Position numbers and translations under genes: made by a program
Notes under the pieces: generated by a model
What the model was told of the DNA's origin: nothing
What the model saw: the letters and a program-made list of their open reading frames with translations, nothing else
The model's database searches: none
DNA from: Tissierellales bacterium
GTDB taxonomy: Bacteria; Bacillota; Clostridia; Tissierellales; Tissierellaceae
NCBI GenBank assembly: GCA_014360205.1
Contig: JACIXZ010000005.1
Coordinates: forward strand, 62,001-126,000
Direction of reading: 5' to 3'
DNA length: 64,000 nt
In this document: positions 1 through 64,000 of the stretch, one piece after another
How the letters are laid out: each line of letters starts with the position of its first letter
Position numbering within the stretch: position 1 is the stretch's first letter

Positions 1-330
1 AATCGCTATCTCGCTTAACAACTTTATTTTATTTCTAAACATAGGGTATTGAATTAATAACTGATTTTTTTGAGATTTAGTCATTACCAATACATAATCT
101 GCCCAAGACATATCATCAGCAGTTATGCTCTTAGCTCTGTGTTTAGATATATCTGCTATGCCTTTCATCACCAACAAAGCATTTTTATTTGGCAAATCAT
201 TATCTATCGCATATAATCCCCTTGATTTAACATTGATTCTCTTATTAAGCCTCTTTGATTTGCTTTTCAATAAAGCTTCTGCCATAGGACTTCTGCATGT
301 GTTTCCAGTGCATACAAATAATACATTCAT
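1..330 (-). CDS. ywlE: Low-molecular-weight protein-tyrosine phosphatase, partial (C-terminus beyond the window)
   Basis: Translation of the minus strand from the ATG at 330 gives 110 residues that stay open to base 1, so the 3' end is missing. Residues 7-13 form the CX5R phosphate-binding loop (C7-TGNTC-R13, then S14), diagnostic of low-molecular-weight phosphatases, which use the Cys as nucleophile on phosphotyrosine or phosphoarginine. A second ATG lies just upstream at 333, but GGAGG at about 337-342 is better spaced for 330. The start lies 17 bases past the ywlC stop, so the two genes are probably co-transcribed, the linkage seen in Bacillus (ywlC-ywlE), where YwlE is a protein-arginine phosphatase. 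Which substrate this one uses cannot be told from the visible part. Confidence 0.88.
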   Translation of the reverse strand, partial: MNVLFVCTGNTCRSPMAEALLKSKSKRLNKRINVKSRGLYAIDNDLPNKNALLVMKGIADISKHRAKSITADDMSWADYVLVMTKSQKNQLLIQYPMFRNKIKLLSEIAI

Positions 331-347
331 CATATATCCTCCAAAAT

Positions 348-1388
348 TTAAGCAATATTTCCTCCACTAGATTTTTTTAACCTATTCATTATGGCAAGTC
401 CTATTCCGTCTTCTTTTACTCCTTCACATAATATCACATCAACACCTAAATTATCTATTTCTCTAATTGATTTAAATAAATTATGAGCAACAGTTTTTAA
501 ATCTTTTTCTGTGCCAAGGCTAAATATAATATTAGCATCATATTTACCTAAATTTTCATCAACGGTAAGTATTCCAACTTTCTTTCCTTGATTAGTTAAT
601 TCATCATATTTTTTATTTATTCTTGAAGTCATGTCATCTGAATAGGTAAATAAAATCATTTCAGCTTTAGGTGCATAATGCCTGTATTTTTGACCAGGTG
701 CTATAGGTTTTTTTATCTCTCTTCCATCTAACAATGCAGGATCAAGTTCTACTCTTTCAAAATATTTTTTTAAATCATCTATGGTTATTTCCCCAGGTCT
801 TAGTATCATCGCATTTCCTTTAGATAAATCAACAACAGTAGACTCTAAACCTACCCTAGCATCTCCACCATCTATTATCAATGGTATTCTACCTTTCATA
901 TCTTCATATACATCTTTAGCGCAAGTTGGGCTAGGTTTTCCGGATGTATTCGCCGAAGGTGCAGCAATTGGCATTCCAAGTTTTTCAATTAGCTTTAGAG
1001 CTATCTTATTATCTGGCATCCTGATGGCCACCGTATCTAATCCAGCTGTAATGACATCAGGAACATTAGCTTTTCTCTTAAATATTATCGTGAGTGGCCC
1101 TGGCCAAAATTCATTCATAAGTTTCCTTGCATCTGTAGATATATCTTCAGCAATCTGTTCAACCATTTCTATTGAACATACATGTAGGATTAAAGGATTA
1201 TCTTGAGGTCTGTTTTTAGCTATGAAAATTTTTTCTACTGCTTCACTAATAAGTCCAGCTGCCCCGAGTCCATAAACTGTTTCTGTAGGAAATGCTACTA
1301 ATTCTTTGTTTTTTAATATTCCAACTGCTATATTCATTAAATCATCTTCTGGATTTAGAGGGTCAACTTTTAAAATTTTTGTTTCCAT
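348..1388 (-). CDS. ywlC: L-threonylcarbamoyladenylate synthase, long Sua5/YwlC form
   Basis: This 346-residue enzyme makes threonylcarbamoyl-AMP from threonine, bicarbonate and ATP, the first step of t6A37 modification of ANN-decoding tRNAs in the cytoplasm. Residues about 15-200 carry the YrdC/TsaC fold, including the early FPTETVYGLGA segment and the later SANTSGKPSP segment. The remaining ~140 residues match the extra C-terminal Sua5 domain, so this is the long form rather than the short TsaC. The ATG at 1388 follows a good GGAGG site. The gene sits about 20 bases past the prfA terminator, so it is likely expressed by read-through or from a promoter inside prfA, together with the phosphatase downstream. 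Confidence 0.95.
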   Translation of the reverse strand: METKILKVDPLNPEDDLMNIAVGILKNKELVAFPTETVYGLGAAGLISEAVEKIFIAKNRPQDNPLILHVCSIEMVEQIAEDISTDARKLMNEFWPGPLTIIFKRKANVPDVITAGLDTVAIRMPDNKIALKLIEKLGMPIAAPSANTSGKPSPTCAKDVYEDMKGRIPLIIDGGDARVGLESTVVDLSKGNAMILRPGEITIDDLKKYFERVELDPALLDGREIKKPIAPGQKYRHYAPKAEMILFTYSDDMTSRINKKYDELTNQGKKVGILTVDENLGKYDANIIFSLGTEKDLKTVAHNLFKSIREIDNLGVDVILCEGVKEDGIGLAIMNRLKKSSGGNIA

Positions 1389-1407
1389 AGAATTCCTCCA
1401 TTTTTAC

Positions 1408-1433
1408 TTAAAAAAAAAGGGGATGTCCCCTTT
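1408..1433 (-). terminator. Rho-independent terminator after prfA
   Basis: On the minus strand AAAGGGG pairs with CCCCTTT across a short loop and is followed by a run of at least eight T. The hairpin begins at the prfA stop codon. It separates prfA from ywlC only weakly, because the ywlC ribosome site is about ten bases further on. Confidence 0.8.
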
Positions 1434-2502
1434 AGCTGATATTTTTTAATCTCTCTGCTTGATCTGTGGTAATAAGAGCATCAATCATCTCATCAAGATC
1501 TCCGTCGATAAAGTTGTTCAACTTGTATAGGGTTAAATTAATCCTATGATCAGTAACTCTTCCTTGAGGGAAATTATAAGTTCTTATTCTCTCTGACCTA
1601 TCTCCTGTACCAACTTGCCCTCTCTTCATCTGAGCCAGTTCTTCATTTTGCTCTCTGAGTTTCATCTCATAAAGCCTAGATTTTAATATTTTTAATGCCT
1701 TTTCTTTGTTCTTTAATTGACTCTTTTCATCCTGACAAGATATAACTATGCCTGTTGGTATATGCGTAACCCTTACTGCTGAATCTGTAGTATTTACGGA
1801 TTGACCCCCATTTCCTGATGATCTGAATACATCAATTCTTAAATCAGAAGGATTTATTTCAATGTCTATGTCTTCAGCTTCTGGAAGCACAGCAACAGTA
1901 GCAGTTGATGTATGAATTCTGCCGCTTGATTCAGTTTCAGGAACTCTTTGAACTCTATGCACACCAGATTCATATTTTAATCTTGAATAGGCGCCCTTTC
2001 CACTAATCATAAATATAACTTCTTTAAAGCCACCTATGCCTATTTCGTTAGAACTCATCAGTTCTACTTTCCAGTTATTTCTTTCAGCATATCTTACATA
2101 CATTCTGTACAAAGAACCAGCAAACAATGCTGCTTCATCCCCACCTGCTCCTGCTCTGATCTCAACTATAACATTTTTGTGGTCATTAGGGTCTTTAGGA
2201 AGAAGTAGCACTTTTAGTTCTTCTTCTAGTGATTCTTTTTTTTCTTCTAATCCCTTAATTTCCTCTTTAAGAAATTCTTTAGTTTCTTCATCTATTTTTT
2301 CATAAAGCATTTCTTTTGCTGTTTCTAAATCTTCTTTAACTTTTCTATATTCTTGATATTTATTAACAACTGGCTCTAAATCAGCTTGCTCCTTCATGAC
2401 TCTTTGCCATTCTTCTCTGTTTTCACTTAATAGATTAGGATCCATAGCTTTTTTATTTAATTCTTTATATTTTGCTTCTATAAAATCTAGTTTTTCTAAC
2501 AA
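1432..2502 (-). CDS. prfA: Peptide chain release factor 1
   Basis: RF1 reads UAA and UAG in the ribosomal A site and triggers peptidyl-tRNA hydrolysis. The 356-residue length is normal. The catalytic GGQ is at residues 232-234 and the codon-recognition PxT tripeptide is PET at 188-190, which identifies RF1 rather than RF2. The start is a TTG at 2502: the nearby ATG is out of frame and closes at once, while GAGGG lies seven bases before the TTG. The gene that methylates the GGQ glutamine, prmC, is encoded upstream in the same direction, with two chromate-transporter halves inserted between them. Confidence 0.97.
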
Positions 2503-2594
2503 TTCATATCCCTCTTATCTTAATAATAATATTACACACAATAATCCATATTACTATTATATTTTAAATTTTGTTTTTTTTCAATATTAAAGGT

Positions 2595-3131
2595 TTACTT
2601 AATTCTAAAATAATTAACTGTCACTGAAAATATCGCACCAAAAATTATAATCAATATTGGACTTATATCTAAAAATCCAACTAAAGCCGATACAATCAAA
2701 GCTAAGATAACTCTATTTTTTAGATTATCTCCCTTTTTTATCATAGTTATGACACTTGATAAAATAAGCGCTGCAATAGCAGGTCTAATCCCTGAAAATA
2801 TTTTATTTACGATTGATATATTCTTAAACTGGTTAAAAAATATTGCTACAATTAAAATGATTGAAAATGATGGTAGTACAGTCCCTAAAAGGCAGGTTAA
2901 AGCACCCAATATTCCATTTAATTTGTACCCTATAAATATACTCGTATTTACTGCGATAGGGCCGGGAGAAGCTTGAGCCAATGCTAACATATCGATAAAT
3001 TCTTCGTTATCTATAAGTTTCTTGTTTTCTACAATCTCCCTTTCCATGATAGGTACCATTGCATAGCCTCCTCCAAATGTAAAGGCACCTATTTTAAAAA
3101 ATATGGAAAATAAATTTAAATATTTTTTCAA
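2595..3131 (-). CDS. Chromate transporter family protein, half-size (second of a pair)
   Basis: A 178-residue membrane protein of the CHR family with FFKIGAFTFGGGYAMVP near its start and the conserved ASPGPIAVNTS stretch about 50 residues later. Full-length ChrA has two such halves; here each is a separate gene. I place the start at the TTG at 3131, eight bases after AGGAG. A longer reading to 3230 would begin inside the upstream gene and add an unrelated N-terminus. Known short CHR proteins work as pairs with opposite membrane topology. The transported anion is not shown by the sequence; chromate/sulfate-type antiport is inferred from family membership. Confidence 0.85.
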   Translation of the reverse strand: MKKYLNLFSIFFKIGAFTFGGGYAMVPIMEREIVENKKLIDNEEFIDMLALAQASPGPIAVNTSIFIGYKLNGILGALTCLLGTVLPSFSIILIVAIFFNQFKNISIVNKIFSGIRPAIAALILSSVITMIKKGDNLKNRVILALIVSALVGFLDISPILIIIFGAIFSVTVNYFRIK

Positions 3132-3142
3132 TATTATCACTC

Positions 3143-3664
3143 CTAGTAAAGAACTATCCCTAGTAGTCCAGCGATCAAAATGCAAAAGATGGGATTGATT
3201 TTCTTTACAAAAACTAAAAAGAATACACAAATCGATATGATCACAGCCTTGGAATCCATGACAGCATTGTTAAAAACACTAAAAAAAGCTGCTAAAATAA
3301 GTCCGGATATGAGCGGTCTAATACCTTGAAAAATCCAATCCACAATTTTAGTATTTTGATATTTTGAAATTAAGTAAAACATCAAACTAATAACCATAAA
3401 CGAAGGCAATACTACTCCGAGTGTCGAGACAGCAGAGCCTAGGACACCCCCAACTTTATATCCTATAAATGTGGCTGAATTTATGGCTATGGGCCCTGGT
3501 GTCATTTCAGCTATAGCCAATATATCTATGTATTCGGTAGTACTAAGCCAATTTTGTTCATTTATGACTACCTCTTCTATGAAAGGAAGCATTGCATAGC
3601 CTCCTCCAAAGCTAAAAGCACCTATTTTAAAAAAAGATAGGAATAATTCCAATAAAACAGGCAT
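3143..3664 (-). CDS. Chromate transporter family protein, half-size (first of a pair)
   Basis: A 173-residue half-CHR protein, paralogous to its downstream neighbour: both begin with a SFFKIGAFSFGGGYAM-like motif and share a TPGPIAINSATFIGYK-like segment. The ATG at 3664 has GAGGTGG four bases upstream and avoids overlapping prmC, so I prefer it to the in-frame ATG at 3691. Eleven bases separate its stop from the TTG of the second half, so the two subunits should be made together. Four to five hydrophobic segments are visible. The pair sits in the prmC-prfA interval, where Bacillus has no such genes. Confidence 0.85.
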   Translation of the reverse strand: MPVLLELFLSFFKIGAFSFGGGYAMLPFIEEVVINEQNWLSTTEYIDILAIAEMTPGPIAINSATFIGYKVGGVLGSAVSTLGVVLPSFMVISLMFYLISKYQNTKIVDWIFQGIRPLISGLILAAFFSVFNNAVMDSKAVIISICVFFLVFVKKINPIFCILIAGLLGIVLY

Positions 3665-3674
3665 AAAACCACCT

Positions 3675-4538
3675 CTAATCTTTATATGCAACTACTACTC
3701 TGTCTCTTTGTTCAAAATCCTTTAATATGGAAATATCTCTATAACCAAAGTTTAGCAATATCTCCTTGACTTTTTCTCCTTGCTTTAATCCTATCTCGAA
3801 TGCTAATATACCTCCATTTTTTAGATGATACCTAGCCTCATCCGATATAGCTTTGTAGTAAAAAAGTCCATCATCTCCCCCAAAAAGTGCAATTTGAGGT
3901 TCGTATTTCACTTCTCTTTGTAAATTTAACATTTCTTCCCTATCAATATAAGGTGGATTAGAAACTATTATGTCAAAGTTTTCGGTAGTATCATTAGTAC
4001 TTGAGTGAAAAGCTTCAAATAAATCGCTTTTAATTAATTCTACATTTGATATACCTAAGTTTTTTTTATTTTCTTTGGCAACATCTAAAGCAGTCTCAGA
4101 TATATCTACTCCAACTAAGCTTCCTTTAGGGCAGCTTTTAGCAATAGAGAGAATTATAGCTCCACTTCCTACCCCTATCTCTAGTAGCCTATAATTTGTT
4201 AATTTTTTTTGGTTTATATATTCTATTATGAACGAAACCAATATTTCAGTGTCAGGACGAGGGATGAGAACTCCCTCTCTGACCTTAAATTTATATCCAT
4301 AAAATTCTACCTCTCCCAACAAATATTGAAGAGGGTATCCTTCTTTTCTATTCTTGATTATTTTAAAGTATTCATCTTCAATTGTTTTTTTTACTTCTAA
4401 ATCTTCATGAGCAATCAAAAAAGATTTATCAACATTCAAGAGTTTTGACAATATTACTTGCGCTTCAAACAATGGATTTATATTCGAGTTTTGCTTTAAT
4501 AAATCTACACCTTCAACAAGCAAATCTTTAATTACCAC
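3675..4538 (-). CDS. prmC: Release factor glutamine N5-methyltransferase
   Basis: PrmC (HemK) transfers methyl from S-adenosylmethionine to the glutamine of the GGQ motif in release factors 1 and 2. The 287-residue protein shows the family signature NPPY at 184-187, the SAM-binding EIGVGSGA at about 120-127 and PRPDTE at about 93-98. The start is a GTG at 4538, preceded by GGAGG at seven bases; it overlaps the end of the DUF1385 gene by seven bases, so the two are translationally linked. Its substrate RF1 is encoded about 1.2 kb downstream. Confidence 0.96.
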   Translation of the reverse strand: MVIKDLLVEGVDLLKQNSNINPLFEAQVILSKLLNVDKSFLIAHEDLEVKKTIEDEYFKIIKNRKEGYPLQYLLGEVEFYGYKFKVREGVLIPRPDTEILVSFIIEYINQKKLTNYRLLEIGVGSGAIILSIAKSCPKGSLVGVDISETALDVAKENKKNLGISNVELIKSDLFEAFHSSTNDTTENFDIIVSNPPYIDREEMLNLQREVKYEPQIALFGGDDGLFYYKAISDEARYHLKNGGILAFEIGLKQGEKVKEILLNFGYRDISILKDFEQRDRVVVAYKD

Positions 4539-5494
4539 AAATCTGCCTCCTTGTTTTCAGGTATTACAGCTTCTAATGCTTTTATGGCAACTTCAATTTG
4601 TGATTCATCGGGTTCTTTAACGGTAGCATATTTTTGTATCATAAGCCCAGGATAAGAAAGGTAATAACATAGTTTTGAGTTGCTTTTGCCTATGAATCTA
4701 TTTATTTCATATGATATGCCAGCTATTACAGGCAACATTACTATTCTAGTCACAACTCTCATGACTGGATTTGGCCAGCCGAAAAACGACAATACTATTA
4801 TACTAACTATCATGACCATAAATAAAAAGCTTGTTCCACATCTTGGATGAAGAATAGAAAATTTCTTTACATTATCAACTGTCAATGGAACACCATTTTC
4901 GTATGCATGTATACTTTTATGCTCTGCACCGTGATATTCAAATACTCTTCTTACATCTTCAAGTTTTGAAACCCAAACTATATATAAGAAGAAAATAAAA
5001 ATCCTTATTATCCCTTCTATTAAATTTAAAAAAACAGAGCTTTCGACTCTATTAGCAAATAAATTTGTCAAAAAGTTTGGAAGTATCATAAAAACACCAA
5101 TAGCAATAGCTATAGATAAAAATACCGTTAATCCCATTGCTACATCTTCAGATTTTTCTTTAAATATTCGGTTAAATAAACTATCTTTACCTTCTTTCTT
5201 ATCATCTTCTGGATTTTCATCAAAAAATTCAGCTGAATACATCAAAGCACTCATTCCAATTTTTAATGAATCTATCAGCCCTAGCATTCCTCTTATTATA
5301 GGTAGAGATAATATTTTGTTTTTCTTATTTAATGGCAACGACTCCTCTACTTTTAAGTCTATTTCGCCATTAGGTTTTCTAACAGCAATTGAAACTTTTT
5401 CAGGTCCTCTCATTAAAATGCCTTCGATCAAAGCCTGTCCACCAATTGATGTCTTATGAATAGGTTTTGTTATAACTTTAATGTTCTCTGACAT
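4532..5494 (-). CDS. yqhQ: DUF1385 (YqhQ) family membrane protein
   Basis: A 320-residue protein of the DUF1385 family, recognised by the N-terminal IGGQALIEGILMRGP motif and the downstream YHGAEHKSIHAYE motif, which is rich in possible metal or substrate ligands. Several hydrophobic segments (about 125-185 and 215-260) indicate an inner-membrane protein. The biochemical function of the family is not established. In many Clostridia the gene lies between rpmE and prmC as here, so the position is conserved. It follows the rpmE terminator and overlaps the prmC start. Confidence 0.88.
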   Translation of the reverse strand: MSENIKVITKPIHKTSIGGQALIEGILMRGPEKVSIAVRKPNGEIDLKVEESLPLNKKNKILSLPIIRGMLGLIDSLKIGMSALMYSAEFFDENPEDDKKEGKDSLFNRIFKEKSEDVAMGLTVFLSIAIAIGVFMILPNFLTNLFANRVESSVFLNLIEGIIRIFIFFLYIVWVSKLEDVRRVFEYHGAEHKSIHAYENGVPLTVDNVKKFSILHPRCGTSFLFMVMIVSIIVLSFFGWPNPVMRVVTRIVMLPVIAGISYEINRFIGKSNSKLCYYLSYPGLMIQKYATVKEPDESQIEVAIKALEAVIPENKEADLW

Positions 5495-5510
5495 AATCTT
5501 CTTCCCTTCT

Positions 5511-5545
5511 AAAAAAATAAGGTTAGATGCACACGCAGCTAACCT
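5511..5545 (-). terminator. Rho-independent terminator after rpmE
   Basis: On the minus strand AGGTTAG and CTAACCT form a seven-pair stem (5520-5545) around a 12-base loop, followed by TTATTTTTT. It lies directly after the rpmE stop codon and before yqhQ. Confidence 0.75.
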
Positions 5546-5558
5546 AGTCTTTGAGAAA

Positions 5559-5759
5559 TTAATCCATGCTGTATTTCTTCTTGAATTTCTCTACACGTCC
5601 ACCTCTTTCTACAAGCTTTTGTTTGCCTGTAAAGAATGGGTGGCATTCTGAACAAATTTCAACTCTTAGTTCTTCTTTTGTTGAGCCTGTTGTAAAAGTA
5701 TTTCCACAAGCGCAAGTTACTGTTGCTTGTTTGTATTCTGGATGAATATCTGATTTCAT
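5559..5759 (-). CDS. rpmE: 50S ribosomal protein L31, zinc-type
   Basis: A 66-residue L31 beginning [12 protein letters not shown]. The cysteines in VTCACGN and in [10 protein letters not shown] give the four-Cys zinc-binding (C+) form. The ATG at 5759 has AGAGGTG six bases upstream; a longer in-frame start exists at 5792 but would put extra non-family residues in front. It lies directly downstream of rho, the common Firmicutes order, and its transcript ends at the hairpin at 5511-5545. Confidence 0.96.
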
Positions 5760-5845
5760 TCTTTTCACCTCTCTTCGAAGAGTTTCGTACAATTAACTCT
5801 AAACATTAGCTAAATTATTGTATCACAAAATTTTATATATTTCAA

Positions 5846-7249
5846 CTAGAACCAAATTTTATTTCTCATTTCTTCAATAAATTCTTCATTGGTCTTTGTC
5901 GATACAATTTTATTTATCAAAAATTCAGTTACCTCTTGAGTGGATGCATTTCCAAAAGCTTTTCTAATAGCCCAGACGGTTTCTTGTTCTTTTTGGTTCA
6001 TCAACAATTCTTCTTTTCTTGTACCTGATTTATAAATATCTATTGCAGGGAAAATTCTTTTTTCAGATAACTTTCTGTCTAAGTGTATTTCCATATTACC
6101 CGTTCCTTTAAACTCTTCAAAGATAACATCATCCATTCTGCTGCCCGTATCTACTAGTGCAGTAGCTAAAATCGTAAGGCTTCCACCCTCTTCTAAATTT
6201 CTCGCAGCCCCAAAGAATCTCTTAGGTTTGTGAAGAGCTCCTGGATCAAGTCCTCCAGATAAAGTTCTACCCGTTGGTGGAATGCTTAAATTATAAGCTC
6301 TTGCAAGTCTTGTTATGCTATCTAAAAGTATGACAACATCCTTGCCATGCTCTACTAATCTCTTTGCCCTTTCTAAAACCATCTCAGCGACTCTTGTATG
6401 ATTTTTAGGCAGTTCATCGAATGTTGAATATATAACTTCCCCTTTAACAGATCTTTTCATATCTGTTACTTCTTCAGGTCTTTCATCTATCAAGAGAATG
6501 ATCATTTCGACTTCAGGATGATTTTGAGCAATCCCGTTTGCTATCATTTTTAAAAGTGTTGTTTTACCAGCCTTTGGAGGAGAGACTATCATTCCTCTTT
6601 GCCCTTTTCCTATAGGTGCTACTAAATCTATTATCCTGGTAGCATATTCAGTTGGGCTTGTCTCAAGTTTCAACCTTTTATTAGGATAAATAGGCGTTAA
6701 GCTTTCAAAATCAGGTCTGTTGATAGCTGTTGCTGGCGGCATGTCATTCACAGCTTTTACATAAAGCAGAGCGCTAAATTTTTCACCTTGTTTAGGTGGT
6801 CTGGTTATCCCAGTTATTTTGTCTCCAGTCTGTAAATGAAATCTTCTTATTTGAGAAGGGGATACGTAAACATCATCATCTCCAGGCATGTAGTTTTGAC
6901 GCCTTAAAAAACCATATCCGTCAGCATGTAGTTCCAATACTCCTTCTAATAAGTCGATGTCTTCTAGTTGCTCCATCTCGCTACTAGCATTTTCCGAAAG
7001 ATCTTCTATATCTATGTCTTTTAAATCTATTTTTATTTCTTCTTTTGTTTGATCTTCATTTTGAACAACTTCTGTATCAATTTCATCATAAATATCCAGT
7101 TCATCATCAATATCTTCATAAGGGTCTTTTCCCATAATTAGATTGATGAGCTCTTCTTTCTTGTACTTATAGTAGCCTGGGATATTGTATGCTTTAGCTA
7201 TTTCTCTTAATTCCTGTAGTTTCTTATTGTATAAAATATCCTGATCCAA
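5846..7249 (-). CDS. rho: Transcription termination factor Rho
   Basis: Rho is a hexameric RNA-dependent ATPase that ends transcription. The 467-residue protein has the N-terminal helix-extended-loop-helix domain (1-45), the RNA-binding cold-shock-like domain (about 100-175, with ADGYGFLRR), and the ATPase core with Walker A PPKAGKTT and the Q-loop/R-loop segments of the family. Residues about 40-100 form an acidic insertion unusually rich in Asp and Glu, not present in E. coli Rho; insertions here occur in other Gram-positives. The start is a TTG at 7249 behind GAGGTG. It is followed by rpmE and preceded by glpX at 18 bases, so it is probably in the same operon as glpX. Confidence 0.97.
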
Positions 7250-7267
7250 TGTTACACCTCTTAACTA

Positions 7268-8236
7268 TTATTTTGCATATCCAGGCTTTTTATCTAATTG
7301 ATGTATAGATTTTATAAATCTAACTGTGCCTGTTTCTGCTCTTAAAACTAATGTTTCTGTGATTGCTTTGTTGTTGTCTAAATACTTAACTCCAGCAAGA
7401 AGCTCCCCATAAGTAACTCCTGTCGCAGAAAATGCGACTTCATTTCCTTTAACCAAATCGTCTATTGTGTATACTTTATCTATATCTACTCCCATTTTTT
7501 TGCATCTTTCGATTTGTGCTTCATTTTCTGGAAGTAATATCCCTTGTATTTCTCCGCCTAAACATTTCAAAGCACAAGCTGCAAGTACTCCTTCAGGCGC
7601 TCCACCGCTACCGAGTAATATATCAACATTTGCTTCTTCAAAACAAGTGTTCATCGCTCCTAAGACGTCCCCGTCAGTTATGAATTTTATTCTAGCACCA
7701 GCTTCTCTTATCTCTTCGACTAATTTTTTGTGTCTCTCCCTCTCAAGCACGCAGACGGTTACCTCAGATACATCTTTGTTTAGTGCCCTTGCGACATTCA
7801 ATATATTCTCTCTAACAGAAGCCTTGATGTTTATAACTCCTTTAGCCTTTGGCCCCACTGCGATCTTTTCCATATACATGTCTGGGGCATTAAGCAAACA
7901 CCCTCTAGGTGCGACAGCTACAACAGATATAGCATTAGGATATCCATTTGCTACAGACTGAGTACCGTCAAGTGGATCAACTGCTATATCAACTTTCATA
8001 CAGCCATCAGTAGAATGCCCTATCTGCTCTCCGATGTATAACATAGGAGCTTCATCCATTTCACCTTCTCCTATGACCACAACGCCATCGATGTTTATAG
8101 TATCAAACATCCTTCTCATCGCATCAACTGCCAACTGATCTGCCTCATTTTTGTCTCCTCTTCCCATGAGTTTAGCACTTGATAGTGCAGCAGCCTCAGT
8201 TACTCTAGCTAAATTAATCGCAAGACTTCTATCCAT
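7268..8236 (-). CDS. glpX: Fructose-1,6-bisphosphatase, class II
   Basis: GlpX hydrolyses fructose 1,6-bisphosphate to fructose 6-phosphate in gluconeogenesis. The 322-residue protein has the metal-binding [12 protein letters not shown] loop and the [13 protein letters not shown] segment of the class II (lithium-sensitive phosphatase) fold. The ATG at 8236 is preceded by a purine-rich AAGGAGG site. It lies 11 bases downstream of tal, so the two sugar-phosphate enzymes are probably co-transcribed, and rho follows at 18 bases; the same gene order is known in Bacillus. Confidence 0.95.
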
Positions 8237-8247
8237 TTTTTTCCTCC

Positions 8248-8895
8248 TTATTTAGTTTTTACTCCTTGCCAATCCTTCAAAAACCTATCAATACCACTAT
8301 CAGTTAAAGGATGATTTAACATCTGAATAAATACTTTATAAGGTATTGTAGCAATATGAGCTCCAGCCTTCGCAGACTCGATTACATGCATAGGATGTCT
8401 AATGCTTGCTGCTATTACTTCAGTCTGAATCGAGTAAATATTAAATATTTGGACTATATCTTTTATTAGCGGTATTCCTTCTGTGCTTATATCATCAAGT
8501 CTGCCGATAAATGGACTTACGAAATTAGCTCCAGCTTTAGCTGCTAATAGCGCTTGATTAGGAGTAAAAACAAGAGTAACATTTGTTTTTATGCCCTCTT
8601 TTGATAAAACATTTACTGCTTTAAGTCCTTCTTTTGTCATAGGAACTTTTATAGTTATATTTTTGTGGATTTTTGCTAGTTCTCTTGCTTCTTTTAACAT
8701 TCCTTCGGCTTCTAATGAGATTACTTCTGCACTAATCGGGCCATCTACTATCTTTGTTATTTCCTCAACAACATCTTCGAAAACCTTTCCTTCCTTTGCA
8801 ATCAAGCTTGGATTGGTTGTTACCCCGCTTAGTACGCCCCAACTATTAACTTCTTTAATCTCATCAATGTTTGCTGTGTCGATAAATAACTTCAT
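8248..8895 (-). CDS. tal: Transaldolase, small TalC/FSA-type
   Basis: A 215-residue member of the short transaldolase / fructose-6-phosphate aldolase group. It starts MKLFIDTAN and carries SGVTTNPSL at about 23-31; the Schiff-base lysine is K83 in TIKVPMT. Transaldolase of the non-oxidative pentose phosphate pathway is the likely activity, though aldolase activity cannot be excluded from sequence alone. I choose the ATG at 8895, seven bases after AAAGGAG, over a longer reading to 8997 whose first 34 residues do not fit the family. It is the first gene of the tal-glpX-rho-rpmE run. Confidence 0.93.
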
Positions 8896-9002
8896 AATCA
8901 TTCTCCTTTCATATGGATATAAAGACCAATTTAATGAAAACGACCTGAATATAAAAAAGGAAAAAAATGTGCAAGTAATATGAGCCCTTTTATACAAGCC
9001 TT

Positions 9003-9041
9003 AAGAAAAGATAATTGATACCAGTATTCCTAGTATCAATT
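9003..9041 (-). terminator. Terminator-like hairpin after kce
   Basis: AATTGATAC and GTATCAATT form a nine-pair stem around an 11-base loop at 9013-9041. On the minus strand it is followed by ATCTTTTCTT. It lies between the kce stop and tal, isolating the kal-kce unit. Confidence 0.6.
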
Positions 9042-9062
9042 ATATCATATCTTTATAAATTG

Positions 9063-9887
9063 TTAAGCTTTTAATGGTTTTAATCCCAATATTTCTCTAG
9101 CTTCATTTGGGGTAGCAATTTCTCTCCCTAATTCTTTAGCAATTCTTACTACTTTATCTACTAATTCCCCATTAGATTTAGCCAATACTCCTTTTGAAAT
9201 ATAGGTATTATCTTCAAATCCTACTCTTACATGTCCACCCATGACGATTGCTAAAGTAGCCATAGGAAATTGATTTTTACCTATCCCTGCGACTGTCCAA
9301 GTCGAGCCTTCTGGGATTGAATCCACTAAAAACGCTAAATCTCTAGCTGTCGCAGCCATTTGAACACCCAACACAAAATCAAAATGCATAGGTGCTTTGA
9401 TATACCCTTGTTTATGATATTTTATTGCATAGTCTACCATACCTTTGTCAAAAACTTCTATCTCAGGTTTAATATCTCTTTCATTCATTATATTAGCAAA
9501 ATTTTTTATAGTGTTTTCAGTGTTTACAAATATTTCATCCCCACCAAAATTTAAAGTCCCACAGTCAAGAGTTGCCATTTCTGGATATAATTCTGTAGGT
9601 TGAAGTCTTTCTTCGTCAGTCATACCGACAGCTCCACCAGTTGAGGGTTGTATTATAACATCCGGGCATTTTGCTCTTATTGCATCCATACATTCTTTGA
9701 ATCTTTCTTTTCTTTGAGTAGGAGTCCCATCATCTTCTCTGACATGTAGATGAATTATACTTGCACCAGCTTTGTATGCACTTTCTGCTTCTTTAGCTAT
9801 TTCTTCTACTGTATATGGTACATTTGGATTGTTTTCTTTTGTCACTTCAGCTCCGCAGATTGCAGCTGTTATAATAAGTTTATCCAT
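9063..9887 (-). CDS. kce: 3-keto-5-aminohexanoate cleavage enzyme (BKACE family)
   Basis: The 274-residue protein belongs to the beta-keto acid cleavage enzyme family: it has the metal-binding HLH at residues 46-48 and the family's ADLxxAG-type barrel. In lysine fermentation Kce condenses 3-keto-5-aminohexanoate with acetyl-CoA to give 3-aminobutyryl-CoA and acetoacetate. The assignment to this substrate rests on the adjacent kal gene, whose product uses 3-aminobutyryl-CoA. The ATG at 9887 follows AGAGGTG; the GTG at 9896 would leave no room for a ribosome site. None of the earlier lysine-pathway genes is in the window. Confidence 0.88.
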   Translation of the reverse strand: MDKLIITAAICGAEVTKENNPNVPYTVEEIAKEAESAYKAGASIIHLHVREDDGTPTQRKERFKECMDAIRAKCPDVIIQPSTGGAVGMTDEERLQPTELYPEMATLDCGTLNFGGDEIFVNTENTIKNFANIMNERDIKPEIEVFDKGMVDYAIKYHKQGYIKAPMHFDFVLGVQMAATARDLAFLVDSIPEGSTWTVAGIGKNQFPMATLAIVMGGHVRVGFEDNTYISKGVLAKSNGELVDKVVRIAKELGREIATPNEAREILGLKPLKA

Positions 9888-9898
9888 TTTAATCACCT

Positions 9899-10282
9899 CT
9901 ATTTTCTTTTCTTGTCTTTAGGGACAACACAAGTTCCTTCAGCTATGCATACTATGATAGGCTCTTCTAAAACATCGCAAGCAGATTCGTTAATATCCGG
10001 TCTAGCTTGAATAACTTTTCTAGCTTCGAATTTCATTTTTCTTGATGTGTTCCCAATGTTTACTATTTCACCATAAGCTTCTATATAATCCCCTGCAAAC
10101 ACCGGTGCTTTAAATTCAACCTTGTCATATGCAACAAATAGGCCTTCATCTCCATCTAGTCTTATTAGTAGCTCAGTAGCAACATCACCAAACAATCCTA
10201 ACATTCTAGCTCCGTCCACTAAATTTCCACCATAGTGAGCATCATGTGCACTCATTCTCATCCTTACCATAGCTTTTTCCAT
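9899..10282 (-). CDS. kal: 3-aminobutyryl-CoA ammonia-lyase
   Basis: A 127-residue single hotdog-fold protein closely resembling Kal, which removes ammonia from 3-aminobutyryl-CoA to give crotonyl-CoA in lysine fermentation. The segments [18 protein letters not shown] and [14 protein letters not shown] are characteristic. The ATG at 10282 has GGAGGAG five bases upstream. It is first in a two-gene unit with kce, 11 bases apart, under an extended -10 promoter at 10315-10323. A generic acyl-CoA thioesterase is the alternative, but the pairing with a BKACE gene favours Kal. Confidence 0.85.
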
Positions 10283-10314
10283 TTAGACTCCTCCTATATC
10301 AAATCTTTGTCTTA

Positions 10315-10323
10315 ATTATAACA
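10315..10323 (-). promoter_or_regulatory. Extended -10 promoter for kal-kce
   Basis: The minus strand reads TGTTATAAT, a consensus extended -10 (TGnTATAAT), 33 bases upstream of the kal ATG. No good TTGACA is present at the expected distance. An AAACGTTT palindrome at 10330-10337 sits in the spacer. Confidence 0.6.
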
Positions 10324-10428
10324 TAGAGAAAACGTTTCTTCTATACGGTAAATATTACTTATTTTTACAATTCGTAAACATTTTGTAACTACTTTATCCA
10401 CTAATTGTGGTAAACTGAGATAAAGATC

Positions 10429-10440
10429 AGGAGGTGATCA
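10429..10440 (+). promoter_or_regulatory. Near-perfect Shine-Dalgarno that decides a non-AUG start
   Basis: AGGAGGTGATCA matches the anti-Shine-Dalgarno for eleven bases or more. The next in-frame initiators for the ABC ATPase are ATT at 10441 and CTG at 10444; an in-frame TGA at 10435 forbids any start further upstream, and the first ATG, at 10489, has no ribosome site. Confidence 0.8.
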
Positions 10441-10443
10441 ATT

Positions 10444-11154
10444 CTGGATAAAATAATCGCTACAAAAAATTTAATTAAAATCTATAAAATGGGTGATGAA
10501 AAGATAATAGCTTTAAATAATGTCAATTTAGAAATATATAAAAAGGAAATTGTATGCATTATAGGAACATCTGGCTCTGGAAAAAGTACTTTGCTAAATA
10601 TGATGGCAGGACTTGAAAAACCTACAAAAGGTGAAATTATAGTCAATAATATGCATTTGGAAAATATGAATGAAAAGCAGTTGACTAAATTCAGACAAAA
10701 AAACATAGGGTTTGTGTTTCAGTCATATAATCTTATACCAACTCTAACAGCTTTAGAAAATGTGAGTTTGGTTTTGACATTTAGGGGAGTTCCTAGAAAA
10801 ATTCGTGATAAAAAAGCTACCGAGATGCTAAAAAATGTTGGATTAGGCAATAGACTTCATCATAAACCATCTGAAATGAGTGGTGGACAGCAACAAAGAG
10901 TAAGTATAGCAAGAGCTTTCGTAGGTAACCCTAAAATTGTTTTTGCTGACGAACCGACTGGAAATCTCGATACAAAAACAACTTTTGAAATCATGGATTT
11001 AGTAACTTCAATGTCTAAAGAATTGAATCAAACCCTAGTAATAGTAACTCATGATAATGAAATTTCTAGATATGCTAATAGAATTTTTCATATGAGAGAT
11101 GGTAAAATTGAAAATGTAGAAGAACTACTACTTAAAGGAGATGTTGTCAATTGA
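10444..11154 (+). CDS. ABC transporter ATP-binding protein, MacB/LolD type
   Basis: The 236-residue ATPase energises the permease encoded two genes downstream. It shows Walker A GTSGSGKST, the signature MSGGQQQR and Walker B IVFADEPTGNLD, the set typical of MacB/LolD exporters. The frame reads DKIIATKNLIKIYKMGDEK before the first ATG at 10489; these residues match the beta-strand and A-loop region every member of the family needs (the Y that stacks on adenine). I therefore place the start at the CTG at 10444, or the ATT at 10441, directly behind a near-perfect ribosome site. Its stop overlaps the TTG of the next gene by four bases. Confidence 0.88.
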   Translation: MDKIIATKNLIKIYKMGDEKIIALNNVNLEIYKKEIVCIIGTSGSGKSTLLNMMAGLEKPTKGEIIVNNMHLENMNEKQLTKFRQKNIGFVFQSYNLIPTLTALENVSLVLTFRGVPRKIRDKKATEMLKNVGLGNRLHHKPSEMSGGQQQRVSIARAFVGNPKIVFADEPTGNLDTKTTFEIMDLVTSMSKELNQTLVIVTHDNEISRYANRIFHMRDGKIENVEELLLKGDVVN

Positions 11155-13193
11155 AACGAGTAATTTGCTTTGTTCTTGTCTTTATTTTTATGTTTATACC
11201 GATAAGCAATATATCTTTAGCTTCAATCATAATTCCCGCACCAAATATCACAATAAAAAATCAGGATATGCCTCAACTTCAAGCGGGAAAAGTCAATACA
11301 ATATCATTGCAACTTGACAATATAAATTCAGCATCAAACATAATATTAACACCACAACTAGGCGAAGGTACACCTTTTTTGCCAAGTAATATAACAGAAA
11401 GTATTGCAATAACAAATCCATATCAACCTTTTGAATTGAAATTAAATGTACTACCTAATACACCATCTGGTATTTACCCATTGAAGTTAAATTTTCAATA
11501 TGATTATGTAACTAGTGCATCTAATGACAGCATAGTCATAGAACATGGAAGCAAAGATATAACTATATATGTCAAGATAAACAGCTCAGCAATTCAACCT
11601 AAGATACTAGTTACCAAGCTTGCAACAAATCCAGAGTTTATTGCCAAAGGGCAAAGTTTTCAAGCTAGCATCTTCTATAAAAATATAGGAGATTCAGACA
11701 TATCAAACATATCAACTAAACTATCTGGTCTTAGTAAAGATACCATATTTTTAGAATCCGGCTCCGATGCAGGTTTTATAAGCAATATAAAAGCTAATTC
11801 AACTGGATATATCACTTACAATCTCAAAGCAGCGTCTTCAATAAGCAGTGGTACCTATGAGTTGGAAATAACTTTTAAATACAATGGAATAGAGGAAACT
11901 CAAAAGGTGTATGTTACAATTAGTCAGACATCTACACAATCCTCAAATTTAGAGATTAAAGATATGGTTTTTGATACAAAACAAATAACTCCTAATGAAA
12001 ATTTTCAAGTAAGTTTTAATTTGCTAAATTCAGGACCAATTTCTGCATCAAATATAATAATAAGAGCTGAAAGCCAAGACCCTCAAATTGTCCCCAAAAG
12101 CAATTCAATCATAAAAATAGATGGTTTGAAATCTGGCGAAAGCAAAAATATCAGGTTTTTGTTTTCTCCAACTCAAGATGCTATTACAAGAAATTATCCA
12201 ATCAAGATAACGGTTGAATATCAAGATATTTACAGTGGAAATGAAAAATATAGTATTGAGCAATATGTCGGACTAAATGCTTATGTAGCCGACAGGCCAG
12301 GAGAAGATACTACAAAAGGCAAACCAAAATTGATAGTAGACAAATACAGTTTTGAGCCAAAATTAGTCAAAGCAGGTCAAAACTTCACTATGAGTTTATC
12401 ATTCTTTAATACTAACAGCACTAAAACAGTTAAAAATATAAAGATATTTTTAACTGCAGATACTGTTACAAACCCAGATACTCAGTCTTCTGGAGGAAGT
12501 GTATTTACACCTGTAGATAGCTCTAATACTTTTTATATTGATTCTATTGCACCAAAAGGAAAAGTGGAAAAAAATATAGTAATGTTTACTGTACCTGATG
12601 CTCAAGCCAAAACTTATACTTTAACTGCTCATTTTGAATATGAAGATACAAATGGAAATGAATATACTGCGACTGAATTGATTGGTGTACCAGTGGTACA
12701 AGAATCTAAACTAGAAACAAGTGAAATAGGATATGTTCAAGAAGCTTATGTAGGCCAGCCAACTCCTATTTCTGTAGAATTTTTTAACACAGGGAAAGTA
12801 ACTTTATATAATATGATGGTAAAATTAGAGGGAGACTTTCAAACTGAAAATGGACAATATTTTGTAGGAAACTTTCAATCTGGAAGTAGTGAATATTTTG
12901 AAGGATATGTAATACCATATCAATCTGGTGAAGTTAAAGGAGCTTTGGTCTTTTCATTTGAAGACTCCACAGGTCAAATGCAAGAGATCAGAAAGGAATT
13001 TACACTAAATGTTATGGAAATGGCTCCATCACCTGAATATCCAGAAATGCCTCCAATAGAACCTGACAATGGAGGGCCAAATATATGGATGTTTGTAGGA
13101 TTAGGCGCAGCTGCACTGGTTGTTATCGGTCTTATAATCCGTAAGAAAAGAAAATCTAAAAAAGAAATAGAGGACTTGGATTTAAATGAATAG
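11151..13193 (+). CDS. Secreted CARDB/COG1361-like protein with C-terminal membrane anchor
   Basis: A 680-residue protein with a signal peptide (about 1-24), then four or so beta-sandwich repeats of about 120-130 residues of the CARDB/COG1361 kind, each with phrases such as FKNTGDS, FNLLNSG or EFFNTGK, and a C-terminal transmembrane helix (about 645-665) followed by a Lys/Arg-rich tail. It lies between an ABC ATPase and a MacB-like permease, overlapping both genes, so it is probably the extracellular partner of that exporter, in the place where MacA adaptors sit in other systems. Start is a TTG at 11151. The cargo is unknown. Confidence 0.8.
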   Translation: MKRVICFVLVFIFMFIPISNISLASIIIPAPNITIKNQDMPQLQAGKVNTISLQLDNINSASNIILTPQLGEGTPFLPSNITESIAITNPYQPFELKLNVLPNTPSGIYPLKLNFQYDYVTSASNDSIVIEHGSKDITIYVKINSSAIQPKILVTKLATNPEFIAKGQSFQASIFYKNIGDSDISNISTKLSGLSKDTIFLESGSDAGFISNIKANSTGYITYNLKAASSISSGTYELEITFKYNGIEETQKVYVTISQTSTQSSNLEIKDMVFDTKQITPNENFQVSFNLLNSGPISASNIIIRAESQDPQIVPKSNSIIKIDGLKSGESKNIRFLFSPTQDAITRNYPIKITVEYQDIYSGNEKYSIEQYVGLNAYVADRPGEDTTKGKPKLIVDKYSFEPKLVKAGQNFTMSLSFFNTNSTKTVKNIKIFLTADTVTNPDTQSSGGSVFTPVDSSNTFYIDSIAPKGKVEKNIVMFTVPDAQAKTYTLTAHFEYEDTNGNEYTATELIGVPVVQESKLETSEIGYVQEAYVGQPTPISVEFFNTGKVTLYNMMVKLEGDFQTENGQYFVGNFQSGSSEYFEGYVIPYQSGEVKGALVFSFEDSTGQMQEIRKEFTLNVMEMAPSPEYPEMPPIEPDNGGPNIWMFVGLGAAALVVIGLIIRKKRKSKKEIEDLDLNE

Positions 13194-14493
13194 TCTAGAT
13201 CTCATTTATATGGGAATTAAAAATTTGTGGAGAAGAAAACTTAGGACTTTTCTTACAGTCCTTGGTGTAATAATTGGTGCGGCCTCAATTATCGTTATGC
13301 TTAGCATAGGATTTGGCTTAACTCAAGCTTTTGAAGATCAGCTTTCTCAATGGGGAAGTTTAACTAACATAAATATCTACCCTAAATGGTCAGATCCAGG
13401 GATTCCTGGAGGAGGAAATAAAGAAGTCTATTTGAACGATGAAGCAGTAGCTAGTTTTAAAGCTATACCCCATGTTGTTGCAGTAAATCCAATCGTGGAA
13501 ACCTATGGTACAGTTATAAACGGAAAATATATAACAAGTATCCCAATTCGCGGAATAGATCCAAAGGTAATGCAGGATTTTGGATTTGAGATAGCTGAAG
13601 GAAGATTGTTGGAAGTTTCCGATGAAATGACTGCCGTTTTTGGCGGGCAAGTAGCGATGAGCTTTTATAACCCTAAGGCTACTGTTTGGAGAGAGCCAAA
13701 AGTGGATCTGATGAAAGATAAGTTAATGATCACATTAAATCCAAATTATGGTTGGTCAGATCCTAATTTAGATACCGTTAACTATAAGTCTTATAAGATA
13801 AAAGTCGCAGGTATATTAACACAAGAAAACTATGAGCACAGTTATGCAGTTTATATGCCTATGGCAGATGTTAAAAAAATGATAAAAGATAAAGAGAAAG
13901 CAGAAAATCAAAAACCTACACCTAATAAAGGCAAAGATGAATACCAAAATATAACTGTTAAAGTTGATGATATGAACAATGTAAAGGAAGTCCAAGATCA
14001 AATTAAAGCTTTAGGTTACGAAGCATACAGCCTAAACGATCAACTTGAAGCAATGAAACAAACTGCAAGATCTATCCAATTAGCATTGGGTGGAATAGGT
14101 GCCATCTCTTTATTGGTAGCTGCTATAGGAATAACCAACACCATGGTTATGAGCATATACGAAAGAACAAGAGAAATTGGCATTATGAAGGTAATTGGTG
14201 CTTCTATCAATGATATCAAAAAATTATTTTTGTTTGAATCAGCTTTGATAGGACTTTTAGGAGGAATACTTGGAATTGGTGTAAGCTACCTTTTATCTTT
14301 CTTGATAAACAGATTTGGAGGCAGTTTTGGAAACTTTATGGGTACAGGTTTGGATAGTAAAATTTCAATTATTCCAATTTGGTTGGTCTTTGCAAGCCTT
14401 GCATTTTCTGCATTGATAGGAGTAATCTCAGGTTATTACCCTGCCCGAAGAGCGATGAAATTGTCAGCGATAGATGCCATAAGAACAGAATAG
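13186..14493 (+). CDS. ABC transporter permease, FtsX/MacB family
   Basis: A 435-residue permease with one N-terminal transmembrane helix (about 22-45), a large extracytoplasmic MacB-type domain (about 50-290) and three C-terminal helices. The N-terminus RRKLRTFLTVLGVIIGAASI and the C-terminal GYYPARRAMKLSAIDAIR are typical of MacB/LolC-like exporters. The ATG overlaps the stop of the CARDB-like gene by eight bases. A strong hairpin follows the stop. Together the three genes make one mechanotransmission-type efflux or export complex; substrate unknown. Confidence 0.9.
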   Translation: MNSLDLIYMGIKNLWRRKLRTFLTVLGVIIGAASIIVMLSIGFGLTQAFEDQLSQWGSLTNINIYPKWSDPGIPGGGNKEVYLNDEAVASFKAIPHVVAVNPIVETYGTVINGKYITSIPIRGIDPKVMQDFGFEIAEGRLLEVSDEMTAVFGGQVAMSFYNPKATVWREPKVDLMKDKLMITLNPNYGWSDPNLDTVNYKSYKIKVAGILTQENYEHSYAVYMPMADVKKMIKDKEKAENQKPTPNKGKDEYQNITVKVDDMNNVKEVQDQIKALGYEAYSLNDQLEAMKQTARSIQLALGGIGAISLLVAAIGITNTMVMSIYERTREIGIMKVIGASINDIKKLFLFESALIGLLGGILGIGVSYLLSFLINRFGGSFGNFMGTGLDSKISIIPIWLVFASLAFSALIGVISGYYPARRAMKLSAIDAIRTE

Positions 14494-14520
14494 TCGGATC
14501 TAATGATCCGACTATTTTTT
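14492..14520 (+). terminator. Rho-independent terminator of the ABC export operon
   Basis: AGTCGGATC and GATCCGACT form a nine-pair stem with a TAAT loop at 14492-14513, followed by ATTTTTT. The pyrG stop codon on the other strand lies inside the right arm. Confidence 0.88.
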
Positions 14521-16122
14521 CTCTTTATTTTCTAAACTGGCTCTTATGAAGTCTTTAAAAAGCGGATGACTTCTAGTAGGTCTTGATTTGAATTCAGGAT
14601 GGAATTGAGATCCAATAAACCAAGGGTGATCTTTTATTTCTATCATTTCTACCAATCTTCCATCAGGAGACATTCCCGAAAAAACCATACCTTTATCTTC
14701 CATTGGTTTTTTAAATTCGTTATTGAATTCATATCTGTGCCTATGTCTTTCATAAATTATTTCTTCATTATAGATATTTCTAGCTTTTGTATCTTCGCTT
14801 AATCTGCATGGATAAACCCCAAGCCTTAGAGTCCCGCCTATTTTGTATATTTCCTTTTGATCGGGCATTAAATCTATGATCGGATACTTAGTGTATTTGT
14901 CAATTTCAGTACTATTTGCATTTTCTAGTCCCAACACATTCCTTGCAAATTCAATTGTTGCAAGTTGCATTCCTAGACATATTCCAAAATAAGGCACATT
15001 GTTTTCTCTTGCATACTTTATTGAGCTAATCATACCTCCTATGCCTCTATCTCCAAAACCACCAGGGACAATTATTCCATCGTAATCTTTTAGGATTTTT
15101 TCAGCATTTTCATCTGTTATTTCTTCAGAAGATATCATGTCGATTATGACTTCTGCATCATTGTAAATACCACCGTGGTTTAGAGCTTCTATAACAGAAA
15201 GATAAGCATCCTTTAGCTCTACGTATTTACCGACTAAAGCTATTCTTACTTGTCTACTTAAATTTTTAACTCTTTCCACTACTTTATTCCACTCTGATAA
15301 ATCAAGCTCTTTGCAATCCAGATTCAGATGCCTTACTACTAATTTACCTAATCCTTCATTTTCTAATTTTTGAGGGATTTCATATATGCTTTCTACATCT
15401 CCATTTTCTATTACTTCTTCCTTTTCTAAATCACAAAAAAGTGCTATCTTCGCTTTTAAATCTTCACCTAGTGGTTTTTCAGTTCTGCAAATAAGAGCGT
15501 CTGGCTGAATTCCAATACTTCTTAATTCTTTAACGCTGTGTTGTGTTGGTTTTGTCTTCAATTCCCCAGCTTTACTTAAATATGGTACCAATGTTACATG
15601 GATATACATTACATTTTCTTTACCAACATCATATTTAATCTGTCTGATAGCCTCTAGAAATGGCAAAGATTCTATATCTCCTACAGTGCCTCCAACCTCA
15701 GTGATTACAACATCCACTTCTCTGTCTTTGGAAGCTCTAATTATTCTTTCTTTTATCTCATTTGTTATATGTGGTATTACTTGAACAGTTCTACCTCCAT
15801 ATTCCCCGTTTCTTTCCTTATTTAACACTGACCAGTAAACTTTTCCTGTCGTAACACTGCTGTTTTTAGTTAAATTCTCATCTATGAATCTTTCATAATG
15901 TCCTAAATCTAGGTCTGTCTCTGCTCCATCTTCTGTTACAAATACCTCCCCATGCTGATAAGGGCTCATAGTCCCTGGATCTACATTTATGTAAGGGTCA
16001 AATTTTTGTATCGTAACTTTTAAACCTCTGCTTTTTAAGAGTTGTCCAAGACTTGCTGCTGTTATCCCTTTCCCAAGAGAAGATACAACTCCTCCAGTTA
16101 CAAATATATATTTCGTGTTCAT
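14512..16122 (-). CDS. pyrG: CTP synthase
   Basis: PyrG aminates UTP to CTP using glutamine and ATP. The 536-residue protein has the N-terminal amidoligase domain ([18 protein letters not shown] at about 9-26, [20 protein letters not shown]) and a class I glutamine amidotransferase domain with nucleophile motif GICLGMQLA and a late HPEFKSRP histidine-glutamate pair. The ATG at 16122 follows AGGAGG at six bases. It appears to be monocistronic: a promoter is visible upstream and the gene converges on the ABC export operon. Confidence 0.97.
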
Positions 16123-16155
16123 AAATATCCTCCTCTTTGATTAATCCTATTAAAG

Positions 16156-16184
16156 ATAATAGTCTTTTTTATCCAATATGACAA
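16156..16184 (-). promoter_or_regulatory. Sigma-A-type promoter of pyrG
   Basis: On the minus strand TTGTCA (16179-16184) and TATTAT (16156-16161) are separated by 17 bases, 34 bases upstream of the pyrG ATG. Confidence 0.7.
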
Positions 16185-16262
16185 GTCTTAATTAACTGTA
16201 ATATTAATTTAATATAAAGAACGTTTATATTATAGTATAATTAGGTCAAAGGAAGGGATAAT

Positions 16263-16856
16263 ATGAAGAAATTGATCGTATTTTTACTGATATTTTCTCT
16301 ATTTTTAGGAATTCCACATAATGTGAGTTATGCTGATAGTGCAAAAATTGCTGAAAACTTGTATAGAATTGGAATTATAACAGGTGATGAAACTGGTAAT
16401 TTGAGATTAGATGATTATCTAAAAAGACAAGATATGGTAATAATTATTAGCCGACTTCATAAAGAAGAAAATAATGCCAAATCATATCCTGTAGTAACCA
16501 AATTTGATGACTTTACTCAAGAAAATTCATTTTATCACAGCTATATAAATTGGGCTGTAAATAAGAAACTAATAGCTGGTGTAGGTGGAAATAATTTTGG
16601 ATTTAATCAATTGGTAACTGTCCAACAATTTCAAACTGTATTGTTGAGAGCATTAAACTACACTGAAGAAGCTAAACTTTATGATTCTGTGCCAGATATC
16701 GCAAAGAAAATAGGACTCATGGAAGGCCTTTCTCATTTATCTCATAAAGATAATTTGACTAGAGGAGATATGTGCGTTATGATAAACAACGCTCTTAACT
16801 TACGTATGAAAGGCAGCCCCCTAAAATTAGCCGAAGTATTAAAATTAGAAATATAA
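16263..16856 (+). CDS. Small secreted SLH-domain protein
   Basis: A 197-residue protein with a signal peptide (cleavage likely after SYA at about 24) and nothing else but an SLH-type region. It is paralogous along its whole length to residues about 25-205 of the 980-residue surface protein at 49124: both share the stretch VTVQQFQTVLLRAL, the pattern FL..RIG.I.GD, and the closing pattern L.RG..  NNAL...KGSP.  Here nothing follows the SLH part, so the protein could bind the wall polymer without displaying a cargo, or act as a competitor or spacer in the surface layer. GGAAGGG precedes the ATG. A perfect palindromic terminator follows. Confidence 0.8.
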   Translation: MKKLIVFLLIFSLFLGIPHNVSYADSAKIAENLYRIGIITGDETGNLRLDDYLKRQDMVIIISRLHKEENNAKSYPVVTKFDDFTQENSFYHSYINWAVNKKLIAGVGGNNFGFNQLVTVQQFQTVLLRALNYTEEAKLYDSVPDIAKKIGLMEGLSHLSHKDNLTRGDMCVMINNALNLRMKGSPLKLAEVLKLEI

Positions 16857-16882
16857 AAGTGGAGGTAATTACCTCCACTTTT
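16855..16882. terminator. Bidirectional terminator between the mini SLH gene and the lonC-like gene
   Basis: A perfect 28-base palindrome, AAAAGTGGAGGTAA and its complement, begins at the SLH stop and ends four bases before the convergent lonC stop. T-runs are present in both reading directions. Confidence 0.88.
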
Positions 16883-16885
16883 ATA

Positions 16886-19234
16886 TTAACTTTCTTTATC
16901 GTCTCTGATCTTTTTTAGATTTTCAAAAATAGCTTTATCTAATTCTTCTATTGTCTTGCCAAACAATATCTCTACACCATCCTCTACATCTTCGATAGCA
17001 TAAATGCTAAATTCCCCCTTTGAAACTTTTTCAACGACTTCATCTCGCAATATCAAATTCTTTACATTGCTTTTAGGAATTATAACCCCTTGTTCTCCAG
17101 TAAAACCAATTTCTTTGCACAACCTAAAGAAGCCCTCAATTTTCTCATTTACTCCTCCAATAGGTTGAACTCTGCCCTTTTGATTCATTGACCCTGTTAT
17201 TGCTATTGACTGTTTAATAGGAAATCCTGACAATGCTGAAAGTATAGCATATAGTTCTGCACATGAAGCACTATCCCCTTCAATATATGAATAACTTTGC
17301 TCAAAACCAAGCCCAATAGTGACCCCAAGAGGTTTTATCTTTGCATATCTTTCTCCGATATAACCATTTAGAGTAAGAACTCCTTTCGTATGGATAGGGC
17401 CACTTTGTTTTGTTTCCCTTTCAATATGCAATATACCATCTTTCCCACTATAAACTGTAGCTGTTATTTTGTTTGGCTTTCCAAAAGAATACTCTCCAGT
17501 GCCTATAACAGCAAGTCCATTTATCTCCCCTATTTTTTCTCCCTTAATATCAAGTATCAATGTTCCTTCTTTAAACATCTCGTTTATTTTCTCTTCATAT
17601 TTGTTAGATCTATATATTTTTTCTTCTATTGCTTTTAGTACATGATGTTCATTTATCATATCAGCATTATCTTCACTAGCCCAAAAGTCAGCTTCATATA
17701 ATATCTCAATTATTTGGTTAAAGTTCGTACTCAATTTATCTTTGTGCTCTGCAACTCTTGAGCTATATTCTATAATCCTTTCAACAGCTCTTTTATCCAA
17801 GTGTTTAAGGTTATTTGTTTTACATTGATTAGCTATGAAATAGCCCATATTTGCTAAATTTTGCTTATTTTTGTCCATTTCCACATCAAAATCTGCCATT
17901 ACTTTAAATAATTTTCTAAAATCATCATCATATGTGTAGAGTAAATCATAAGTGTATATATCGCCAATTATTATAACTTTTACATCTAAAGGAATTGGTT
18001 CTGGTTTCAAAGAATCAGTCAATGCTAATCCTAAGAGTTTATTATAGTTTTCAATATTTATCTCCTCAGTCTTTAATGCTCTTTTTAACATTTCCCAAGA
18101 TATAGGATTATTTAGTATCTCTCTCATCTGAAATATTATATATCCGCCATTAGCCTGATGAAGAGAGCCTGCTTTTATTTGCGTGAAATCAGTTGTCAAA
18201 ACCCCCATTAAACTTTTATACTCGATATTTCCCATTAAGTTTATATAAACAGGATTGGTTTCATTTATAATTGGCGCATGTTTTAATTGAGAGTTGTCAA
18301 CAAATAAATTTACCATATATCTTGTGAAAAAACTTTCTTCAATATTTTCGTAGAAAGGAAACCCATAGTTCATAGGAGTTGATTTCTTTTTAAATCTATT
18401 GATGTTTTCCATTATATCCAATTCTAATTTCTCAAAAAATTCCTTAGTCTTTTCTGAACCATCATATTTATTTATAAGTTTATTTATTTGATAAGAAACT
18501 ACTTCACTAGCTAATGTCTTATCTAATTGTATCAAACTCTTCTCTAGTTCTTCATCCAATAGTCTTAAAGCATCAAATTCCTCAACTGTAGCACTTCTTA
18601 ACTCTTCATATGAAGTTATTAATTTCTCACGTTCTTCAATAGAAAGATTAGCATATTCTTCTTCACTCATTGGCCTGCCATTCCTAACAGGAACAGAAAC
18701 CAGACCAGTTTCGCTTGGTGTATAAACAAAACCATATTGCATAGACTTCTCATTCAATTTCTTCACTATATCTGCTTTCTTCTGATTGATCACTTTAAAT
18801 ATGTCATTCATTCTTGTTTCATATTCAATCCCTTGAAATTTTTCAGGTATTTCTTTTCTTAAATCAGTTATCATCCCTTCGAGATCTTTTTTAAACTCCT
18901 TGCCCATTCCAACCTTAAAAGACAATGCTTGCGGGGAGCTGCTATTTGAAAAATTGTATACATAAACCCAATCTTTTGGTGCTGGTCTATTTTTTGCAAA
19001 TTCCTCAGCAATTGAATAAGCAAAACTGCTTCTTCCTGTTCCACTCATCCCAGAAACATAAATATTATATCCCTTTTTCCCCATTCTAAGCCCAAATTGC
19101 AGGGCTTTAGTTCCTCTTTCTTGCCCAATAATACCCCTTAAAGGTTCAAGTTCTTGAGTCGTTTCAAAATCATATTCTTCTAAAGAGCAATTGCTTTTTA
19201 ACTCTCCAGCAGATAATTTATAATCTTTATCCAT
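16886..19234 (-). CDS. Lon-like ATP-dependent or ATP-independent protease, LonC/YcbZ group
   Basis: A 782-residue protein with an N-terminal AAA-like region and a C-terminal S16 Lon protease domain. The catalytic dyad is visible as S655 (in GDSAS) and K698 (in GGVNEKIEG), 43 residues apart, the same spacing as in E. coli Lon. The P-loop is SGMSGTGRSS at 61-70, where Arg68 replaces the ATP-contacting Lys, and the usual acidic Walker B is replaced by GGYIIFQMREIL. Related LonC proteins degrade unfolded protein without ATP, so ATPase activity here is doubtful. It lacks the N-terminal domain of classical Lon. Monocistronic between a bidirectional terminator and the small SRAP operon. Confidence 0.88.
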   Translation of the reverse strand: MDKDYKLSAGELKSNCSLEEYDFETTQELEPLRGIIGQERGTKALQFGLRMGKKGYNIYVSGMSGTGRSSFAYSIAEEFAKNRPAPKDWVYVYNFSNSSSPQALSFKVGMGKEFKKDLEGMITDLRKEIPEKFQGIEYETRMNDIFKVINQKKADIVKKLNEKSMQYGFVYTPSETGLVSVPVRNGRPMSEEEYANLSIEEREKLITSYEELRSATVEEFDALRLLDEELEKSLIQLDKTLASEVVSYQINKLINKYDGSEKTKEFFEKLELDIMENINRFKKKSTPMNYGFPFYENIEESFFTRYMVNLFVDNSQLKHAPIINETNPVYINLMGNIEYKSLMGVLTTDFTQIKAGSLHQANGGYIIFQMREILNNPISWEMLKRALKTEEINIENYNKLLGLALTDSLKPEPIPLDVKVIIIGDIYTYDLLYTYDDDFRKLFKVMADFDVEMDKNKQNLANMGYFIANQCKTNNLKHLDKRAVERIIEYSSRVAEHKDKLSTNFNQIIEILYEADFWASEDNADMINEHHVLKAIEEKIYRSNKYEEKINEMFKEGTLILDIKGEKIGEINGLAVIGTGEYSFGKPNKITATVYSGKDGILHIERETKQSGPIHTKGVLTLNGYIGERYAKIKPLGVTIGLGFEQSYSYIEGDSASCAELYAILSALSGFPIKQSIAITGSMNQKGRVQPIGGVNEKIEGFFRLCKEIGFTGEQGVIIPKSNVKNLILRDEVVEKVSKGEFSIYAIEDVEDGVEILFGKTIEELDKAIFENLKKIRDDKES

Positions 19235-19269
19235 TATATCTCCCCTCCTAAGATAGATATTATATACCC

Positions 19270-19300
19270 AAAAAAAATATGCACTTAATAATTAAGTGCA
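19270..19300 (-). terminator. Terminator of the MFS-SRAP-small peptide operon
   Basis: TGCACTTAAT and ATTAAGTGCA form a ten-pair inverted repeat with a one-base centre at 19280-19300, followed on the minus strand by ATTTTTTTT. It overlaps the stop codon of the 30-residue peptide. Confidence 0.82.
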
Positions 19301-19377
19301 CTTATGAGTATTGGTAAAACCATAGAAACAGCTAAAATAACTACCAAAACTCGGGAGATTAATTTGTTGTTTAACAT
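19285..19377 (-). CDS. 30-residue hydrophobic peptide, probable small membrane protein
   Basis: The minus strand from the ATG at 19377 reads MLNNKLISRVLVVILAVSMV and ends PILISALNY. Residues 9-28 form one hydrophobic helix after a short basic start. AGGAGTGA lies seven to eight bases before the ATG and directly abuts the SRAP stop, ten bases upstream, and the operon terminator begins at its stop codon, so the gene is the last in the MFS-SRAP operon. I do not recognise the family. The alternative upstream ATG at this site opens a two-codon frame and stops. A role in the membrane, perhaps with the MFS protein, is a guess. Confidence 0.6.
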   Translation of the reverse strand: MLNNKLISRVLVVILAVSMVLPILISALNY

Positions 19378-19387
19378 TTCATCACTC

Positions 19388-19969
19388 CTAACCAATTATA
19401 AAATTGCCATCATAAGACTTAAGCATATCTTTTAGTACATTCACATTGTTTTCTTTTGAATTTAACCAAATATCTTCGTTTTCTTTACTTAAGATTGCAG
19501 GCATTCTTTCATGAATATGAGATATTTTTTTATTTGCATTTGTTGTTATTATAACATAAGCTAGATGCTTTTCATCACCTATTTTAAAAATATTATAAAT
19601 TCCTGCTAAAGAAAATATGGAATCTCCTTCTATTCTTATATTCCTTTTTATCTTTTTACCATCTACATTTTCCCATTCATAATAACTATCAATAGGTATA
19701 ATGCATCTTCTATTTAAAAAAGAATCTTTAAATGTTGCCTTTTCAAAAATAGTCTCGCTTCTAGCATTTATTATAGGCCTTTTCGAAAAGGATGTTAAAA
19801 ATCCCCATTTCATATACATAATTTCTCTTTCTTCATTCTCCAAAACCACTAATCCCTCATCAGTTGGATAAATTTCTCTTTTAGGTTTATATTCATTAGC
19901 TTTGTTTATAGCCTTATATCTTATGAGAATCTCATCCATTTCCTTATCAAGTGAGTATCTACCACACAT
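19388..19969 (-). CDS. yedK: SOS response-associated peptidase (SRAP/HMCES family)
   Basis: SRAP proteins form a covalent DNA-protein crosslink with abasic sites in single-stranded DNA through the N-terminal cysteine, shielding the lesion. The 193-residue protein retains all key residues at the spacing known from E. coli YedK: C2 (MCGRYS), N68 (INARSE), E98 (YYEWE) and H153 (HIHERMPAIL). The ATG directly follows the stop of the MFS gene, so the two are translated from one message. No LexA box is visible upstream of this operon. Peptidase activity in the name is historical; the autoproteolysis removes only the initiator methionine. Confidence 0.93.
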   Translation of the reverse strand: MCGRYSLDKEMDEILIRYKAINKANEYKPKREIYPTDEGLVVLENEEREIMYMKWGFLTSFSKRPIINARSETIFEKATFKDSFLNRRCIIPIDSYYEWENVDGKKIKRNIRIEGDSIFSLAGIYNIFKIGDEKHLAYVIITTNANKKISHIHERMPAILSKENEDIWLNSKENNVNVLKDMLKSYDGNFIIG

Positions 19970-21139
19970 TTATATCGCCTCTATTCTTTTTTTATATTTC
20001 GAGTATACAATTAATATAATAAAAGCAATAAATAATGCTATCATTGAAACTAAAAACGGAAACTTACTATTTAGTGCATATATAAACCCAGCAATAAGTG
20101 CTCCAAACATCTCCCCAAGAGATTTAAATGCATTGAATATTCCTGATAATAATCCTGCGTTGTCTTTTGTGTTTTCTACAGCAAAACTTTGGAGTATAGG
20201 CAATTGGATAGTGTTTAATATGAAATATAATAAACTTGAGACTAAGAACAAAATGCTATCGGTCGCAATATATATGATTACTGTAATTATAATCGAGATT
20301 AATATAGAATTTAACAATGCTTTCTTTAAATCAAAATGCCTAATCAAATAAACATTAATAGTCAAATTGCAAACAAGTCCCAAGATGCCAGTCAGTGCTT
20401 TAAAAATGCCATTTATTATGGGCATAAACAGAAGCTCATCTCTCAAATAATAATTAAATGCATTGTTTGTAGATGAAAAAGCCAAAAATATGAGAAACGT
20501 TAAAGATAAAAAAGTTATTATCCAAGGTGATTTTATAGTTTTTATGGTGTTTAGATCAGTCAATCCAGTGCTGAAATTAAAATCAGCATCTCTTGTTTCC
20601 TTTTTAACATCTTCTAAAAATATCATTATAAGTATGCTAATTAACATCATCCCTAAGCCTTGGATGTAAAAAACAAATCTGATAGGAAGATATCCTAATA
20701 ATCCTCCTATCAGAAATCCAATAGAAGTAAATATGCTCAATATGGCTGAATATGTTGCCATGTTTTTAGATAGCTTGTTTGCTTGTGAGACCTCTACTAT
20801 CATAGCCATCAGCCCAACAACCATCCCTCCGGTAAACCATCCAGCCATAGCTCTAAGAGATAATATTTGCCATAAATTGTTAGAAAATCCATATAAAAAT
20901 TGTGCTAGTCCGTAAAAAAAAGTGGATATAACTAATGTTTTCTTTCTGCTTTTTTTATCTCCTATAGCACCCCAGAATGGAGAAGACAAAAATGAAAAAA
21001 ACACCATCATAGCATAAGAAGTCCCAAAAACATGACTAGGCAAATTCAGTTCTTCAAAAAAAGCAGGATTTACAGGATGATGAAAATTCATTAAAGTCCA
21101 CATAAATGAAGCAAATATCATTAATTTTTTAAAACTCAT
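19970..21139 (-). CDS. Major facilitator superfamily transporter
   Basis: A 389-residue membrane protein with about twelve hydrophobic segments. The loop between helices 2 and 3 reads GAIGDKKSRKKTL, the classic MFS motif. Later segments SFAVENTKDNAGLLSG and FKSLGEMFGALIAGF resemble drug or sugar efflux members, but no substrate can be deduced. It heads a compact operon with the SRAP gene (stop and start abut) and a 30-residue membrane peptide. The ATG at 21139 follows AGGAGAAGGCT. An 11-bp-arm inverted repeat lies upstream. Confidence 0.85.
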   Translation of the reverse strand: MSFKKLMIFASFMWTLMNFHHPVNPAFFEELNLPSHVFGTSYAMMVFFSFLSSPFWGAIGDKKSRKKTLVISTFFYGLAQFLYGFSNNLWQILSLRAMAGWFTGGMVVGLMAMIVEVSQANKLSKNMATYSAILSIFTSIGFLIGGLLGYLPIRFVFYIQGLGMMLISILIMIFLEDVKKETRDADFNFSTGLTDLNTIKTIKSPWIITFLSLTFLIFLAFSSTNNAFNYYLRDELLFMPIINGIFKALTGILGLVCNLTINVYLIRHFDLKKALLNSILISIIITVIIYIATDSILFLVSSLLYFILNTIQLPILQSFAVENTKDNAGLLSGIFNAFKSLGEMFGALIAGFIYALNSKFPFLVSMIALFIAFIILIVYSKYKKRIEAI

Positions 21140-21161
21140 AGCCTTCTCCTGATATGTTTTT

Positions 21162-21186
21162 AATAATTATATCACATATAATTATT
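21162..21186. repeat. AT-only inverted repeat upstream of the MFS operon
   Basis: AATAATTATAT and ATATAATTATT are perfect 11-base arms around CAC. No T-run follows on the minus strand, so it is not a convincing terminator for the symporter gene. It lies 23 bases before the MFS start and overlaps a TATAAT-like -10, so an operator is possible. Confidence 0.4.
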
Positions 21187-21210
21187 TTATAATGAAGATA
21201 TATTTTACGA

Positions 21211-22644
21211 TTATTCCTCTTCATAGAATAACTTAGCATTTGGGTCAATTTCCCCTATACCTAAATATCTGCTCTTGTAATCTTTTAAAAGTCTAAAAAA
21301 TACCGGACTTAAAATCAATATAGTTATAACATTTAAAAATGTAGGTATGGCTGATGTCAAATCAGCAAAAAGCCAAAGAGTAGTCCCTGGAAGTTCTCCA
21401 AAAACAGCTATTAGTACCATAATGATTCCAGGCACTGGATAAAACAATCTAAAAAATTTCAGGATTTTATCCCTTAAAGCCTTTTTGTTCTTCATAAGAT
21501 GTCTTAAAAGTATTTCATAATATGCATACCAGCCAGTAGTCGTGGTTAATCCAAACAAAAATACTGATATAGCTATTATATATCTTCCTATTGAACCAAT
21601 TTCCATTTCAAAAGCAGTAAGAGTTAATGTAGCACCAGAAGCTCCAGTTTTCCAAGCTCCTGTCAGCACAATTACCAACGCTGTAATCGTGCAAACTAAA
21701 ATAGTATCCACAAATACTTCAAAAGCTCCCCACAATCCTTGTTTTACAGGATGATCTGTTCTAGCAGTAGAATGAATCATAGGAGATGTTCCCCAACCAG
21801 CTTCATTTGAATATACACTCCTAGCCATTCCCATCTGTATTGTCTTTGCAACTGCTGCTCCTGCAAATCCTCCTACAGCAGCCGTGCCAGTAAATGCTGA
21901 TTGAAATATTTCAGCTAAACCTGATGGCAAATATGCTATATTCTTAAAAATTATAAAAATACCAGCTAAAAGGTAAAACATAGTCATAAAAGGAACTATT
22001 CTACTTGCAATTTTCCCTAATCCAGGGATCCCGTTATTTATTATTATATAAATAAAAATAATATAAACTATCGATACTGCTAAAATTGGTATATTAAATG
22101 TATTTCCTACTGCTTCAGAAACAGTATAGTTTTGCATCGTGATAAAAAAGGTAGAAAAAATTCCTAATCCAAATAAAACAGCTATCACTGGCCATATCTT
22201 AATATTTCTCTCTTCCCCCAGACCTTTTTCCATATAATATGTCGGTCCACCATATGGATTGCCCTCATCGTCTTTTGAGCGATAGTAGACAGCCAAAGTA
22301 ACTTCAACCATTTTTATCATCATGCCAAATAATGCTGCAACCCAAATCCAAAATACTGCACCAGGGCCTCCTGCAGCAATTGCTGTAGCAACCCCGCCTA
22401 TATTTCCTACACCTATGCTTCCTCCTATAGCGGTAGAAACTGCTTCAAATGGAGAAAGTATTCCCTTGTCTCCTTCTCCTTTATTTTTTGAAGATATCTT
22501 CCCAAAGGTGTTTTTCATGATATGCTTAAAATGTGAAAACTGAAAAAAATTAGACCTGATACTGAAATAAATCCCTGTACCTAATATGGTTATTATAAGG
22601 GGTAATCCCCAGAGCCAACCAACTACCATTTCTAAAATATGCAT
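21211..22644 (-). CDS. Sodium:alanine/glycine symporter, AGCS family
   Basis: A 477-residue permease of the alanine-or-glycine:cation symporter family, importing small neutral amino acids with sodium. Typical features are GTGIYFSIRSNFFQF near the N-terminus, the GGSIGVGNIGGVATAI substrate/sodium loop at about 75-90, the FGYYSNEAGWGTSPM-like stretch (here RSVYSNEAGWGTSPMIHSTA) and ten to eleven hydrophobic helices. Alanine is the usual substrate of close relatives such as AlsT, though glutamine is used by some. It has no close operon partner: the next gene upstream in the same direction starts after a gap and a hairpin. Confidence 0.9.
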   Translation of the reverse strand: MHILEMVVGWLWGLPLIITILGTGIYFSIRSNFFQFSHFKHIMKNTFGKISSKNKGEGDKGILSPFEAVSTAIGGSIGVGNIGGVATAIAAGGPGAVFWIWVAALFGMMIKMVEVTLAVYYRSKDDEGNPYGGPTYYMEKGLGEERNIKIWPVIAVLFGLGIFSTFFITMQNYTVSEAVGNTFNIPILAVSIVYIIFIYIIINNGIPGLGKIASRIVPFMTMFYLLAGIFIIFKNIAYLPSGLAEIFQSAFTGTAAVGGFAGAAVAKTIQMGMARSVYSNEAGWGTSPMIHSTARTDHPVKQGLWGAFEVFVDTILVCTITALVIVLTGAWKTGASGATLTLTAFEMEIGSIGRYIIAISVFLFGLTTTTGWYAYYEILLRHLMKNKKALRDKILKFFRLFYPVPGIIMVLIAVFGELPGTTLWLFADLTSAIPTFLNVITILILSPVFFRLLKDYKSRYLGIGEIDPNAKLFYEEE

Positions 22645-22763
22645 TTATTTCGCCTCCCTTTGTATTTTTATAGTCCATTATAATTGTAAATTAGTTCAAT
22701 GTAAATATTAAATTTATAATATCTTTGATTTTTTGAAATCTATTAAAGATTAATATAATAAAT

Positions 22764-22798
22764 AAATCTCTAACTTTAAACTAAAAAGTTAGAGATTT
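22764..22798. terminator. Hairpin between nrdJ and the symporter gene
   Basis: AAATCTCTAACTTT and AAAGTTAGAGATTT pair over 14 bases with a seven-base loop, just after the nrdJ stop. The following tract on the minus strand is A/T-rich but not a pure T-run, so termination may be partial. Confidence 0.65.
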
Positions 22799-22817
22799 GT
22801 TTTAATAGATTATTTAA

Positions 22818-24950
22818 TTAAACTGCACAAGGGCTATATCCACAGTCTTGACATTCTTCACATCCACCAGAGTGATTCATTTTCCCGCCACACATAGGGC
22901 ATGTATCAGGGTCTCTCTTTAATTCTTCTTCAGCTAATTTGTTGATTTCTTCCTTTAGTTCATCTATTCTTTCAAGATTTGTCTTCTTCTTTTTGTCAGT
23001 GATTAAAATACCACTCCTTGCACATCCGTCTCTATAAATAGTGACTCCTTTAAGTCCTCTTTCCCAAGCATACATATACAAATCTTCAACCTCTTCAACA
23101 GTGAATTCATTTGGCACATTTACAGTTGAAGAAATGCTTGCATCAATGTATTGTTGCCATGCAGCTTGGACTTCTATTCTCTCTCTATAATTTAGATTTG
23201 ATGTCGTAACGATAAAATCTGGCAATTCTTCTTCATAAGATAGATTGTTTTTATCCATATATTCCTTGATAATAGGTGTAAACACTTTATAATAAGTATC
23301 CTCAGCATGAAGTGATTCTGATTTTCTTATATAGGATACTTGGAATATAGGTTCTACTCCATTGCTGCAACCAATAAGAGTTGATATACTACCAGTTGGA
23401 GGTATAGTTAATAGTTGGCTATTTCTTAGTCCATGCTCTTTAATGAGTTCTAAAACATCATCATCTGCATTAGATTTTAGAAATGGAGATGCCAAAACTG
23501 CGTCTTTTCGATATTTTGGATATGGACCATATTTAGCAGCCAAAAGAGCAGACTGTCTTAGCGCTTCATTTATCATTATCCTTCCTATTTGATGGATTAG
23601 CGAAATGGATTCACTGCTTCCATAACGGACTCCCATCTTTATAAACATATCAGCAAGCCCCATTATTCCTAAGCCTATTTGTCTATATGCTTTTGACATC
23701 TCTCTTTGTTCTTTTAGTGGATGCAAATTCATATTTTCATCCAAAACTTCATTTAAATAGATAACACCATTTCTTACCATCTCACCAAATTTTTCGAATT
23801 CAAATCTAGCATATTTAGTGAAAGGATGCTTTACAAATTCACTCAAATTTATTGAAGAAAGATTGCAGCTTCCAAATGCAGGTAAAGTTTCTTCTGCACA
23901 AGGATTTACCCCAGCAAATTCAAATTCATCATCTTCACTTAACAAATGCCATGAATTTATTCTATCTATAAACAATACCCCAGGTTCAGCCATGTTCCAG
24001 TTATTTTTGGCTATTCTTCTAAATATCTCTCTTGCTTTTACTACCTTTTGAATTTCTTCTCCTGTTGCTTCTACTTTAAAATATAGTTTAAAATCCTTGT
24101 CTTCTTTTACAGCTCTCATAAATTCATCAGTTATATTAACTGAAATATTAGCATAGGTAACTTTAGATAAGTCATTTTTGACATCTATAAAGTCTTCGAT
24201 ATCGGGATGATCTATGTCCATATTTAACATAAGAGCACCTCTTCTGCCTCTCATGCCAATGAGCCCCGTTACCATAGAAAATAGATCCATAAAGCTTACA
24301 GCACCAGTAGTAGTACTTGCAGCATTGTTTACTTTAGCACCTTTTGGTCTTAGTTTTGATATGCTTAATCCTACTCCGCCTCCATAGGAATATGTCTTAG
24401 CCATATATTTTGCAGTATCAAAAATAGATTCTATATTGTCTTCGACCTTTGGCATAACATAACAGTTGCTAAGCGTTACTTTTCTTCCTAGCTTATCTAG
24501 ACCTCTACCAGCTAAAATTCTACCTGCTGGCATAAATTTCTTATCTTTTATAGCTTTTTTTATAGGTCCATTTCCTCCACTTACTCTTTCTAGAAAATCT
24601 TCGAAGGATTCAGAATCATATCTGTATTTCTTTTCATAAATATCTCTTTGAAGATCAGACATGCTCCAGCCTTGTTCTCTTAACTTCGCCCTTTCTTCAC
24701 GATAAATAATATATTTTCTAGCAACCTCTGGTCTTGATTTCATCAGTTCTACTTCAACAAAGTCTTGAATCTGTTCAATATTTACTACATCTAAATCCTT
24801 GAAAGTTTCAAAAGCTTTTTGGCTTATTTCTTTGGCTAATTCCTCATCTATTCCTTTTTCTGTTTCCTCCATGGCTTTTTTTACAGCTATTTCTATCTTT
24901 TCGCCTTCAAAGTCAACAATTTTGCCATTCCTTTTCTCAACTCGTACCAT
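22818..24950 (-). CDS. nrdJ: Adenosylcobalamin-dependent ribonucleotide reductase, class II
   Basis: A 710-residue class II reductase that makes deoxyribonucleotides using B12, independent of oxygen. It begins with an ATP-cone (about 1-90, VRVEKRNGKIVDFEGEKIE), followed by the ten-stranded reductase barrel with NPCAEETLPAFGSCNL, and ends in a cysteine-rich tail (CPMCGGKMNHSGGCEECQ, then CGYSPCAV) likely to bind zinc and relay electrons from thioredoxin. The ATG at 24950 follows GAGGAGG. The ATP-cone means allosteric on/off control by dATP is possible. Two NrdR-like boxes lie 30-76 bases upstream, so repression by NrdR is likely. Confidence 0.96.
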   Translation of the reverse strand: MVRVEKRNGKIVDFEGEKIEIAVKKAMEETEKGIDEELAKEISQKAFETFKDLDVVNIEQIQDFVEVELMKSRPEVARKYIIYREERAKLREQGWSMSDLQRDIYEKKYRYDSESFEDFLERVSGGNGPIKKAIKDKKFMPAGRILAGRGLDKLGRKVTLSNCYVMPKVEDNIESIFDTAKYMAKTYSYGGGVGLSISKLRPKGAKVNNAASTTTGAVSFMDLFSMVTGLIGMRGRRGALMLNMDIDHPDIEDFIDVKNDLSKVTYANISVNITDEFMRAVKEDKDFKLYFKVEATGEEIQKVVKAREIFRRIAKNNWNMAEPGVLFIDRINSWHLLSEDDEFEFAGVNPCAEETLPAFGSCNLSSINLSEFVKHPFTKYARFEFEKFGEMVRNGVIYLNEVLDENMNLHPLKEQREMSKAYRQIGLGIMGLADMFIKMGVRYGSSESISLIHQIGRIMINEALRQSALLAAKYGPYPKYRKDAVLASPFLKSNADDDVLELIKEHGLRNSQLLTIPPTGSISTLIGCSNGVEPIFQVSYIRKSESLHAEDTYYKVFTPIIKEYMDKNNLSYEEELPDFIVTTSNLNYRERIEVQAAWQQYIDASISSTVNVPNEFTVEEVEDLYMYAWERGLKGVTIYRDGCARSGILITDKKKKTNLERIDELKEEINKLAEEELKRDPDTCPMCGGKMNHSGGCEECQDCGYSPCAV

Positions 24951-24979
24951 TATAATCCTCCTCTATCCTCAATACATAT

Positions 24980-25026
24980 ATACTATATATTGTATGATAT
25001 TTATTGTTTTATACTATATATGTATA
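24980..25026. promoter_or_regulatory. Two NrdR-like boxes upstream of nrdJ
   Basis: Box 1 (24980-24995) contains CTATATATTG, a full match to the NrdR core CwAtATaTwG. Box 2 (25011-25026) contains CTATATATGT, matching except the last two bases. They are 31 bp apart, about three helical turns, the spacing known for NrdR pairs. They overlap the only AT-rich promoter region of nrdJ. Confidence 0.7.
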
Positions 25027-25222
25027 ATATAGCACTTTAAAACAACTAAAACAAGAGGACAATTATTAATGTTTTTTCATTTTTCACTAAAAAATTTATA
25101 TGATTTGTGAGAAAGTACTAAAAATAAAATAAATTTTTCTTTTATTCATTTTATAAATAGTGTTTTTATGAAACATTATTATTAAAAGTTTATTAAAACT
25201 CAATAAAAATTTAAATAGAAAT

Positions 25223-26170
25223 TTAAATGAGTTCTTTATCAAGCTTTATAAAAGCAGCAAATAAGTCATGAATAAATTTTTCCCTATCTACATCCAACAG
25301 AGCCAATGTATTGGTATTTTCATGAATTACCCATTCTCTTAAATCTGCAGCGGTCCTTCCTCTATGCATTGTATCCGAAGTATCTATATCGACTAATAAA
25401 TTTTGTCCTTCAAATATGTCTTTATTCAGCACATACATAACTGCGCATACATCATGCAGAGGAAAATTCTTATAGCCCTCATTAGTATGAAATTTTGTGA
25501 AGAACTTCAATAATTTAGCACACATTCTTGTAACTTTACCATCTATTCTCTCAAGTTCTAAAATATCTTCGTTTGTTATATATGCCTTATGGGTTACATC
25601 TAATCCGCTCATTACAATTGGTATCCCGCTGTTAAATACTATGTGTGCCGCTTCAGGATCAGCATAAATATTGTATTCAGCAAAAGGTGTAACATTTCCT
25701 TTAAATATGGAACCCCCCATTAGAGATATGTATTCGATCTTATCTTTAACCTCAGGAAAAGTTCTTAAAAGCAATCCTACGTTAGTCAATGGCCCTGTAG
25801 CTATCAGCACGCTCTTTTCATGGCAACTTAGAAGCTTCTCTCTCATAAATATGATTGCATTTGTTGAATCAGCTTCAACTGTCGGCTCTGGAAATTCAAA
25901 CCCGTCTAGTCCACTTTCCCCATGTACAAAATCCCCCGTTTTTAATTCTCTTATGATAGGTCTTTCCATCCCAACTGCAATGGGTGTTTTTATACCTAAA
26001 TATGTATATAGTTTTCTTACGTTTAAAGTGACTTTATCTAATGTTTGATTTCCTGCAACTGTACTAACTCCTAAAATATTCAATTTATCTCTATTAGCCA
26101 AAGCCAATAAAATAGCCATTACATCATCATGGCCTGGGTCGCAATCAATAAGAACATTGATTTTTTGCAT
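25223..26170 (-). CDS. Inosine-uridine-preferring nucleoside hydrolase family
   Basis: A 315-residue nucleoside N-ribohydrolase that releases base and ribose from ribonucleosides. The calcium-binding N-terminal cluster is DCDPGHDD at residues 9-16, and the ATGPLTNVGLLLR segment at about 120-133 and the downstream HDVCAVMY histidine-aspartate pair complete the active site. Specificity (pyrimidine, purine or mixed) cannot be read directly. The gene lies next to deoD in the same direction, separated by a hairpin, which fits a purine/pyrimidine salvage locus, and the reductase nrdJ is downstream. Confidence 0.92.
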   Translation of the reverse strand: MQKINVLIDCDPGHDDVMAILLALANRDKLNILGVSTVAGNQTLDKVTLNVRKLYTYLGIKTPIAVGMERPIIRELKTGDFVHGESGLDGFEFPEPTVEADSTNAIIFMREKLLSCHEKSVLIATGPLTNVGLLLRTFPEVKDKIEYISLMGGSIFKGNVTPFAEYNIYADPEAAHIVFNSGIPIVMSGLDVTHKAYITNEDILELERIDGKVTRMCAKLLKFFTKFHTNEGYKNFPLHDVCAVMYVLNKDIFEGQNLLVDIDTSDTMHRGRTAADLREWVIHENTNTLALLDVDREKFIHDLFAAFIKLDKELI

Positions 26171-26197
26171 ATATAAATCCTCCTTTAAATAAAATCA

Positions 26198-26218
26198 AGA
26201 GGATGCAGTGCATCCTCT
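26198..26218 (-). terminator. Terminator between deoD and the nucleoside hydrolase gene
   Basis: AGAGGATGCA and TGCATCCTCT form a ten-pair palindrome with a one-base centre, directly after the deoD stop and followed on the minus strand by TGATTTTATTT. Some read-through into the hydrolase gene is likely because the ribosome site follows closely. Confidence 0.72.
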
Positions 26219-26220
26219 GT

Positions 26221-26922
26221 TTATGCTAATTCTAAAGCTATTTCCATCATTTTTGTAAAGCTTTTTTCTCTTTCTTCTGCAGTTGTCTCTTCCTTTTTAA
26301 CTATAGAATCACTTACTGTCAAAATAGTTAAGGCATTTACTCCAGCATAATTTGCATTGCAATAAAGTGCATATGCTTCCATCTCTATTCCAAGTATATT
26401 CATTTTTTTCCATCTTTCTACTTCAGTTTCATCTGCTGAGTAGAAGGTATCGCTAGATAAAATATTGCCTACTCTTACTGGTATGTTTTTTTCTCTAGAA
26501 ACATTTACAGCCTTTTCCAACAATTCATATGAAGCGATTGCAGAATATGTGCCTGGAAGATTATATTGATGTGCATAATTTGAGTTTGTACAAGCACCCA
26601 TTCCGATGATTACATCATATAAATTCAAATCCTCTTGTATTGCCCCGCAGGAACCTATTCTTATTAGGTTTTTAACACCATAAAAATGTATTAACTCATA
26701 GGAATATATTCCGATAGATGGTATTCCCATTCCCGTTCCCATTACAGATATAGGTTTTCCTTTGTATGTTCCAGTGTATCCAAACATATTTCTTACTGTA
26801 TTAAATAGAACTGGATTTTCCAAGAAATTATCAGCAATAAACTTCGCCCTTAGAGGATCACCTGGAAGCAAAATAGTTTCAGCAATATCGCCCTTTTTTG
26901 CACTATTGTGAGGTGTTGTCAT
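26221..26922 (-). CDS. deoD: Purine-nucleoside phosphorylase, hexameric DeoD type
   Basis: DeoD converts purine (deoxy)ribonucleosides plus phosphate to base and (deoxy)ribose 1-phosphate. The 233-residue protein starts MTTPHNSAKKGD with the phosphate-site histidine near position 5, has LLPGDPLRAKFIAD, the RIGSCGA loop, and the base-recognising TVSDSI aspartate at about 205. The size and these motifs indicate the bacterial hexameric 6-oxo/6-amino purine enzyme, not the trimeric type. ATG at 26922 has AGGAGTGATTAA upstream. With the neighbouring hydrolase it forms a nucleoside salvage pair. Confidence 0.95.
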   Translation of the reverse strand: MTTPHNSAKKGDIAETILLPGDPLRAKFIADNFLENPVLFNTVRNMFGYTGTYKGKPISVMGTGMGIPSIGIYSYELIHFYGVKNLIRIGSCGAIQEDLNLYDVIIGMGACTNSNYAHQYNLPGTYSAIASYELLEKAVNVSREKNIPVRVGNILSSDTFYSADETEVERWKKMNILGIEMEAYALYCNANYAGVNALTILTVSDSIVKKEETTAEEREKSFTKMMEIALELA

Positions 26923-27079
26923 TTAATCACTCCTTTATTATTTACTTATCTTATATAATACCATAAATATTGATAAAATAGCATTATAAAAAATTGATAA
27001 ATATTTATTTAATTTCTAAAATCTGGGTATTATGTAAATACAAATATAGTAGTAATTTTTAAAGAAAGGAGTGATTAAA

Positions 27080-27493
27080 ATGAAAAAAATCTTAGTACCT
27101 ATCGATGGATCTGAAAACTCAAAAAGAGCATTAAAAAGAGCAAAAGAGCTAGGCGAATTATATCATGCTGAATTGATTATCTTAACTGTTATTGACAATG
27201 GAAGATTTTTTAGCATAGAATTCAAAGATGAATTAATCAAGATATTAGAACAAAATGCTAAAGAATTGTTGCAAAATGCTAAAAACGATCTAAGCGATTA
27301 CCCTTACGGAGTAAAGACTGTATTTAAATTTGGAGATGTTCCTGGTGAAATCATTGATACAGCTGATGAAGAGGATGTAGATTTGATAGTTATAGGGACA
27401 AGAGGATTGGGTGCTTTCCAAAGAGCTGTACTTGGAGGAGTATCGCATAAGGTCGTAACACATGCTGATAGATCGGTCTTAGTTGTTAAATAA
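27080..27493 (+). CDS. Universal stress protein (UspA family), copy 1
   Basis: A 137-residue single-domain USP starting MKKILVPIDGSENSK. The nucleotide loop is GTRGLGAFQRAVLGG, which keeps G-2x-G-9x-G but has G where ATP-binding members have S/T, so ATP binding is less certain than in copy 2. The ATG at 27080 follows AAAGGAG at eight bases; the GTG at 27071 would overlap the ribosome site. It faces away from deoD and converges on the hydrogenase operon. A second, clearly related USP lies on the other side of that operon at 31301. Confidence 0.93.
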   Translation: MKKILVPIDGSENSKRALKRAKELGELYHAELIILTVIDNGRFFSIEFKDELIKILEQNAKELLQNAKNDLSDYPYGVKTVFKFGDVPGEIIDTADEEDVDLIVIGTRGLGAFQRAVLGGVSHKVVTHADRSVLVVK

Positions 27494-27526
27494 TGATTGG
27501 CATATCTAAAGATATGCCAATCATTA
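27491..27526 (+). terminator. Rho-independent terminator of usp copy 1
   Basis: TAATGATTGGCATATC and GATATGCCAATCATTA form a perfect 16-pair stem with a TAAA loop, followed by TTTATTTATTTTT. It lies between the convergent usp and hydA stops. Confidence 0.88.
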
Positions 27527-27531
27527 TTTAT

Positions 27532-29271
27532 TTATTTTTCCAAAGGATTTAAGTTCCATTCATTTTGATTAGTATGCAATAATTTATGGGATGTATGAGA
27601 TAGAGGTTTCTGCAGATATCTTTCATAGCATTCAACAACAGCTGGATTCTCATGAGAAAATCTCAATTCGTTGATTTCATCTAATCCATATAGAATCTGT
27701 GCTCTTTCTTCAGCCAGTTCTTTACCATCCCAAATAGGTTGCCCTCCGCCTCCAGCACATCCACCAGGGCATGCCATTATTTCTACAAAATCATATGAAG
27801 CTTTGCCATTTCTGATAGCTTCTATCAATCTTCTAGTATTTCCAAGTCCGCTTGCAACTGCAACTTTTAATTCTATTCCATCTATAGAAAACTTAGCTTC
27901 TTTCCAGCCCTCTTTGTTGCCCCTTACTTCTTTAAATGCATCAGGATCTGGGTTTTTGCCTTCTACTAGATAGTAAGCGCTTCTAAGTGCTGCTTCCATA
28001 ACTCCACCAGTTGCTCCAAATATAACAGCTGCACCAGTGCTAACCCCAAGAGGCTGATCCAATTCAATCTCATCTAAAAATCTTACATCGATATGTTCAG
28101 CCCTAATCATTCTATCAACTTCTCTTGTTGTCAAAACTACATCTACATCTTGTCCTGCACCTGCGTCATTTAAAACTTTAACTCCTGCTTCATATTTCTT
28201 AGCTGTACATGGCATTATTGAGACCACAAATATCTTAGATGGATCAACATCAAGTATTTCAGCATAATAGCTCTTTGCTATAGCTCCAAACATTTGCTGT
28301 GGAGATTTTGCAGAAGATAATTGATCAATCATATCTGGGTATTGAGTCTTTATAAATCTGACCCAACCTGGACAACATGAGGTAAACATAGGGAATTTTT
28401 CATTTTCCCTGTTTTTAAGTTTTTCAACAAACTCACTACCTTCTTCCATTATTGTCAAATCTGCAGCAAAGTTTGTGTCAAATACATAGTCAAAACCCAT
28501 CATTTTTAGTGCACTAGCTAATCTTTTCACTGTAGCTTCTTCTCTATTAAGTCCCAATGATTCTCCCCATGCCGCTCGTACCGCAGGGGCTATCTGAACT
28601 ACTGTTATTTTTTCTTTGTCAGAAAGAGCTTCAAACACTTTTTCTGTATCATCTCTTTCCCTCAAAGCTCCAACTGGACAATGAGTTATACACTGCCCGC
28701 AAAGCGCACAGTCTGCTTCTTCTATTCTTCTGTTTTTGGATACATCAACTCTTGTCCTTGACCCTGTATTTGCAATATCCCATATCTTTAAATCCTGCAC
28801 CTTATCGCATACTTCTATACATCTCATGCATTTTATGCATTTTTCATAGTTTCTAACTAAAGGAAATCCTTCAGTCCATTTAGCATTAGGTAACTGCAAC
28901 TCATATGGAACTTCTAATATCCCTAAATCATTTGCTATCTCTTGTAAACTGCAATTCCCACTTCTAACACAGCTTGCACATCTTGCATCATGTTGAGATA
29001 AAATAAGTTCTACATTTGTTTTTCTCACTTCTCTAACCTTTTGGCTGTTAGTGTAAATTTTCATCCCTTCTTCAACTACATTGTTACAAGCAGGTATAAG
29101 TCTATTAACTCCTTCTATCTCAACAACACAAACTCTGCAAGCACCTATTTCATTTAATCCTTCAAGATAACACAAATTAGGTATATTTACATGGTTTAAT
29201 TCCGCAGCTTTTAGTATTGTAGTGCCTTCTGGGACTGAGACTTTTTTATTGTTTATAGTAACGTTTACCAC
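27532..29271 (-). CDS. hydA: [FeFe]-hydrogenase catalytic subunit
   Basis: A 579-residue H2-metabolising enzyme with an N-terminal [2Fe-2S] domain (C34, C45, C48, C62), a His/Cys-ligated [4Fe-4S] (H94, C98, C101, C107), a two-cluster ferredoxin domain (C145-C155 and C188-C198) and the H-cluster domain. All three H-cluster motifs are intact: TSCCPGW at 297-303, MPCTAKKYE at 353-361 and MACPGGCAGGGGQP at 499-512. Start is a GTG at 29271 overlapping the upstream gene by seven bases. Its partner is an unusual NuoF-tail/GltD fusion, so this looks like the glutamate-synthase-linked A2-type arrangement rather than a HydABC trimer. Maturation genes hydEFG are not in the window. Confidence 0.95.
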   Translation of the reverse strand: MVNVTINNKKVSVPEGTTILKAAELNHVNIPNLCYLEGLNEIGACRVCVVEIEGVNRLIPACNNVVEEGMKIYTNSQKVREVRKTNVELILSQHDARCASCVRSGNCSLQEIANDLGILEVPYELQLPNAKWTEGFPLVRNYEKCIKCMRCIEVCDKVQDLKIWDIANTGSRTRVDVSKNRRIEEADCALCGQCITHCPVGALRERDDTEKVFEALSDKEKITVVQIAPAVRAAWGESLGLNREEATVKRLASALKMMGFDYVFDTNFAADLTIMEEGSEFVEKLKNRENEKFPMFTSCCPGWVRFIKTQYPDMIDQLSSAKSPQQMFGAIAKSYYAEILDVDPSKIFVVSIMPCTAKKYEAGVKVLNDAGAGQDVDVVLTTREVDRMIRAEHIDVRFLDEIELDQPLGVSTGAAVIFGATGGVMEAALRSAYYLVEGKNPDPDAFKEVRGNKEGWKEAKFSIDGIELKVAVASGLGNTRRLIEAIRNGKASYDFVEIMACPGGCAGGGGQPIWDGKELAEERAQILYGLDEINELRFSHENPAVVECYERYLQKPLSHTSHKLLHTNQNEWNLNPLEK

Positions 29272-31097
29272 TTTTCAGTCCTCCCTCCTTTAAATACTCC
29301 AAAACCAAAGTGATCGCATCTTAAGCATCTCTTTGACTCTTGACTTGCTTCTTCGAAACTCATTGGGCATTCTGCTAATAAAAAGTCTTCTTTTCTCTCA
29401 TCAGCAGGTCTTTCTTTCATATTTACCCTACCACAAGGAACTCTGTCTGCCAATCTAGGCTGAGGAATATTCACATTTGATTCTATTACATGATGATATC
29501 CCAGATAATTGTCTATATTAGCAGCAGCTACTTTGCCAGCAGCGATAGCTTGTATAACTGTCGCAGGTCCTGAAATACAATCTCCTCCTGCAAAGACACC
29601 TGGTATATCTTTAACCCCAGCAGAACTTAGTGCATCTATCACACCTCTTCTTACAGGTATCCCCTCTTTTTCAAAATCTTTAGATTCTATACCTTGCCCT
29701 ATAGCTATTACAACAACATCGCAATCTATTTGAATTGGTTTTTCCTTTGCATCTTGTGTCTTTGGTCTTCCATTTTCCATCATTCCAACAATCTGAGGCT
29801 GTATTATTAAAGCTTTGACTTCCCCATCTTCGTTTGCTTCAATCTTTATAGGATTTGAAAGTTCATATACTTCACATCCTTCAGAAATAGCTGCTTCAAC
29901 TTCTTCTCTAAGTGCTGGCATGTCATCTTTTCTTCTTCTATATATGATATTTGAATTTTTAGCACCTAGTCTAACAGCTGATCTAGCAACATCAATCGCT
30001 ACATTCCCTCCGCCTATTATTGCAACCTTTTTATCTTTGAAATCAGGATATATACCATCACCAATATCTCTTAAAATATCAACTGCCGAATAAACTCCTT
30101 TAGCATCTTCTCCTTCTATCCCCATGCTTTTGTGAATTTGCGCACCAATTGCTATGTACACACTGTCGTATTTATCTTTCAAATCCACCACAGAAATATC
30201 TTTTCCTACAGTCACATTAGTAAATACATTGACATCGTAAGATAACAGACTTTCAATTTCTTTATCCAATATCTCTCTAGGTAATCTATAGCTAGGTATT
30301 CCATATCTTAGCATACCACCTAATTTGTTTTTACTCTCGTATAAATCTACTTGATGTCCCATCATAGAAAGATAATAAGCACATGTAAGACCACTTGGTC
30401 CTCCACCAATCACTGCTACTTTCTTACCCGTTAAGTCCATCCTTCTAGGATTTTCTACATACTCTGCATTATCCACTGCAAATCTTTTTAGTCCTCTAAT
30501 ATTTATCGAATCATCTATCATATTTCTTCTACATCTTGTCTCACAAGGATGCTCGCAAACGTATGCACATGTTGCAGGCATAGGATTATCCTTCTTAATT
30601 AACTTAATAGCATCATCATATCTTCCCTCTGAAATAAGTGCGATATAACCCGGAATATCTACCTCTGCAGGGCATAAAGAAACACAAGGAACTGATTGAT
30701 AAATCCCAAAATTGCATCTGTCTCTTAAAATATGCTCCTCAAAATCATCTCTAAATCCATCTAAACCTTTCAAAACCATGTTTGCAGCTTCATAACCAAT
30801 TGCACAATCCGATGATAGATAAATACTGTTTGCTGTTTTTTCTATCAAATCAATCGTCTTTAAAGTAGCTCTTCCATCTAGGACATCTTTTAGAAGTGTT
30901 TCCAATTGACCCAGCCCAACTCTACAGGGAACACATTTTCCACAAGTTTGAGCATGTGCCATGTTGACAAATGATAATGTCAAATCAATTGGACACAGTC
31001 CAGGCGGCGAAGCAACAATACGTCTTTCAAGATCTTTATACATCTCTTCGACAGTAGACTGTGCTTTATCTTTTGTTATAATACTTAATCTGCTCAC
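29265..31097 (-). CDS. Hydrogenase-associated flavoprotein: NuoF-like Fe-S segment fused to GltD-like NAD(P)H oxidoreductase
   Basis: A 610-residue protein. Its first ~130 residues resemble the C-terminal Fe-S part of NuoF/HydB (TCGKCVPCRVGLGQLETLL, then SSDCAIG) without the FMN/NADH-binding part. The remaining ~480 resemble the glutamate synthase small subunit: a Cys-rich Fe-S region (CVSLCPAEVDIPGY, CEHPCETRCRR), an FAD fold (GGGPSGLTCAYYL), an NAD(P) fold (GGGNVAIDVARSA) and YRRRKDDMPA. It should pass electrons between NAD(P)H and the adjacent hydrogenase, possibly by bifurcation with ferredoxin. I choose the GTG at 31097, right behind GGAGGAGG, over the TTG at 31133. Confidence 0.85.
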   Translation of the reverse strand: MSRLSIITKDKAQSTVEEMYKDLERRIVASPPGLCPIDLTLSFVNMAHAQTCGKCVPCRVGLGQLETLLKDVLDGRATLKTIDLIEKTANSIYLSSDCAIGYEAANMVLKGLDGFRDDFEEHILRDRCNFGIYQSVPCVSLCPAEVDIPGYIALISEGRYDDAIKLIKKDNPMPATCAYVCEHPCETRCRRNMIDDSINIRGLKRFAVDNAEYVENPRRMDLTGKKVAVIGGGPSGLTCAYYLSMMGHQVDLYESKNKLGGMLRYGIPSYRLPREILDKEIESLLSYDVNVFTNVTVGKDISVVDLKDKYDSVYIAIGAQIHKSMGIEGEDAKGVYSAVDILRDIGDGIYPDFKDKKVAIIGGGNVAIDVARSAVRLGAKNSNIIYRRRKDDMPALREEVEAAISEGCEVYELSNPIKIEANEDGEVKALIIQPQIVGMMENGRPKTQDAKEKPIQIDCDVVVIAIGQGIESKDFEKEGIPVRRGVIDALSSAGVKDIPGVFAGGDCISGPATVIQAIAAGKVAAANIDNYLGYHHVIESNVNIPQPRLADRVPCGRVNMKERPADERKEDFLLAECPMSFEEASQESKRCLRCDHFGFGVFKGGRTEKW

Positions 31098-31300
31098 GTA
31101 ATCCTCCTCCTTTATTTGATATTTATCTAACAAAATTATATAGCATTATGTAAATTAAATAAAGAATATTTTTCTTAATTTTTAAAATACTGATAGTGCC
31201 ACTAATTTCTTTGTAAAATTTCATTCTATTCAGAAATGTTTAATTTCAAAGTGAAGATATTTAATATCAGGGTATAACTATTATAAAAGGAGGGATTTTA

Positions 31301-31720
31301 ATGAAAAAAATATTAGTTCCAATCGATGGCTCTAAGTGCTCTCAATTAGCTATGCAAAAGGCTAAAGAATTAGCTAAAGCTTTTGATAGTTCAATAACGG
31401 TAATAACAGTAGTGGATAGTATAAAATATCTTGATATGGAATACAGATACAATGCTGTTCAAAAAGATCTAGCATATTCTAAAGAACTACTTAAAACTGC
31501 AGAGAAATTTTTTGAAGATCTAGGTAAAGAAATAGAAACAGTGTGCAAAACAGGAGATGTTTCAGAGGAGATATTAAATCTAGCTGAAGAAGGTGATTTT
31601 GATTTAATAGTTATAGGCAGTAAAGGCATGGGAAGATTTTCACGAGCTATACTTGGAAGTGTGAGTCAAAAGATATCACAGGTTGCAAAAACAAATGTTC
31701 TCATTGTTAAGAAACCTTAA
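31301..31720 (+). CDS. Universal stress protein (UspA family), copy 2
   Basis: A 139-residue single-domain USP, beginning MKKILVPIDGSKCSQ. The loop GSKGMGRFSRAILGS matches the ATP-binding pattern G-2x-G-9x-G-S, so it is probably of the ATP-binding UspFG class. It is a paralogue of the protein at 27080. It is divergent from the hydrogenase operon, with about 200 bases between the two starts, so shared redox or growth-phase control is possible. AAAAGGAGGG precedes the ATG. A weak inverted repeat but no clean T-run follows the stop. Confidence 0.93.
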   Translation: MKKILVPIDGSKCSQLAMQKAKELAKAFDSSITVITVVDSIKYLDMEYRYNAVQKDLAYSKELLKTAEKFFEDLGKEIETVCKTGDVSEEILNLAEEGDFDLIVIGSKGMGRFSRAILGSVSQKISQVAKTNVLIVKKP

Positions 31721-31807
31721 TATTCTTCATAAATATTGAAATTAGAATATTAAAACAGCTATTTAGTTAAATGGCTATTACTTTAATTTTTAGAAAATAT
31801 TGAAATA

Positions 31808-31836
31808 TTGCATATTTTATTGTAAGCTATTATAAA
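31808..31836 (+). promoter_or_regulatory. Sigma-A-type promoter of nhaC
   Basis: TTGCAT (31808-31813) and TATAAA (31831-31836) are separated by exactly 17 bases, 45 bases upstream of the nhaC ATG. Confidence 0.65.
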
Positions 31837-31880
31837 TAGTTGTTTATAATTAAACAACTCAATAAACGGAGGTGTTGATA

Positions 31881-33284
31881 ATGAAGGAAAAGAAACAGCC
31901 TACTATTTTCCACGCTCTTATTCCAATAGTCGTTCTAATTATTTGTCTTTCCTACGGAATAATAGTACTTGGCGCAGACCCTCACATACCGCTACTAGTT
32001 GCAATAGTAGTAGCTTCTCTAGTGTCTGTATTGATGTTGAAATTTTCTTGGGCTGAAATTGAAAAAGGCGCAATAGAAACTATTCAGATGTCTATGCAAG
32101 CAATACTTATTTTAATGGTTATAGGTACAGTAGTAGGTTCTTGGATACTAAGTGGTACTGTCCCTGCAATGATTTATTACGGTCTTAAAATATTATCTCC
32201 AGGGATCTTTCTTGTAGCTACTACATTAATCTGTAGTGTAGTTTCATTAGCAACTGGTAGCTCTTGGACTACAGCAGGTACTGTAGGGGTTGCTCTTATC
32301 GGAGTAGGTAGAGGATTGGGAATCCCTGTTGAAATAGTTGCAGGTGCAATTGTTTCAGGTGCATATTTTGGAGATAAATTGTCACCTCTCTCTGATACCA
32401 CCAATTTAGCTCCAGCTATGGCTGGATCAACTTTATTCGAACATATTAGATATATGCTCTTTACAACAATCCCTAGCTTAATAATCGCTCTAATCCTTTA
32501 TGCTATTATAGGGTCTAGATATGCAGGTCAATCTTTAGACACCTCAAGCATAGACATAATCTTAAATGGTTTGTCAGCAAACTTCTATATATCACCTGTT
32601 TTGTTGATACCACCAATAATTGTTATTTTAATGGTTGCTTTTAAAGCCCCTGCTTTACCAGGTCTATTGGCAGGAACTGGTCTAGGTGCATTATTTGCAG
32701 CTATATTCCAAAAAGCTAGTTTAGGTCAAATCGTCGATACAATACATTATGGTTTTTCAATTGAAAGCGAAACTGAAATAATCAATGAATTGCTAAACAG
32801 AGGCGGTCTAGATTCCATGATGTGGACCATATCTTTGATACTCTTAGCCATGACATTTGGCGGAATTATGGAAAAGAGTGGAATGTTGGGCGCATTAGCT
32901 CAGAAGATACTTTCTGTTGCAAACTCAACTGGTTCACTAGTTTTAGCTACAATTCTATCTTCTATTGCCATAAACATATTAGCTGCTGACCAATATTTAT
33001 CTATAGTTATACCTGGAAGAATGTACAAGGAAGCTTACGATGAAATGGGTCTTGAGCCAAGATTATTATCCAGAACACTTGAAGATGCAGGAACACTTAC
33101 CTCCCCACTTGTACCATGGAACACATGTGGAGCATATATGTATAGCGTGCTTTTAGTAAGCCCTCTTGCTTATCTTCCATATGCATTCTTAAACTTAATT
33201 AATCCATTAGTTGCAGTATTCTATGGATTTACTGGAATAAGTATAAACGATCCTAAAAAGCCAAAGAAGAATAAAACTAAGTAA
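31881..33284 (+). CDS. nhaC: Na+/H+ antiporter, NhaC family
   Basis: A 467-residue membrane protein with about eleven to twelve hydrophobic segments and the NhaC segments TGSSWTTAGTVGVALIG, ISGAYFGDKLSPLSDTTNLA and PLVPWNTCGAYM. Members exchange protons for sodium; some relatives exchange malate/lactate or other solutes, so substrate is inferred from family. The ATG at 31881 follows GGAGGTG; the GTG at 31872 inside the ribosome site is less likely. It has its own promoter and terminator and is monocistronic. Confidence 0.9.
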   Translation: MKEKKQPTIFHALIPIVVLIICLSYGIIVLGADPHIPLLVAIVVASLVSVLMLKFSWAEIEKGAIETIQMSMQAILILMVIGTVVGSWILSGTVPAMIYYGLKILSPGIFLVATTLICSVVSLATGSSWTTAGTVGVALIGVGRGLGIPVEIVAGAIVSGAYFGDKLSPLSDTTNLAPAMAGSTLFEHIRYMLFTTIPSLIIALILYAIIGSRYAGQSLDTSSIDIILNGLSANFYISPVLLIPPIIVILMVAFKAPALPGLLAGTGLGALFAAIFQKASLGQIVDTIHYGFSIESETEIINELLNRGGLDSMMWTISLILLAMTFGGIMEKSGMLGALAQKILSVANSTGSLVLATILSSIAINILAADQYLSIVIPGRMYKEAYDEMGLEPRLLSRTLEDAGTLTSPLVPWNTCGAYMYSVLLVSPLAYLPYAFLNLINPLVAVFYGFTGISINDPKKPKKNKTK

Positions 33285-33310
33285 AAAAAGGCAGCATTCG
33301 CTGCCTTTTT
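33285..33310 (+). terminator. Rho-independent terminator of nhaC
   Basis: AAAAAGGCAGC and GCTGCCTTTTT pair over 11 bases with an ATTC loop and run into TTATT, right after the nhaC stop. Confidence 0.88.
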
Positions 33311-33360
33311 TATTGCATTTTAACAAACTATATAGTATTCTTTTTTAGAAGGAAGAAGGT

Positions 33361-33984
33361 GTGAAATTGAAAAAAAGATACATATTTTTAATATTAATAA
33401 TCATCTTATTAATTCCAATATTATTTTTTAGAAAAGAGATTAAATTTTTATGGTCAATTGCAAACTCAAGAATAACTCAATCTAAAATTGAAGATGAAAT
33501 AATATTAGAAAACCCATTAGAAAAATATATAAATGATATCGATTCAAACATTAGTGAAAATACTAATACAAATAGTTCAGTTAAAGTAGATAACACAAAA
33601 CTTAAGAATTCTAAAATAGACAAAAATGTAAATACATTGTCTATGGATGAAATTGCTGTAATATATAACCCAAAATTCAAATTACTAGAAGATGAATTTA
33701 ACAAGACACTCGATAATTTAGTTGCTGATGCCATAGCAGATTATAATACTGGAAATTACAGCAAATTTGATCTTGCTAGGTTTTATCTGGATAAGGGTTA
33801 TAAAATCGAAAAAGAATCTGATATAAAATTTTATGCATTAGTAGATGAATTAGAGAAAGATCTCAAGAAAAACTCTCTAGACCTTTCTCTAAAAGATGAA
33901 ATAGTAAGTTACTATAAAAATGTCAAATCAGTAAAGAAAAATAGTCTGATAGACAAGGGAATGGCACTTGTAAATGCAAAATAA
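33361..33984 (+). CDS. Unknown membrane-anchored protein
   Basis: I do not recognise this 207-residue protein. Residues about 6-23 are a transmembrane anchor (KKRYIFLILIIILLIPILFF), residues about 45-95 are a low-complexity Asn/Ser/Asp-rich linker, and the rest (100-207) is a charged, helical domain with LEDEFNKTLDNLVADAIADY and LDKGYKIEKE. No cysteine is seen and there is no cleavable signal, so it is probably anchored with the domain outside. Start is a GTG at 33361 behind AGAAGGA; a TTG at 33367 is the alternative. It ends one base from the convergent amidase gene, with no terminator between them. Confidence 0.65.
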   Translation: MKLKKRYIFLILIIILLIPILFFRKEIKFLWSIANSRITQSKIEDEIILENPLEKYINDIDSNISENTNTNSSVKVDNTKLKNSKIDKNVNTLSMDEIAVIYNPKFKLLEDEFNKTLDNLVADAIADYNTGNYSKFDLARFYLDKGYKIEKESDIKFYALVDELEKDLKKNSLDLSLKDEIVSYYKNVKSVKKNSLIDKGMALVNAK

Positions 33985-33985
33985 T

Positions 33986-34456
33986 TTATATTTTATCGTA
34001 AAAGTAAGTCCATTCTCTCCACCCCATATCACTCATTCTTTTCGGACATATTTTTAATGAAGCATCAAAATGTCTTACCACTCTGGATTTCTCTAAATCA
34101 TATTTCATAAGGAGAGTCCTAATTAAATACAATCCTTTTTCTTTAGTTATATCCCAATCATTCCCCTGATTTATGCACAATTCAATTCCTATAGAATTAG
34201 AATTAGTTATGCCAAACTTTCCTTTGCCATCTCCACAATGAAAACTTGAATTATTATCTTCCACAAGTTGAAGTATATGATTTTCATCAATTATATAATG
34301 ACATGAAGCAAAGACTTTTGGTCTATTAAAATACATATAATGATTAATGGCATTTGCAGTTTTATTTTCATTTCCGGTGTCATGAATTACAATATATTTT
34401 ATTTTCTCTTTATTTCTAGCAGAGAAATTATTCTTTATTAACATCTTCTCAATCAT
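33986..34456 (-). CDS. N-acetylmuramoyl-L-alanine amidase, Amidase_2 type, no signal peptide
   Basis: A 156-residue amidase domain that should cut the bond between muramic acid and the stem peptide. Zinc ligands by comparison with T7 lysozyme are H25 (in VIHDTG), H129 (in VRHFDAS) and C137 (in ICPKRM). It has neither a signal peptide nor a wall-binding domain, like phage endolysins, so it would need a holin or lysis to reach the wall. The ATG at 34456 overlaps the sigma-factor gene upstream (GGAGGGATATA ribosome site inside it), so the two are co-transcribed. No phage structural or holin gene is nearby. Confidence 0.85.
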   Translation of the reverse strand: MIEKMLIKNNFSARNKEKIKYIVIHDTGNENKTANAINHYMYFNRPKVFASCHYIIDENHILQLVEDNNSSFHCGDGKGKFGITNSNSIGIELCINQGNDWDITKEKGLYLIRTLLMKYDLEKSRVVRHFDASLKICPKRMSDMGWREWTYFYDKI

Positions 34457-35012
34457 TATATCCCTCCATCATCTCTCTAAGTTTTTTATGAGCTCTTCTT
34501 TTTAATTCAAGCACAGTTCTATAATTGATATTGTGTATTGTACTTATTTCATCGATAGATAATCCCTTATAGTAAAACTCTAGTATTATCTCTTTTTCTT
34601 TTAAAGATAAATTTTTAAAAAGAAGTTGCATTCTTGTAGAAAAATCATCAATAACCACTTCTTCTTCTAAATCATATTCACTCGGTATTAAATCAGCCAA
34701 CTCAATTCCCTCCTCATTTTTTTGATTTAATGTTAAAATTTCCCTATTGGTATTTAGCTTATTCAAGTAAAAATATTTTAATCTTGTCTTAACATAACCA
34801 CTAAAATGCACATTTTTACTCTTATCAAAATCTCTGATACATTCTAAGACAACTACTTTCCCATCTTCTATTAAATCCTCATATTCATAGTAGCAATTGT
34901 AGTATTTTTTTATTGACGAAATAATCAATGGATAAAATTTTTCTACTAATTCGTATTTAGCATCATCATCATTTTTAATCGATTCTTCATAAAGTATCTC
35001 GATTTCTCTCAC
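34449..35012 (-). CDS. Small alternative sigma factor
   Basis: A 187-residue sigma-70 family protein. Region 2 is at about 20-85 (YEDLIEDGKVVVLECIRDFD, then SGYVKTRLKYFYLNK) and region 4 at about 128-182 (LSLKEKEIILEFYYKG, HTH at 150-172); region 3 is missing, so it is a compact type. It resembles clostridial TcdR/UviA-like or YvrI-like sigma factors more than the housekeeping one, but I cannot assign a subgroup. Start is a GTG at 35012, six bases after AAAAAGGAG. It is co-transcribed with the amidase. No clear sigma-A promoter is seen in the 68-base gap upstream, which fits self-directed or activator-dependent transcription. Confidence 0.82.
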   Translation of the reverse strand: MREIEILYEESIKNDDDAKYELVEKFYPLIISSIKKYYNCYYEYEDLIEDGKVVVLECIRDFDKSKNVHFSGYVKTRLKYFYLNKLNTNREILTLNQKNEEGIELADLIPSEYDLEEEVVIDDFSTRMQLLFKNLSLKEKEIILEFYYKGLSIDEISTIHNINYRTVLELKRRAHKKLREMMEGYND

Positions 35013-35027
35013 TATATGCTCCTTTTT

Positions 35028-35041
35028 AAAGAGCGCTCTTT
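35028..35041. promoter_or_regulatory. Perfect palindrome in front of the sigma-amidase operon
   Basis: AAAGAGCGCTCTTT is a perfect 14-base palindrome ending 15 bases upstream of the sigma factor start codon, next to the ribosome site. It may be an operator or a small RNA stem; there is no T-run to make it a terminator. Confidence 0.45.
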
Positions 35042-35080
35042 TATTATTCCTAGGTGAGATAAGCTTAATATAGATTTACA

Positions 35081-35121
35081 AAAAAATAAAAAGTAGAGTT
35101 TTCTTTGTTCTTACTCTACTT
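35081..35121 (-). terminator. Rho-independent terminator after the comK-like gene
   Basis: AAGTAGAGT (35091-35099) and ACTCTACTT (35113-35121) form a nine-pair stem; on the minus strand TTTATTTTTT follows. It separates the SOS-box gene from the sigma-amidase operon, so the latter is not simply read through from the SOS promoter. Confidence 0.78.
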
Positions 35122-35130
35122 ATTTAAAAT

Positions 35131-35712
35131 CTATTTTATTTTTTCTAATATGTCATCAATTTTCATAAAAAGCCTTGCTATATCTGACTTCATGGCTGGT
35201 GAATCTTCTTTTTGATAATATAGCAATGCTTCAGTTACTTTGTCTTTCTCGACATCTTTATGTAATTTCTCTACTAATTGTCCATTCTTAAACTGTTTTT
35301 CAGCAGTATTTAAAGTACATAAAAGCTTAAACTCGTTCATATTTTTTAATCGAATAATGACATCTCCATTAGTTGAATATATTTTATCTATAAAGCTTAA
35401 TTTGAAAAATCCCATTGCCCCATCATCTTTACCAATTGGTTCCCTTATTTTTAGTTGTATAAAAATAAGACCTGTTGATATAGCAACAGGTAATTGTGAT
35501 TTGCTCGATAACATCTTGCTATAGTATTTGTTAGATGCTTTCATGTCGAATTGATAATGTATGCATAAATTTCTAATCACAGTTTTGATAGTCTTATATA
35601 TAAGTTTCTCTCCATCTGTATAGTATAATTTTGTTGAGTTTCCTAAAATACTGTCATAATATGGGATAATAGCTACTAGCTTTTCATCATATATTTCATC
35701 CGATTTTTGCAT
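35131..35712 (-). CDS. ComK-like transcription regulator
   Basis: A 193-residue protein with the length and pattern of Bacillus ComK (192 residues), the competence master regulator. Aligning by eye: LVAIIPYYD near the start corresponds to ComK's IAVLPEE, SSKSQLPVAIS to its SHKPPIMVD, FFKLSFIDKI to WISHVHVKEF, and NMNEFKLLCTLNTAEKQF to NGKTMELPISYNSFENQ. Identity is low, so this is a structural-pattern call, not a certain orthologue. The ATG follows AGGAGGT. The gene has a strong promoter with an embedded LexA box and its own terminator, so it is a one-gene, DNA-damage-inducible unit. The chief alternative is an unrelated protein of similar size. Confidence 0.6.
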   Translation of the reverse strand: MQKSDEIYDEKLVAIIPYYDSILGNSTKLYYTDGEKLIYKTIKTVIRNLCIHYQFDMKASNKYYSKMLSSKSQLPVAISTGLIFIQLKIREPIGKDDGAMGFFKLSFIDKIYSTNGDVIIRLKNMNEFKLLCTLNTAEKQFKNGQLVEKLHKDVEKDKVTEALLYYQKEDSPAMKSDIARLFMKIDDILEKIK

Positions 35713-35756
35713 AGTCTTACCTCCTGTATATTCACTCTTTCGATAACTATGAGATG

Positions 35757-35785
35757 AATATATCAGAACATTTGTTCGATGTCAA
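35757..35785 (-). promoter_or_regulatory. Sigma-A promoter with LexA box in the spacer, for the comK-like gene
   Basis: Minus strand: -35 TTGACA (35780-35785), 17-base spacer, -10 TATATT (35757-35762). The spacer holds CGAACAAATGTTCT (35765-35778), matching the Gram-positive LexA consensus CGAACRNRYGTTYC at 13 of 14 positions. LexA bound here would block RNA polymerase. The -35 element begins three bases past the proB stop codon. Confidence 0.85.
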
Positions 35786-35788
35786 TAT

Positions 35789-36586
35789 TTAATTTGTTTC
35801 ATCAAATATCAATGTGCCTATATCTTCGCCTGATATAGCCCTCGAAATAACTCTTTTTTCCTTCCCTTTAAGTACTATTAGTGGTATATTGAATTTATTT
35901 ACATATTCTGCAGCCATTAATTTAGTTTCAATTCCACCACTGCCAAATGAACTTTTATTCCCTATTGAGATCATATTTTTTATCTGTTTTATATCATCTA
36001 TATTATGAATAATTTCGGCATTTTCATACTCCTTAGGGCTTTTATCATAAATCCCATCAATATCACTCATCAATATAAGTAAATCAGCTCCCCACAGCAC
36101 ACTAGAATATGCTGCCAACATATCATTATCACCTATTTTTATCTCATCTACACTGACTGTATCATTTTCATTAATAATAGGAATAACTCCTTCATCTATT
36201 AAAGTAAATATTGTGTTTCTGATATTCAAAGTTCTAGTCTTTGATTCAAAATCATCTTTAGTCAGTAAAATTTGAGCAACATGTAAGTTTTTCTCCCAAA
36301 ATATCTTTCTATAGGAATCCATGAGCTCTACTTGTCCAATTGCGCAAAGAGCCTGTTTATAATGAATATCCTCTTTTCTTGACCATCTGCCAATAGTGGA
36401 AACCCCAGCTATCCTTGCCCCTGAAGATACTATTATTATCTTCTTGCCACTGTCTAAAATTTCTTTGATTTCATCGGATAATCCTTTGATGAATTCTTTA
36501 TCAATTTTCCCAGATTCATCAGTCAAAGTACTTGACCCGATTTTTATGACAATTTTACGAGCGGATTTTAATATTTCCCTATTCAT
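35789..36586 (-). CDS. proB: Glutamate 5-kinase, short form without PUA domain
   Basis: ProB phosphorylates glutamate to gamma-glutamyl phosphate, the first step of proline synthesis. The 265-residue protein has KIGSSTLTD near its start, the VSSGARIAGV loop, NENDTVSVDEIKIGDND and SDIDGIYDKSP; it stops after the amino-acid kinase domain and lacks the C-terminal PUA domain of the E. coli enzyme. I use the ATG at 36586 with GTAGGGA upstream, seven bases after the proA stop; an earlier start at 36619 would overlap proA. It is the second gene of a proA-proB operon, an order inverted from E. coli. Confidence 0.93.
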   Translation of the reverse strand: MNREILKSARKIVIKIGSSTLTDESGKIDKEFIKGLSDEIKEILDSGKKIIIVSSGARIAGVSTIGRWSRKEDIHYKQALCAIGQVELMDSYRKIFWEKNLHVAQILLTKDDFESKTRTLNIRNTIFTLIDEGVIPIINENDTVSVDEIKIGDNDMLAAYSSVLWGADLLILMSDIDGIYDKSPKEYENAEIIHNIDDIKQIKNMISIGNKSSFGSGGIETKLMAAEYVNKFNIPLIVLKGKEKRVISRAISGEDIGTLIFDETN

Positions 36587-36593
36587 TTTATCC

Positions 36594-37835
36594 CTACTTT
36601 CTAATTTGTCCATCTCCAACTATCACATATTTATAGGTTACTAATTGTTCTAATCCTACTGGTCCTCTAGCATGTAGCTTCTGCGTGCTTATACCCATTT
36701 CAGTTCCAAATCCAAATTCAGTACCATCTGAAAATCGAGTTGATGCATTAACATAGACACAAGCTGAATTTACCCTTTTTTGAAAGATTAAAGAATTTCT
36801 TAAATTATTTGTAATTATCGCTTCTGAATGGTTAGTTCCATATTTATTTATATGTTCTATTGCATCATCTAAATCATCCACTATTTTAATCGCCAGTATA
36901 TAATCTAAATACTCTTCGTACCAGTCATTTTCATATGCTAATTTAACATCAACAATCTCCTTCGTCAATTCGCATCCTCTAAGTTCAACTTTGTCATTAA
37001 GTTCTTTATATAATAGAGGCAAGAATTTATCTTTTATATTCTTGTGAATAAGTACTTTTTCACAAGCATTACAAACTCCTACTCTTTGTAGTTTTGCATT
37101 CTTTATTATGTCAATAGCCATTTTAAAATCAGCAGATTCATCTACAAATATGTGACAATTCCCTTCTCCAGTTTTTAATGTAGGAATTTTTGAATTTTCT
37201 ACCACATAATTGATTAAGTCCTTACCTCCCCTTGGAATTAATAGGTCTATTAACCCTTGCAAATTCATTATCTCATCAGCTACTTCTCTTCTTTCATCCT
37301 CGACAAAAAATACTACATCCTCGGATATTCTTGAGTTTTTCAATCCCTCTTTTATAATATTTACAATTGCAATATTTGTATTTATGGATGATGAACTTCC
37401 CTTTAAAAGAATTGAATTCCCAGATTTTATCGCTAAACTGAAAGCATCTATAGTAACATTTGGGCGAGATTCATAAATTATGCCTATTACACCGATAGGA
37501 ACACTCATTCTCGAAATTGTCATCCCATTTTTGTGAGTCCATACCTTTTCTGACTTCCACAAAGGGTCTTTAAGTTTTTCTATAGAGCGAATATTATCAA
37601 GTATATTAGATAATCTATTCTCGTCTAAATAAAGCCGATCTATCAATCCTTCTTTCATTCCCTTTATCTTTGCATTTGAAACATCCACTTCATTCATTTT
37701 TAATATTTCCTCTCTTCTTAACCACAAATGCTTAGAAACACTCAAGAGTGCATCGTTTCTATCATCAAGACTTGAAATTTCGAGATTTTTTTGAGCATTT
37801 TTTAATTTAACAGCCATAGAATATACATCCAACAA
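36594..37835 (-). CDS. proA: Gamma-glutamyl phosphate reductase
   Basis: ProA reduces gamma-glutamyl phosphate with NADPH to glutamate 5-semialdehyde. The 413-residue protein has the catalytic cysteine in RVGVCNACEKVLIH, the ESRPNVTIDAFSLAIKSGN segment and the late TEFGFGTEMGISTQKLHARGP. No ATG lies at the correct place: GTG codons at 37847 and 37844 would have almost no ribosome spacing, whereas the TTG at 37835 follows AGGTGG at eight bases, so I use it. A promoter is visible 28 bases further upstream; proB follows seven bases after the stop. Confidence 0.94.
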   Translation of the reverse strand: MLDVYSMAVKLKNAQKNLEISSLDDRNDALLSVSKHLWLRREEILKMNEVDVSNAKIKGMKEGLIDRLYLDENRLSNILDNIRSIEKLKDPLWKSEKVWTHKNGMTISRMSVPIGVIGIIYESRPNVTIDAFSLAIKSGNSILLKGSSSSINTNIAIVNIIKEGLKNSRISEDVVFFVEDERREVADEIMNLQGLIDLLIPRGGKDLINYVVENSKIPTLKTGEGNCHIFVDESADFKMAIDIIKNAKLQRVGVCNACEKVLIHKNIKDKFLPLLYKELNDKVELRGCELTKEIVDVKLAYENDWYEEYLDYILAIKIVDDLDDAIEHINKYGTNHSEAIITNNLRNSLIFQKRVNSACVYVNASTRFSDGTEFGFGTEMGISTQKLHARGPVGLEQLVTYKYVIVGDGQIRK

Positions 37836-37862
37836 CTTTCCCACCACCTTTTATTTTCGTTT

Positions 37863-37891
37863 ATTATAGCAGATATATATTAGTTTGTGAA
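37863..37891 (-). promoter_or_regulatory. Sigma-A-type promoter of proA-proB
   Basis: Minus strand: TTCACA (37886-37891), 17-base spacer, TATAAT (37863-37868), the latter preceded by TGC to make an extended -10. It shares a 320-base AT-rich gap with the divergent oppA promoter; apart from these and a short tandem repeat at 37949-37967 I see nothing else in that gap. Confidence 0.72.
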
Positions 37892-38088
37892 TTATTATCT
37901 GATTTTACTGAATTTTTCATATATTGACTTTGTAATTGCATTTTTTTGCAATATCTTCCAATATCTTATAGAGTTAAGTCCATATATGAAATAAATAACA
38001 TTCTATTTCCATATTTTTATACATTTTCTAATTTTTCTTAATTTTTAAATTGATAAGAAATTGGCAAAGGTTGCTAATATATTGCCTC

Positions 38089-38117
38089 TTGTCAAAATAT
38101 TAAAATAATGTTAAACT
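38089..38117 (+). promoter_or_regulatory. Sigma-A-type promoter of the opp operon
   Basis: TTGTCA (38089-38094), 17-base spacer, TAAACT (38112-38117), 39 bases upstream of the oppA ATG. Confidence 0.68.
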
Positions 38118-38156
38118 TATCTTGTCGTAGTGCAATTTAAAAAAGGGGGAAATTAT

Positions 38157-39821
38157 ATGAAGAGCAAAAAATTATTGATATTGCTAAGTTTGCTTTTAGT
38201 CGTTTCAGTATTTGTCTCAGCTTGTAGTTCAGGCGAAGACACAGCTACACCAGAACCTGAAACTCCAACTACAGGCGAAGAAAAACCAGTTGAAAAAATA
38301 CTTCGTACTAACAACTCAAGTGAACCCGGTTCATTAGACCCAGCACTTGCTCAAGGTACTCATGAATCATGGATACTAAACAATTTGTTTGAAGGCCTTA
38401 TGAAACATGATTCAACAGGACAAGTTATTCCAGGAATGGCAAAAGAATACACTTTATCAGAGGACGATTTGACTTACACATTCACTCTTAGAGATGATAT
38501 TTATTGGTCAAATGGAGATCCTGTAACTGCTCAAGATTTCGAATTCGCATGGAAGAGAGCTCTTGATCCTGAACTAGCAGCAGACTATGCATTCCAACTA
38601 TACTACATCAAAGGTGCAGAAGCATATAACTCCGGAGAAGGAACAGTAGATGATGTAGCTGTAAAAGCTCTTGATGACAAAACTCTAGAAGTAACACTTG
38701 AAACTCCTACTGCATATTTCTTAGATCTATGTGCATTCTACACATATTACCCAGTAAATAAATCTGTAGTAGAAGCTAATCCAGATTGGGCAAAAGACCC
38801 ATCAACTTATGTTTGCAATGGGCCTTTCATGCTTAAAACTTGGCAACATAATGCAAAAATAATATTAGCTAAAAATGAAAATTACTACGACAAAGACAGT
38901 ATAAAATTAACAGGAATTGACTTCGATATAATTGAAGATGAAAATACAGCATGGCAAAAATATGAAGGCGGAGAGTATGACATATTAGTAACTCTTCCAC
39001 AAGCTGTAGTAGCACAGCTTAAAGCTCAAAATAGTCCAGAGCTTGAAATAGGTCCACAAGTTGGAACTTACTATTACAACCTAAACAATGACAAAAAACC
39101 TTTCAACAACAAGAAAGTAAGACAAGCATTGGCATATTCACTAGATAGACAAACTATCGTTGATAAGATAGCTCAAGGTGGTCAAATTGCAGCAACAGGC
39201 GTTGTACCTCCAGGACTATTAGATGAAAATGGAAAAGACTTTAGGGAAGTTAATGGCGACTTAATAGGATACGATGTTGAAAAAGCAAAAGCATTATTTG
39301 CTGAAGGGCTTGCTGAAGAAGGAATGACAGTTGAAGATTTCAATGCACAAAAATTCGTTTTACTTTATAACACATCCGAAGCACATAAGAAAATAGCTCA
39401 AGCTGCTCAAGAAATGTGGAGAACAAACCTAGGTATTGAGATAGGTCTAGAGAATGTTGAATTCCAAGTAAAACTAGACAGAGAAAAAGCTGGCGACTAT
39501 GATATATCAAGAGCTGGATGGATCGGAGACTATAGTGACCCAATGACTATGCTAGATTTGTGGTACTCAACAGGACCTTTCAACGATGCTAACTACAACA
39601 ATCCTGAATATGATAAACTTATAGATCTAGCAAAAAGCACTGCTGATCAACCCGTAAGATTTGATGCTATGAGAAAAGCTGAAAAAATATTGATGGAAGA
39701 TGTACCAATTGTCCCAGTATATTTCTATACTCAACCATATGCAGTAAAACCATATGTATCTGGAATATACAAGACTCCACTAAACTATCCTACAATAACA
39801 TACGCTGACATAAATAGATAA
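38157..39821 (+). CDS. oppA: Peptide ABC transporter substrate-binding lipoprotein
   Basis: A 554-residue extracellular solute-binding protein family 5 lipoprotein. The lipobox VSAC places the lipidated cysteine at C23, after a hydrophobic signal; a short Pro/Glu/Thr linker follows. NNSSEPGSLDPALAQGTHES and YTFTLRDDIYWSNGDPVTAQDFEFAW are typical of the OppA/DppA family. It captures oligopeptides for the permease encoded next. The ATG at 38157 follows AAAGGGGGAA; an in-frame start at 38130 would precede the ribosome site. A stem-loop between it and oppB probably keeps its message more abundant. Confidence 0.94.
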   Translation: MKSKKLLILLSLLLVVSVFVSACSSGEDTATPEPETPTTGEEKPVEKILRTNNSSEPGSLDPALAQGTHESWILNNLFEGLMKHDSTGQVIPGMAKEYTLSEDDLTYTFTLRDDIYWSNGDPVTAQDFEFAWKRALDPELAADYAFQLYYIKGAEAYNSGEGTVDDVAVKALDDKTLEVTLETPTAYFLDLCAFYTYYPVNKSVVEANPDWAKDPSTYVCNGPFMLKTWQHNAKIILAKNENYYDKDSIKLTGIDFDIIEDENTAWQKYEGGEYDILVTLPQAVVAQLKAQNSPELEIGPQVGTYYYNLNNDKKPFNNKKVRQALAYSLDRQTIVDKIAQGGQIAATGVVPPGLLDENGKDFREVNGDLIGYDVEKAKALFAEGLAEEGMTVEDFNAQKFVLLYNTSEAHKKIAQAAQEMWRTNLGIEIGLENVEFQVKLDREKAGDYDISRAGWIGDYSDPMTMLDLWYSTGPFNDANYNNPEYDKLIDLAKSTADQPVRFDAMRKAEKILMEDVPIVPVYFYTQPYAVKPYVSGIYKTPLNYPTITYADINR

Positions 39822-39846
39822 TCTTTCAGAAATATTATATTTTTTT

Positions 39847-39882
39847 AGAGAAAATCAGGAGCTCTGCTTTCTGATTTTCTCT
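39847..39882 (+). other. Stem-loop between oppA and oppB
   Basis: AGAGAAAATCAG and CTGATTTTCTCT form a 12-pair stem with a 12-base loop, followed by TATTAAAA rather than a clean T-run. It is more likely an mRNA-stabilising or partly terminating element that raises oppA over the permease genes, as in other binding-protein operons. Confidence 0.65.
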
Positions 39883-39910
39883 TATTAAAATATATGAAAG
39901 GAGCTAAACG

Positions 39911-40840
39911 ATGAAAAAATACTTGCTTAAAAGGTTTGGTATGGCAATAGTTACTCTATGGGCTATAATTACCATAACATTTATACTGATGCATTCTATC
40001 CCTGGTAATCCATTTGCCCAAGAAGGAAAAATGCCAAAAGTTGTATATGAAAACCTTCAGAAAAAATATGGACTTGATAAGCCATTATATCAACAATACT
40101 TTATATATCTAGGTAATCTACTTAGAGGTGATTTTGGCGAGAGTATGAAGTCTCGTGTTGAAACAGTTAATGAGATGATAGCAAGAGGTTTCCCAGTATC
40201 AGCAAGATTAGGTGCTCAAGCTTTAGTATTTGCCTTGATATTTGGCCCAGCACTTGGTGCTATGGCTGCTCTTTATCAAAATAAAATTCCCGACTACATA
40301 TCGATGATTGTAGCTATTATAGGTATATCAGTACCTAGTTTTGTAATGGGTACGTTTCTTATACAGTTTGTGGCCAGAAATATCGGTTTTTTACCAATTG
40401 GAGGATGGGGAGAATTTAAACATACAATTCTGCCATCTTTTGCGTTAGGTCTTATGCCACTCGCTACAATGGCAAGGCTTATGAGATCCAGCATGCTTGA
40501 AGTTCTAAATCAGGACTACATCAAAACTGCGAAATCTAAGGGTCTATCCAAGTTTGCAGTAATCATGAAACATGCTGTTAGAAATGCAATACTTCCTGTT
40601 GTATCAGTATTAGGTATCACTATATCAAACCTATTGGTAGGAAGTTTTGTTATCGAAAAAATATTTGGTATCCCAGGCTTGGGGATGTTCTTTGTTAAAT
40701 CAATCAGTAACAGAGATTACACGCTTATAATGGGAACTACTGTGTTTTATGCACTTATACTCGTTGTGATGTTACTATTAGTAGATATAACATATATGCT
40801 TGTTGACCCAAGAATAAGACTAACTGAGGAGGGGCATTAA
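39911..40840 (+). CDS. oppB: Peptide ABC transporter permease, OppB/DppB type
   Basis: A 309-residue membrane subunit with six helices. Typical start LLKRFGMAIVTLWAIITITF, the HSIPGNPF segment and the EAA-type loop YIKTAKSKGLSKFAVIMKHA identify OppB/DppB. It dimerises with the product of the next gene to make the transmembrane channel. The ATG follows GAAAGGAG. It ends next to the start of the following permease gene with no gap. Dipeptide versus oligopeptide preference cannot be decided here. Confidence 0.94.
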   Translation: MKKYLLKRFGMAIVTLWAIITITFILMHSIPGNPFAQEGKMPKVVYENLQKKYGLDKPLYQQYFIYLGNLLRGDFGESMKSRVETVNEMIARGFPVSARLGAQALVFALIFGPALGAMAALYQNKIPDYISMIVAIIGISVPSFVMGTFLIQFVARNIGFLPIGGWGEFKHTILPSFALGLMPLATMARLMRSSMLEVLNQDYIKTAKSKGLSKFAVIMKHAVRNAILPVVSVLGITISNLLVGSFVIEKIFGIPGLGMFFVKSISNRDYTLIMGTTVFYALILVVMLLLVDITYMLVDPRIRLTEEGH

Positions 40841-41776
40841 ATGACAGAGCTTACTAAAGAGATGTTTGAAAGAGCCACAGAAGAGCAACAAAATGCAGAA
40901 AAAATAAGACGACCTAGCATAAAGTATTGGCCTGACGTATGGAGAAGGTTAAAACAAAACAAATTAGCTATGGTTGGTTTAACTTTAATAATCTTAATCA
41001 CATTGATGGCTATAATTGGGCCTATGATAAGTGGTTATACCTATTTTCAACAAGATTATAGTAATATAAATGTAAAACCTAATTCTCAGTTTTGGTTTGG
41101 AACCGATGAACTAGGTAGAGACCTTTTTACTAGAACATGGTATGGAGCTAGATATTCGCTTTTGATAGGTGTTTTAGCTGCTGCAATTGATTTTACAGTT
41201 GGTATATTATATGGTGGTATAGCAGGTGTTTCATCAAGGAGAGTTGACTCCGTAATGATGCGTATTGCTGAAGTAATATACAGTATTCCATATCTATTGG
41301 TAGTAATTTTGATGTCAGTAGTTTTCTCAAGCCAAGGTTCTGGTACTTCTTTATTTGTAATAATACTTGCTATGACTATAACTGACTGGGTACCTATGGC
41401 TATTTTGGTAAGAGGTCAGGTACTTCAATTAAAGGAAGCAGAATACTCTCTAGCATCTGAATCTTTGGGTGCTGATCAAGGCTGGATACTGCGAAAACAT
41501 ATATTGCCAAATACTCTTGGCCCAATACTTGTAAATGTTACTTTAACTATACCAAGAGCTATATTTGCAGAAGCAACTTTGGGTTTCTTAGGTTTAGGTC
41601 TACAAGCTCCCAAATCAAGTCTTGGTACACTGGCAAATGATGGATTAGCAGGAATGGCAGTTGGATTAACCTACCAGATTATATTCCCTGCACTTTTGAT
41701 ATCCTTAATAATGTTCTCCTTCAATGTATTAGGAGACGGACTTAGAGATGCATTAGATCCAAGGCTTAGGAAATAG
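40841..41776 (+). CDS. oppC: Peptide ABC transporter permease, OppC/DppC type
   Basis: A 311-residue permease with a longer cytoplasmic N-terminus and the OppC/DppC segments KQNKLAMVGLTLI, FWFGTDELGRDLFTRTWYGARYS and the EAA-type loop YSLASESLGADQGWILRKHI. It pairs with OppB as the channel. The ATG abuts the stop of the OppB gene and has GAGGAGG at eight bases before it, so coupled translation is expected. Eleven bases separate it from the first ATPase gene. Confidence 0.94.
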   Translation: MTELTKEMFERATEEQQNAEKIRRPSIKYWPDVWRRLKQNKLAMVGLTLIILITLMAIIGPMISGYTYFQQDYSNINVKPNSQFWFGTDELGRDLFTRTWYGARYSLLIGVLAAAIDFTVGILYGGIAGVSSRRVDSVMMRIAEVIYSIPYLLVVILMSVVFSSQGSGTSLFVIILAMTITDWVPMAILVRGQVLQLKEAEYSLASESLGADQGWILRKHILPNTLGPILVNVTLTIPRAIFAEATLGFLGLGLQAPKSSLGTLANDGLAGMAVGLTYQIIFPALLISLIMFSFNVLGDGLRDALDPRLRK

Positions 41777-41787
41777 GAGGGGGAAAA

Positions 41788-42792
41788 ATGGAAAACATAC
41801 TAGAAGTTAAGAATTTGCAAGTCTCCTTCAAGACCTTCTTTGGTGAAGTTGAGGCTGTTAGAGATATTAGTTTTACTGTTGGAAAAAAAGAAACCGTGGC
41901 AATAGTAGGAGAATCTGGTTGTGGTAAAAGTGTTACTGCAAGTTCAATTATGCAGCTTTTGCCTATGCCCCCAGCTTTCTACAAAGGCGGAGAAATACTT
42001 TTTAAAGGTGAAGATATAGTAAAAAAGACAGATAAAGAAATGCAAGATATCAGAGGAAGCAAAATTTCAATGGTATTTCAAGATCCAATGACTTCCTTAA
42101 ACCCAACAATGAAAGTTGGTAAACAAATAGTTGAGGGGCTTATTAAACACCAAAAATTGACAAGTAAGGAAGCTCATAAAAAAGCTATAGAAATGCTTAA
42201 ATTAGTTTCAGTGCCTCAGCCTGAAAAAAGAGTCAACCAATATCCTCATGAATTCTCAGGTGGTATGAGACAGAGAGTTATGATTGCTCTAGCAATGGTT
42301 GCAAATCCAGAACTTTTGATTGCAGATGAGCCAACTACAGCTCTAGATGTTACAGTTCAAGCACAAATTTTGGATCTTATGAAAGAACTTCAAGATAAAT
42401 TGAATATGTCAATTATATTAATCACACATGACTTGGGTGTAGTTGCAGATATGAGCGACAAAGTCATAGTAATGTATGCAGGCCAAATAGTAGAGCAAGG
42501 AAATGTAAATGATATATTTAAAAATCCAAAACACCCATATACGATAAAATTACTTGAAAGTGTTCCTAGGCTAGATATGAAACGTGATGAAAGTCTAAGT
42601 TATATAGAAGGCACTCCTCCAGATTTATATATTCCTCCAAAAGGGTGCGCATTCTTTGATAGATGTGATTATGCTATGAAAGTATGCAAAGACTATATGC
42701 CAGACCCAGAATACCATAGTTCAGAGCATTATAGCAGATGTTGGTTAAATCACCCACTGGCTAATGACATCCGACATGAAAGGAGTGTTTAA
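41788..42792 (+). CDS. oppD: Peptide ABC transporter ATPase, OppD/DppD type
   Basis: A 334-residue ATPase with Walker [10 protein letters not shown], signature FSGGMRQR and Walker [13 protein letters not shown]. The C-terminal region has the Cys-rich oligopeptide-transporter tail ([20 protein letters not shown], ending SRCWL) that binds a Fe-S cluster in some homologues. It forms the ATPase pair with OppF. AGGAGGGGG precedes its ATG and the stop overlaps the oppF start. Confidence 0.95.
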
Positions 42793-43784
42793 TGATGACT
42801 GAACCTATTTTATCAGCAAGAAATATCAAGAAATACTTTAATGTTAGCGGAGGAACACTAAAAGCAGTTGACGGAATTAGTTTTGATATATATCAAGGTG
42901 AAACTTTAGGTCTAGTTGGTGAATCTGGATGTGGAAAAACAACTGCAGGCAGAACAATAATAAGACTTTATGAGCCAACTGAAGGAGAGCTATACTTTGA
43001 AGGTGAAGATATATATAAATTATCAAGACATAATATGAAGCCTATTAGAAGAAACATCCAAATGATCTTCCAAGATCCCTATGCATCACTTAACCCACGT
43101 ATGACAGTTGAAGAGATTATAGCTGAACCACTTGATATTCACGGTATATATAAATCAGATAAGCAAAAAAGAGAAAGAGTATTTGAGTTGTTGGAACTAG
43201 TTGGGTTAAACGAAGAGCATGCATTAAGATTTCCTCATGAATTTTCAGGAGGTCAAAGACAAAGAATTGGCGTTGCCAGATCCTTAGCATTAAATCCAAA
43301 ATTCATCGTATGTGATGAACCTATTTCCGCACTAGATGTATCTATACAAGCCCAAGTCGTAAACTTGCTTAAAAATTTGCAAACACAAATGGGATTAACT
43401 TACCTTTTCATAGCACATGATTTGTCTATGGTTAGGTATATATCTGATAGAGTTGGAGTAATGTATTTAGGAATGATGATGGAGTTGGCAAAATCCGAGG
43501 AATTATATGATAATCCAATACATCCTTATACACAAGCTTTGCTTTCTGCAATCCCTATTCCTGACCCAGAGGTGCAAAGGTCAAGAAAGAGAATAATTCT
43601 AGAAGGAGATGTCCCTTCTCCTATAGACCCTCCTCCAGGATGCAGATTTGCAGATAGGTGTTTCTACGCTATAGATGAGTGCAGAAAAACAACCCCAGAG
43701 TTTGAAGAAGTTAGACCAAACCACTTTGTTGCTTGCCATAGATCAGGTGAAATAATTGAAGGTACTGCAACAATGACTAAATAG
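42792..43784 (+). CDS. oppF: Peptide ABC transporter ATPase, OppF/DppF type
   Basis: A 330-residue ATPase with Walker [10 protein letters not shown], signature FSGGQRQR, Walker [13 protein letters not shown] and the Cys-rich tail [20 protein letters not shown]. It overlaps the oppD stop by one base and is the last gene of the five-gene uptake operon. The first of two adjacent ATGs is used; ribosome site AGGAG. Both ATPases have intact nucleotide sites, so hydrolysis at both is expected. A strong hairpin follows. Confidence 0.95.
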
Positions 43785-43786
43785 AT

Positions 43787-43813
43787 AAAGCTCCCAATTT
43801 ATTGGGAGCTTTT
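43787..43813. terminator. Terminator of the opp operon, convergent with the cupin gene
   Basis: AAAGCTCCCAAT and ATTGGGAGCTTT pair around a two-base centre and run into TTTTATT. The same hairpin serves the cupin gene coming from the other side. Confidence 0.86.
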
Positions 43814-44159
43814 ATTCATATAATATGAGCATAACAAATTCTAAATCTTCATCTCCAATAGCTTCTATTGAATGAAATTCTCCAGGTTTGCAGATAGTTA
43901 GATCTCCAGGTTCTAAAAAGACTTCTTCTCCATTGTCATTGTACATAGCATGCCCATCTAATATGTAATATGCTTCCTGTTCTCCAATGTGCTGATGATA
44001 TCCAATAGAATTACCGGGTTTGATGACTGCCTTTCCATAAAGCTTTCCCTTACCTAAAAAGTCTTTCTCTTCAAATAATTTAATAATTGTTACATATCCT
44101 TTACCACCTTTCAAATTTTGCACTACCTCTACTTCAAAGTCATCAAAATGTTTTACCAT
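43812..44159 (-). CDS. Cupin-domain protein
   Basis: A 115-residue single-domain beta-barrel. Metal-binding cupin motifs are visible: GYHQHIGEQEAYYILDG (motif 1, two His and a Glu) and PGEFHSIE (motif 2 His). Such small cupins act as isomerases, dioxygenase-like enzymes or small-molecule sensors, and nothing in the sequence or neighbourhood picks one. AAGGAGG precedes the ATG. It is monocistronic between two hairpins. Confidence 0.85.
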   Translation of the reverse strand: MVKHFDDFEVEVVQNLKGGKGYVTIIKLFEEKDFLGKGKLYGKAVIKPGNSIGYHQHIGEQEAYYILDGHAMYNDNGEEVFLEPGDLTICKPGEFHSIEAIGDEDLEFVMLILYE

Positions 44160-44185
44160 ATTATCCTCCTTAGTTTAAATCTATT

Positions 44186-44209
44186 TAGGCAGCCTTTAAA
44201 GGCTGCCTA
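44186..44209 (-). terminator. Hairpin between the cupin and nucleotidase genes
   Basis: A perfect 24-base palindrome, TAGGCAGCCTTT and its complement, lies between the nucleotidase stop and the cupin start. On the minus strand it comes eight bases after the nucleotidase stop and is followed by TAAATAGATTT, so it is a modest terminator. Confidence 0.62.
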
Positions 44210-44216
44210 TAATATG

Positions 44217-45953
44217 CTATTTAGCTGGAATTAATATAATTTGTCCAGGATAAATAAGGTTAGGATTTTTCAGTTTGTTGTACTCAGCTAATCTTTGCCA
44301 TGGAACATTATATCTTAATCCTATTCTATATAGATTTTCTCCCCTTTGTACAATGTGTTTGGTATCTTCTGATGGTTTAGTTGGATCTGTTGGTTCGGTT
44401 GGTGTTGTAGGAGCAGTAACTACTTTTATTCTTCCTTCTACTCTAGGCCCTAGCATTTCTGTTAAAGCAACATACTCAGCTAATACATCTGATAATAGCC
44501 CTCCTTCACCAACAAATGGTTTGTTAGCAAACATGGTGTAACCATCTCCTCCTGCTGCAAGGAAGTCATTTGTAGCCATAGTATAAGTTTCTTCTAGTTC
44601 AATAGGCTTGCCATTTATAGTAATAGAAACTATCCTTTCTCCTACTGGTTTTGATGGATCAAAAGTATAATTTAACCCACTTACATGTGGAAAATGCCCT
44701 GCTGGATCTGGATAAGCACTAACCCCATGTTCTAAAGCTTTCCATATTTCTTCGCCAGTCACTTCAATGACAGCGACAGTGTTAGTAAATGGGAAAGCAG
44801 TTAATATTTCTCCTAAAGTGATTTCTCCTTCATCTATAGATGCTCTAATGCCTCCGCCATTTGTAAGAGCAAAATCCGCTCCAGTAAATGATCTCATAGC
44901 ATCTGTGATTAAATTCCCTAGATTAGTTTCTCCTGTTCTAACTAGTTCTCTAGTTCCTTCAAGTTTTACTTCAGTTCTTCCAACAACAACATTCTTTAAA
45001 GGCTCGTTTTTCTGAACTAATTCTTCTACCATCTTTGCTATTTCTTCATCAGGCTCAGTTTCTTTTAATTCTTCATAAGTCATTACTTCAGCAGTTCTCT
45101 TAACAATCTTACCATTGTCAAATTCTAATTTAACAAATCCTACATCTTGAGTGTATGATCCTGCTTGAACTATTAAAGTATCATTCACAAGCATACCTCC
45201 ATCAAGTATATGATGGCTATGCCCGTCAACTATTAAATCTATACCTTCTACTTTTTCAGCTAACATATTTGCTGTATTTACACTTGATTCATCTATACCT
45301 AAATGTACTAATGCAATAATAACATCTGCACCTTTTTCTTTAAGTTCTTTTACACATTTTTCTCCAGTGCTTACAACATCAGCAAATTCAATGCCTGTTG
45401 TGTTAGATGGATGGGATTTATATTTTGTTTCGTCAGTTGCTAGACCAAATATACCTACTTTTAGTCCATTATCCATTTCTTTTATTACATATGGTTCGAA
45501 ATCTGAAGTTTTATCAGATTCCTTGATGATATTAGCACCCAAAATTGGAAACTCTGCCATGTTCTTTAATTCTAACAACCTATTATAACCGTAGTTGAAA
45601 TCATGATTCCCTGGTGTCATAGCATCAAATCCCATTTTATTCATTATCTTTACTATCTCTTCGCCTTGAGTCAAATTAACATCAATTGTTCCATGAAAAG
45701 TATCTCCTGCATTTAAAAATAATACATTAGGATCACTCTCTCTAAGTCCATTTACAACGCTTGCAAGCTTTGCAAACCCTAACTCTTTACTACCTGCATT
45801 TTCAGCAACTCTACCATGCATGTCATTTACATGAACAATTGTCAAGGTTTCATTGCCTTCTGCATGTGATATGTTTGCTGGTACAACGAGAATACTTAAT
45901 ACCATAGCAAATGAAAGTACAAAACTAAGAAACTTCTTGTTTTTGATACTCAT
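44217..45953 (-). CDS. Secreted 5'-nucleotidase/UshA-type phosphoesterase with C-terminal LysM
   Basis: A 578-residue exported enzyme. A signal peptide (about 1-32, cleavage near SHA) is followed by the metallophosphatase domain (IVHVNDMHGRV, NAGDTFHG, GNHDFNYGY, VDGHSHH), the 5'-nucleotidase C-terminal domain (GGGIRASIDEGEITLGEIL), a Thr/Pro linker and one LysM at about 530-578 (HIVQRGENLYRIGLRYNV). It should dephosphorylate nucleotides outside the cell while LysM holds it on peptidoglycan. I use the ATG at 45953 with GGGGGA upstream; a longer start at 46019 lacks one. Together with the nucleoside hydrolase and deoD it could support scavenging. Confidence 0.9.
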   Translation of the reverse strand: MSIKNKKFLSFVLSFAMVLSILVVPANISHAEGNETLTIVHVNDMHGRVAENAGSKELGFAKLASVVNGLRESDPNVLFLNAGDTFHGTIDVNLTQGEEIVKIMNKMGFDAMTPGNHDFNYGYNRLLELKNMAEFPILGANIIKESDKTSDFEPYVIKEMDNGLKVGIFGLATDETKYKSHPSNTTGIEFADVVSTGEKCVKELKEKGADVIIALVHLGIDESSVNTANMLAEKVEGIDLIVDGHSHHILDGGMLVNDTLIVQAGSYTQDVGFVKLEFDNGKIVKRTAEVMTYEELKETEPDEEIAKMVEELVQKNEPLKNVVVGRTEVKLEGTRELVRTGETNLGNLITDAMRSFTGADFALTNGGGIRASIDEGEITLGEILTAFPFTNTVAVIEVTGEEIWKALEHGVSAYPDPAGHFPHVSGLNYTFDPSKPVGERIVSITINGKPIELEETYTMATNDFLAAGGDGYTMFANKPFVGEGGLLSDVLAEYVALTEMLGPRVEGRIKVVTAPTTPTEPTDPTKPSEDTKHIVQRGENLYRIGLRYNVPWQRLAEYNKLKNPNLIYPGQIILIPAK

Positions 45954-46064
45954 AAAAATCCCCCTTTTATTATTATCACTGCTTTTTTTATATACCCAAG
46001 AGAAATAAAAAATACACAAAAATTCATAATTTATAGATAAAATATTCTCTCTTTAATAAAAAAT

Positions 46065-46100
46065 CCTAAGTAGAATATCCATTCGGATATTTTACTTAGG
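46065..46100 (-). terminator. Rho-independent terminator after the secreted helical-repeat gene
   Basis: CCTAAGTA-AATATCC pairs with GGATATT-TACTTAGG (one internal mismatch) around ATTC; on the minus strand ATTTTTTATT follows. Confidence 0.82.
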
Positions 46101-46120
46101 ATAAAATTCTTGAAAATGTA

Positions 46121-47470
46121 TTAATTTATAGTGATGCTGAGATTTGGTACAATCACATTGTCTAAATACACAAAAACAGCAACTATCTCAGTCCCGGTCT
46201 TTGTTAGTAAGACAAACCCATTATTTAATACTGCTATATCATCATTTGGAGCTGTTCCTAATCTTACCTTTACTCTTGAGTTGTCAATGTTATTTAAATT
46301 TAATTTACCAACATATTGTCCATCTGAAAATTCTGTTGGTTTGAATCCCCATGTTATTTGTGCCATTTCTAATTCTCTAAGTTTTAGTTCAGCTTCTATT
46401 AGCTTAGCTAGGTTAGTTACTAGAGATTTGTTCTCTTGTGAAAGATTTTCATAAGCTGCTCTTGCTTTAATAATGTTATTTCTATCAGATAATTTTACAT
46501 TGTCTTTAGCTGGTAGAGCATTAATCAAATTCACCACATTTTGAACGCTAGTAGTATTTTCTTCGTTTGCTACCACCCTGGTCAATTCATTATTTATCAC
46601 GCCGTTTACTTCAACTGTTACTACGAAATTAGAAACATTTGAGTTAACTAAATATTTAAAAACACCATATTTAGTTGTCACTGTCTCTCCATTGACTTTA
46701 ACAACAACATTTGTTAAGTTCTCTGGTATATTAATTTTCCCCGTCAATACAACTTCTTTGTTAGATCTAGTTAGCTTTGGTTCTTCTATCCATCGTAAAG
46801 TTATGCGCTCAAGATAGTTAACTCTTTCTAAAGCTTGATTGACTCTAGTTAACATAGTTTGATATTCTTGATTTGTTGAAGCACTTGAGCCTAGTAATTT
46901 CTTAAGTTGATTTAAGGCTTCTTTTGCTTCAATTATTGTTGCTTTATCACTAATTTTTATGCTTTCTAAACTAGGTATTTTAGCAACTTTTTCTCTAGCA
47001 ATTTGAAAAGCTTTTTCTAAGGTCAAAATTGGTAAAGTCTTTGTGTCAATGTTTTGTTCATAAAGTTTTACTTTCCCTACATAAACTCCAAGTACTAGTT
47101 TATCAAGATTGTTTTTGTTCATAAGTTGACTGAACTTGCCTTCCCTATCTAAATTCACTACCACATTGTTCAATTTAACTTTTATCTTAGTATTGCCTTT
47201 AAAATGTGATAAATCCATACCATCAACTTTGATGTTCCCTGAGATTTGGACTAAGTTTTTAGCCTTAGTCTCTTTTAACTCGAGATTTTCAACCTCGATC
47301 TTGTTTTTTAAGCTACTAATTATCTGATCATTTATAGAAACTTTCTCTGAAATTTTAACTTCAGCTTTGCCTTTTCCTTTAGCATTTGTACTATCAGCAA
47401 AGGCTACCCCTGTGCTTAATGTCATTGCCAATGCTAAACTTAAAGATGTAAGTTTAAACAGTCCTTTCAT
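46121..47470 (-). CDS. Secreted protein with helical repeats, function unknown
   Basis: A 449-residue protein with a signal peptide cleaved near AFA (about 25). It alternates short beta-sandwich-like stretches (60-130, 215-300, 385-449) with two helical repeats, at about 135-205 and about 305-365. Both helical repeats follow the pattern of a common clostridial surface domain: DNVKLSDRNNIIKARAAYEN, then NKSLVTNLAKL and AELKLREL. I see no enzyme motif or wall anchor; it may be released or bound non-covalently. GGGGTG precedes the ATG. Monocistronic, with a terminator at 46065-46100. Confidence 0.75.
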   Translation of the reverse strand: MKGLFKLTSLSLALAMTLSTGVAFADSTNAKGKGKAEVKISEKVSINDQIISSLKNKIEVENLELKETKAKNLVQISGNIKVDGMDLSHFKGNTKIKVKLNNVVVNLDREGKFSQLMNKNNLDKLVLGVYVGKVKLYEQNIDTKTLPILTLEKAFQIAREKVAKIPSLESIKISDKATIIEAKEALNQLKKLLGSSASTNQEYQTMLTRVNQALERVNYLERITLRWIEEPKLTRSNKEVVLTGKINIPENLTNVVVKVNGETVTTKYGVFKYLVNSNVSNFVVTVEVNGVINNELTRVVANEENTTSVQNVVNLINALPAKDNVKLSDRNNIIKARAAYENLSQENKSLVTNLAKLIEAELKLRELEMAQITWGFKPTEFSDGQYVGKLNLNNIDNSRVKVRLGTAPNDDIAVLNNGFVLLTKTGTEIVAVFVYLDNVIVPNLSITIN

Positions 47471-47562
47471 TTTTTACACCCCTTTATATATTATCTACAC
47501 CTATATTATATCACTTAGAATTAGTTTTAATCAGATTATGGAAATTGTAATAAAAATGAAAT

Positions 47563-47606
47563 AAAGCATCATTTCTATGCATTTATGCATTTCGAAATGA
47601 TGCTTT
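47563..47606 (-). terminator. Terminator of the Wzz/BY-kinase gene
   Basis: AAAGCATCATTTC and GAAATGATGCTTT pair over 13 bases; inside the loop ATGCA and TGCAT can also pair. On the minus strand TATTTCATTTTTA follows. Confidence 0.7.
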
Positions 47607-47622
47607 TATAAAGAGTCTACAT

Positions 47623-48966
47623 TTATGAATAATCTTTTAAGTATAGGTATGAATATCCATAAAACTTTTCTTCTTCAAGAGGAATTTTATTTAATGCAAC
47701 TCCAACTATGTTAGCTTTAACATTATTTAATAAATCTACAGTGTGTTTAGCTAATTCAAGTTTTGTCTCATTTACTCCCACAACTATAATAGTTCCATCC
47801 GAAAGTGCTGCTAATTCCAATCCATCAGCCACAAAACTAGATGCAGGTGTATCGATAATAACTTTATCAAAATTTTCTTTAGCTAATTCCATAAAACTTT
47901 TAATTTTATCAGTGTTTAGCAATTCTAATGAATTTACATTTTGAATTTTGCCTATAGGAATAAAGTATAAGTTATCACTTAAGACATTACTGAATAATAA
48001 ATTTTCAGCTTGAACTTTATCTAATAGAAAATCTGCAATACCCAATTTATCTTTAAAATTGAACTGTTCACTTAAACTTGGATGTTTCATATTAAAATCT
48101 ACAAGCAAAACTTTTTCTTTTGAATTTGACAATGATTTAGCTAAATTAAATGCTATATAGGACTTGCCCTCTTCTTCCATAGCGGATGTTATTACATAAC
48201 TCTTTAGATCCTTGTTGTTTCCATATTTAATATTAGTTTTCATTAATCTAAAAGATTCCAATATTTTTTGATTTGTATTTTCTTTGTTTTTAGTGGTTTT
48301 TCCACTCGGTATAGTTGCTATTACTGGCAATGATAAATAATTGTTTACTTCAATTGGCGTCTTAATAGTGTCGTTAAAATATTCTATTGCAAAAGAAGCA
48401 AATATACCTATCATTATCCCTAGAATAGCTCCTATAGCCAAATTAAGCACTGTATTTTTCTCTATTGGTTCTTTAGGCTCTATCGCTTTGTCTATTAATG
48501 ATATGGATTCTACTTCAAGATATCTTCCAACATTATTAATAAACAAAGTAGATAATTCATTAGCAATTGAAACTGCTAATTCAGGACTTTCATTTTTGAC
48601 CGTTATTCTTATTATTGGGGCTGAGCTAGTCTGATATACACTTACATTTTCCTGATAATCTTTAAATTCTAAATCTTCAATTTCTAGATTTCTAACTAGT
48701 TGATCATATATCGATCTAGATCTCAAAATATCAATACAGGTAGCAATAAATCTCTGCTCCTTTTGAAGTTCTTGAGAATCATTCACTACCTCAGTTTTTT
48801 CGGTTTGAGGTCTTATAACCATCAAAGTTGTAAACGCTTCATATTCATAGCTTTTTACTAAACTAAATCCTAACCCTAACAATGTAAAGATAACTGTTGA
48901 AATAATTATTAGTTTCTTATGTTTACTCAGCAAAAAAAATATTTCTCTTAAGCTTATTTCTTCCAA
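47623..48966 (-). CDS. Wzz-type chain-length regulator fused to a bacterial tyrosine kinase
   Basis: A 447-residue protein that joins the polysaccharide co-polymerase and its BY-kinase, split as CapA/CapB or YwqC/YwqD in many Firmicutes. Transmembrane helices lie at about 18-37 and 172-196; the kinase domain follows, with Walker A SAMEEEGKS at 261-269, Walker A' VDFNMKHP at about 289-296 (the usual second Asp and Arg are replaced by Asn and Lys), Walker B IIDTP at 370-374 and a five-tyrosine tail (Y436, Y438, Y440, Y442, Y446) for autophosphorylation. It should set the length of a surface polysaccharide. No cluster of glycosyltransferases adjoins it. Confidence 0.88.
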   Translation of the reverse strand: MEEISLREIFFLLSKHKKLIIISTVIFTLLGLGFSLVKSYEYEAFTTLMVIRPQTEKTEVVNDSQELQKEQRFIATCIDILRSRSIYDQLVRNLEIEDLEFKDYQENVSVYQTSSAPIIRITVKNESPELAVSIANELSTLFINNVGRYLEVESISLIDKAIEPKEPIEKNTVLNLAIGAILGIMIGIFASFAIEYFNDTIKTPIEVNNYLSLPVIATIPSGKTTKNKENTNQKILESFRLMKTNIKYGNNKDLKSYVITSAMEEEGKSYIAFNLAKSLSNSKEKVLLVDFNMKHPSLSEQFNFKDKLGIADFLLDKVQAENLLFSNVLSDNLYFIPIGKIQNVNSLELLNTDKIKSFMELAKENFDKVIIDTPASSFVADGLELAALSDGTIIVVGVNETKLELAKHTVDLLNNVKANIVGVALNKIPLEEEKFYGYSYLYLKDYS

Positions 48967-49123
48967 ATATGTATCCTCCCCATATATTCCTATTTTGATG
49001 TAATATCGTTTATATTATATAATAATATTGATATGTCCTCAATACCCAAATTAACTTAAATGTAATATAAAAAATCTCTGTATTGATGTATAATTAAGAT
49101 ATAAAAATAAAGGGAGTGATTTT

Positions 49124-52066
49124 ATGAAGCGCATTATGTCATTTGTGCTGGCCTTGATACTATTGATGAGTACAAGTACTATAGTATCAGCAGAGAATCC
49201 ATATCAATCTCAAGGTGAATTTTTAAATAAGCTTGGAGTAATAATTGGAGATGGAAAAGACAATTTAAATCTTGATGGGAAGCTTACTCGAGAGCAAATG
49301 GTGGTTATTATTTCTAGGCTCTACGGCAAAGAAGACGTTGCTAAAAACTACAAAGGAGTAAATGTATTTAAAGACCTCGGTTCTAAACAGTCAGACTATA
49401 TTCCATATATTTTGTGGGCTAGAAATGAAGGCCTCATAGTAGGCATGACTAGCACAGAGTTTGGCTATGGACAACCTGTGACTGTTCAGCAGTTTCAAAC
49501 TGTTCTTCTAAGGGCTTTGGGTTACAATGAAGAAGCCAAGAATTGGTCAAATGTGCCAACTTTAGCTCAAAATCTTGGGATAATGAAAGATTTAAACTTC
49601 CCTCCTTCAAAAACTCTTACTCGAGGGGAAGCATCAGCTATGATTTATAATGCTCTTGCACTGCCTGTAAAGGGAAGCACCGTTTCCCTTTTAGCAGTGC
49701 TCAATTTAATTCCATTGGATATAAGTTATGATGCAAAAGTTATTAATGATTCTTTAAATTTAAAAGGATCTGTCAAAGATGTAGATGAATTAAAATTATA
49801 CTTAAAATCCAATAATGGAATACAAACTTTAAACATCCCTTTAAATTCAGATGGTTCATTTGACTTTACTAAAGATGATTTGTCTTTAGGAACATATGAA
49901 TATATAATCTTTAGTGGTTCAAAATCAACTGGAATTAAGACTTTCGTAATATCAGATATAAAGTTTGATATTTCAAGCATATTTGCAGACAATTTAAAAG
50001 AGATAAAGATAAATTTAAATAAGCCAGTTGATACAAATCTTTCAAGTTTCGTATACAACTATGAAACAAACGCCGGTGCTATAAATAGAGTTTACTACGA
50101 AAATGGAGATAAAACTATTGTACTCGTATTAAACGGAACAATGGAAAACAACAAAGAATATACATTGACTGCAAGAAATATCAGATCAACAACTAATGAA
50201 TTTATAGAATTCAAAGATAAAACCTTTACTGCAAATGATACAACTCCTCCTAGAGTAACTGGTATAGATGTTTTAGGAACTACTGGAATAAGAATTAATT
50301 TTTCAGAACCAATTAAAACAGTACCTTCAATGACTAACTTCAATATAAATGCTACTACATCGCTATCAAACCCAGTGCTATCATATAAATCCATAGAGTT
50401 AAGATATTCTACATCTACCACATTGGCACCGGGGACTTATACTATATTGACTCAAGGCTTGGAAGATTTTGCAGGTAACAAGATGAATATAGACACTAGA
50501 TCTTTTACCATTATAAAAGATACACTACCCCCTGAAATTATAAAATCAACAGCTTCATTGGATCAATTGACATTAGAGTTTAACGAACTAATTAATCCAA
50601 TGACAGTAACTAAAGAAAGCATATATTGGAAACAAGATGGAGTGTATAGAAAGTATCCAGATTCCATAACCGTAGATGGTAAAAAAGTCATAGCAGTATT
50701 TAACGAAAACCCTATTCCAAATAAAGAAACTAGCATCTTTATAGAAGGAATTGGAGATTATTCTGATAACAAGATATCACAAGCTCTAATAAAAGTAACT
50801 CCAACAGTTGACTCAAGAAAGCCTGAAGTCGTTTCAGCAGTAGTTGATGATAATGGTAAATTTATAAAAGTAATCTTCAACAAGACTGTAGTTGGAAATA
50901 TACCTAATAGTTATAACGTAGTGGATAAAAATGGAAGCTTAATACTAATAAAAGATGTGGTTGGAAGTGGCAGAGAATATACTGTAAACTTCTACAGTGT
51001 GCTCCCAAAAGGTGATATTAAGCTAAGCATATCCGAAATAAAAGATATGAGTGGCACAAAGATAGAGCCATTTACTACCACCCTAAATGTCAAAGATTAT
51101 GAAAGTCCAAGATTAGTAAATTATTCGGGCTATGGAAATACAATCATCATGGAGTTTTCAAAGCCTATGGATGAGAAGACCACAAGCTATCTATATAACT
51201 ACATTGCAAAAATAGGCGGGACAGAAGTCTATCTAGTGCAGGGCACTCAAATAAGCTTAAGCCCCGATTTAAAAACTTTGACAATAGTATTGCCTGATTA
51301 TATGTATGGTAAAAAAGTAATGATAGGTGCTGCTGATAACCTTACTAATCTTGAAATCAGAGGTTTAAAAGATACATCTGGCAATTTCACAGATCCATTA
51401 GTATTGAGTCTAAAATTTGAAGGCACTGCTACTGGAAATGGGAAAGTAGTTGATTTTTATCCAAATATATCAGGTAAACAAGCAGTTTTAGCAGAGCCTA
51501 ATCTCATAAAAGTAAAGTTTAATATGCCAATAATAAAAGCTGATATATCGGATTTTGTAGTTGCAGGACATACTATTTCAAGAGTAATTGTAGATGGTTC
51601 AAATATTGTTCAAATTATACTAGCAGACAGCACGACATATATTCAACCAAATACAACTGTGATTCCAAATACGAACAAAATAATGACATCGATTGGCACA
51701 AATGTAGACCCGGGTCTATTTAATGTAGTAGATGAAGTAAGTCCAGTTCTAAAGAGCAATTTAGTGATGATAAATGGAAACAATATGGAGATAACCTTTA
51801 GTGAGCCTTTAGAAGAAGAGGGAGCTAGCCTTTATAGAAGAGATCTTCAAATAATTAGACTGGCTGACAATAAAGTATTGAGTACGGATGATTACACAAC
51901 AACTGTAAAATCAACAGATAAATCAACTTTAGTAATCACATTAAAATCAAAGCCAATTCAATCAAAGTATGCTGTCAGAGTAATTGATAATCCTATATAT
52001 ATCAGAGATACTTCAGGAAACTTAGTAAAGCCATCTCAAATGATTGAGACTATAAATGCATTTTAA
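49124..52066 (+). CDS. Large SLH-anchored surface protein with SbsA-type Ig repeats
   Basis: A 980-residue exported protein: signal peptide (1-23, after VSA), an SLH-type region to about 205, then about eight beta-sandwich repeats of roughly 90-100 residues of the bacterial Ig/SbsA (Big_5) kind, with recurrent motifs such as TTPPRVTGIDVLG, LPPEIIKSTASLDQLTLEFNE and SRKPEVVSAVVDDNGK. It should be tethered to the wall polymer and face outward. Its SLH part is paralogous to the complete small protein at 16263. A reverse-oriented giant SLH protein is next door. GGGAGTG precedes the ATG; a 17-pair hairpin follows the stop. Confidence 0.88.
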   Translation: MKRIMSFVLALILLMSTSTIVSAENPYQSQGEFLNKLGVIIGDGKDNLNLDGKLTREQMVVIISRLYGKEDVAKNYKGVNVFKDLGSKQSDYIPYILWARNEGLIVGMTSTEFGYGQPVTVQQFQTVLLRALGYNEEAKNWSNVPTLAQNLGIMKDLNFPPSKTLTRGEASAMIYNALALPVKGSTVSLLAVLNLIPLDISYDAKVINDSLNLKGSVKDVDELKLYLKSNNGIQTLNIPLNSDGSFDFTKDDLSLGTYEYIIFSGSKSTGIKTFVISDIKFDISSIFADNLKEIKINLNKPVDTNLSSFVYNYETNAGAINRVYYENGDKTIVLVLNGTMENNKEYTLTARNIRSTTNEFIEFKDKTFTANDTTPPRVTGIDVLGTTGIRINFSEPIKTVPSMTNFNINATTSLSNPVLSYKSIELRYSTSTTLAPGTYTILTQGLEDFAGNKMNIDTRSFTIIKDTLPPEIIKSTASLDQLTLEFNELINPMTVTKESIYWKQDGVYRKYPDSITVDGKKVIAVFNENPIPNKETSIFIEGIGDYSDNKISQALIKVTPTVDSRKPEVVSAVVDDNGKFIKVIFNKTVVGNIPNSYNVVDKNGSLILIKDVVGSGREYTVNFYSVLPKGDIKLSISEIKDMSGTKIEPFTTTLNVKDYESPRLVNYSGYGNTIIMEFSKPMDEKTTSYLYNYIAKIGGTEVYLVQGTQISLSPDLKTLTIVLPDYMYGKKVMIGAADNLTNLEIRGLKDTSGNFTDPLVLSLKFEGTATGNGKVVDFYPNISGKQAVLAEPNLIKVKFNMPIIKADISDFVVAGHTISRVIVDGSNIVQIILADSTTYIQPNTTVIPNTNKIMTSIGTNVDPGLFNVVDEVSPVLKSNLVMINGNNMEITFSEPLEEEGASLYRRDLQIIRLADNKVLSTDDYTTTVKSTDKSTLVITLKSKPIQSKYAVRVIDNPIYIRDTSGNLVKPSQMIETINAF

Positions 52067-52103
52067 AAAACCACAGTGAACATTTCGTTCACTGTGGTTT
52101 TTT
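52065..52103. terminator. Bidirectional terminator between the two large surface-protein genes
   Basis: AAAAAACCACAGTGAAC and its complement form a perfect 17-pair stem around ATTTC, starting at the SLH/Ig stop and serving the convergent 1695-residue gene as well. Confidence 0.9.
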
Positions 52104-52123
52104 AATTTATACCATATACTTTT

Positions 52124-55100
52124 CTATCTTATTGTCTTTATGAAATCTTCTAGTATATATGCTGCAATAGCTCTAGTGATTTCATTTTTCCCTTTGTTCT
52201 TGATTGCCTCATTAGGAAGTTCGATAACATATCTGCCATCTTTCAAATCGATATTCTTATATCCCAAATATCTATTTAAAGCTTCCTCCATTTCATCTAT
52301 AGTCACCGTTTGATTAGGTGCAAACCTCTTGTTAGCATATCCAGACATTATATTGTTTTCTACAGCCCATGCTACTGATCTTCCATAGTCATGCTCTATC
52401 TTTACATCGTTGAAATTTGTTTTGTTATATTGGCTTAAATCTTCACTATCTATAGTTGAAAGAGCTTGAGCTAACATAGCACGTGTAAATGGGCTGTTAG
52501 GTCTAAATGCTTGGCTTGGTGAATCCAATAATAAGCCCCTAGATGTAACATAATATACTGAATTAGCATACCATGAGTCACTCTTGACATCATTAAACTC
52601 TATCTTGATTTCAGGTGCTAATAATACTATCTCACTTCTGTCTCTAACTCTTATTCGAGGTAAAAATTCAGTATCTGAGGACATATTCTCACCTATAGAG
52701 GATATACCCGTTACTTCTACTCTATCGCCAACTTTGATATGAGAGAGTGAAACATTTTTAGTTATATATCCATTTATATAGACAATCACACCATCAACTA
52801 TCAATTGACCAACTACACCATTTGCATCAGTCTTAATATCTTCAACTGTCCCAGTGAATTTAACTAGTCTTCCAAGGTTTTCAATCGATATAGCTTGTTG
52901 AGGTGAAACTACTAGAGGTTCAACTGGATTTATTGTGCTGTCTATGACAGTTATTTTTTGAACTTGGATCTGTCTTTCTCCTTGATATTCATCTATATTC
53001 CCGAGCACTCTTACCTTTTGCCCTACTTCTACCCCAGATGATACAGGGAATAAATTGATCCCTCCTGTTTCATCTTGAATATATATGCAGTCAAAGAATC
53101 CTTTGTTATCATCAGAACCATTGTATACATCGGTAGTAACTATGCCTTCTACTAATACTTGAGTCCCTATAGGCAAAGTATGAACTTCAGATATTGGGTT
53201 TATATCTTTTAATGAAACTAAGATATTTTCTACTATGTTGTAATTGCTATATGGCAGAGTTCCTGCATTGTCAACCTCTACCTGAACTTCAAAGTTCGAC
53301 ATAAATGCCCCACCTGCTGCTATTACTGTAGCTGTGTTGCCATTTTCATAAGTTATTTCCTCACTAGCCATCAAAAGCAATCTATCATTGTATTTTGGTG
53401 GAAGTGGATTTCCATCTTTGTCATCATCTGCTGAAAAAGTTGTTTCATGTCCACTTATGATTGGCAATACAGTGTTTGGTAGCACAGAAGTAGGTAATCC
53501 GTTCTCATCAACTGCATGAATAGTCGATCCTCCATATTGGCTAAATACTTGAGATGGATCTAATCCTTGAGTGAACGGATTAACATATCCATTGTGGTCA
53601 GTTAGATAAAGTCTTTGCGGTTGTCCTCCATTTAACACATTATCTTTAGCTTCATCGTCAGTTATTCTAAGCCTTGCTCCAATAGCTTCTAGTATCTTAT
53701 TTTGTTGTGCAGCCATATGTTGATCTGGAGTGAATGCAGGATTATTCTTTAAATTTGAATAGCTTTCGTAGTAATCTCCCCATCCTGTTAGTATTAAAGT
53801 TTTCCCTTGCTTAGCAAAGTTTTCAACTGCTTGAATTTCAGCATCTGAGTAGCTCTTCCAAGGAATTCTTCCTGTACTTCCATTTCTTCTACTTGGCACA
53901 GTAAATATGAACATCTCATATTTTGGGTTATTTAGTGCTGAAATCAATTCTTCAGAAGTATTTAGTTCCACCACTCTGATATCATAATTTGCAGCTAATG
54001 CAGCAAAGTTCCCCATGCTAGCTTTGTAGTTTCCTGCAACATACTCGTTGTCATGCGATGCATCTATTCCAACATATATTAATCTATCCCTATCTCTTAC
54101 ATTGATATCTAGTTCTTTAGTAAATGTCATTTCTTCCCCGTTTGACTCAATGACTGCTGTTACATATACTGTATATTTCCCAGGTGTTGTAAATGTATGA
54201 GAAATCTCATGATTTATCATGCCACCACTTGCAGGTATTGTTTGATTTGGTGTATCACGATAAATCACTGAACCGTTCTTAAGCTGATACTCTATAGATT
54301 TTAGAGTAGCAGGAGTAGATTCGTTATTAAATAATTTTGTTGTTATCTTTAAGCTTTCATCTGTAACAGGCATCATCTGATCATAGAAAAGGCTATCTAT
54401 GCCTAATTTTGGTGCGGAACCTAGCCAAATAGGCGCAGTTACAGCTATATCTCCATCTTCTTGAACCACTTGTACAAAATAGTATCCTGGAGTTGGATCT
54501 TCAATAGTAGTCTCAAATTCTATAGAGTTAGATCCTACTGTTTCTTTTACTACAGCTTTGCCCCCATTTGAAATTATTGAAAGTGTTTGTATCTTGTCAT
54601 TAGGATCTGGGTCATTTACAGATACTTTGATAGTTGCACTTTCTGGAACTTCATCTAAAATTGTTCCCAATAAATTATCGTTTAATGTATAAACGATATC
54701 TAGATTGTTGTCTTCAGTAGCCCAAACCCTCATTTCTCTAAGTGCTGCATAAAGTCCGTCTAAAGAAAGATCATTTGTGTATATTACAGTTCGAGCAGTG
54801 TTAGAATCTCCCCATTTACCCTTGTGGTTGTCTTGATTGTTTGTAGGGGCTAAGTGCCAACCTTTATCCAATGCTTTTATATATTGGTCGTATGATCTAA
54901 AGTATCCGCCACTTCCTACTGCACCTTCTCCATTGCCTACTTCAATCAAACTTATTCTTTGGTCTATAACAGGATCCAAATACCCAAAGTCTGCAAAATT
55001 TCCAAAAGTTGGTCCCGGGTGATTAAATTGAGATATTGAATTCGGAGTGTCTTTTAACAACTGATAATATTGTTGAAGTCCTAAATTATTAGTCTTGTTA

Positions 55101-57211
55101 TTAAGTTCAGTATTGTTTCTGCTTACAAAGCCAGTGGTATTGAAAGTATTTATATGTCCTGGTCCTCCTGACCAAGTCATTTCATATCCATATATGCTTA
55201 TGAAGTTTTCATCTCTTGCATTTTCTGCTGCTCTTAATCCATTTTGCCATTTTACATTGTTTGAATTATAATCAACTAAGTTGTATGTTGGATATTTATC
55301 AGATGATGGTGCTGTGTCAAATGAATTCGAATGGTCTGTAACTGCAAAGAAATCTAATTTAGCTACATTTTTAGCATATGCATAAGCTTCAACCAAAGTT
55401 CCTGAACCATCAGAGTTTTCAGCAGTATGTGAATGAAGTTGTCCGTAGTAATTTCTATATGGTTCATTTGATCTTAAATAATATCTAAATACTACTGGAT
55501 CGCTATCAAGATATCCTTCTTCAATAGCAAATGCAGTTATATCCATTGGTAAATCTGCCTCATTAACTACTATAGGTGTAGTGTATGTGAATTCTTCACT
55601 GATGGTTTCATCTTCTGTTCCTACTTTATAAGTTATTATATACTTAATCACAGCATTTTCAGATGCTGATAGGTTAATGATATCTCCATCAGAAACTGCT
55701 CCTACTGGATTTGCAGTGACAGCGCTTGTTTTTGCATGATGATATACAAAAGTATTTGGTAAACTTTCTTCTTCTCCTTTAACCGCTTTAGCTGTAATAG
55801 TTGCTTTATTTTCTTCATCAAATTTACTAATTACTACTTGAGCTGTGTTTGATGAAGTAACTACCTCTTCTCCACCATTTAAAGAATAAACAATATGAGC
55901 ATCTTCAGTTGGAGTCGACAATGTGATAGTAGTCCCAAGCTTTATAGATGATCCATTCCCAGGACTTGCTTCTACACCAACAACTGCTGATGGTGCTGAT
56001 TTAATTACATCAGTCCCGTTTGCCTGAATTTGTGGTGCATTAAAATATCCAATTACACCGAGGATATCGACATAATCACCAACTGCTTTGTCATTTATTC
56101 CGTGAGATCTTAATGTTATTTCTACTCCGTTTTGTTCCACTTTATGATTAGCTAAACTAGCTATATTTGTGCCGCCTATATGTGTAAGCTTTGCTGATGT
56201 AACTTTTACTAACATACCTTCATATACCCTGTTTGAAGAATTTATTTCTGGTATTGTTAGCGCTAAAGGTTCTGGCATAGTAGGCGATTCATTTAATATC
56301 ACTATGTCAGTTGGCTGTTGAGGCACTATTTGCACCATCCCGCCATATGGGCTTATTTTCCCAGTGATTTGCACTTCTTTGCCAACCAGATTAACTAATC
56401 CAATTGAGCTATTTCCTCCATTGTCAATAGCAACTCCTCCAGTTTCATCTTGCATGAAAACTGTCCTAGTTTGAGTTGAATAAGTCACAATTCCTTCCAC
56501 TGTAACTACTTCATTTGTAGGTTTGGTTTTAGCTTCAGCAATAGGTAGTACGATCACAGGATTTTCTGGATCTTCTCCTCCATTATCTCCTTTGTATTGT
56601 GAATTTCTTGGTGTTGGCGCTGCGGTATAAAAATCTTCACTGTTGTTATCTGTATCCCAGCCATTTGTTATGCCGGCTTCACTTCCGTCGTTATCTTTTC
56701 TCTGGGCACTCGTTGTATTACTAGCTGCAGAAGCTGGTTTTGTTTCGAAATCATTAGCTGTGCCTGCTCCCAAAAAATCTACTACATTTCCATTGTTGTC
56801 TAGTAGTCTTAGTTTGAAATTTGCTGCACCCATAGATATATTGGAGGTTGCATCTGGAGTAGGCAAGTCAACTGTCCCTCCTGTACCTGCTGCAGCTTGG
56901 ATTAAGAAATATCCACCTGCTTTAATCACTGCATTTTGAAGTACAACATTATTGTTACCAAAACTACCAGTTGCCGATGCATATTGGACTTGCCAGCCTG
57001 ATATATCGATATCTGTTGATGTTGGATTGTAAAGTTCTATGAAATCGTTTTTGTAGGTTGCGCCGCTGTTTCCTCCACCGCCATATGCTTCACTTATAAC
57101 TACATGATTCGCTTTTTCAGCAAACACATTTGTAGGATTCATAGGAACCATAGTTATGAGCATAGCTATGGCAAGTAAAAGACTTGTAAATACTCTTGCT
57201 TTTTTCATCAT
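52124..57211 (-). CDS. 1695-residue SLH-anchored protein with lamin-tail, OB-fold and PHP metallohydrolase modules
   Basis: The longest protein here, exported (signal peptide to about 31). Modules seen by motif, with approximate residues: lamin-tail domain 35-150 (VISEAYGGGGNSG, FIELYNPTSTDIDISGWQ); OB-fold-like 215-330 (TRTVFMQDETGGVAI); an Ig/chitobiase-C-like region 400-500; a PHP/CehA-type metallohydrolase about 580-820, with LHSHTAENSDGSG near 590 and TDHSNSF near 625; Ig repeats; a possible glutaminase-like Rossmann domain about 1070-1350 (YVGIDASHDNEY); a second OB-fold 1390-1500; and SLH repeats from about 1537 (FNDVKSDSWYANSVYY, YANKRFAPNQTVTIDEM). A nucleic-acid- or phosphate-processing surface enzyme is inferred; no exact relative is recognised. 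Confidence 0.78.
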   Translation of the reverse strand: MMKKARVFTSLLLAIAMLITMVPMNPTNVFAEKANHVVISEAYGGGGNSGATYKNDFIELYNPTSTDIDISGWQVQYASATGSFGNNNVVLQNAVIKAGGYFLIQAAAGTGGTVDLPTPDATSNISMGAANFKLRLLDNNGNVVDFLGAGTANDFETKPASAASNTTSAQRKDNDGSEAGITNGWDTDNNSEDFYTAAPTPRNSQYKGDNGGEDPENPVIVLPIAEAKTKPTNEVVTVEGIVTYSTQTRTVFMQDETGGVAIDNGGNSSIGLVNLVGKEVQITGKISPYGGMVQIVPQQPTDIVILNESPTMPEPLALTIPEINSSNRVYEGMLVKVTSAKLTHIGGTNIASLANHKVEQNGVEITLRSHGINDKAVGDYVDILGVIGYFNAPQIQANGTDVIKSAPSAVVGVEASPGNGSSIKLGTTITLSTPTEDAHIVYSLNGGEEVVTSSNTAQVVISKFDEENKATITAKAVKGEEESLPNTFVYHHAKTSAVTANPVGAVSDGDIINLSASENAVIKYIITYKVGTEDETISEEFTYTTPIVVNEADLPMDITAFAIEEGYLDSDPVVFRYYLRSNEPYRNYYGQLHSHTAENSDGSGTLVEAYAYAKNVAKLDFFAVTDHSNSFDTAPSSDKYPTYNLVDYNSNNVKWQNGLRAAENARDENFISIYGYEMTWSGGPGHINTFNTTGFVSRNNTELNNKTNNLGLQQYYQLLKDTPNSISQFNHPGPTFGNFADFGYLDPVIDQRISLIEVGNGEGAVGSGGYFRSYDQYIKALDKGWHLAPTNNQDNHKGKWGDSNTARTVIYTNDLSLDGLYAALREMRVWATEDNNLDIVYTLNDNLLGTILDEVPESATIKVSVNDPDPNDKIQTLSIISNGGKAVVKETVGSNSIEFETTIEDPTPGYYFVQVVQEDGDIAVTAPIWLGSAPKLGIDSLFYDQMMPVTDESLKITTKLFNNESTPATLKSIEYQLKNGSVIYRDTPNQTIPASGGMINHEISHTFTTPGKYTVYVTAVIESNGEEMTFTKELDINVRDRDRLIYVGIDASHDNEYVAGNYKASMGNFAALAANYDIRVVELNTSEELISALNNPKYEMFIFTVPSRRNGSTGRIPWKSYSDAEIQAVENFAKQGKTLILTGWGDYYESYSNLKNNPAFTPDQHMAAQQNKILEAIGARLRITDDEAKDNVLNGGQPQRLYLTDHNGYVNPFTQGLDPSQVFSQYGGSTIHAVDENGLPTSVLPNTVLPIISGHETTFSADDDKDGNPLPPKYNDRLLLMASEEITYENGNTATVIAAGGAFMSNFEVQVEVDNAGTLPYSNYNIVENILVSLKDINPISEVHTLPIGTQVLVEGIVTTDVYNGSDDNKGFFDCIYIQDETGGINLFPVSSGVEVGQKVRVLGNIDEYQGERQIQVQKITVIDSTINPVEPLVVSPQQAISIENLGRLVKFTGTVEDIKTDANGVVGQLIVDGVIVYINGYITKNVSLSHIKVGDRVEVTGISSIGENMSSDTEFLPRIRVRDRSEIVLLAPEIKIEFNDVKSDSWYANSVYYVTSRGLLLDSPSQAFRPNSPFTRAMLAQALSTIDSEDLSQYNKTNFNDVKIEHDYGRSVAWAVENNIMSGYANKRFAPNQTVTIDEMEEALNRYLGYKNIDLKDGRYVIELPNEAIKNKGKNEITRAIAAYILEDFIKTIR

Positions 57212-57324
57212 TCTCCCCCTTTTTATTTTCTATGTATTCAGTATATCATAAATTTTCAATATATTTATTATATTATTGCATAATTTCAATTAAATTATCG
57301 TTAAACTATTTGTAGAATATACAT

Positions 57325-57347
57325 AAAAAGAGGAGTTTTCACTCCTC
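57325..57347 (-). terminator. Rho-independent terminator of the capD-like gene
   Basis: GAGGAGT and ACTCCTC form a seven-pair stem with a four-base loop, overlapping the gene's TGA stop; on the minus strand TTTTTAT follows. Confidence 0.78.
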
Positions 57348-59180
57348 AAACCTATATGTTTTTACTATTCTTTTTACATATGACCTTATTTCGTCATCAC
57401 TGAGGTCATTCATTGTTTTTCTTAATTCTTTCAAATTGTTTTCAAATTCTTTATAATCAATATTTGTAGGCTTAGCTACAAATATTTTTTGATGTTTTGT
57501 AGCTGTTACACCTTCTTCGTCAAGTATTAGTTCCTCATAAAGTTTTTCTCCAGGTCTTAATCCTGTGATTTTAATTGGTATTTCAGTGTATGGTTCAAAT
57601 CCTGATAATTTAATTAAATCCTCAGCAAGTTTTATAATCTTAACTGGCTCTCCCATATCCAATATGAAAATCTCTCCACCTTTTGCCATCGCACCTGCTT
57701 GAATGACTAAAGACACAGCCTCTGGTATAGTCATAAAGTACCTAACGACATCTTTGTGTGTAACAGTAACAGGCCCTCCTTCTTGAATCTGTTTTTTAAA
57801 TAGGGGTATTACACTTCCGTTGCTGCCAAGCACATTCCCAAATCTTACTGCAACAAATTCTGTATCATATCTGTCATTAAAAGCTTGGATTACAAGTTCA
57901 CAGACTCTCTTTGATGCCCCCATTATATTGGTGGGATTTACAGCTTTATCTGTCGATATCATCACGAATTTTTTAACTCCGTTTTCCACAGCAGCTTTAG
58001 CTAAATTAACTGTTCCAAAAACATTGTTTTTTATGGCTTCTTTTGGACTAATCTCCATTAGAGGAACATGTTTATGTGCAGCAGCGTGAAATATGACTTC
58101 CACTTTTTCTCTTTTTAATATCTCTCTTAGTCTATTTTCATCTCTTATTGAAGATATGTAAACAATTAAGTCTAAGTTAGGATACCTTTTTCTTAATTCA
58201 TTCTCTAGCATATATGCATTATTCTCATATATATCTAGTATAATTAGACGTTTTGGACTTTGTGCAGCAATCTGCCTTGCTAGTTCAGAACCTATTGAGC
58301 CTCCTCCGCCTGTAATTAATACGGTCTTTTCTCTTAAATACAAGCTAATTTCAGAAAGATCGGTTTTTATCTCTTCTCTACCGAGTAAATCCTCTATTTG
58401 AACATCTCTTATAGCACTTACGCTAACTACCCCGTCTATTAGCTCGTACATACCCGGCAAAATCTTTAGTCTAGCTTTAGTATTCTTTGCAATTTCAACG
58501 ATTTTGCTGACTTCAGCCTTTGGCGCTGATGGCATGGCTATGACTATCTCATCTACATTGTACTTATCAACTAGTCTTGGTATATCCTCTCTATTCCCAA
58601 GCACAGGCACTCCATAAATTAATTTTCCTTTTTTATTTTTATCATCATCTACCAATGCCACAGGTTTATATTTGTATGAGTAATGATTTTTAAATTCTTT
58701 TAATATCATCGCTCCAGCATCTCCAGCTCCCACTATCATTACTCTTGTTATATTTTTTTTGTCATCTGAAGTCCTATGATTAAATCTCTCATAAACTGTT
58801 CTTAAAGAGAATCTAAATCCTCCAATAAGTGCAGTATCAAATACTATCATCATTATATATACCGACCTAGGAAGAGAAGTTTGCAAGAAAGCAAGTACTG
58901 CAATAGAAGCTATGTTTGCAACTAAACATGCGGCTATAATTTTTAGCATTTCATTTACGCTTGCATACTTCCAAATGCTTCTATAAAGACCAAAAAAATA
59001 TAGAACTAATAATTTTGATATGGATATAAATAAAAAAGTGCTCTTATATACTTCTAAATAACGTAAAAATTGTGGGTCTGATATGTTTTCAAATCTCAAA
59101 AAAATTGACAACATAGCTGTAAAGTTTATGATAAGAAAATCGATAAAAACCATTAGTATGGTATTTTTATTATACCGCAT
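57339..59180 (-). CDS. Membrane nucleoside-diphosphate-sugar 4,6-dehydratase, CapD/EpsC/PglF type
   Basis: A 613-residue enzyme: four transmembrane helices (about 5-130), a CoA-binding-like Rossmann domain (VMIVGAGDAGAMI at about 147) and a catalytic SDR domain with TGGGGSIGSELARQ near 290. In place of the YxxxK active site it reads STDKAVNPTNIMGASKR, so Met replaces Tyr, as is normal for the long PglF-type 4,6-dehydratases. Likely substrate is UDP-GlcNAc, giving a 4-keto-6-deoxy sugar for a surface glycan; that is inferred from family. AAGGAGG precedes the ATG. It is divergent from the O-antigen-ligase-like gene. Confidence 0.93.
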   Translation of the reverse strand: MRYNKNTILMVFIDFLIINFTAMLSIFLRFENISDPQFLRYLEVYKSTFLFISISKLLVLYFFGLYRSIWKYASVNEMLKIIAACLVANIASIAVLAFLQTSLPRSVYIMMIVFDTALIGGFRFSLRTVYERFNHRTSDDKKNITRVMIVGAGDAGAMILKEFKNHYSYKYKPVALVDDDKNKKGKLIYGVPVLGNREDIPRLVDKYNVDEIVIAMPSAPKAEVSKIVEIAKNTKARLKILPGMYELIDGVVSVSAIRDVQIEDLLGREEIKTDLSEISLYLREKTVLITGGGGSIGSELARQIAAQSPKRLIILDIYENNAYMLENELRKRYPNLDLIVYISSIRDENRLREILKREKVEVIFHAAAHKHVPLMEISPKEAIKNNVFGTVNLAKAAVENGVKKFVMISTDKAVNPTNIMGASKRVCELVIQAFNDRYDTEFVAVRFGNVLGSNGSVIPLFKKQIQEGGPVTVTHKDVVRYFMTIPEAVSLVIQAGAMAKGGEIFILDMGEPVKIIKLAEDLIKLSGFEPYTEIPIKITGLRPGEKLYEELILDEEGVTATKHQKIFVAKPTNIDYKEFENNLKELRKTMNDLSDDEIRSYVKRIVKTYRFEE

Positions 59181-59327
59181 ATATTTTTTCCTCCTTAAAA
59201 TCTCTTAATTTATCCTACAATAAATATTATTTAATTTCAATAGATAGTATTAAATTTGTTAATATTTTACTTAAAACTAACTTTTAAATAGTGTATAATA
59301 CTTATATAACATTATAAGGAGGTAGCT

Positions 59328-61160
59328 ATGGCAAAGAATAAAAATACAATTAAAAAATCAAATAAAAAATATAAATACGATATATGGATAATATTACCAC
59401 TGATAATTGCAGTTGCAATTATACCTCTTATTGTATATATGAAGGTAGTTGAAGTGCCAGCAGAACTTAAATATTTTACAAATGGACAAGACAATGCTGA
59501 CTTTTTCTCGTATTACAAAATGGTTTGGTTGTCCATAACAGCTTTTATTGGGCTATTTATGTTTTTTTCAAGAAGTTATTTAAATAAAAATATTGAACTT
59601 AGAAAAGACAAATTCTATTATCCTATGTTAATTTATGCAGCATTGATAATAATTTCAGTTATTTTTTCAAGCTATAAATCAGTGGCTTTAAAAGGATTTA
59701 TAGATCGCTATGAAGGAATGTATGCTCTTCTTTCATACTTGATTTTGATGTTTTTGGCATATAATACAGTCGACAATGAAAAACAGGTAAAAGCATTAAT
59801 ATATTCACTTTCAGTATCCTCTTTGGTTATGGCATTAATCGGATTAACTCAGTTTTTGGGAAGAGACTTCTTTATGACTGATTTCGGAAAAAATCTCATA
59901 TTGCCAAATGCTTACGAGCATTTAAAAGATACTTTAAACTTCACATTTGCTGCAAGCAAAGCAACCTATGGTACGCTTTATAACATAAACTATGTTGGTG
60001 TTTATACGAGCATGATTTTTACTATAGCATTGACTATGGTGCTTTTGCTAAAAGATAAAAAGCAAAGACTATTCTTTTTGTTGGTAGGCGCTGCAAACTT
60101 CTTGACACTGCTTGGATCTAGGTCTAGAGCAGCATTGTTAAGCTTTGTAGTTTATGTAGTTTTAGCAATAATATTCTATAGAAAGCAGATCAGACACAAT
60201 ATAAAGTTCTTTGCTTTAGCATTTGTTTTAGTAGCAGTCATATTCTTCGGAGTTAACACTGCATTAGATGGAACAGTTACTGATAGATTGATATCAGGTG
60301 TAAAATCGTTAGTTGAAGTTCATTATATAGACTTTGAAGATATTGTATTGGAAGACAATGTAATAGACATAAAATTTACTGACCATGAAATTAAAATTGT
60401 AAATGAAGATGGTTTTTTTAGTTTTTATGATGAATACGGTACTCCTCTTGAAGTTGAGATGATTGAAGAAGGAACTTACAAGGCTACAAAAGAGCCCTAC
60501 AATAAACATACCATTCATTTGATTCTGTCAGATACGCACGGACTGATAGTTCAAGCAGATTTAAATACGAATAGAGGAAGTAAATCCATTAGATTTGCAT
60601 ATGATGAAAGCAACAATACCAAAGCTTTAGGATACAGTGGAGAACTTTTGGGAAATGAAGAGATAAGAGCAGAATACTTTAATTTTGAAGGCAGAGAATA
60701 TATGGCATCAAATAGGGGTTATATATGGTCTAGGTCTATTCCTTTAATAAAGGGCACAGTACTTATTGGTCATGGCCCAGATACCTATGGCATATACTTC
60801 CCTAACAACGATTTTGTCGGGAAAATTAAAGGATTAAACAGCATTTACTCTGTTGTTGACAAACCACACAACATGTATTTGCAAACTGCTATAAACACAG
60901 GTTTAGTGTCACTATTAGCTCAGCTTTCTATATTTATAATGTATATTATTACTAGCTTTAAAGCTTATTTTAAGAAAGATGATTATAATGATTTTATAGA
61001 GGTCACAGGCCTTGGAATATTCTTTGCGGTAAGCATGTATCTCTTTACAGGTCTTTCTAATGACAGCATAGTTTCAGTAGCACCTATATTTTGGGTCTTA
61101 TTGGGTACAGGCTTTATAATAAACAGAAAAGTAATTGAGAAAGAAAAAGGGATAGCTTAG
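59328..61160 (+). CDS. O-antigen ligase/polymerase-like membrane protein (Wzy_C family)
   Basis: A 610-residue protein with about ten to twelve helices and GSRSRAALLSFVVYVVLAII, the arginine-rich loop of the O-antigen ligase/polymerase family. Between two helix groups it carries an unusually large extracytoplasmic insert (about 325-470) of beta-type sequence (DFEDIVLEDNVIDIKFTDHE), then a conserved HGPDTY and KPHNMYLQTAIN. In Gram-positives such proteins polymerise or transfer a surface glycan to an acceptor; which acceptor is unclear. AAGGAGG precedes the ATG. The sugar dehydratase is encoded divergently 147 bases away, so the pair could act in one glycan or glycoprotein pathway. Confidence 0.85.
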   Translation: MAKNKNTIKKSNKKYKYDIWIILPLIIAVAIIPLIVYMKVVEVPAELKYFTNGQDNADFFSYYKMVWLSITAFIGLFMFFSRSYLNKNIELRKDKFYYPMLIYAALIIISVIFSSYKSVALKGFIDRYEGMYALLSYLILMFLAYNTVDNEKQVKALIYSLSVSSLVMALIGLTQFLGRDFFMTDFGKNLILPNAYEHLKDTLNFTFAASKATYGTLYNINYVGVYTSMIFTIALTMVLLLKDKKQRLFFLLVGAANFLTLLGSRSRAALLSFVVYVVLAIIFYRKQIRHNIKFFALAFVLVAVIFFGVNTALDGTVTDRLISGVKSLVEVHYIDFEDIVLEDNVIDIKFTDHEIKIVNEDGFFSFYDEYGTPLEVEMIEEGTYKATKEPYNKHTIHLILSDTHGLIVQADLNTNRGSKSIRFAYDESNNTKALGYSGELLGNEEIRAEYFNFEGREYMASNRGYIWSRSIPLIKGTVLIGHGPDTYGIYFPNNDFVGKIKGLNSIYSVVDKPHNMYLQTAINTGLVSLLAQLSIFIMYIITSFKAYFKKDDYNDFIEVTGLGIFFAVSMYLFTGLSNDSIVSVAPIFWVLLGTGFIINRKVIEKEKGIA

Positions 61161-61172
61161 GCTATCCTTTTA
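61147..61172 (+). terminator. Terminator of the O-antigen-ligase-like gene
   Basis: AAAGGGATAGC and GCTATCCTTT (one G-T pair) form a stem across the stop codon and are followed by TTTTAATTT. The stop codon of the YvrJ-family gene lies at its edge on the other strand. Confidence 0.75.
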
Positions 61173-61316
61173 ATTTAGCTTTGTTTCTATGACTTTTGAT
61201 AACTCTGTTATACTTTTAGTAAGCTCATTTAGCTTTCCTTCGATCCTTACTAATAAAAATAGCGATATGACGATAGGAAAACCTAAATTAGCGATATTGG
61301 TATAGAGTTCTTCCAT
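61170..61316 (-). CDS. YvrJ family small protein
   Basis: Translation from the ATG at 61316 gives 48 residues beginning MEELYTNIANLGFPIVISLF and continuing LLVRIEGKLNELTKSITELS, matching the YvrJ family: a short N-terminus, one transmembrane helix (about 10-26) and a charged C-terminal helix. GAGGTGGGAGAA precedes the ATG. It is third in a compact set with a DUF1659 and a DUF2922 gene, a recurring Firmicutes trio whose function is not known. Confidence 0.85.
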   Translation of the reverse strand: MEELYTNIANLGFPIVISLFLLVRIEGKLNELTKSITELSKVIETKLN

Positions 61317-61336
61317 TTCTCCCACCTCTTTAAATT

Positions 61337-61359
61337 AAAGGGAGCCCGTGGCCCCCTTT
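61337..61359 (-). other. GC-rich stem-loop between the DUF2922 and YvrJ genes
   Basis: AAAGGG-GCC pairs with GGC-CCCTTT, with one mismatch, immediately after the DUF2922 stop. On the minus strand TTTAATTT follows. It could be a partial terminator that reduces YvrJ expression compared with the two upstream genes. Confidence 0.55.
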
Positions 61360-61360
61360 A

Positions 61361-61579
61361 TTAAAATTCTATTTCTGTAGTTGATGTAGTGACTATATTG
61401 GCTTTATTTGGTGCTGTCAGCAAACCATTTCTTGATACAAACACATCAAGTCCAGCAAGATTTGTCATAGCCTGATATATTTCTTCTTGTGTTAAATCTT
61501 CTCTAGGATTGTCTAAAGATATGCTATATGCTTTGTTTGCTGCATCTAAAAACTGCATGATTAATTTTCTTTTTTCCAT
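61361..61579 (-). CDS. DUF2922 family protein
   Basis: A 72-residue protein: MEKRKLIMQFLDAANKAYSI at the start, then LDNPREDLTQEEIYQAMTNL and a C-terminal FVSRNGLLTAPNKANIVTTS. The pattern fits DUF2922, small proteins of unknown role that accompany DUF1659 and YvrJ genes. No signal, helix anchor or cysteine is seen, so it should be cytoplasmic. AAAGGAG precedes the ATG. A stem-loop follows its stop. Confidence 0.8.
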   Translation of the reverse strand: MEKRKLIMQFLDAANKAYSISLDNPREDLTQEEIYQAMTNLAGLDVFVSRNGLLTAPNKANIVTTSTTEIEF

Positions 61580-61599
61580 TAATATTCTCCTTTCTTAAA

Positions 61600-61809
61600 T
61601 TATTCAGTTACAATAGCTTCTTCGATTCTTTTAACATTTACAAGTGCTTTTTCTTGTAATCCTGAAAGTATCTCTCCTGCTGATAATATGTTTTCGTCAG
61701 TTGCTGTAAGATTGATGTTTGAATAAGTCTTTGATTCAATTTTTTGTTTTCCGTCCACTACACCGCCATCAAGCTCAAGCTTTAAACTTTTCTTTGTTAT
61801 CTCAACCAT
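61600..61809 (-). CDS. DUF1659 family protein
   Basis: A 69-residue protein with KSLKLELDGGVVDGKQKIES and KTYSNINLTATDENILSAG, matching the DUF1659 family. It is first of the trio and has GGGGGTGAGAAA before the ATG. It lies 105 bases downstream of the S-layer-like gene's stop, beyond that gene's terminator, so the trio is probably a separate unit or fed by read-through. Its role is unknown; small size and no anchor suggest a cytoplasmic helper. Confidence 0.8.
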   Translation of the reverse strand: MVEITKKSLKLELDGGVVDGKQKIESKTYSNINLTATDENILSAGEILSGLQEKALVNVKRIEEAIVTE

Positions 61810-61870
61810 TTTCTCACCCCCCTATACTCTATATATATGATTTAGAGGCAATATGTACTACATTTAGGCA

Positions 61871-61899
61871 TAAAAAAACCTCGGTTACCCGAGGTTTTT
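61871..61899 (-). terminator. Terminator of the S-layer-type gene
   Basis: AACCTCGG and CCGAGGTT pair over eight bases with a TTAC loop (61877-61896), followed on the minus strand by TTTTTTTAT. Confidence 0.88.
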
Positions 61900-61913
61900 A
61901 GTTTAGTGGTTAG

Positions 61914-64000
61914 TTATTGAGCAACATGAACTCTGATTTGTGTGTTAAGTCCATCAATGAATGCATGAACAACAAAGCTTTCACCTGCTGTTAAACCAGT
62001 AGCTGTTAGAACATTTCCTGCTACACTAACTTTAGGATTTATTCCAGTGACTGGGCTTCCTGTTACTGCAAAGCTAAATCCAGTAGTTTTAGCTACCCCG
62101 TATTGGTCTATAGCAACAAATTTCAAAGCTGAACTTGTTGTTAAATTGTTTGAACCATTAAGTGCACTTGCTGAAATTTCCACTGCTCCTTCAACTGTTT
62201 TTGCCCCTGATTTTGCAACTAAAGATTGTGCTTTTGGTGCTGCATCGCTGTATACTACTTCTTTAGTCAAAGTATAGCTGTTTGTTCCAGCTTCAACTAA
62301 TACTGTTATAGTTGATTTTACATCTGCGCCATTAGTTGGAACTATTGCTGATAATGTTGTTGGTGCTATATATGCTCCAGCTGTGGTAATTTGCAATCCA
62401 TTAGTAGCTGTAACTAATTTTATCATATCTTGTGGTACTTCTACTTTATTCCCATTAACAAGCCCGTATATTTTTACTTGTTGATTGTAATCAGCATGAT
62501 TTGAACTGTAACCTGTATAGAATTTGTTCAAATCTTCTATTCCAAATGATGTTATTGTATTTCTATCTACAACTCTAATAGTAACATCCATTTGATCGAG
62601 TAATTCAGAGCCTTTGTATAATTTTACTGTATATACGTCAGATCCTGGAGTTGCTGTTGCAGAAATCATACCAATTGCAGAACCAGTAGTTGAAGTACCT
62701 GATTTCTTTACTACATTATAACTAAAAGCACCTGAAGTACTTACTACAATTTCTTCTCCATATTGATCAAGGAATACTACATTCCCTACTATTTTTGTAT
62801 TCATGTTTGGATCATTTGCTAACATTGAAACAAAGTCTGAGCTCATTCCTTTAATTGATTCTGGTACAGGTTGAGCCAGTGCATTTAAAGTTAATGTTTG
62901 AGCTTTTCCAGTTCCAGTAACTACTACTAATGATACTGGAGAAGCTGTTGGTGTAATCTGAATTGTTACCACACCAGTTGTATAGTTAGTTTTAGTACTT
63001 AAAGTAGCATTTGTTGCAGTTATAGAAGAATTAGTGTTTAAAGTTAATTGATTAGTACCTGAACCATTAATTGTTATATCTTTAAGAGCCATTTCATTGC
63101 CATATGTGTCAATTACGGTTACAGGCAATGTAGATGTCTTATTGATTTTTAATTCAGATTCTGGAGCACCTACTGTAACAACGTCTATTCTAGGATTTGC
63201 TAATATATTAAATGTAGCAGATGCAGTTTTTCCAGTAGTTTGTGCAACTATAGTTAAAACAACTGTTCCAGATATTGCTGACGGTGTTGCAGCTTGTAAT
63301 TCAATTACTGTTCTTCCATCTGATAAGTCTTTAAATCCTTTTGGATTTAATATTTGTGAATTTGAAGTGTAAATATTAACTCCTGTCAATTCACTTGCCT
63401 TTAATACATTTCCATATTGGTCTTTTATCTCTACAGGAATATAGTATTTAGCTAAATTGGTATTCAAGTTTGTAACATTGATTGGTTTAGCAGCCAATGT
63501 TGCATCATCAGTTTTTAATTCGCCGATTTTTATTTCAGCTACTTGTGCTCCTTGAGCAACTTTCATAGTCTTAGTTGCAATAACTCCTGTTTGAGGATCA
63601 ACTATAGTAACAACTACAGTTTCACCAACTACAAATGCGCCTGGAGATACTGTTAAAGTCAATTGACCCGAAGCAACTGTGCCTGTACCTTTAGATGAAG
63701 AAACATTTCCAGAGAATCCTGATATTTCTTCTCCATATTGGTTTAATGCTACAACTCCCGCTTTAACTTGAGTATTTGTAGGAGCATTAGAAATTACTAA
63801 AACATCTCCTTTTATTTCAATAGAAGTAAGTTTTGCAGCTTCTACTTTTAATGTAGCTGTCAATGGTGTATCAGTTAATCCAGTTACTTTTACAGTATAG
63901 TCACCAGCAACCATGTTTGTGTTGAATTCAATTACTGCTGATTTATTGTCATCAGCCCATGTAACTGATTTCACTGATGGTTTAATAGTGCCTCTTGTAA
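61914..64000 (-). CDS. S-layer-type repeat protein, C-terminal part (N-terminus beyond the window)
   Basis: The frame is open from its stop at 61914 to the window end and continues past it (upstream residues read TRGTIKPSVKSVTWADDNKS), so the start is missing. The visible ~695 residues are Thr/Ser/Val/Ala-rich beta repeats of about 90 residues, each with a phrase like DQYGNV, DQYGEEI or DTYGNEM, typical of bacterial Ig/S-layer proteins. There are no cysteines in the visible part and the protein ends HVAQ without an LPxTG or SLH tail, so any wall anchor must be at the missing N-terminus. It is followed by a strong terminator and the DUF1659 trio. Confidence 0.82.
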   Translation of the reverse strand, partial: TRGTIKPSVKSVTWADDNKSAVIEFNTNMVAGDYTVKVTGLTDTPLTATLKVEAAKLTSIEIKGDVLVISNAPTNTQVKAGVVALNQYGEEISGFSGNVSSSKGTGTVASGQLTLTVSPGAFVVGETVVVTIVDPQTGVIATKTMKVAQGAQVAEIKIGELKTDDATLAAKPINVTNLNTNLAKYYIPVEIKDQYGNVLKASELTGVNIYTSNSQILNPKGFKDLSDGRTVIELQAATPSAISGTVVLTIVAQTTGKTASATFNILANPRIDVVTVGAPESELKINKTSTLPVTVIDTYGNEMALKDITINGSGTNQLTLNTNSSITATNATLSTKTNYTTGVVTIQITPTASPVSLVVVTGTGKAQTLTLNALAQPVPESIKGMSSDFVSMLANDPNMNTKIVGNVVFLDQYGEEIVVSTSGAFSYNVVKKSGTSTTGSAIGMISATATPGSDVYTVKLYKGSELLDQMDVTIRVVDRNTITSFGIEDLNKFYTGYSSNHADYNQQVKIYGLVNGNKVEVPQDMIKLVTATNGLQITTAGAYIAPTTLSAIVPTNGADVKSTITVLVEAGTNSYTLTKEVVYSDAAPKAQSLVAKSGAKTVEGAVEISASALNGSNNLTTSSALKFVAIDQYGVAKTTGFSFAVTGSPVTGINPKVSVAGNVLTATGLTAGESFVVHAFIDGLNTQIRVHVAQ

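Follow-up and report, generated by a model that had tools for sequence, protein, structure and literature searches.

What is a sigma factor gene doing in one overlapping operon with the gene of a cytoplasmic amidase, next to an SOS gene, in a bacterium of the order Tissierellales? We analysed a window of 64,000 nucleotides around these genes (contig JACIXZ010000005.1, positions 62,001 to 126,000 of the forward strand), for which an earlier note, made from the letters alone, had proposed a damage-triggered circuit of self-lysis or product release. Our best reading is an SOS-linked holin-endolysin module of the ComK/SigO type that would serve programmed lysis or release, and we hold it tentatively, with a confidence slightly short of even. 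In the following sections we describe the genes of the locus, their regulatory signals and their neighbours in related genomes, and we weigh three other explanations where the evidence touches them.

The sigma-amidase block and its conservation

The features of the locus are collected in Table 1. The open reading frames and the Pfam table agree with what had been described before, that is, a sigma factor that lacks region 3 and whose gene overlaps an Amidase_2 gene. The Pfam matches of the sigma factor are to sigma-70 region 2 (2.9e-9) and region 4 (1.9e-6), with none to region 3 in the match table, and the two reading frames share 8 nt. The SOS gene that had been placed beside the sigma gene is the ComK-like reading frame. 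The remark that no phage gene is nearby also stands, as none was seen by inspection among the window reading frames of at least 120 aa. No bacteriocin gene was seen in the window either. The Pfam scan of the window comprised eleven proteins.

Table 1. Genes and regulatory signals of the locus, in positions of the window
Feature	Positions	Strand	Remarks
Amidase_2 (N-acetylmuramoyl-L-alanine amidase), phage-endolysin type	33986-34456	-	156 aa
Sigma-70 family factor	34449-35012	-	187 aa, GTG start
Perfect palindrome AAAGAGCGCTCTTT in the sigma gene leader	35028-35041	-	3' arm complementary to the ribosome site
ComK-like regulator (divergent ComK family)	35131-35712	-	Pfam ComK E=0.07, below cut-off
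Predicted SOS promoter of the ComK-like gene	35757-35785	-	TTGACA 35780-35785, LexA box 35765-35778, TATATT 35757-35762
YvrJ	61170-61316	-	48 aa; Pfam YvrJ 1.2e-19; holin-like single-helix protein
DUF2922 protein	61361-61579	-	72 aa; Pfam 2.9e-23
DUF1659 protein	61600-61809	-	69 aa; Pfam 2e-19; model pLDDT 93.3
Candidate sigma promoter, AGTAC-N17-TATATA before DUF1659	61832-61859	-	motif score 10.9

Regarding conservation, the earlier note had suggested looking for the three-gene block in relatives, and the outcome was mixed. The block of sigma gene, adjoining amidase gene and ComK-like gene is present in 7/7 examined genomes of two genera, but none of the other 11 genomes in which the amidase had a match has it. 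In a set of 40 genomes the amidase adjoins the sigma gene in 5 of the 16 with any amidase match, all of them in these two genera, and two further genomes of the same genus also have the amidase beside the sigma gene. We therefore rejected an order-wide link between amidase and sigma factor. Regarding the other two genes, a close homolog of the sigma factor was found in 32 of the 40 genomes, the window's own included (best E at most 1.1e-18), and a ComK-like gene in 29, in 22 of which the sigma gene is at most 3 kb away. The gene order of several relatives is comFC, recD2, ComK-like, DUF2922, DUF1659, sigma and metK, with flagellar genes further out (comFC, recD2, metK and flagellar names assigned by inspection); where comFC, recD2 and the ComK-like gene follow each other in this way, YvrJ sits between the ComK-like and the DUF2922 gene.

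On the other strand (33361-33984, +) a 207-aa protein is encoded, with a hydrophobic N-terminal stretch and no family match above the cut-off. Its end is 1 nt short of the amidase end, and it has relatives in three other genomes (G001, G002 and G019).

The ComK-like gene and its LexA box

The LexA box consensus is CGAAC-N4-GTTCG, with 10 fixed letters. The box of the window, CGAACAAATGTTCT, lies between the TTGACA and the TATATT of the promoter of the ComK-like gene. Boxes with at least 8 of the 10 letters are present in 36 of the 47 distinct upstream regions of ComK-like genes, versus 1.3 expected from shuffles, and many of them overlap TTGACA and TATAAT-like elements. In the wider phylum a box of at least 9 letters precedes the ComK-like gene in 20 of 43 cases (0.12 expected), and DUF1659 is preceded by a box in 5 of 66 (0.22 expected). 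Furthermore, a LexA protein was found in 7/7 genomes of the two genera. With a box in its promoter and LexA in the genome, the ComK-like gene has the marks of a member of the LexA regulon.

Its tentative assignment to the ComK family (PF06338) comes from its relatives, since 15 of the 22 proteins of its family reach E<=0.01 (best 2.3e-12) and the window protein itself stays below the cut-off. In the wider set, 4 of the 43 ComK-like proteins match ComK at E<=0.001.

A single-chain counterpart of SigO-RsoA

The parallel drawn before to UviA, an SOS-related clostridial sigma factor, has to be corrected, because the sigma factor of the window is homologous to SigO-RsoA. Actually, its two halves are found as separate proteins at another locus (L369), where they flank YvrJ: a 210-aa protein matches positions 69-185 of the sigma-family profile (3.9e-13) and an 83-aa protein matches positions 4-68 (2.1e-6). 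The latter also matches the RsoA model NF041489 at 2.5e-5, below the cut-off of that model. Through these proteins and the model, region 2 of the window sigma factor corresponds to RsoA and region 4 to SigO. A UviA or group V toxin-type sigma model is absent among the best 25 of 87 NCBIfam matches. Judged by these homologies, the window sigma factor is the single-chain counterpart of the split SigO-RsoA, and we prefer this name to that of a two-subunit factor because it is one polypeptide with both halves and not two separate ones.

The surroundings differ as well. The window sigma factor has an SOS-boxed ComK-like gene and an amidase gene as neighbours, YvrJ shares its operon with DUF1659 and DUF2922, and there is no oxdC at the locus. 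At a further locus (L371) the neighbours are a SigO-like gene, YvrJ and a reading frame that matches the start of an oxalate decarboxylase model. In Bacillus subtilis, yvrJ is a stated target of SigO-RsoA (PMC8103513). In sorted competent cells of that species, rsoA and sigO appear with values of 8.7 and 3.9 in a table of differing genes (PMC7317962), which fits a tie between ComK and SigO.

Palindromes in the leader of the sigma gene

The palindrome of Table 1 had been proposed as the place where the ComK-like regulator acts on the sigma gene. This is unlikely: the palindrome lies in the sigma leader beside the ribosome site, downstream of a -10-like TAATATA element that recurs before the sigma gene in relatives; the paired motif to which it belongs occurs mainly at sigma genes; and the centre spacing of the pair varies (by inspection). 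It probably belongs to the sigma gene itself, as an element of its leader or as an operator.

When we considered the last 55 nt of 54 sigma upstream regions, the best palindrome had a half-length of at least 6 in 24 of them, versus 0.77 expected from shuffles. Many of these regions carry two short palindromes, one CCTAGG-like and the other GGAAGGCGCCTTCC-like, and the letters of the two change together between species (alignment A4). Of the 9 sites that one form of the pair has in the 40 genomes, 7 lie at sigma genes; the reversed control has 1 site. In its minimum-energy fold, the window leader has the 3' arm of the palindrome paired with the ribosome site; the folding energies of four leaders were not convincingly better than those of shuffles (z -1.59 to 0.40). 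The two co-changing palindromes might be a translational switch or an operator.

The DUF1659-DUF2922-YvrJ operon and its promoter motif

In relatives, AGTAA-N16-CTATATAA or a closely similar sequence stands before the DUF1659 gene. The motif is present in 21 of the 31 non-redundant DUF1659 upstream regions that were not fetched by the motif, and 200 shuffles gave a mean of 0.1 and a maximum of 1; when the 12 regions fetched by the motif itself are included, the count is 33 of 43. We consider this conserved motif as a non-sigma-A promoter and a candidate for recognition by the window sigma factor. With a matrix trained without the own genus, the window DUF1659 site is the third-best of the window, the two better ones being inside reading frames, and its score is below that of the lowest training site of other genera (13.9). 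The sigma-amidase operon is without the motif (best score 4.1).

The genome-wide look for target promoters that had been suggested before gave counts at or below control for two forms of the motif. The loose motif has 14 sites versus 15 in reversed controls in G000, 15 versus 17 in G001 and 11 versus 20 in G002, and the form AGTAA-N16-CTATDTAA has 83 sites versus 111 controls in the 40 genomes. The strictest form has 38 sites versus 24 controls in 249 genomes, with a match in 27 genomes and no site in the own genus; DUF1659 is the downstream gene in 12 of the 27 loci of this form. We do not regard a larger regulon of the sigma factor as established, given the counts at or below the reversed control in two scans and 38 versus 24 in the strictest. 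Some other motif sites precede a GH25-like endolysin gene (L173, in G035), an Amidase_2 gene that runs off its contig (L153), and DnaD-like genes (L149, L171 and L214). As possible sigma targets these are suggestive only, and they may be due to chance. Across the wider phylum the motif was not seen, with 1 of 66 DUF1659 upstream regions having it and 0.15 expected.

Several minor observations concern these genes. The 28-nt promoter site of DUF1659 has a second copy, identical in sequence (L127, G000:C22:3316-3343), which is located between a surface-protein-like and a transposase-like reading frame, by inspection, and not before DUF1659. One genome has tandem copies of the sigma, DUF1659 and DUF2922 genes together with four copies of the promoter motif (L175 and L176, G037:C1:2164000-2192000). 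At four loci where the sigma gene is adjacent (L298, L304, L323 and L335), DUF1659 has another similar upstream element, approximately GTCAGTCTATA by inspection, which hints at a different type of promoter. Regarding the proteins, the fold searches with DUF1659 gave weak matches only, with phi29 p6 as the best in the PDB (E 0.018); the model weakly resembles uncharacterised or dsDNA-binding phage proteins (best E 0.015-0.018, phi29 p6 included). No solved relative of the window DUF2922 protein was found by sequence search.

Competence as an alternative

The ComK-like regulator and the sigma factor could also form a competence switch, with the amidase as a late competence lysin, like LytA in pneumococcus. 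The amidase would then serve fratricide or DNA acquisition, and it would be made to release or admit DNA instead of killing damaged cells. The likeness of the regulator to the ComK family is in favour of this explanation, as are the ComEC present in 7/7 genomes examined, the comFC-like and recD2-like genes found by inspection beside the ComK-like gene in several relatives, and the positive values of sigO and rsoA in competent B. subtilis cells. LytA, furthermore, has no signal peptide, and a ComX promoter can drive its transcription (PMC12029793). However, the LexA box before the ComK-like gene argues for damage as the trigger, and the motif counts, which were not above control, give no sign of a larger sigma regulon. 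We consider the competence explanation unlikely.

YvrJ as a possible holin-like partner of lysins

The search for a holin gene that had been recommended was successful insofar as the same window encodes a holin-like protein, YvrJ, behind the conserved candidate sigma promoter. YvrJ is predicted to be one helix (pLDDT 94.5) and matches PHROG 4898, which has the label 'holin', at 1.5e-5; four of its relatives match the same group at 1.4e-7 to 1.9e-5. A BhlA-like protein belongs to a different PHROG, and the conservation of YvrJ is unusually high for a holin. We found three viral contigs with a YvrJ-like gene. By inspection, this gene is immediately before a lysin-like gene in one of them (L216), follows an amidase-like gene with one small gene in between in another (L215), and is among tail genes in L217. 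The tblastn searches with three versions of YvrJ and with DUF2922 in named phages gave nothing or weak matches (best 5e-3).

A YvrJ match was obtained in 85 of the 199 genomes that we sampled from the phylum. We took one locus each from 80 of them, with at most 5 kb on each side, and searched these with our own profiles; G000 and G002, which belong to the own genus, and G391, G398 and G352, which had weak matches, were left out. Some of the loci may be in prophages. DUF1659 was found in 65 of the 80 loci, DUF2922 in 65, a ComK-like gene in 41, Amidase_2 in 21 and a sigma factor of the window family within 5 kb in 11. The next gene after YvrJ is Amidase_2 in 20 of the 80 (at -60 to 150 nt), and in 17 of these 20 it is followed by a ComK-like gene. 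Among the other next genes on the same strand (n=26, by Pfam) there are four Peptidase_M15 and one each of Amidase_3, Amidase_2 and phage lysozyme. If these seven are taken as seven different proteins, a murein hydrolase is the next gene in 27 of the 80 loci, and 53 have no recognised lysin in that place. At the opposite end of the operon, our own profile found Amidase_2 as the gene before DUF1659 in 1 of 63 cases, and no murein hydrolase is among the best 25 of 70 Pfam families matched by 51 far-side neighbours. In two loci (L303 and L321) an amidase closely similar to that of the window is beside YvrJ and ComK-like genes. The exchange of lysins from unrelated families beside YvrJ makes these loci look like holin-endolysin cassettes, and such a likeness of gene content is not proof of holin action.

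The amidase and its origin

The amidase had been described as lacking a signal peptide, and its N-terminal hydropathy gives no sign of one: the best 12-residue mean in the first 35 residues is 0.02. The protein matches Pfam Amidase_2 at 9.1e-21 and an endolysin group of PHROG at 1e-39, and its closest solved structure is XlyA (3hmb, 4.4e-19). Its residues H25, H129 and C137 are on columns that are invariant in 30 amidases (alignment A5). All of these 30 match Amidase_2, 9 of them also match SPOR, and their best N-terminal 12-residue hydropathy is at most 0.8. With H, H and C as zinc ligands and no signal peptide by hydropathy, the window amidase belongs to the phage-type Amidase_2 endolysins.

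This type raises the question of whether the amidase is a prophage endolysin that was captured not long ago and is just carried along at the sigma locus, with no functional tie to the sigma factor or to YvrJ. We inspected 14 loci of amidase homologs outside the two genera, from 10 of the 11 genomes without an adjoining sigma gene, and 9 of them have phage-like neighbours, for example tail or holin genes, which is in agreement with a capture; at the other five, three of which come from one genome, such neighbours are not clear. Nevertheless, the place beside the sigma gene is kept in 7/7 genomes, whose amidases are 56-76% identical to that of the window and have intact zinc ligands, and other lysins lie beside YvrJ and ComK-like genes across the phylum, with the closely similar amidases of L303 and L321 among the examples. 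A capture of this kind is quite improbable in our opinion. A cytoplasmic amidase for wall recycling (AmpD-like) or for wall remodelling under stress control, instead of a lysin, would fit the missing signal peptide and a weak AmpD match (5.2e-6, far below the cut-off), but it is very unlikely because the best matches are endolysins and XlyA, 9 of the 30 compared amidases have SPOR domains, and M15, Amidase_3 or phage lysozyme fill the place after YvrJ in some loci.

As a side observation, one genome (G038) has three phage-type amidase copies near Rep-like and Mor-like reading frames (L178, L181 and L182; names by inspection), two of them beside small reading frames like DUF1659 and DUF2922.

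A proposed module for lysis or release after DNA damage

The SOS-linked holin-endolysin module could work as follows. LexA, through the box in the promoter, would repress the ComK-like gene until DNA damage frees it. The ComK-like protein and the SigO-type sigma factor encoded next to it would then switch the module on, in an order that we only presume. The sigma factor would read the AGTA-N18-TATATA promoter and transcribe DUF1659, DUF2922 and YvrJ; we infer this recognition from the linkage of the genes and from the transcription of yvrJ by SigO-RsoA in B. subtilis. The amidase is presumably co-transcribed with the overlapping sigma gene, and YvrJ, as a holin-like membrane protein, would let this cytoplasmic enzyme reach the wall. 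The outcome might be the lysis of a damaged subpopulation or the release of DNA and protein, for uptake by neighbours with ComEC. The locus would then be a rearranged form, in Soehngenia, of an SOS-linked holin-endolysin module which the host encodes and which is found repeatedly in the phylum.

Damage-triggered lysis or release, as proposed in the earlier note, is favoured by the co-conservation, the LexA boxes, the holin-like gene and the lysins beside YvrJ, but in the genomes searched the amidase adjoins the sigma gene in two genera only. Other results also weigh against our reading. In the window, 26 kb separate the amidase from YvrJ, and the motif is missing from the sigma-amidase operon; the window DUF1659 site scores below the training sites, and the motif is neither enriched genome-wide nor seen phylum-wide. 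The sigma factor is near YvrJ in only 11 of the 80 loci, and in 53 of them no recognised lysin comes next. 'Holin' is the label of a PHROG other than that of BhlA, and YvrJ is unusually conserved for a holin. The ComK-like protein of the window is below the Pfam cut-off, like most of the wider set at 0.001 (4 of 43 match). Finally, our confidence is lowered by the genome-wide counts, from which no further targets of the sigma factor can be established.

A broader view would be that DUF1659, DUF2922, YvrJ, a murein hydrolase without signal peptide, a ComK-family regulator and a SigO-type sigma factor form one phylum-wide lysis system, in which ComK ancestrally served SOS-triggered lysis or DNA release and the control of competence in Bacillus is a later specialisation. 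We regard this as rather unlikely in its full extent. The preferred reading of the locus offers a testable function for three families of unknown function (DUF1659, DUF2922 and YvrJ) and a possible reason why yvrJ is a target of SigO-RsoA in B. subtilis. It also links ComK with the SOS response, and it points to programmed lysis under damage as something that many Firmicutes may encode outside their prophages.

Known parallels

Among the matches listed in our literature searches on DUF1659, DUF2922, YvrJ and ComK with holin or endolysin, SOS, LexA and SigO, the titles and abstract openings do not describe the module. The nearest published parallel that we found is the UviA-UviB-amidase set of the clostridial Bcn5 loci (PMC9527704). 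Both have a sigma factor, a small one-helix holin-like protein and an N-acetylmuramoyl-L-alanine amidase, and the sigma factors are likened by gene content; however, YvrJ and the BhlA/UviB-type proteins are in different PHROGs, and the window has no bacteriocin gene that we could see.

The pneumococcal LytA is a lysin of the choline-binding type. The cinA-recA-dinF-lytA operon under ComX shares with the window an amidase without signal peptide, transcribable from the promoter of a competence sigma factor, but that sigma factor is a different one and four promoters are reported for lytA (PMC12029793). In the explosive lysis of Pseudomonas aeruginosa by the pyocin endolysin Lys, an endolysin of phage origin releases DNA and vesicles in a RecA-dependent way (PMC4834629). 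Lys is located in a pyocin gene cluster, whereas the window has ComK-like and SigO-like regulators, and we saw no phage genes in it.
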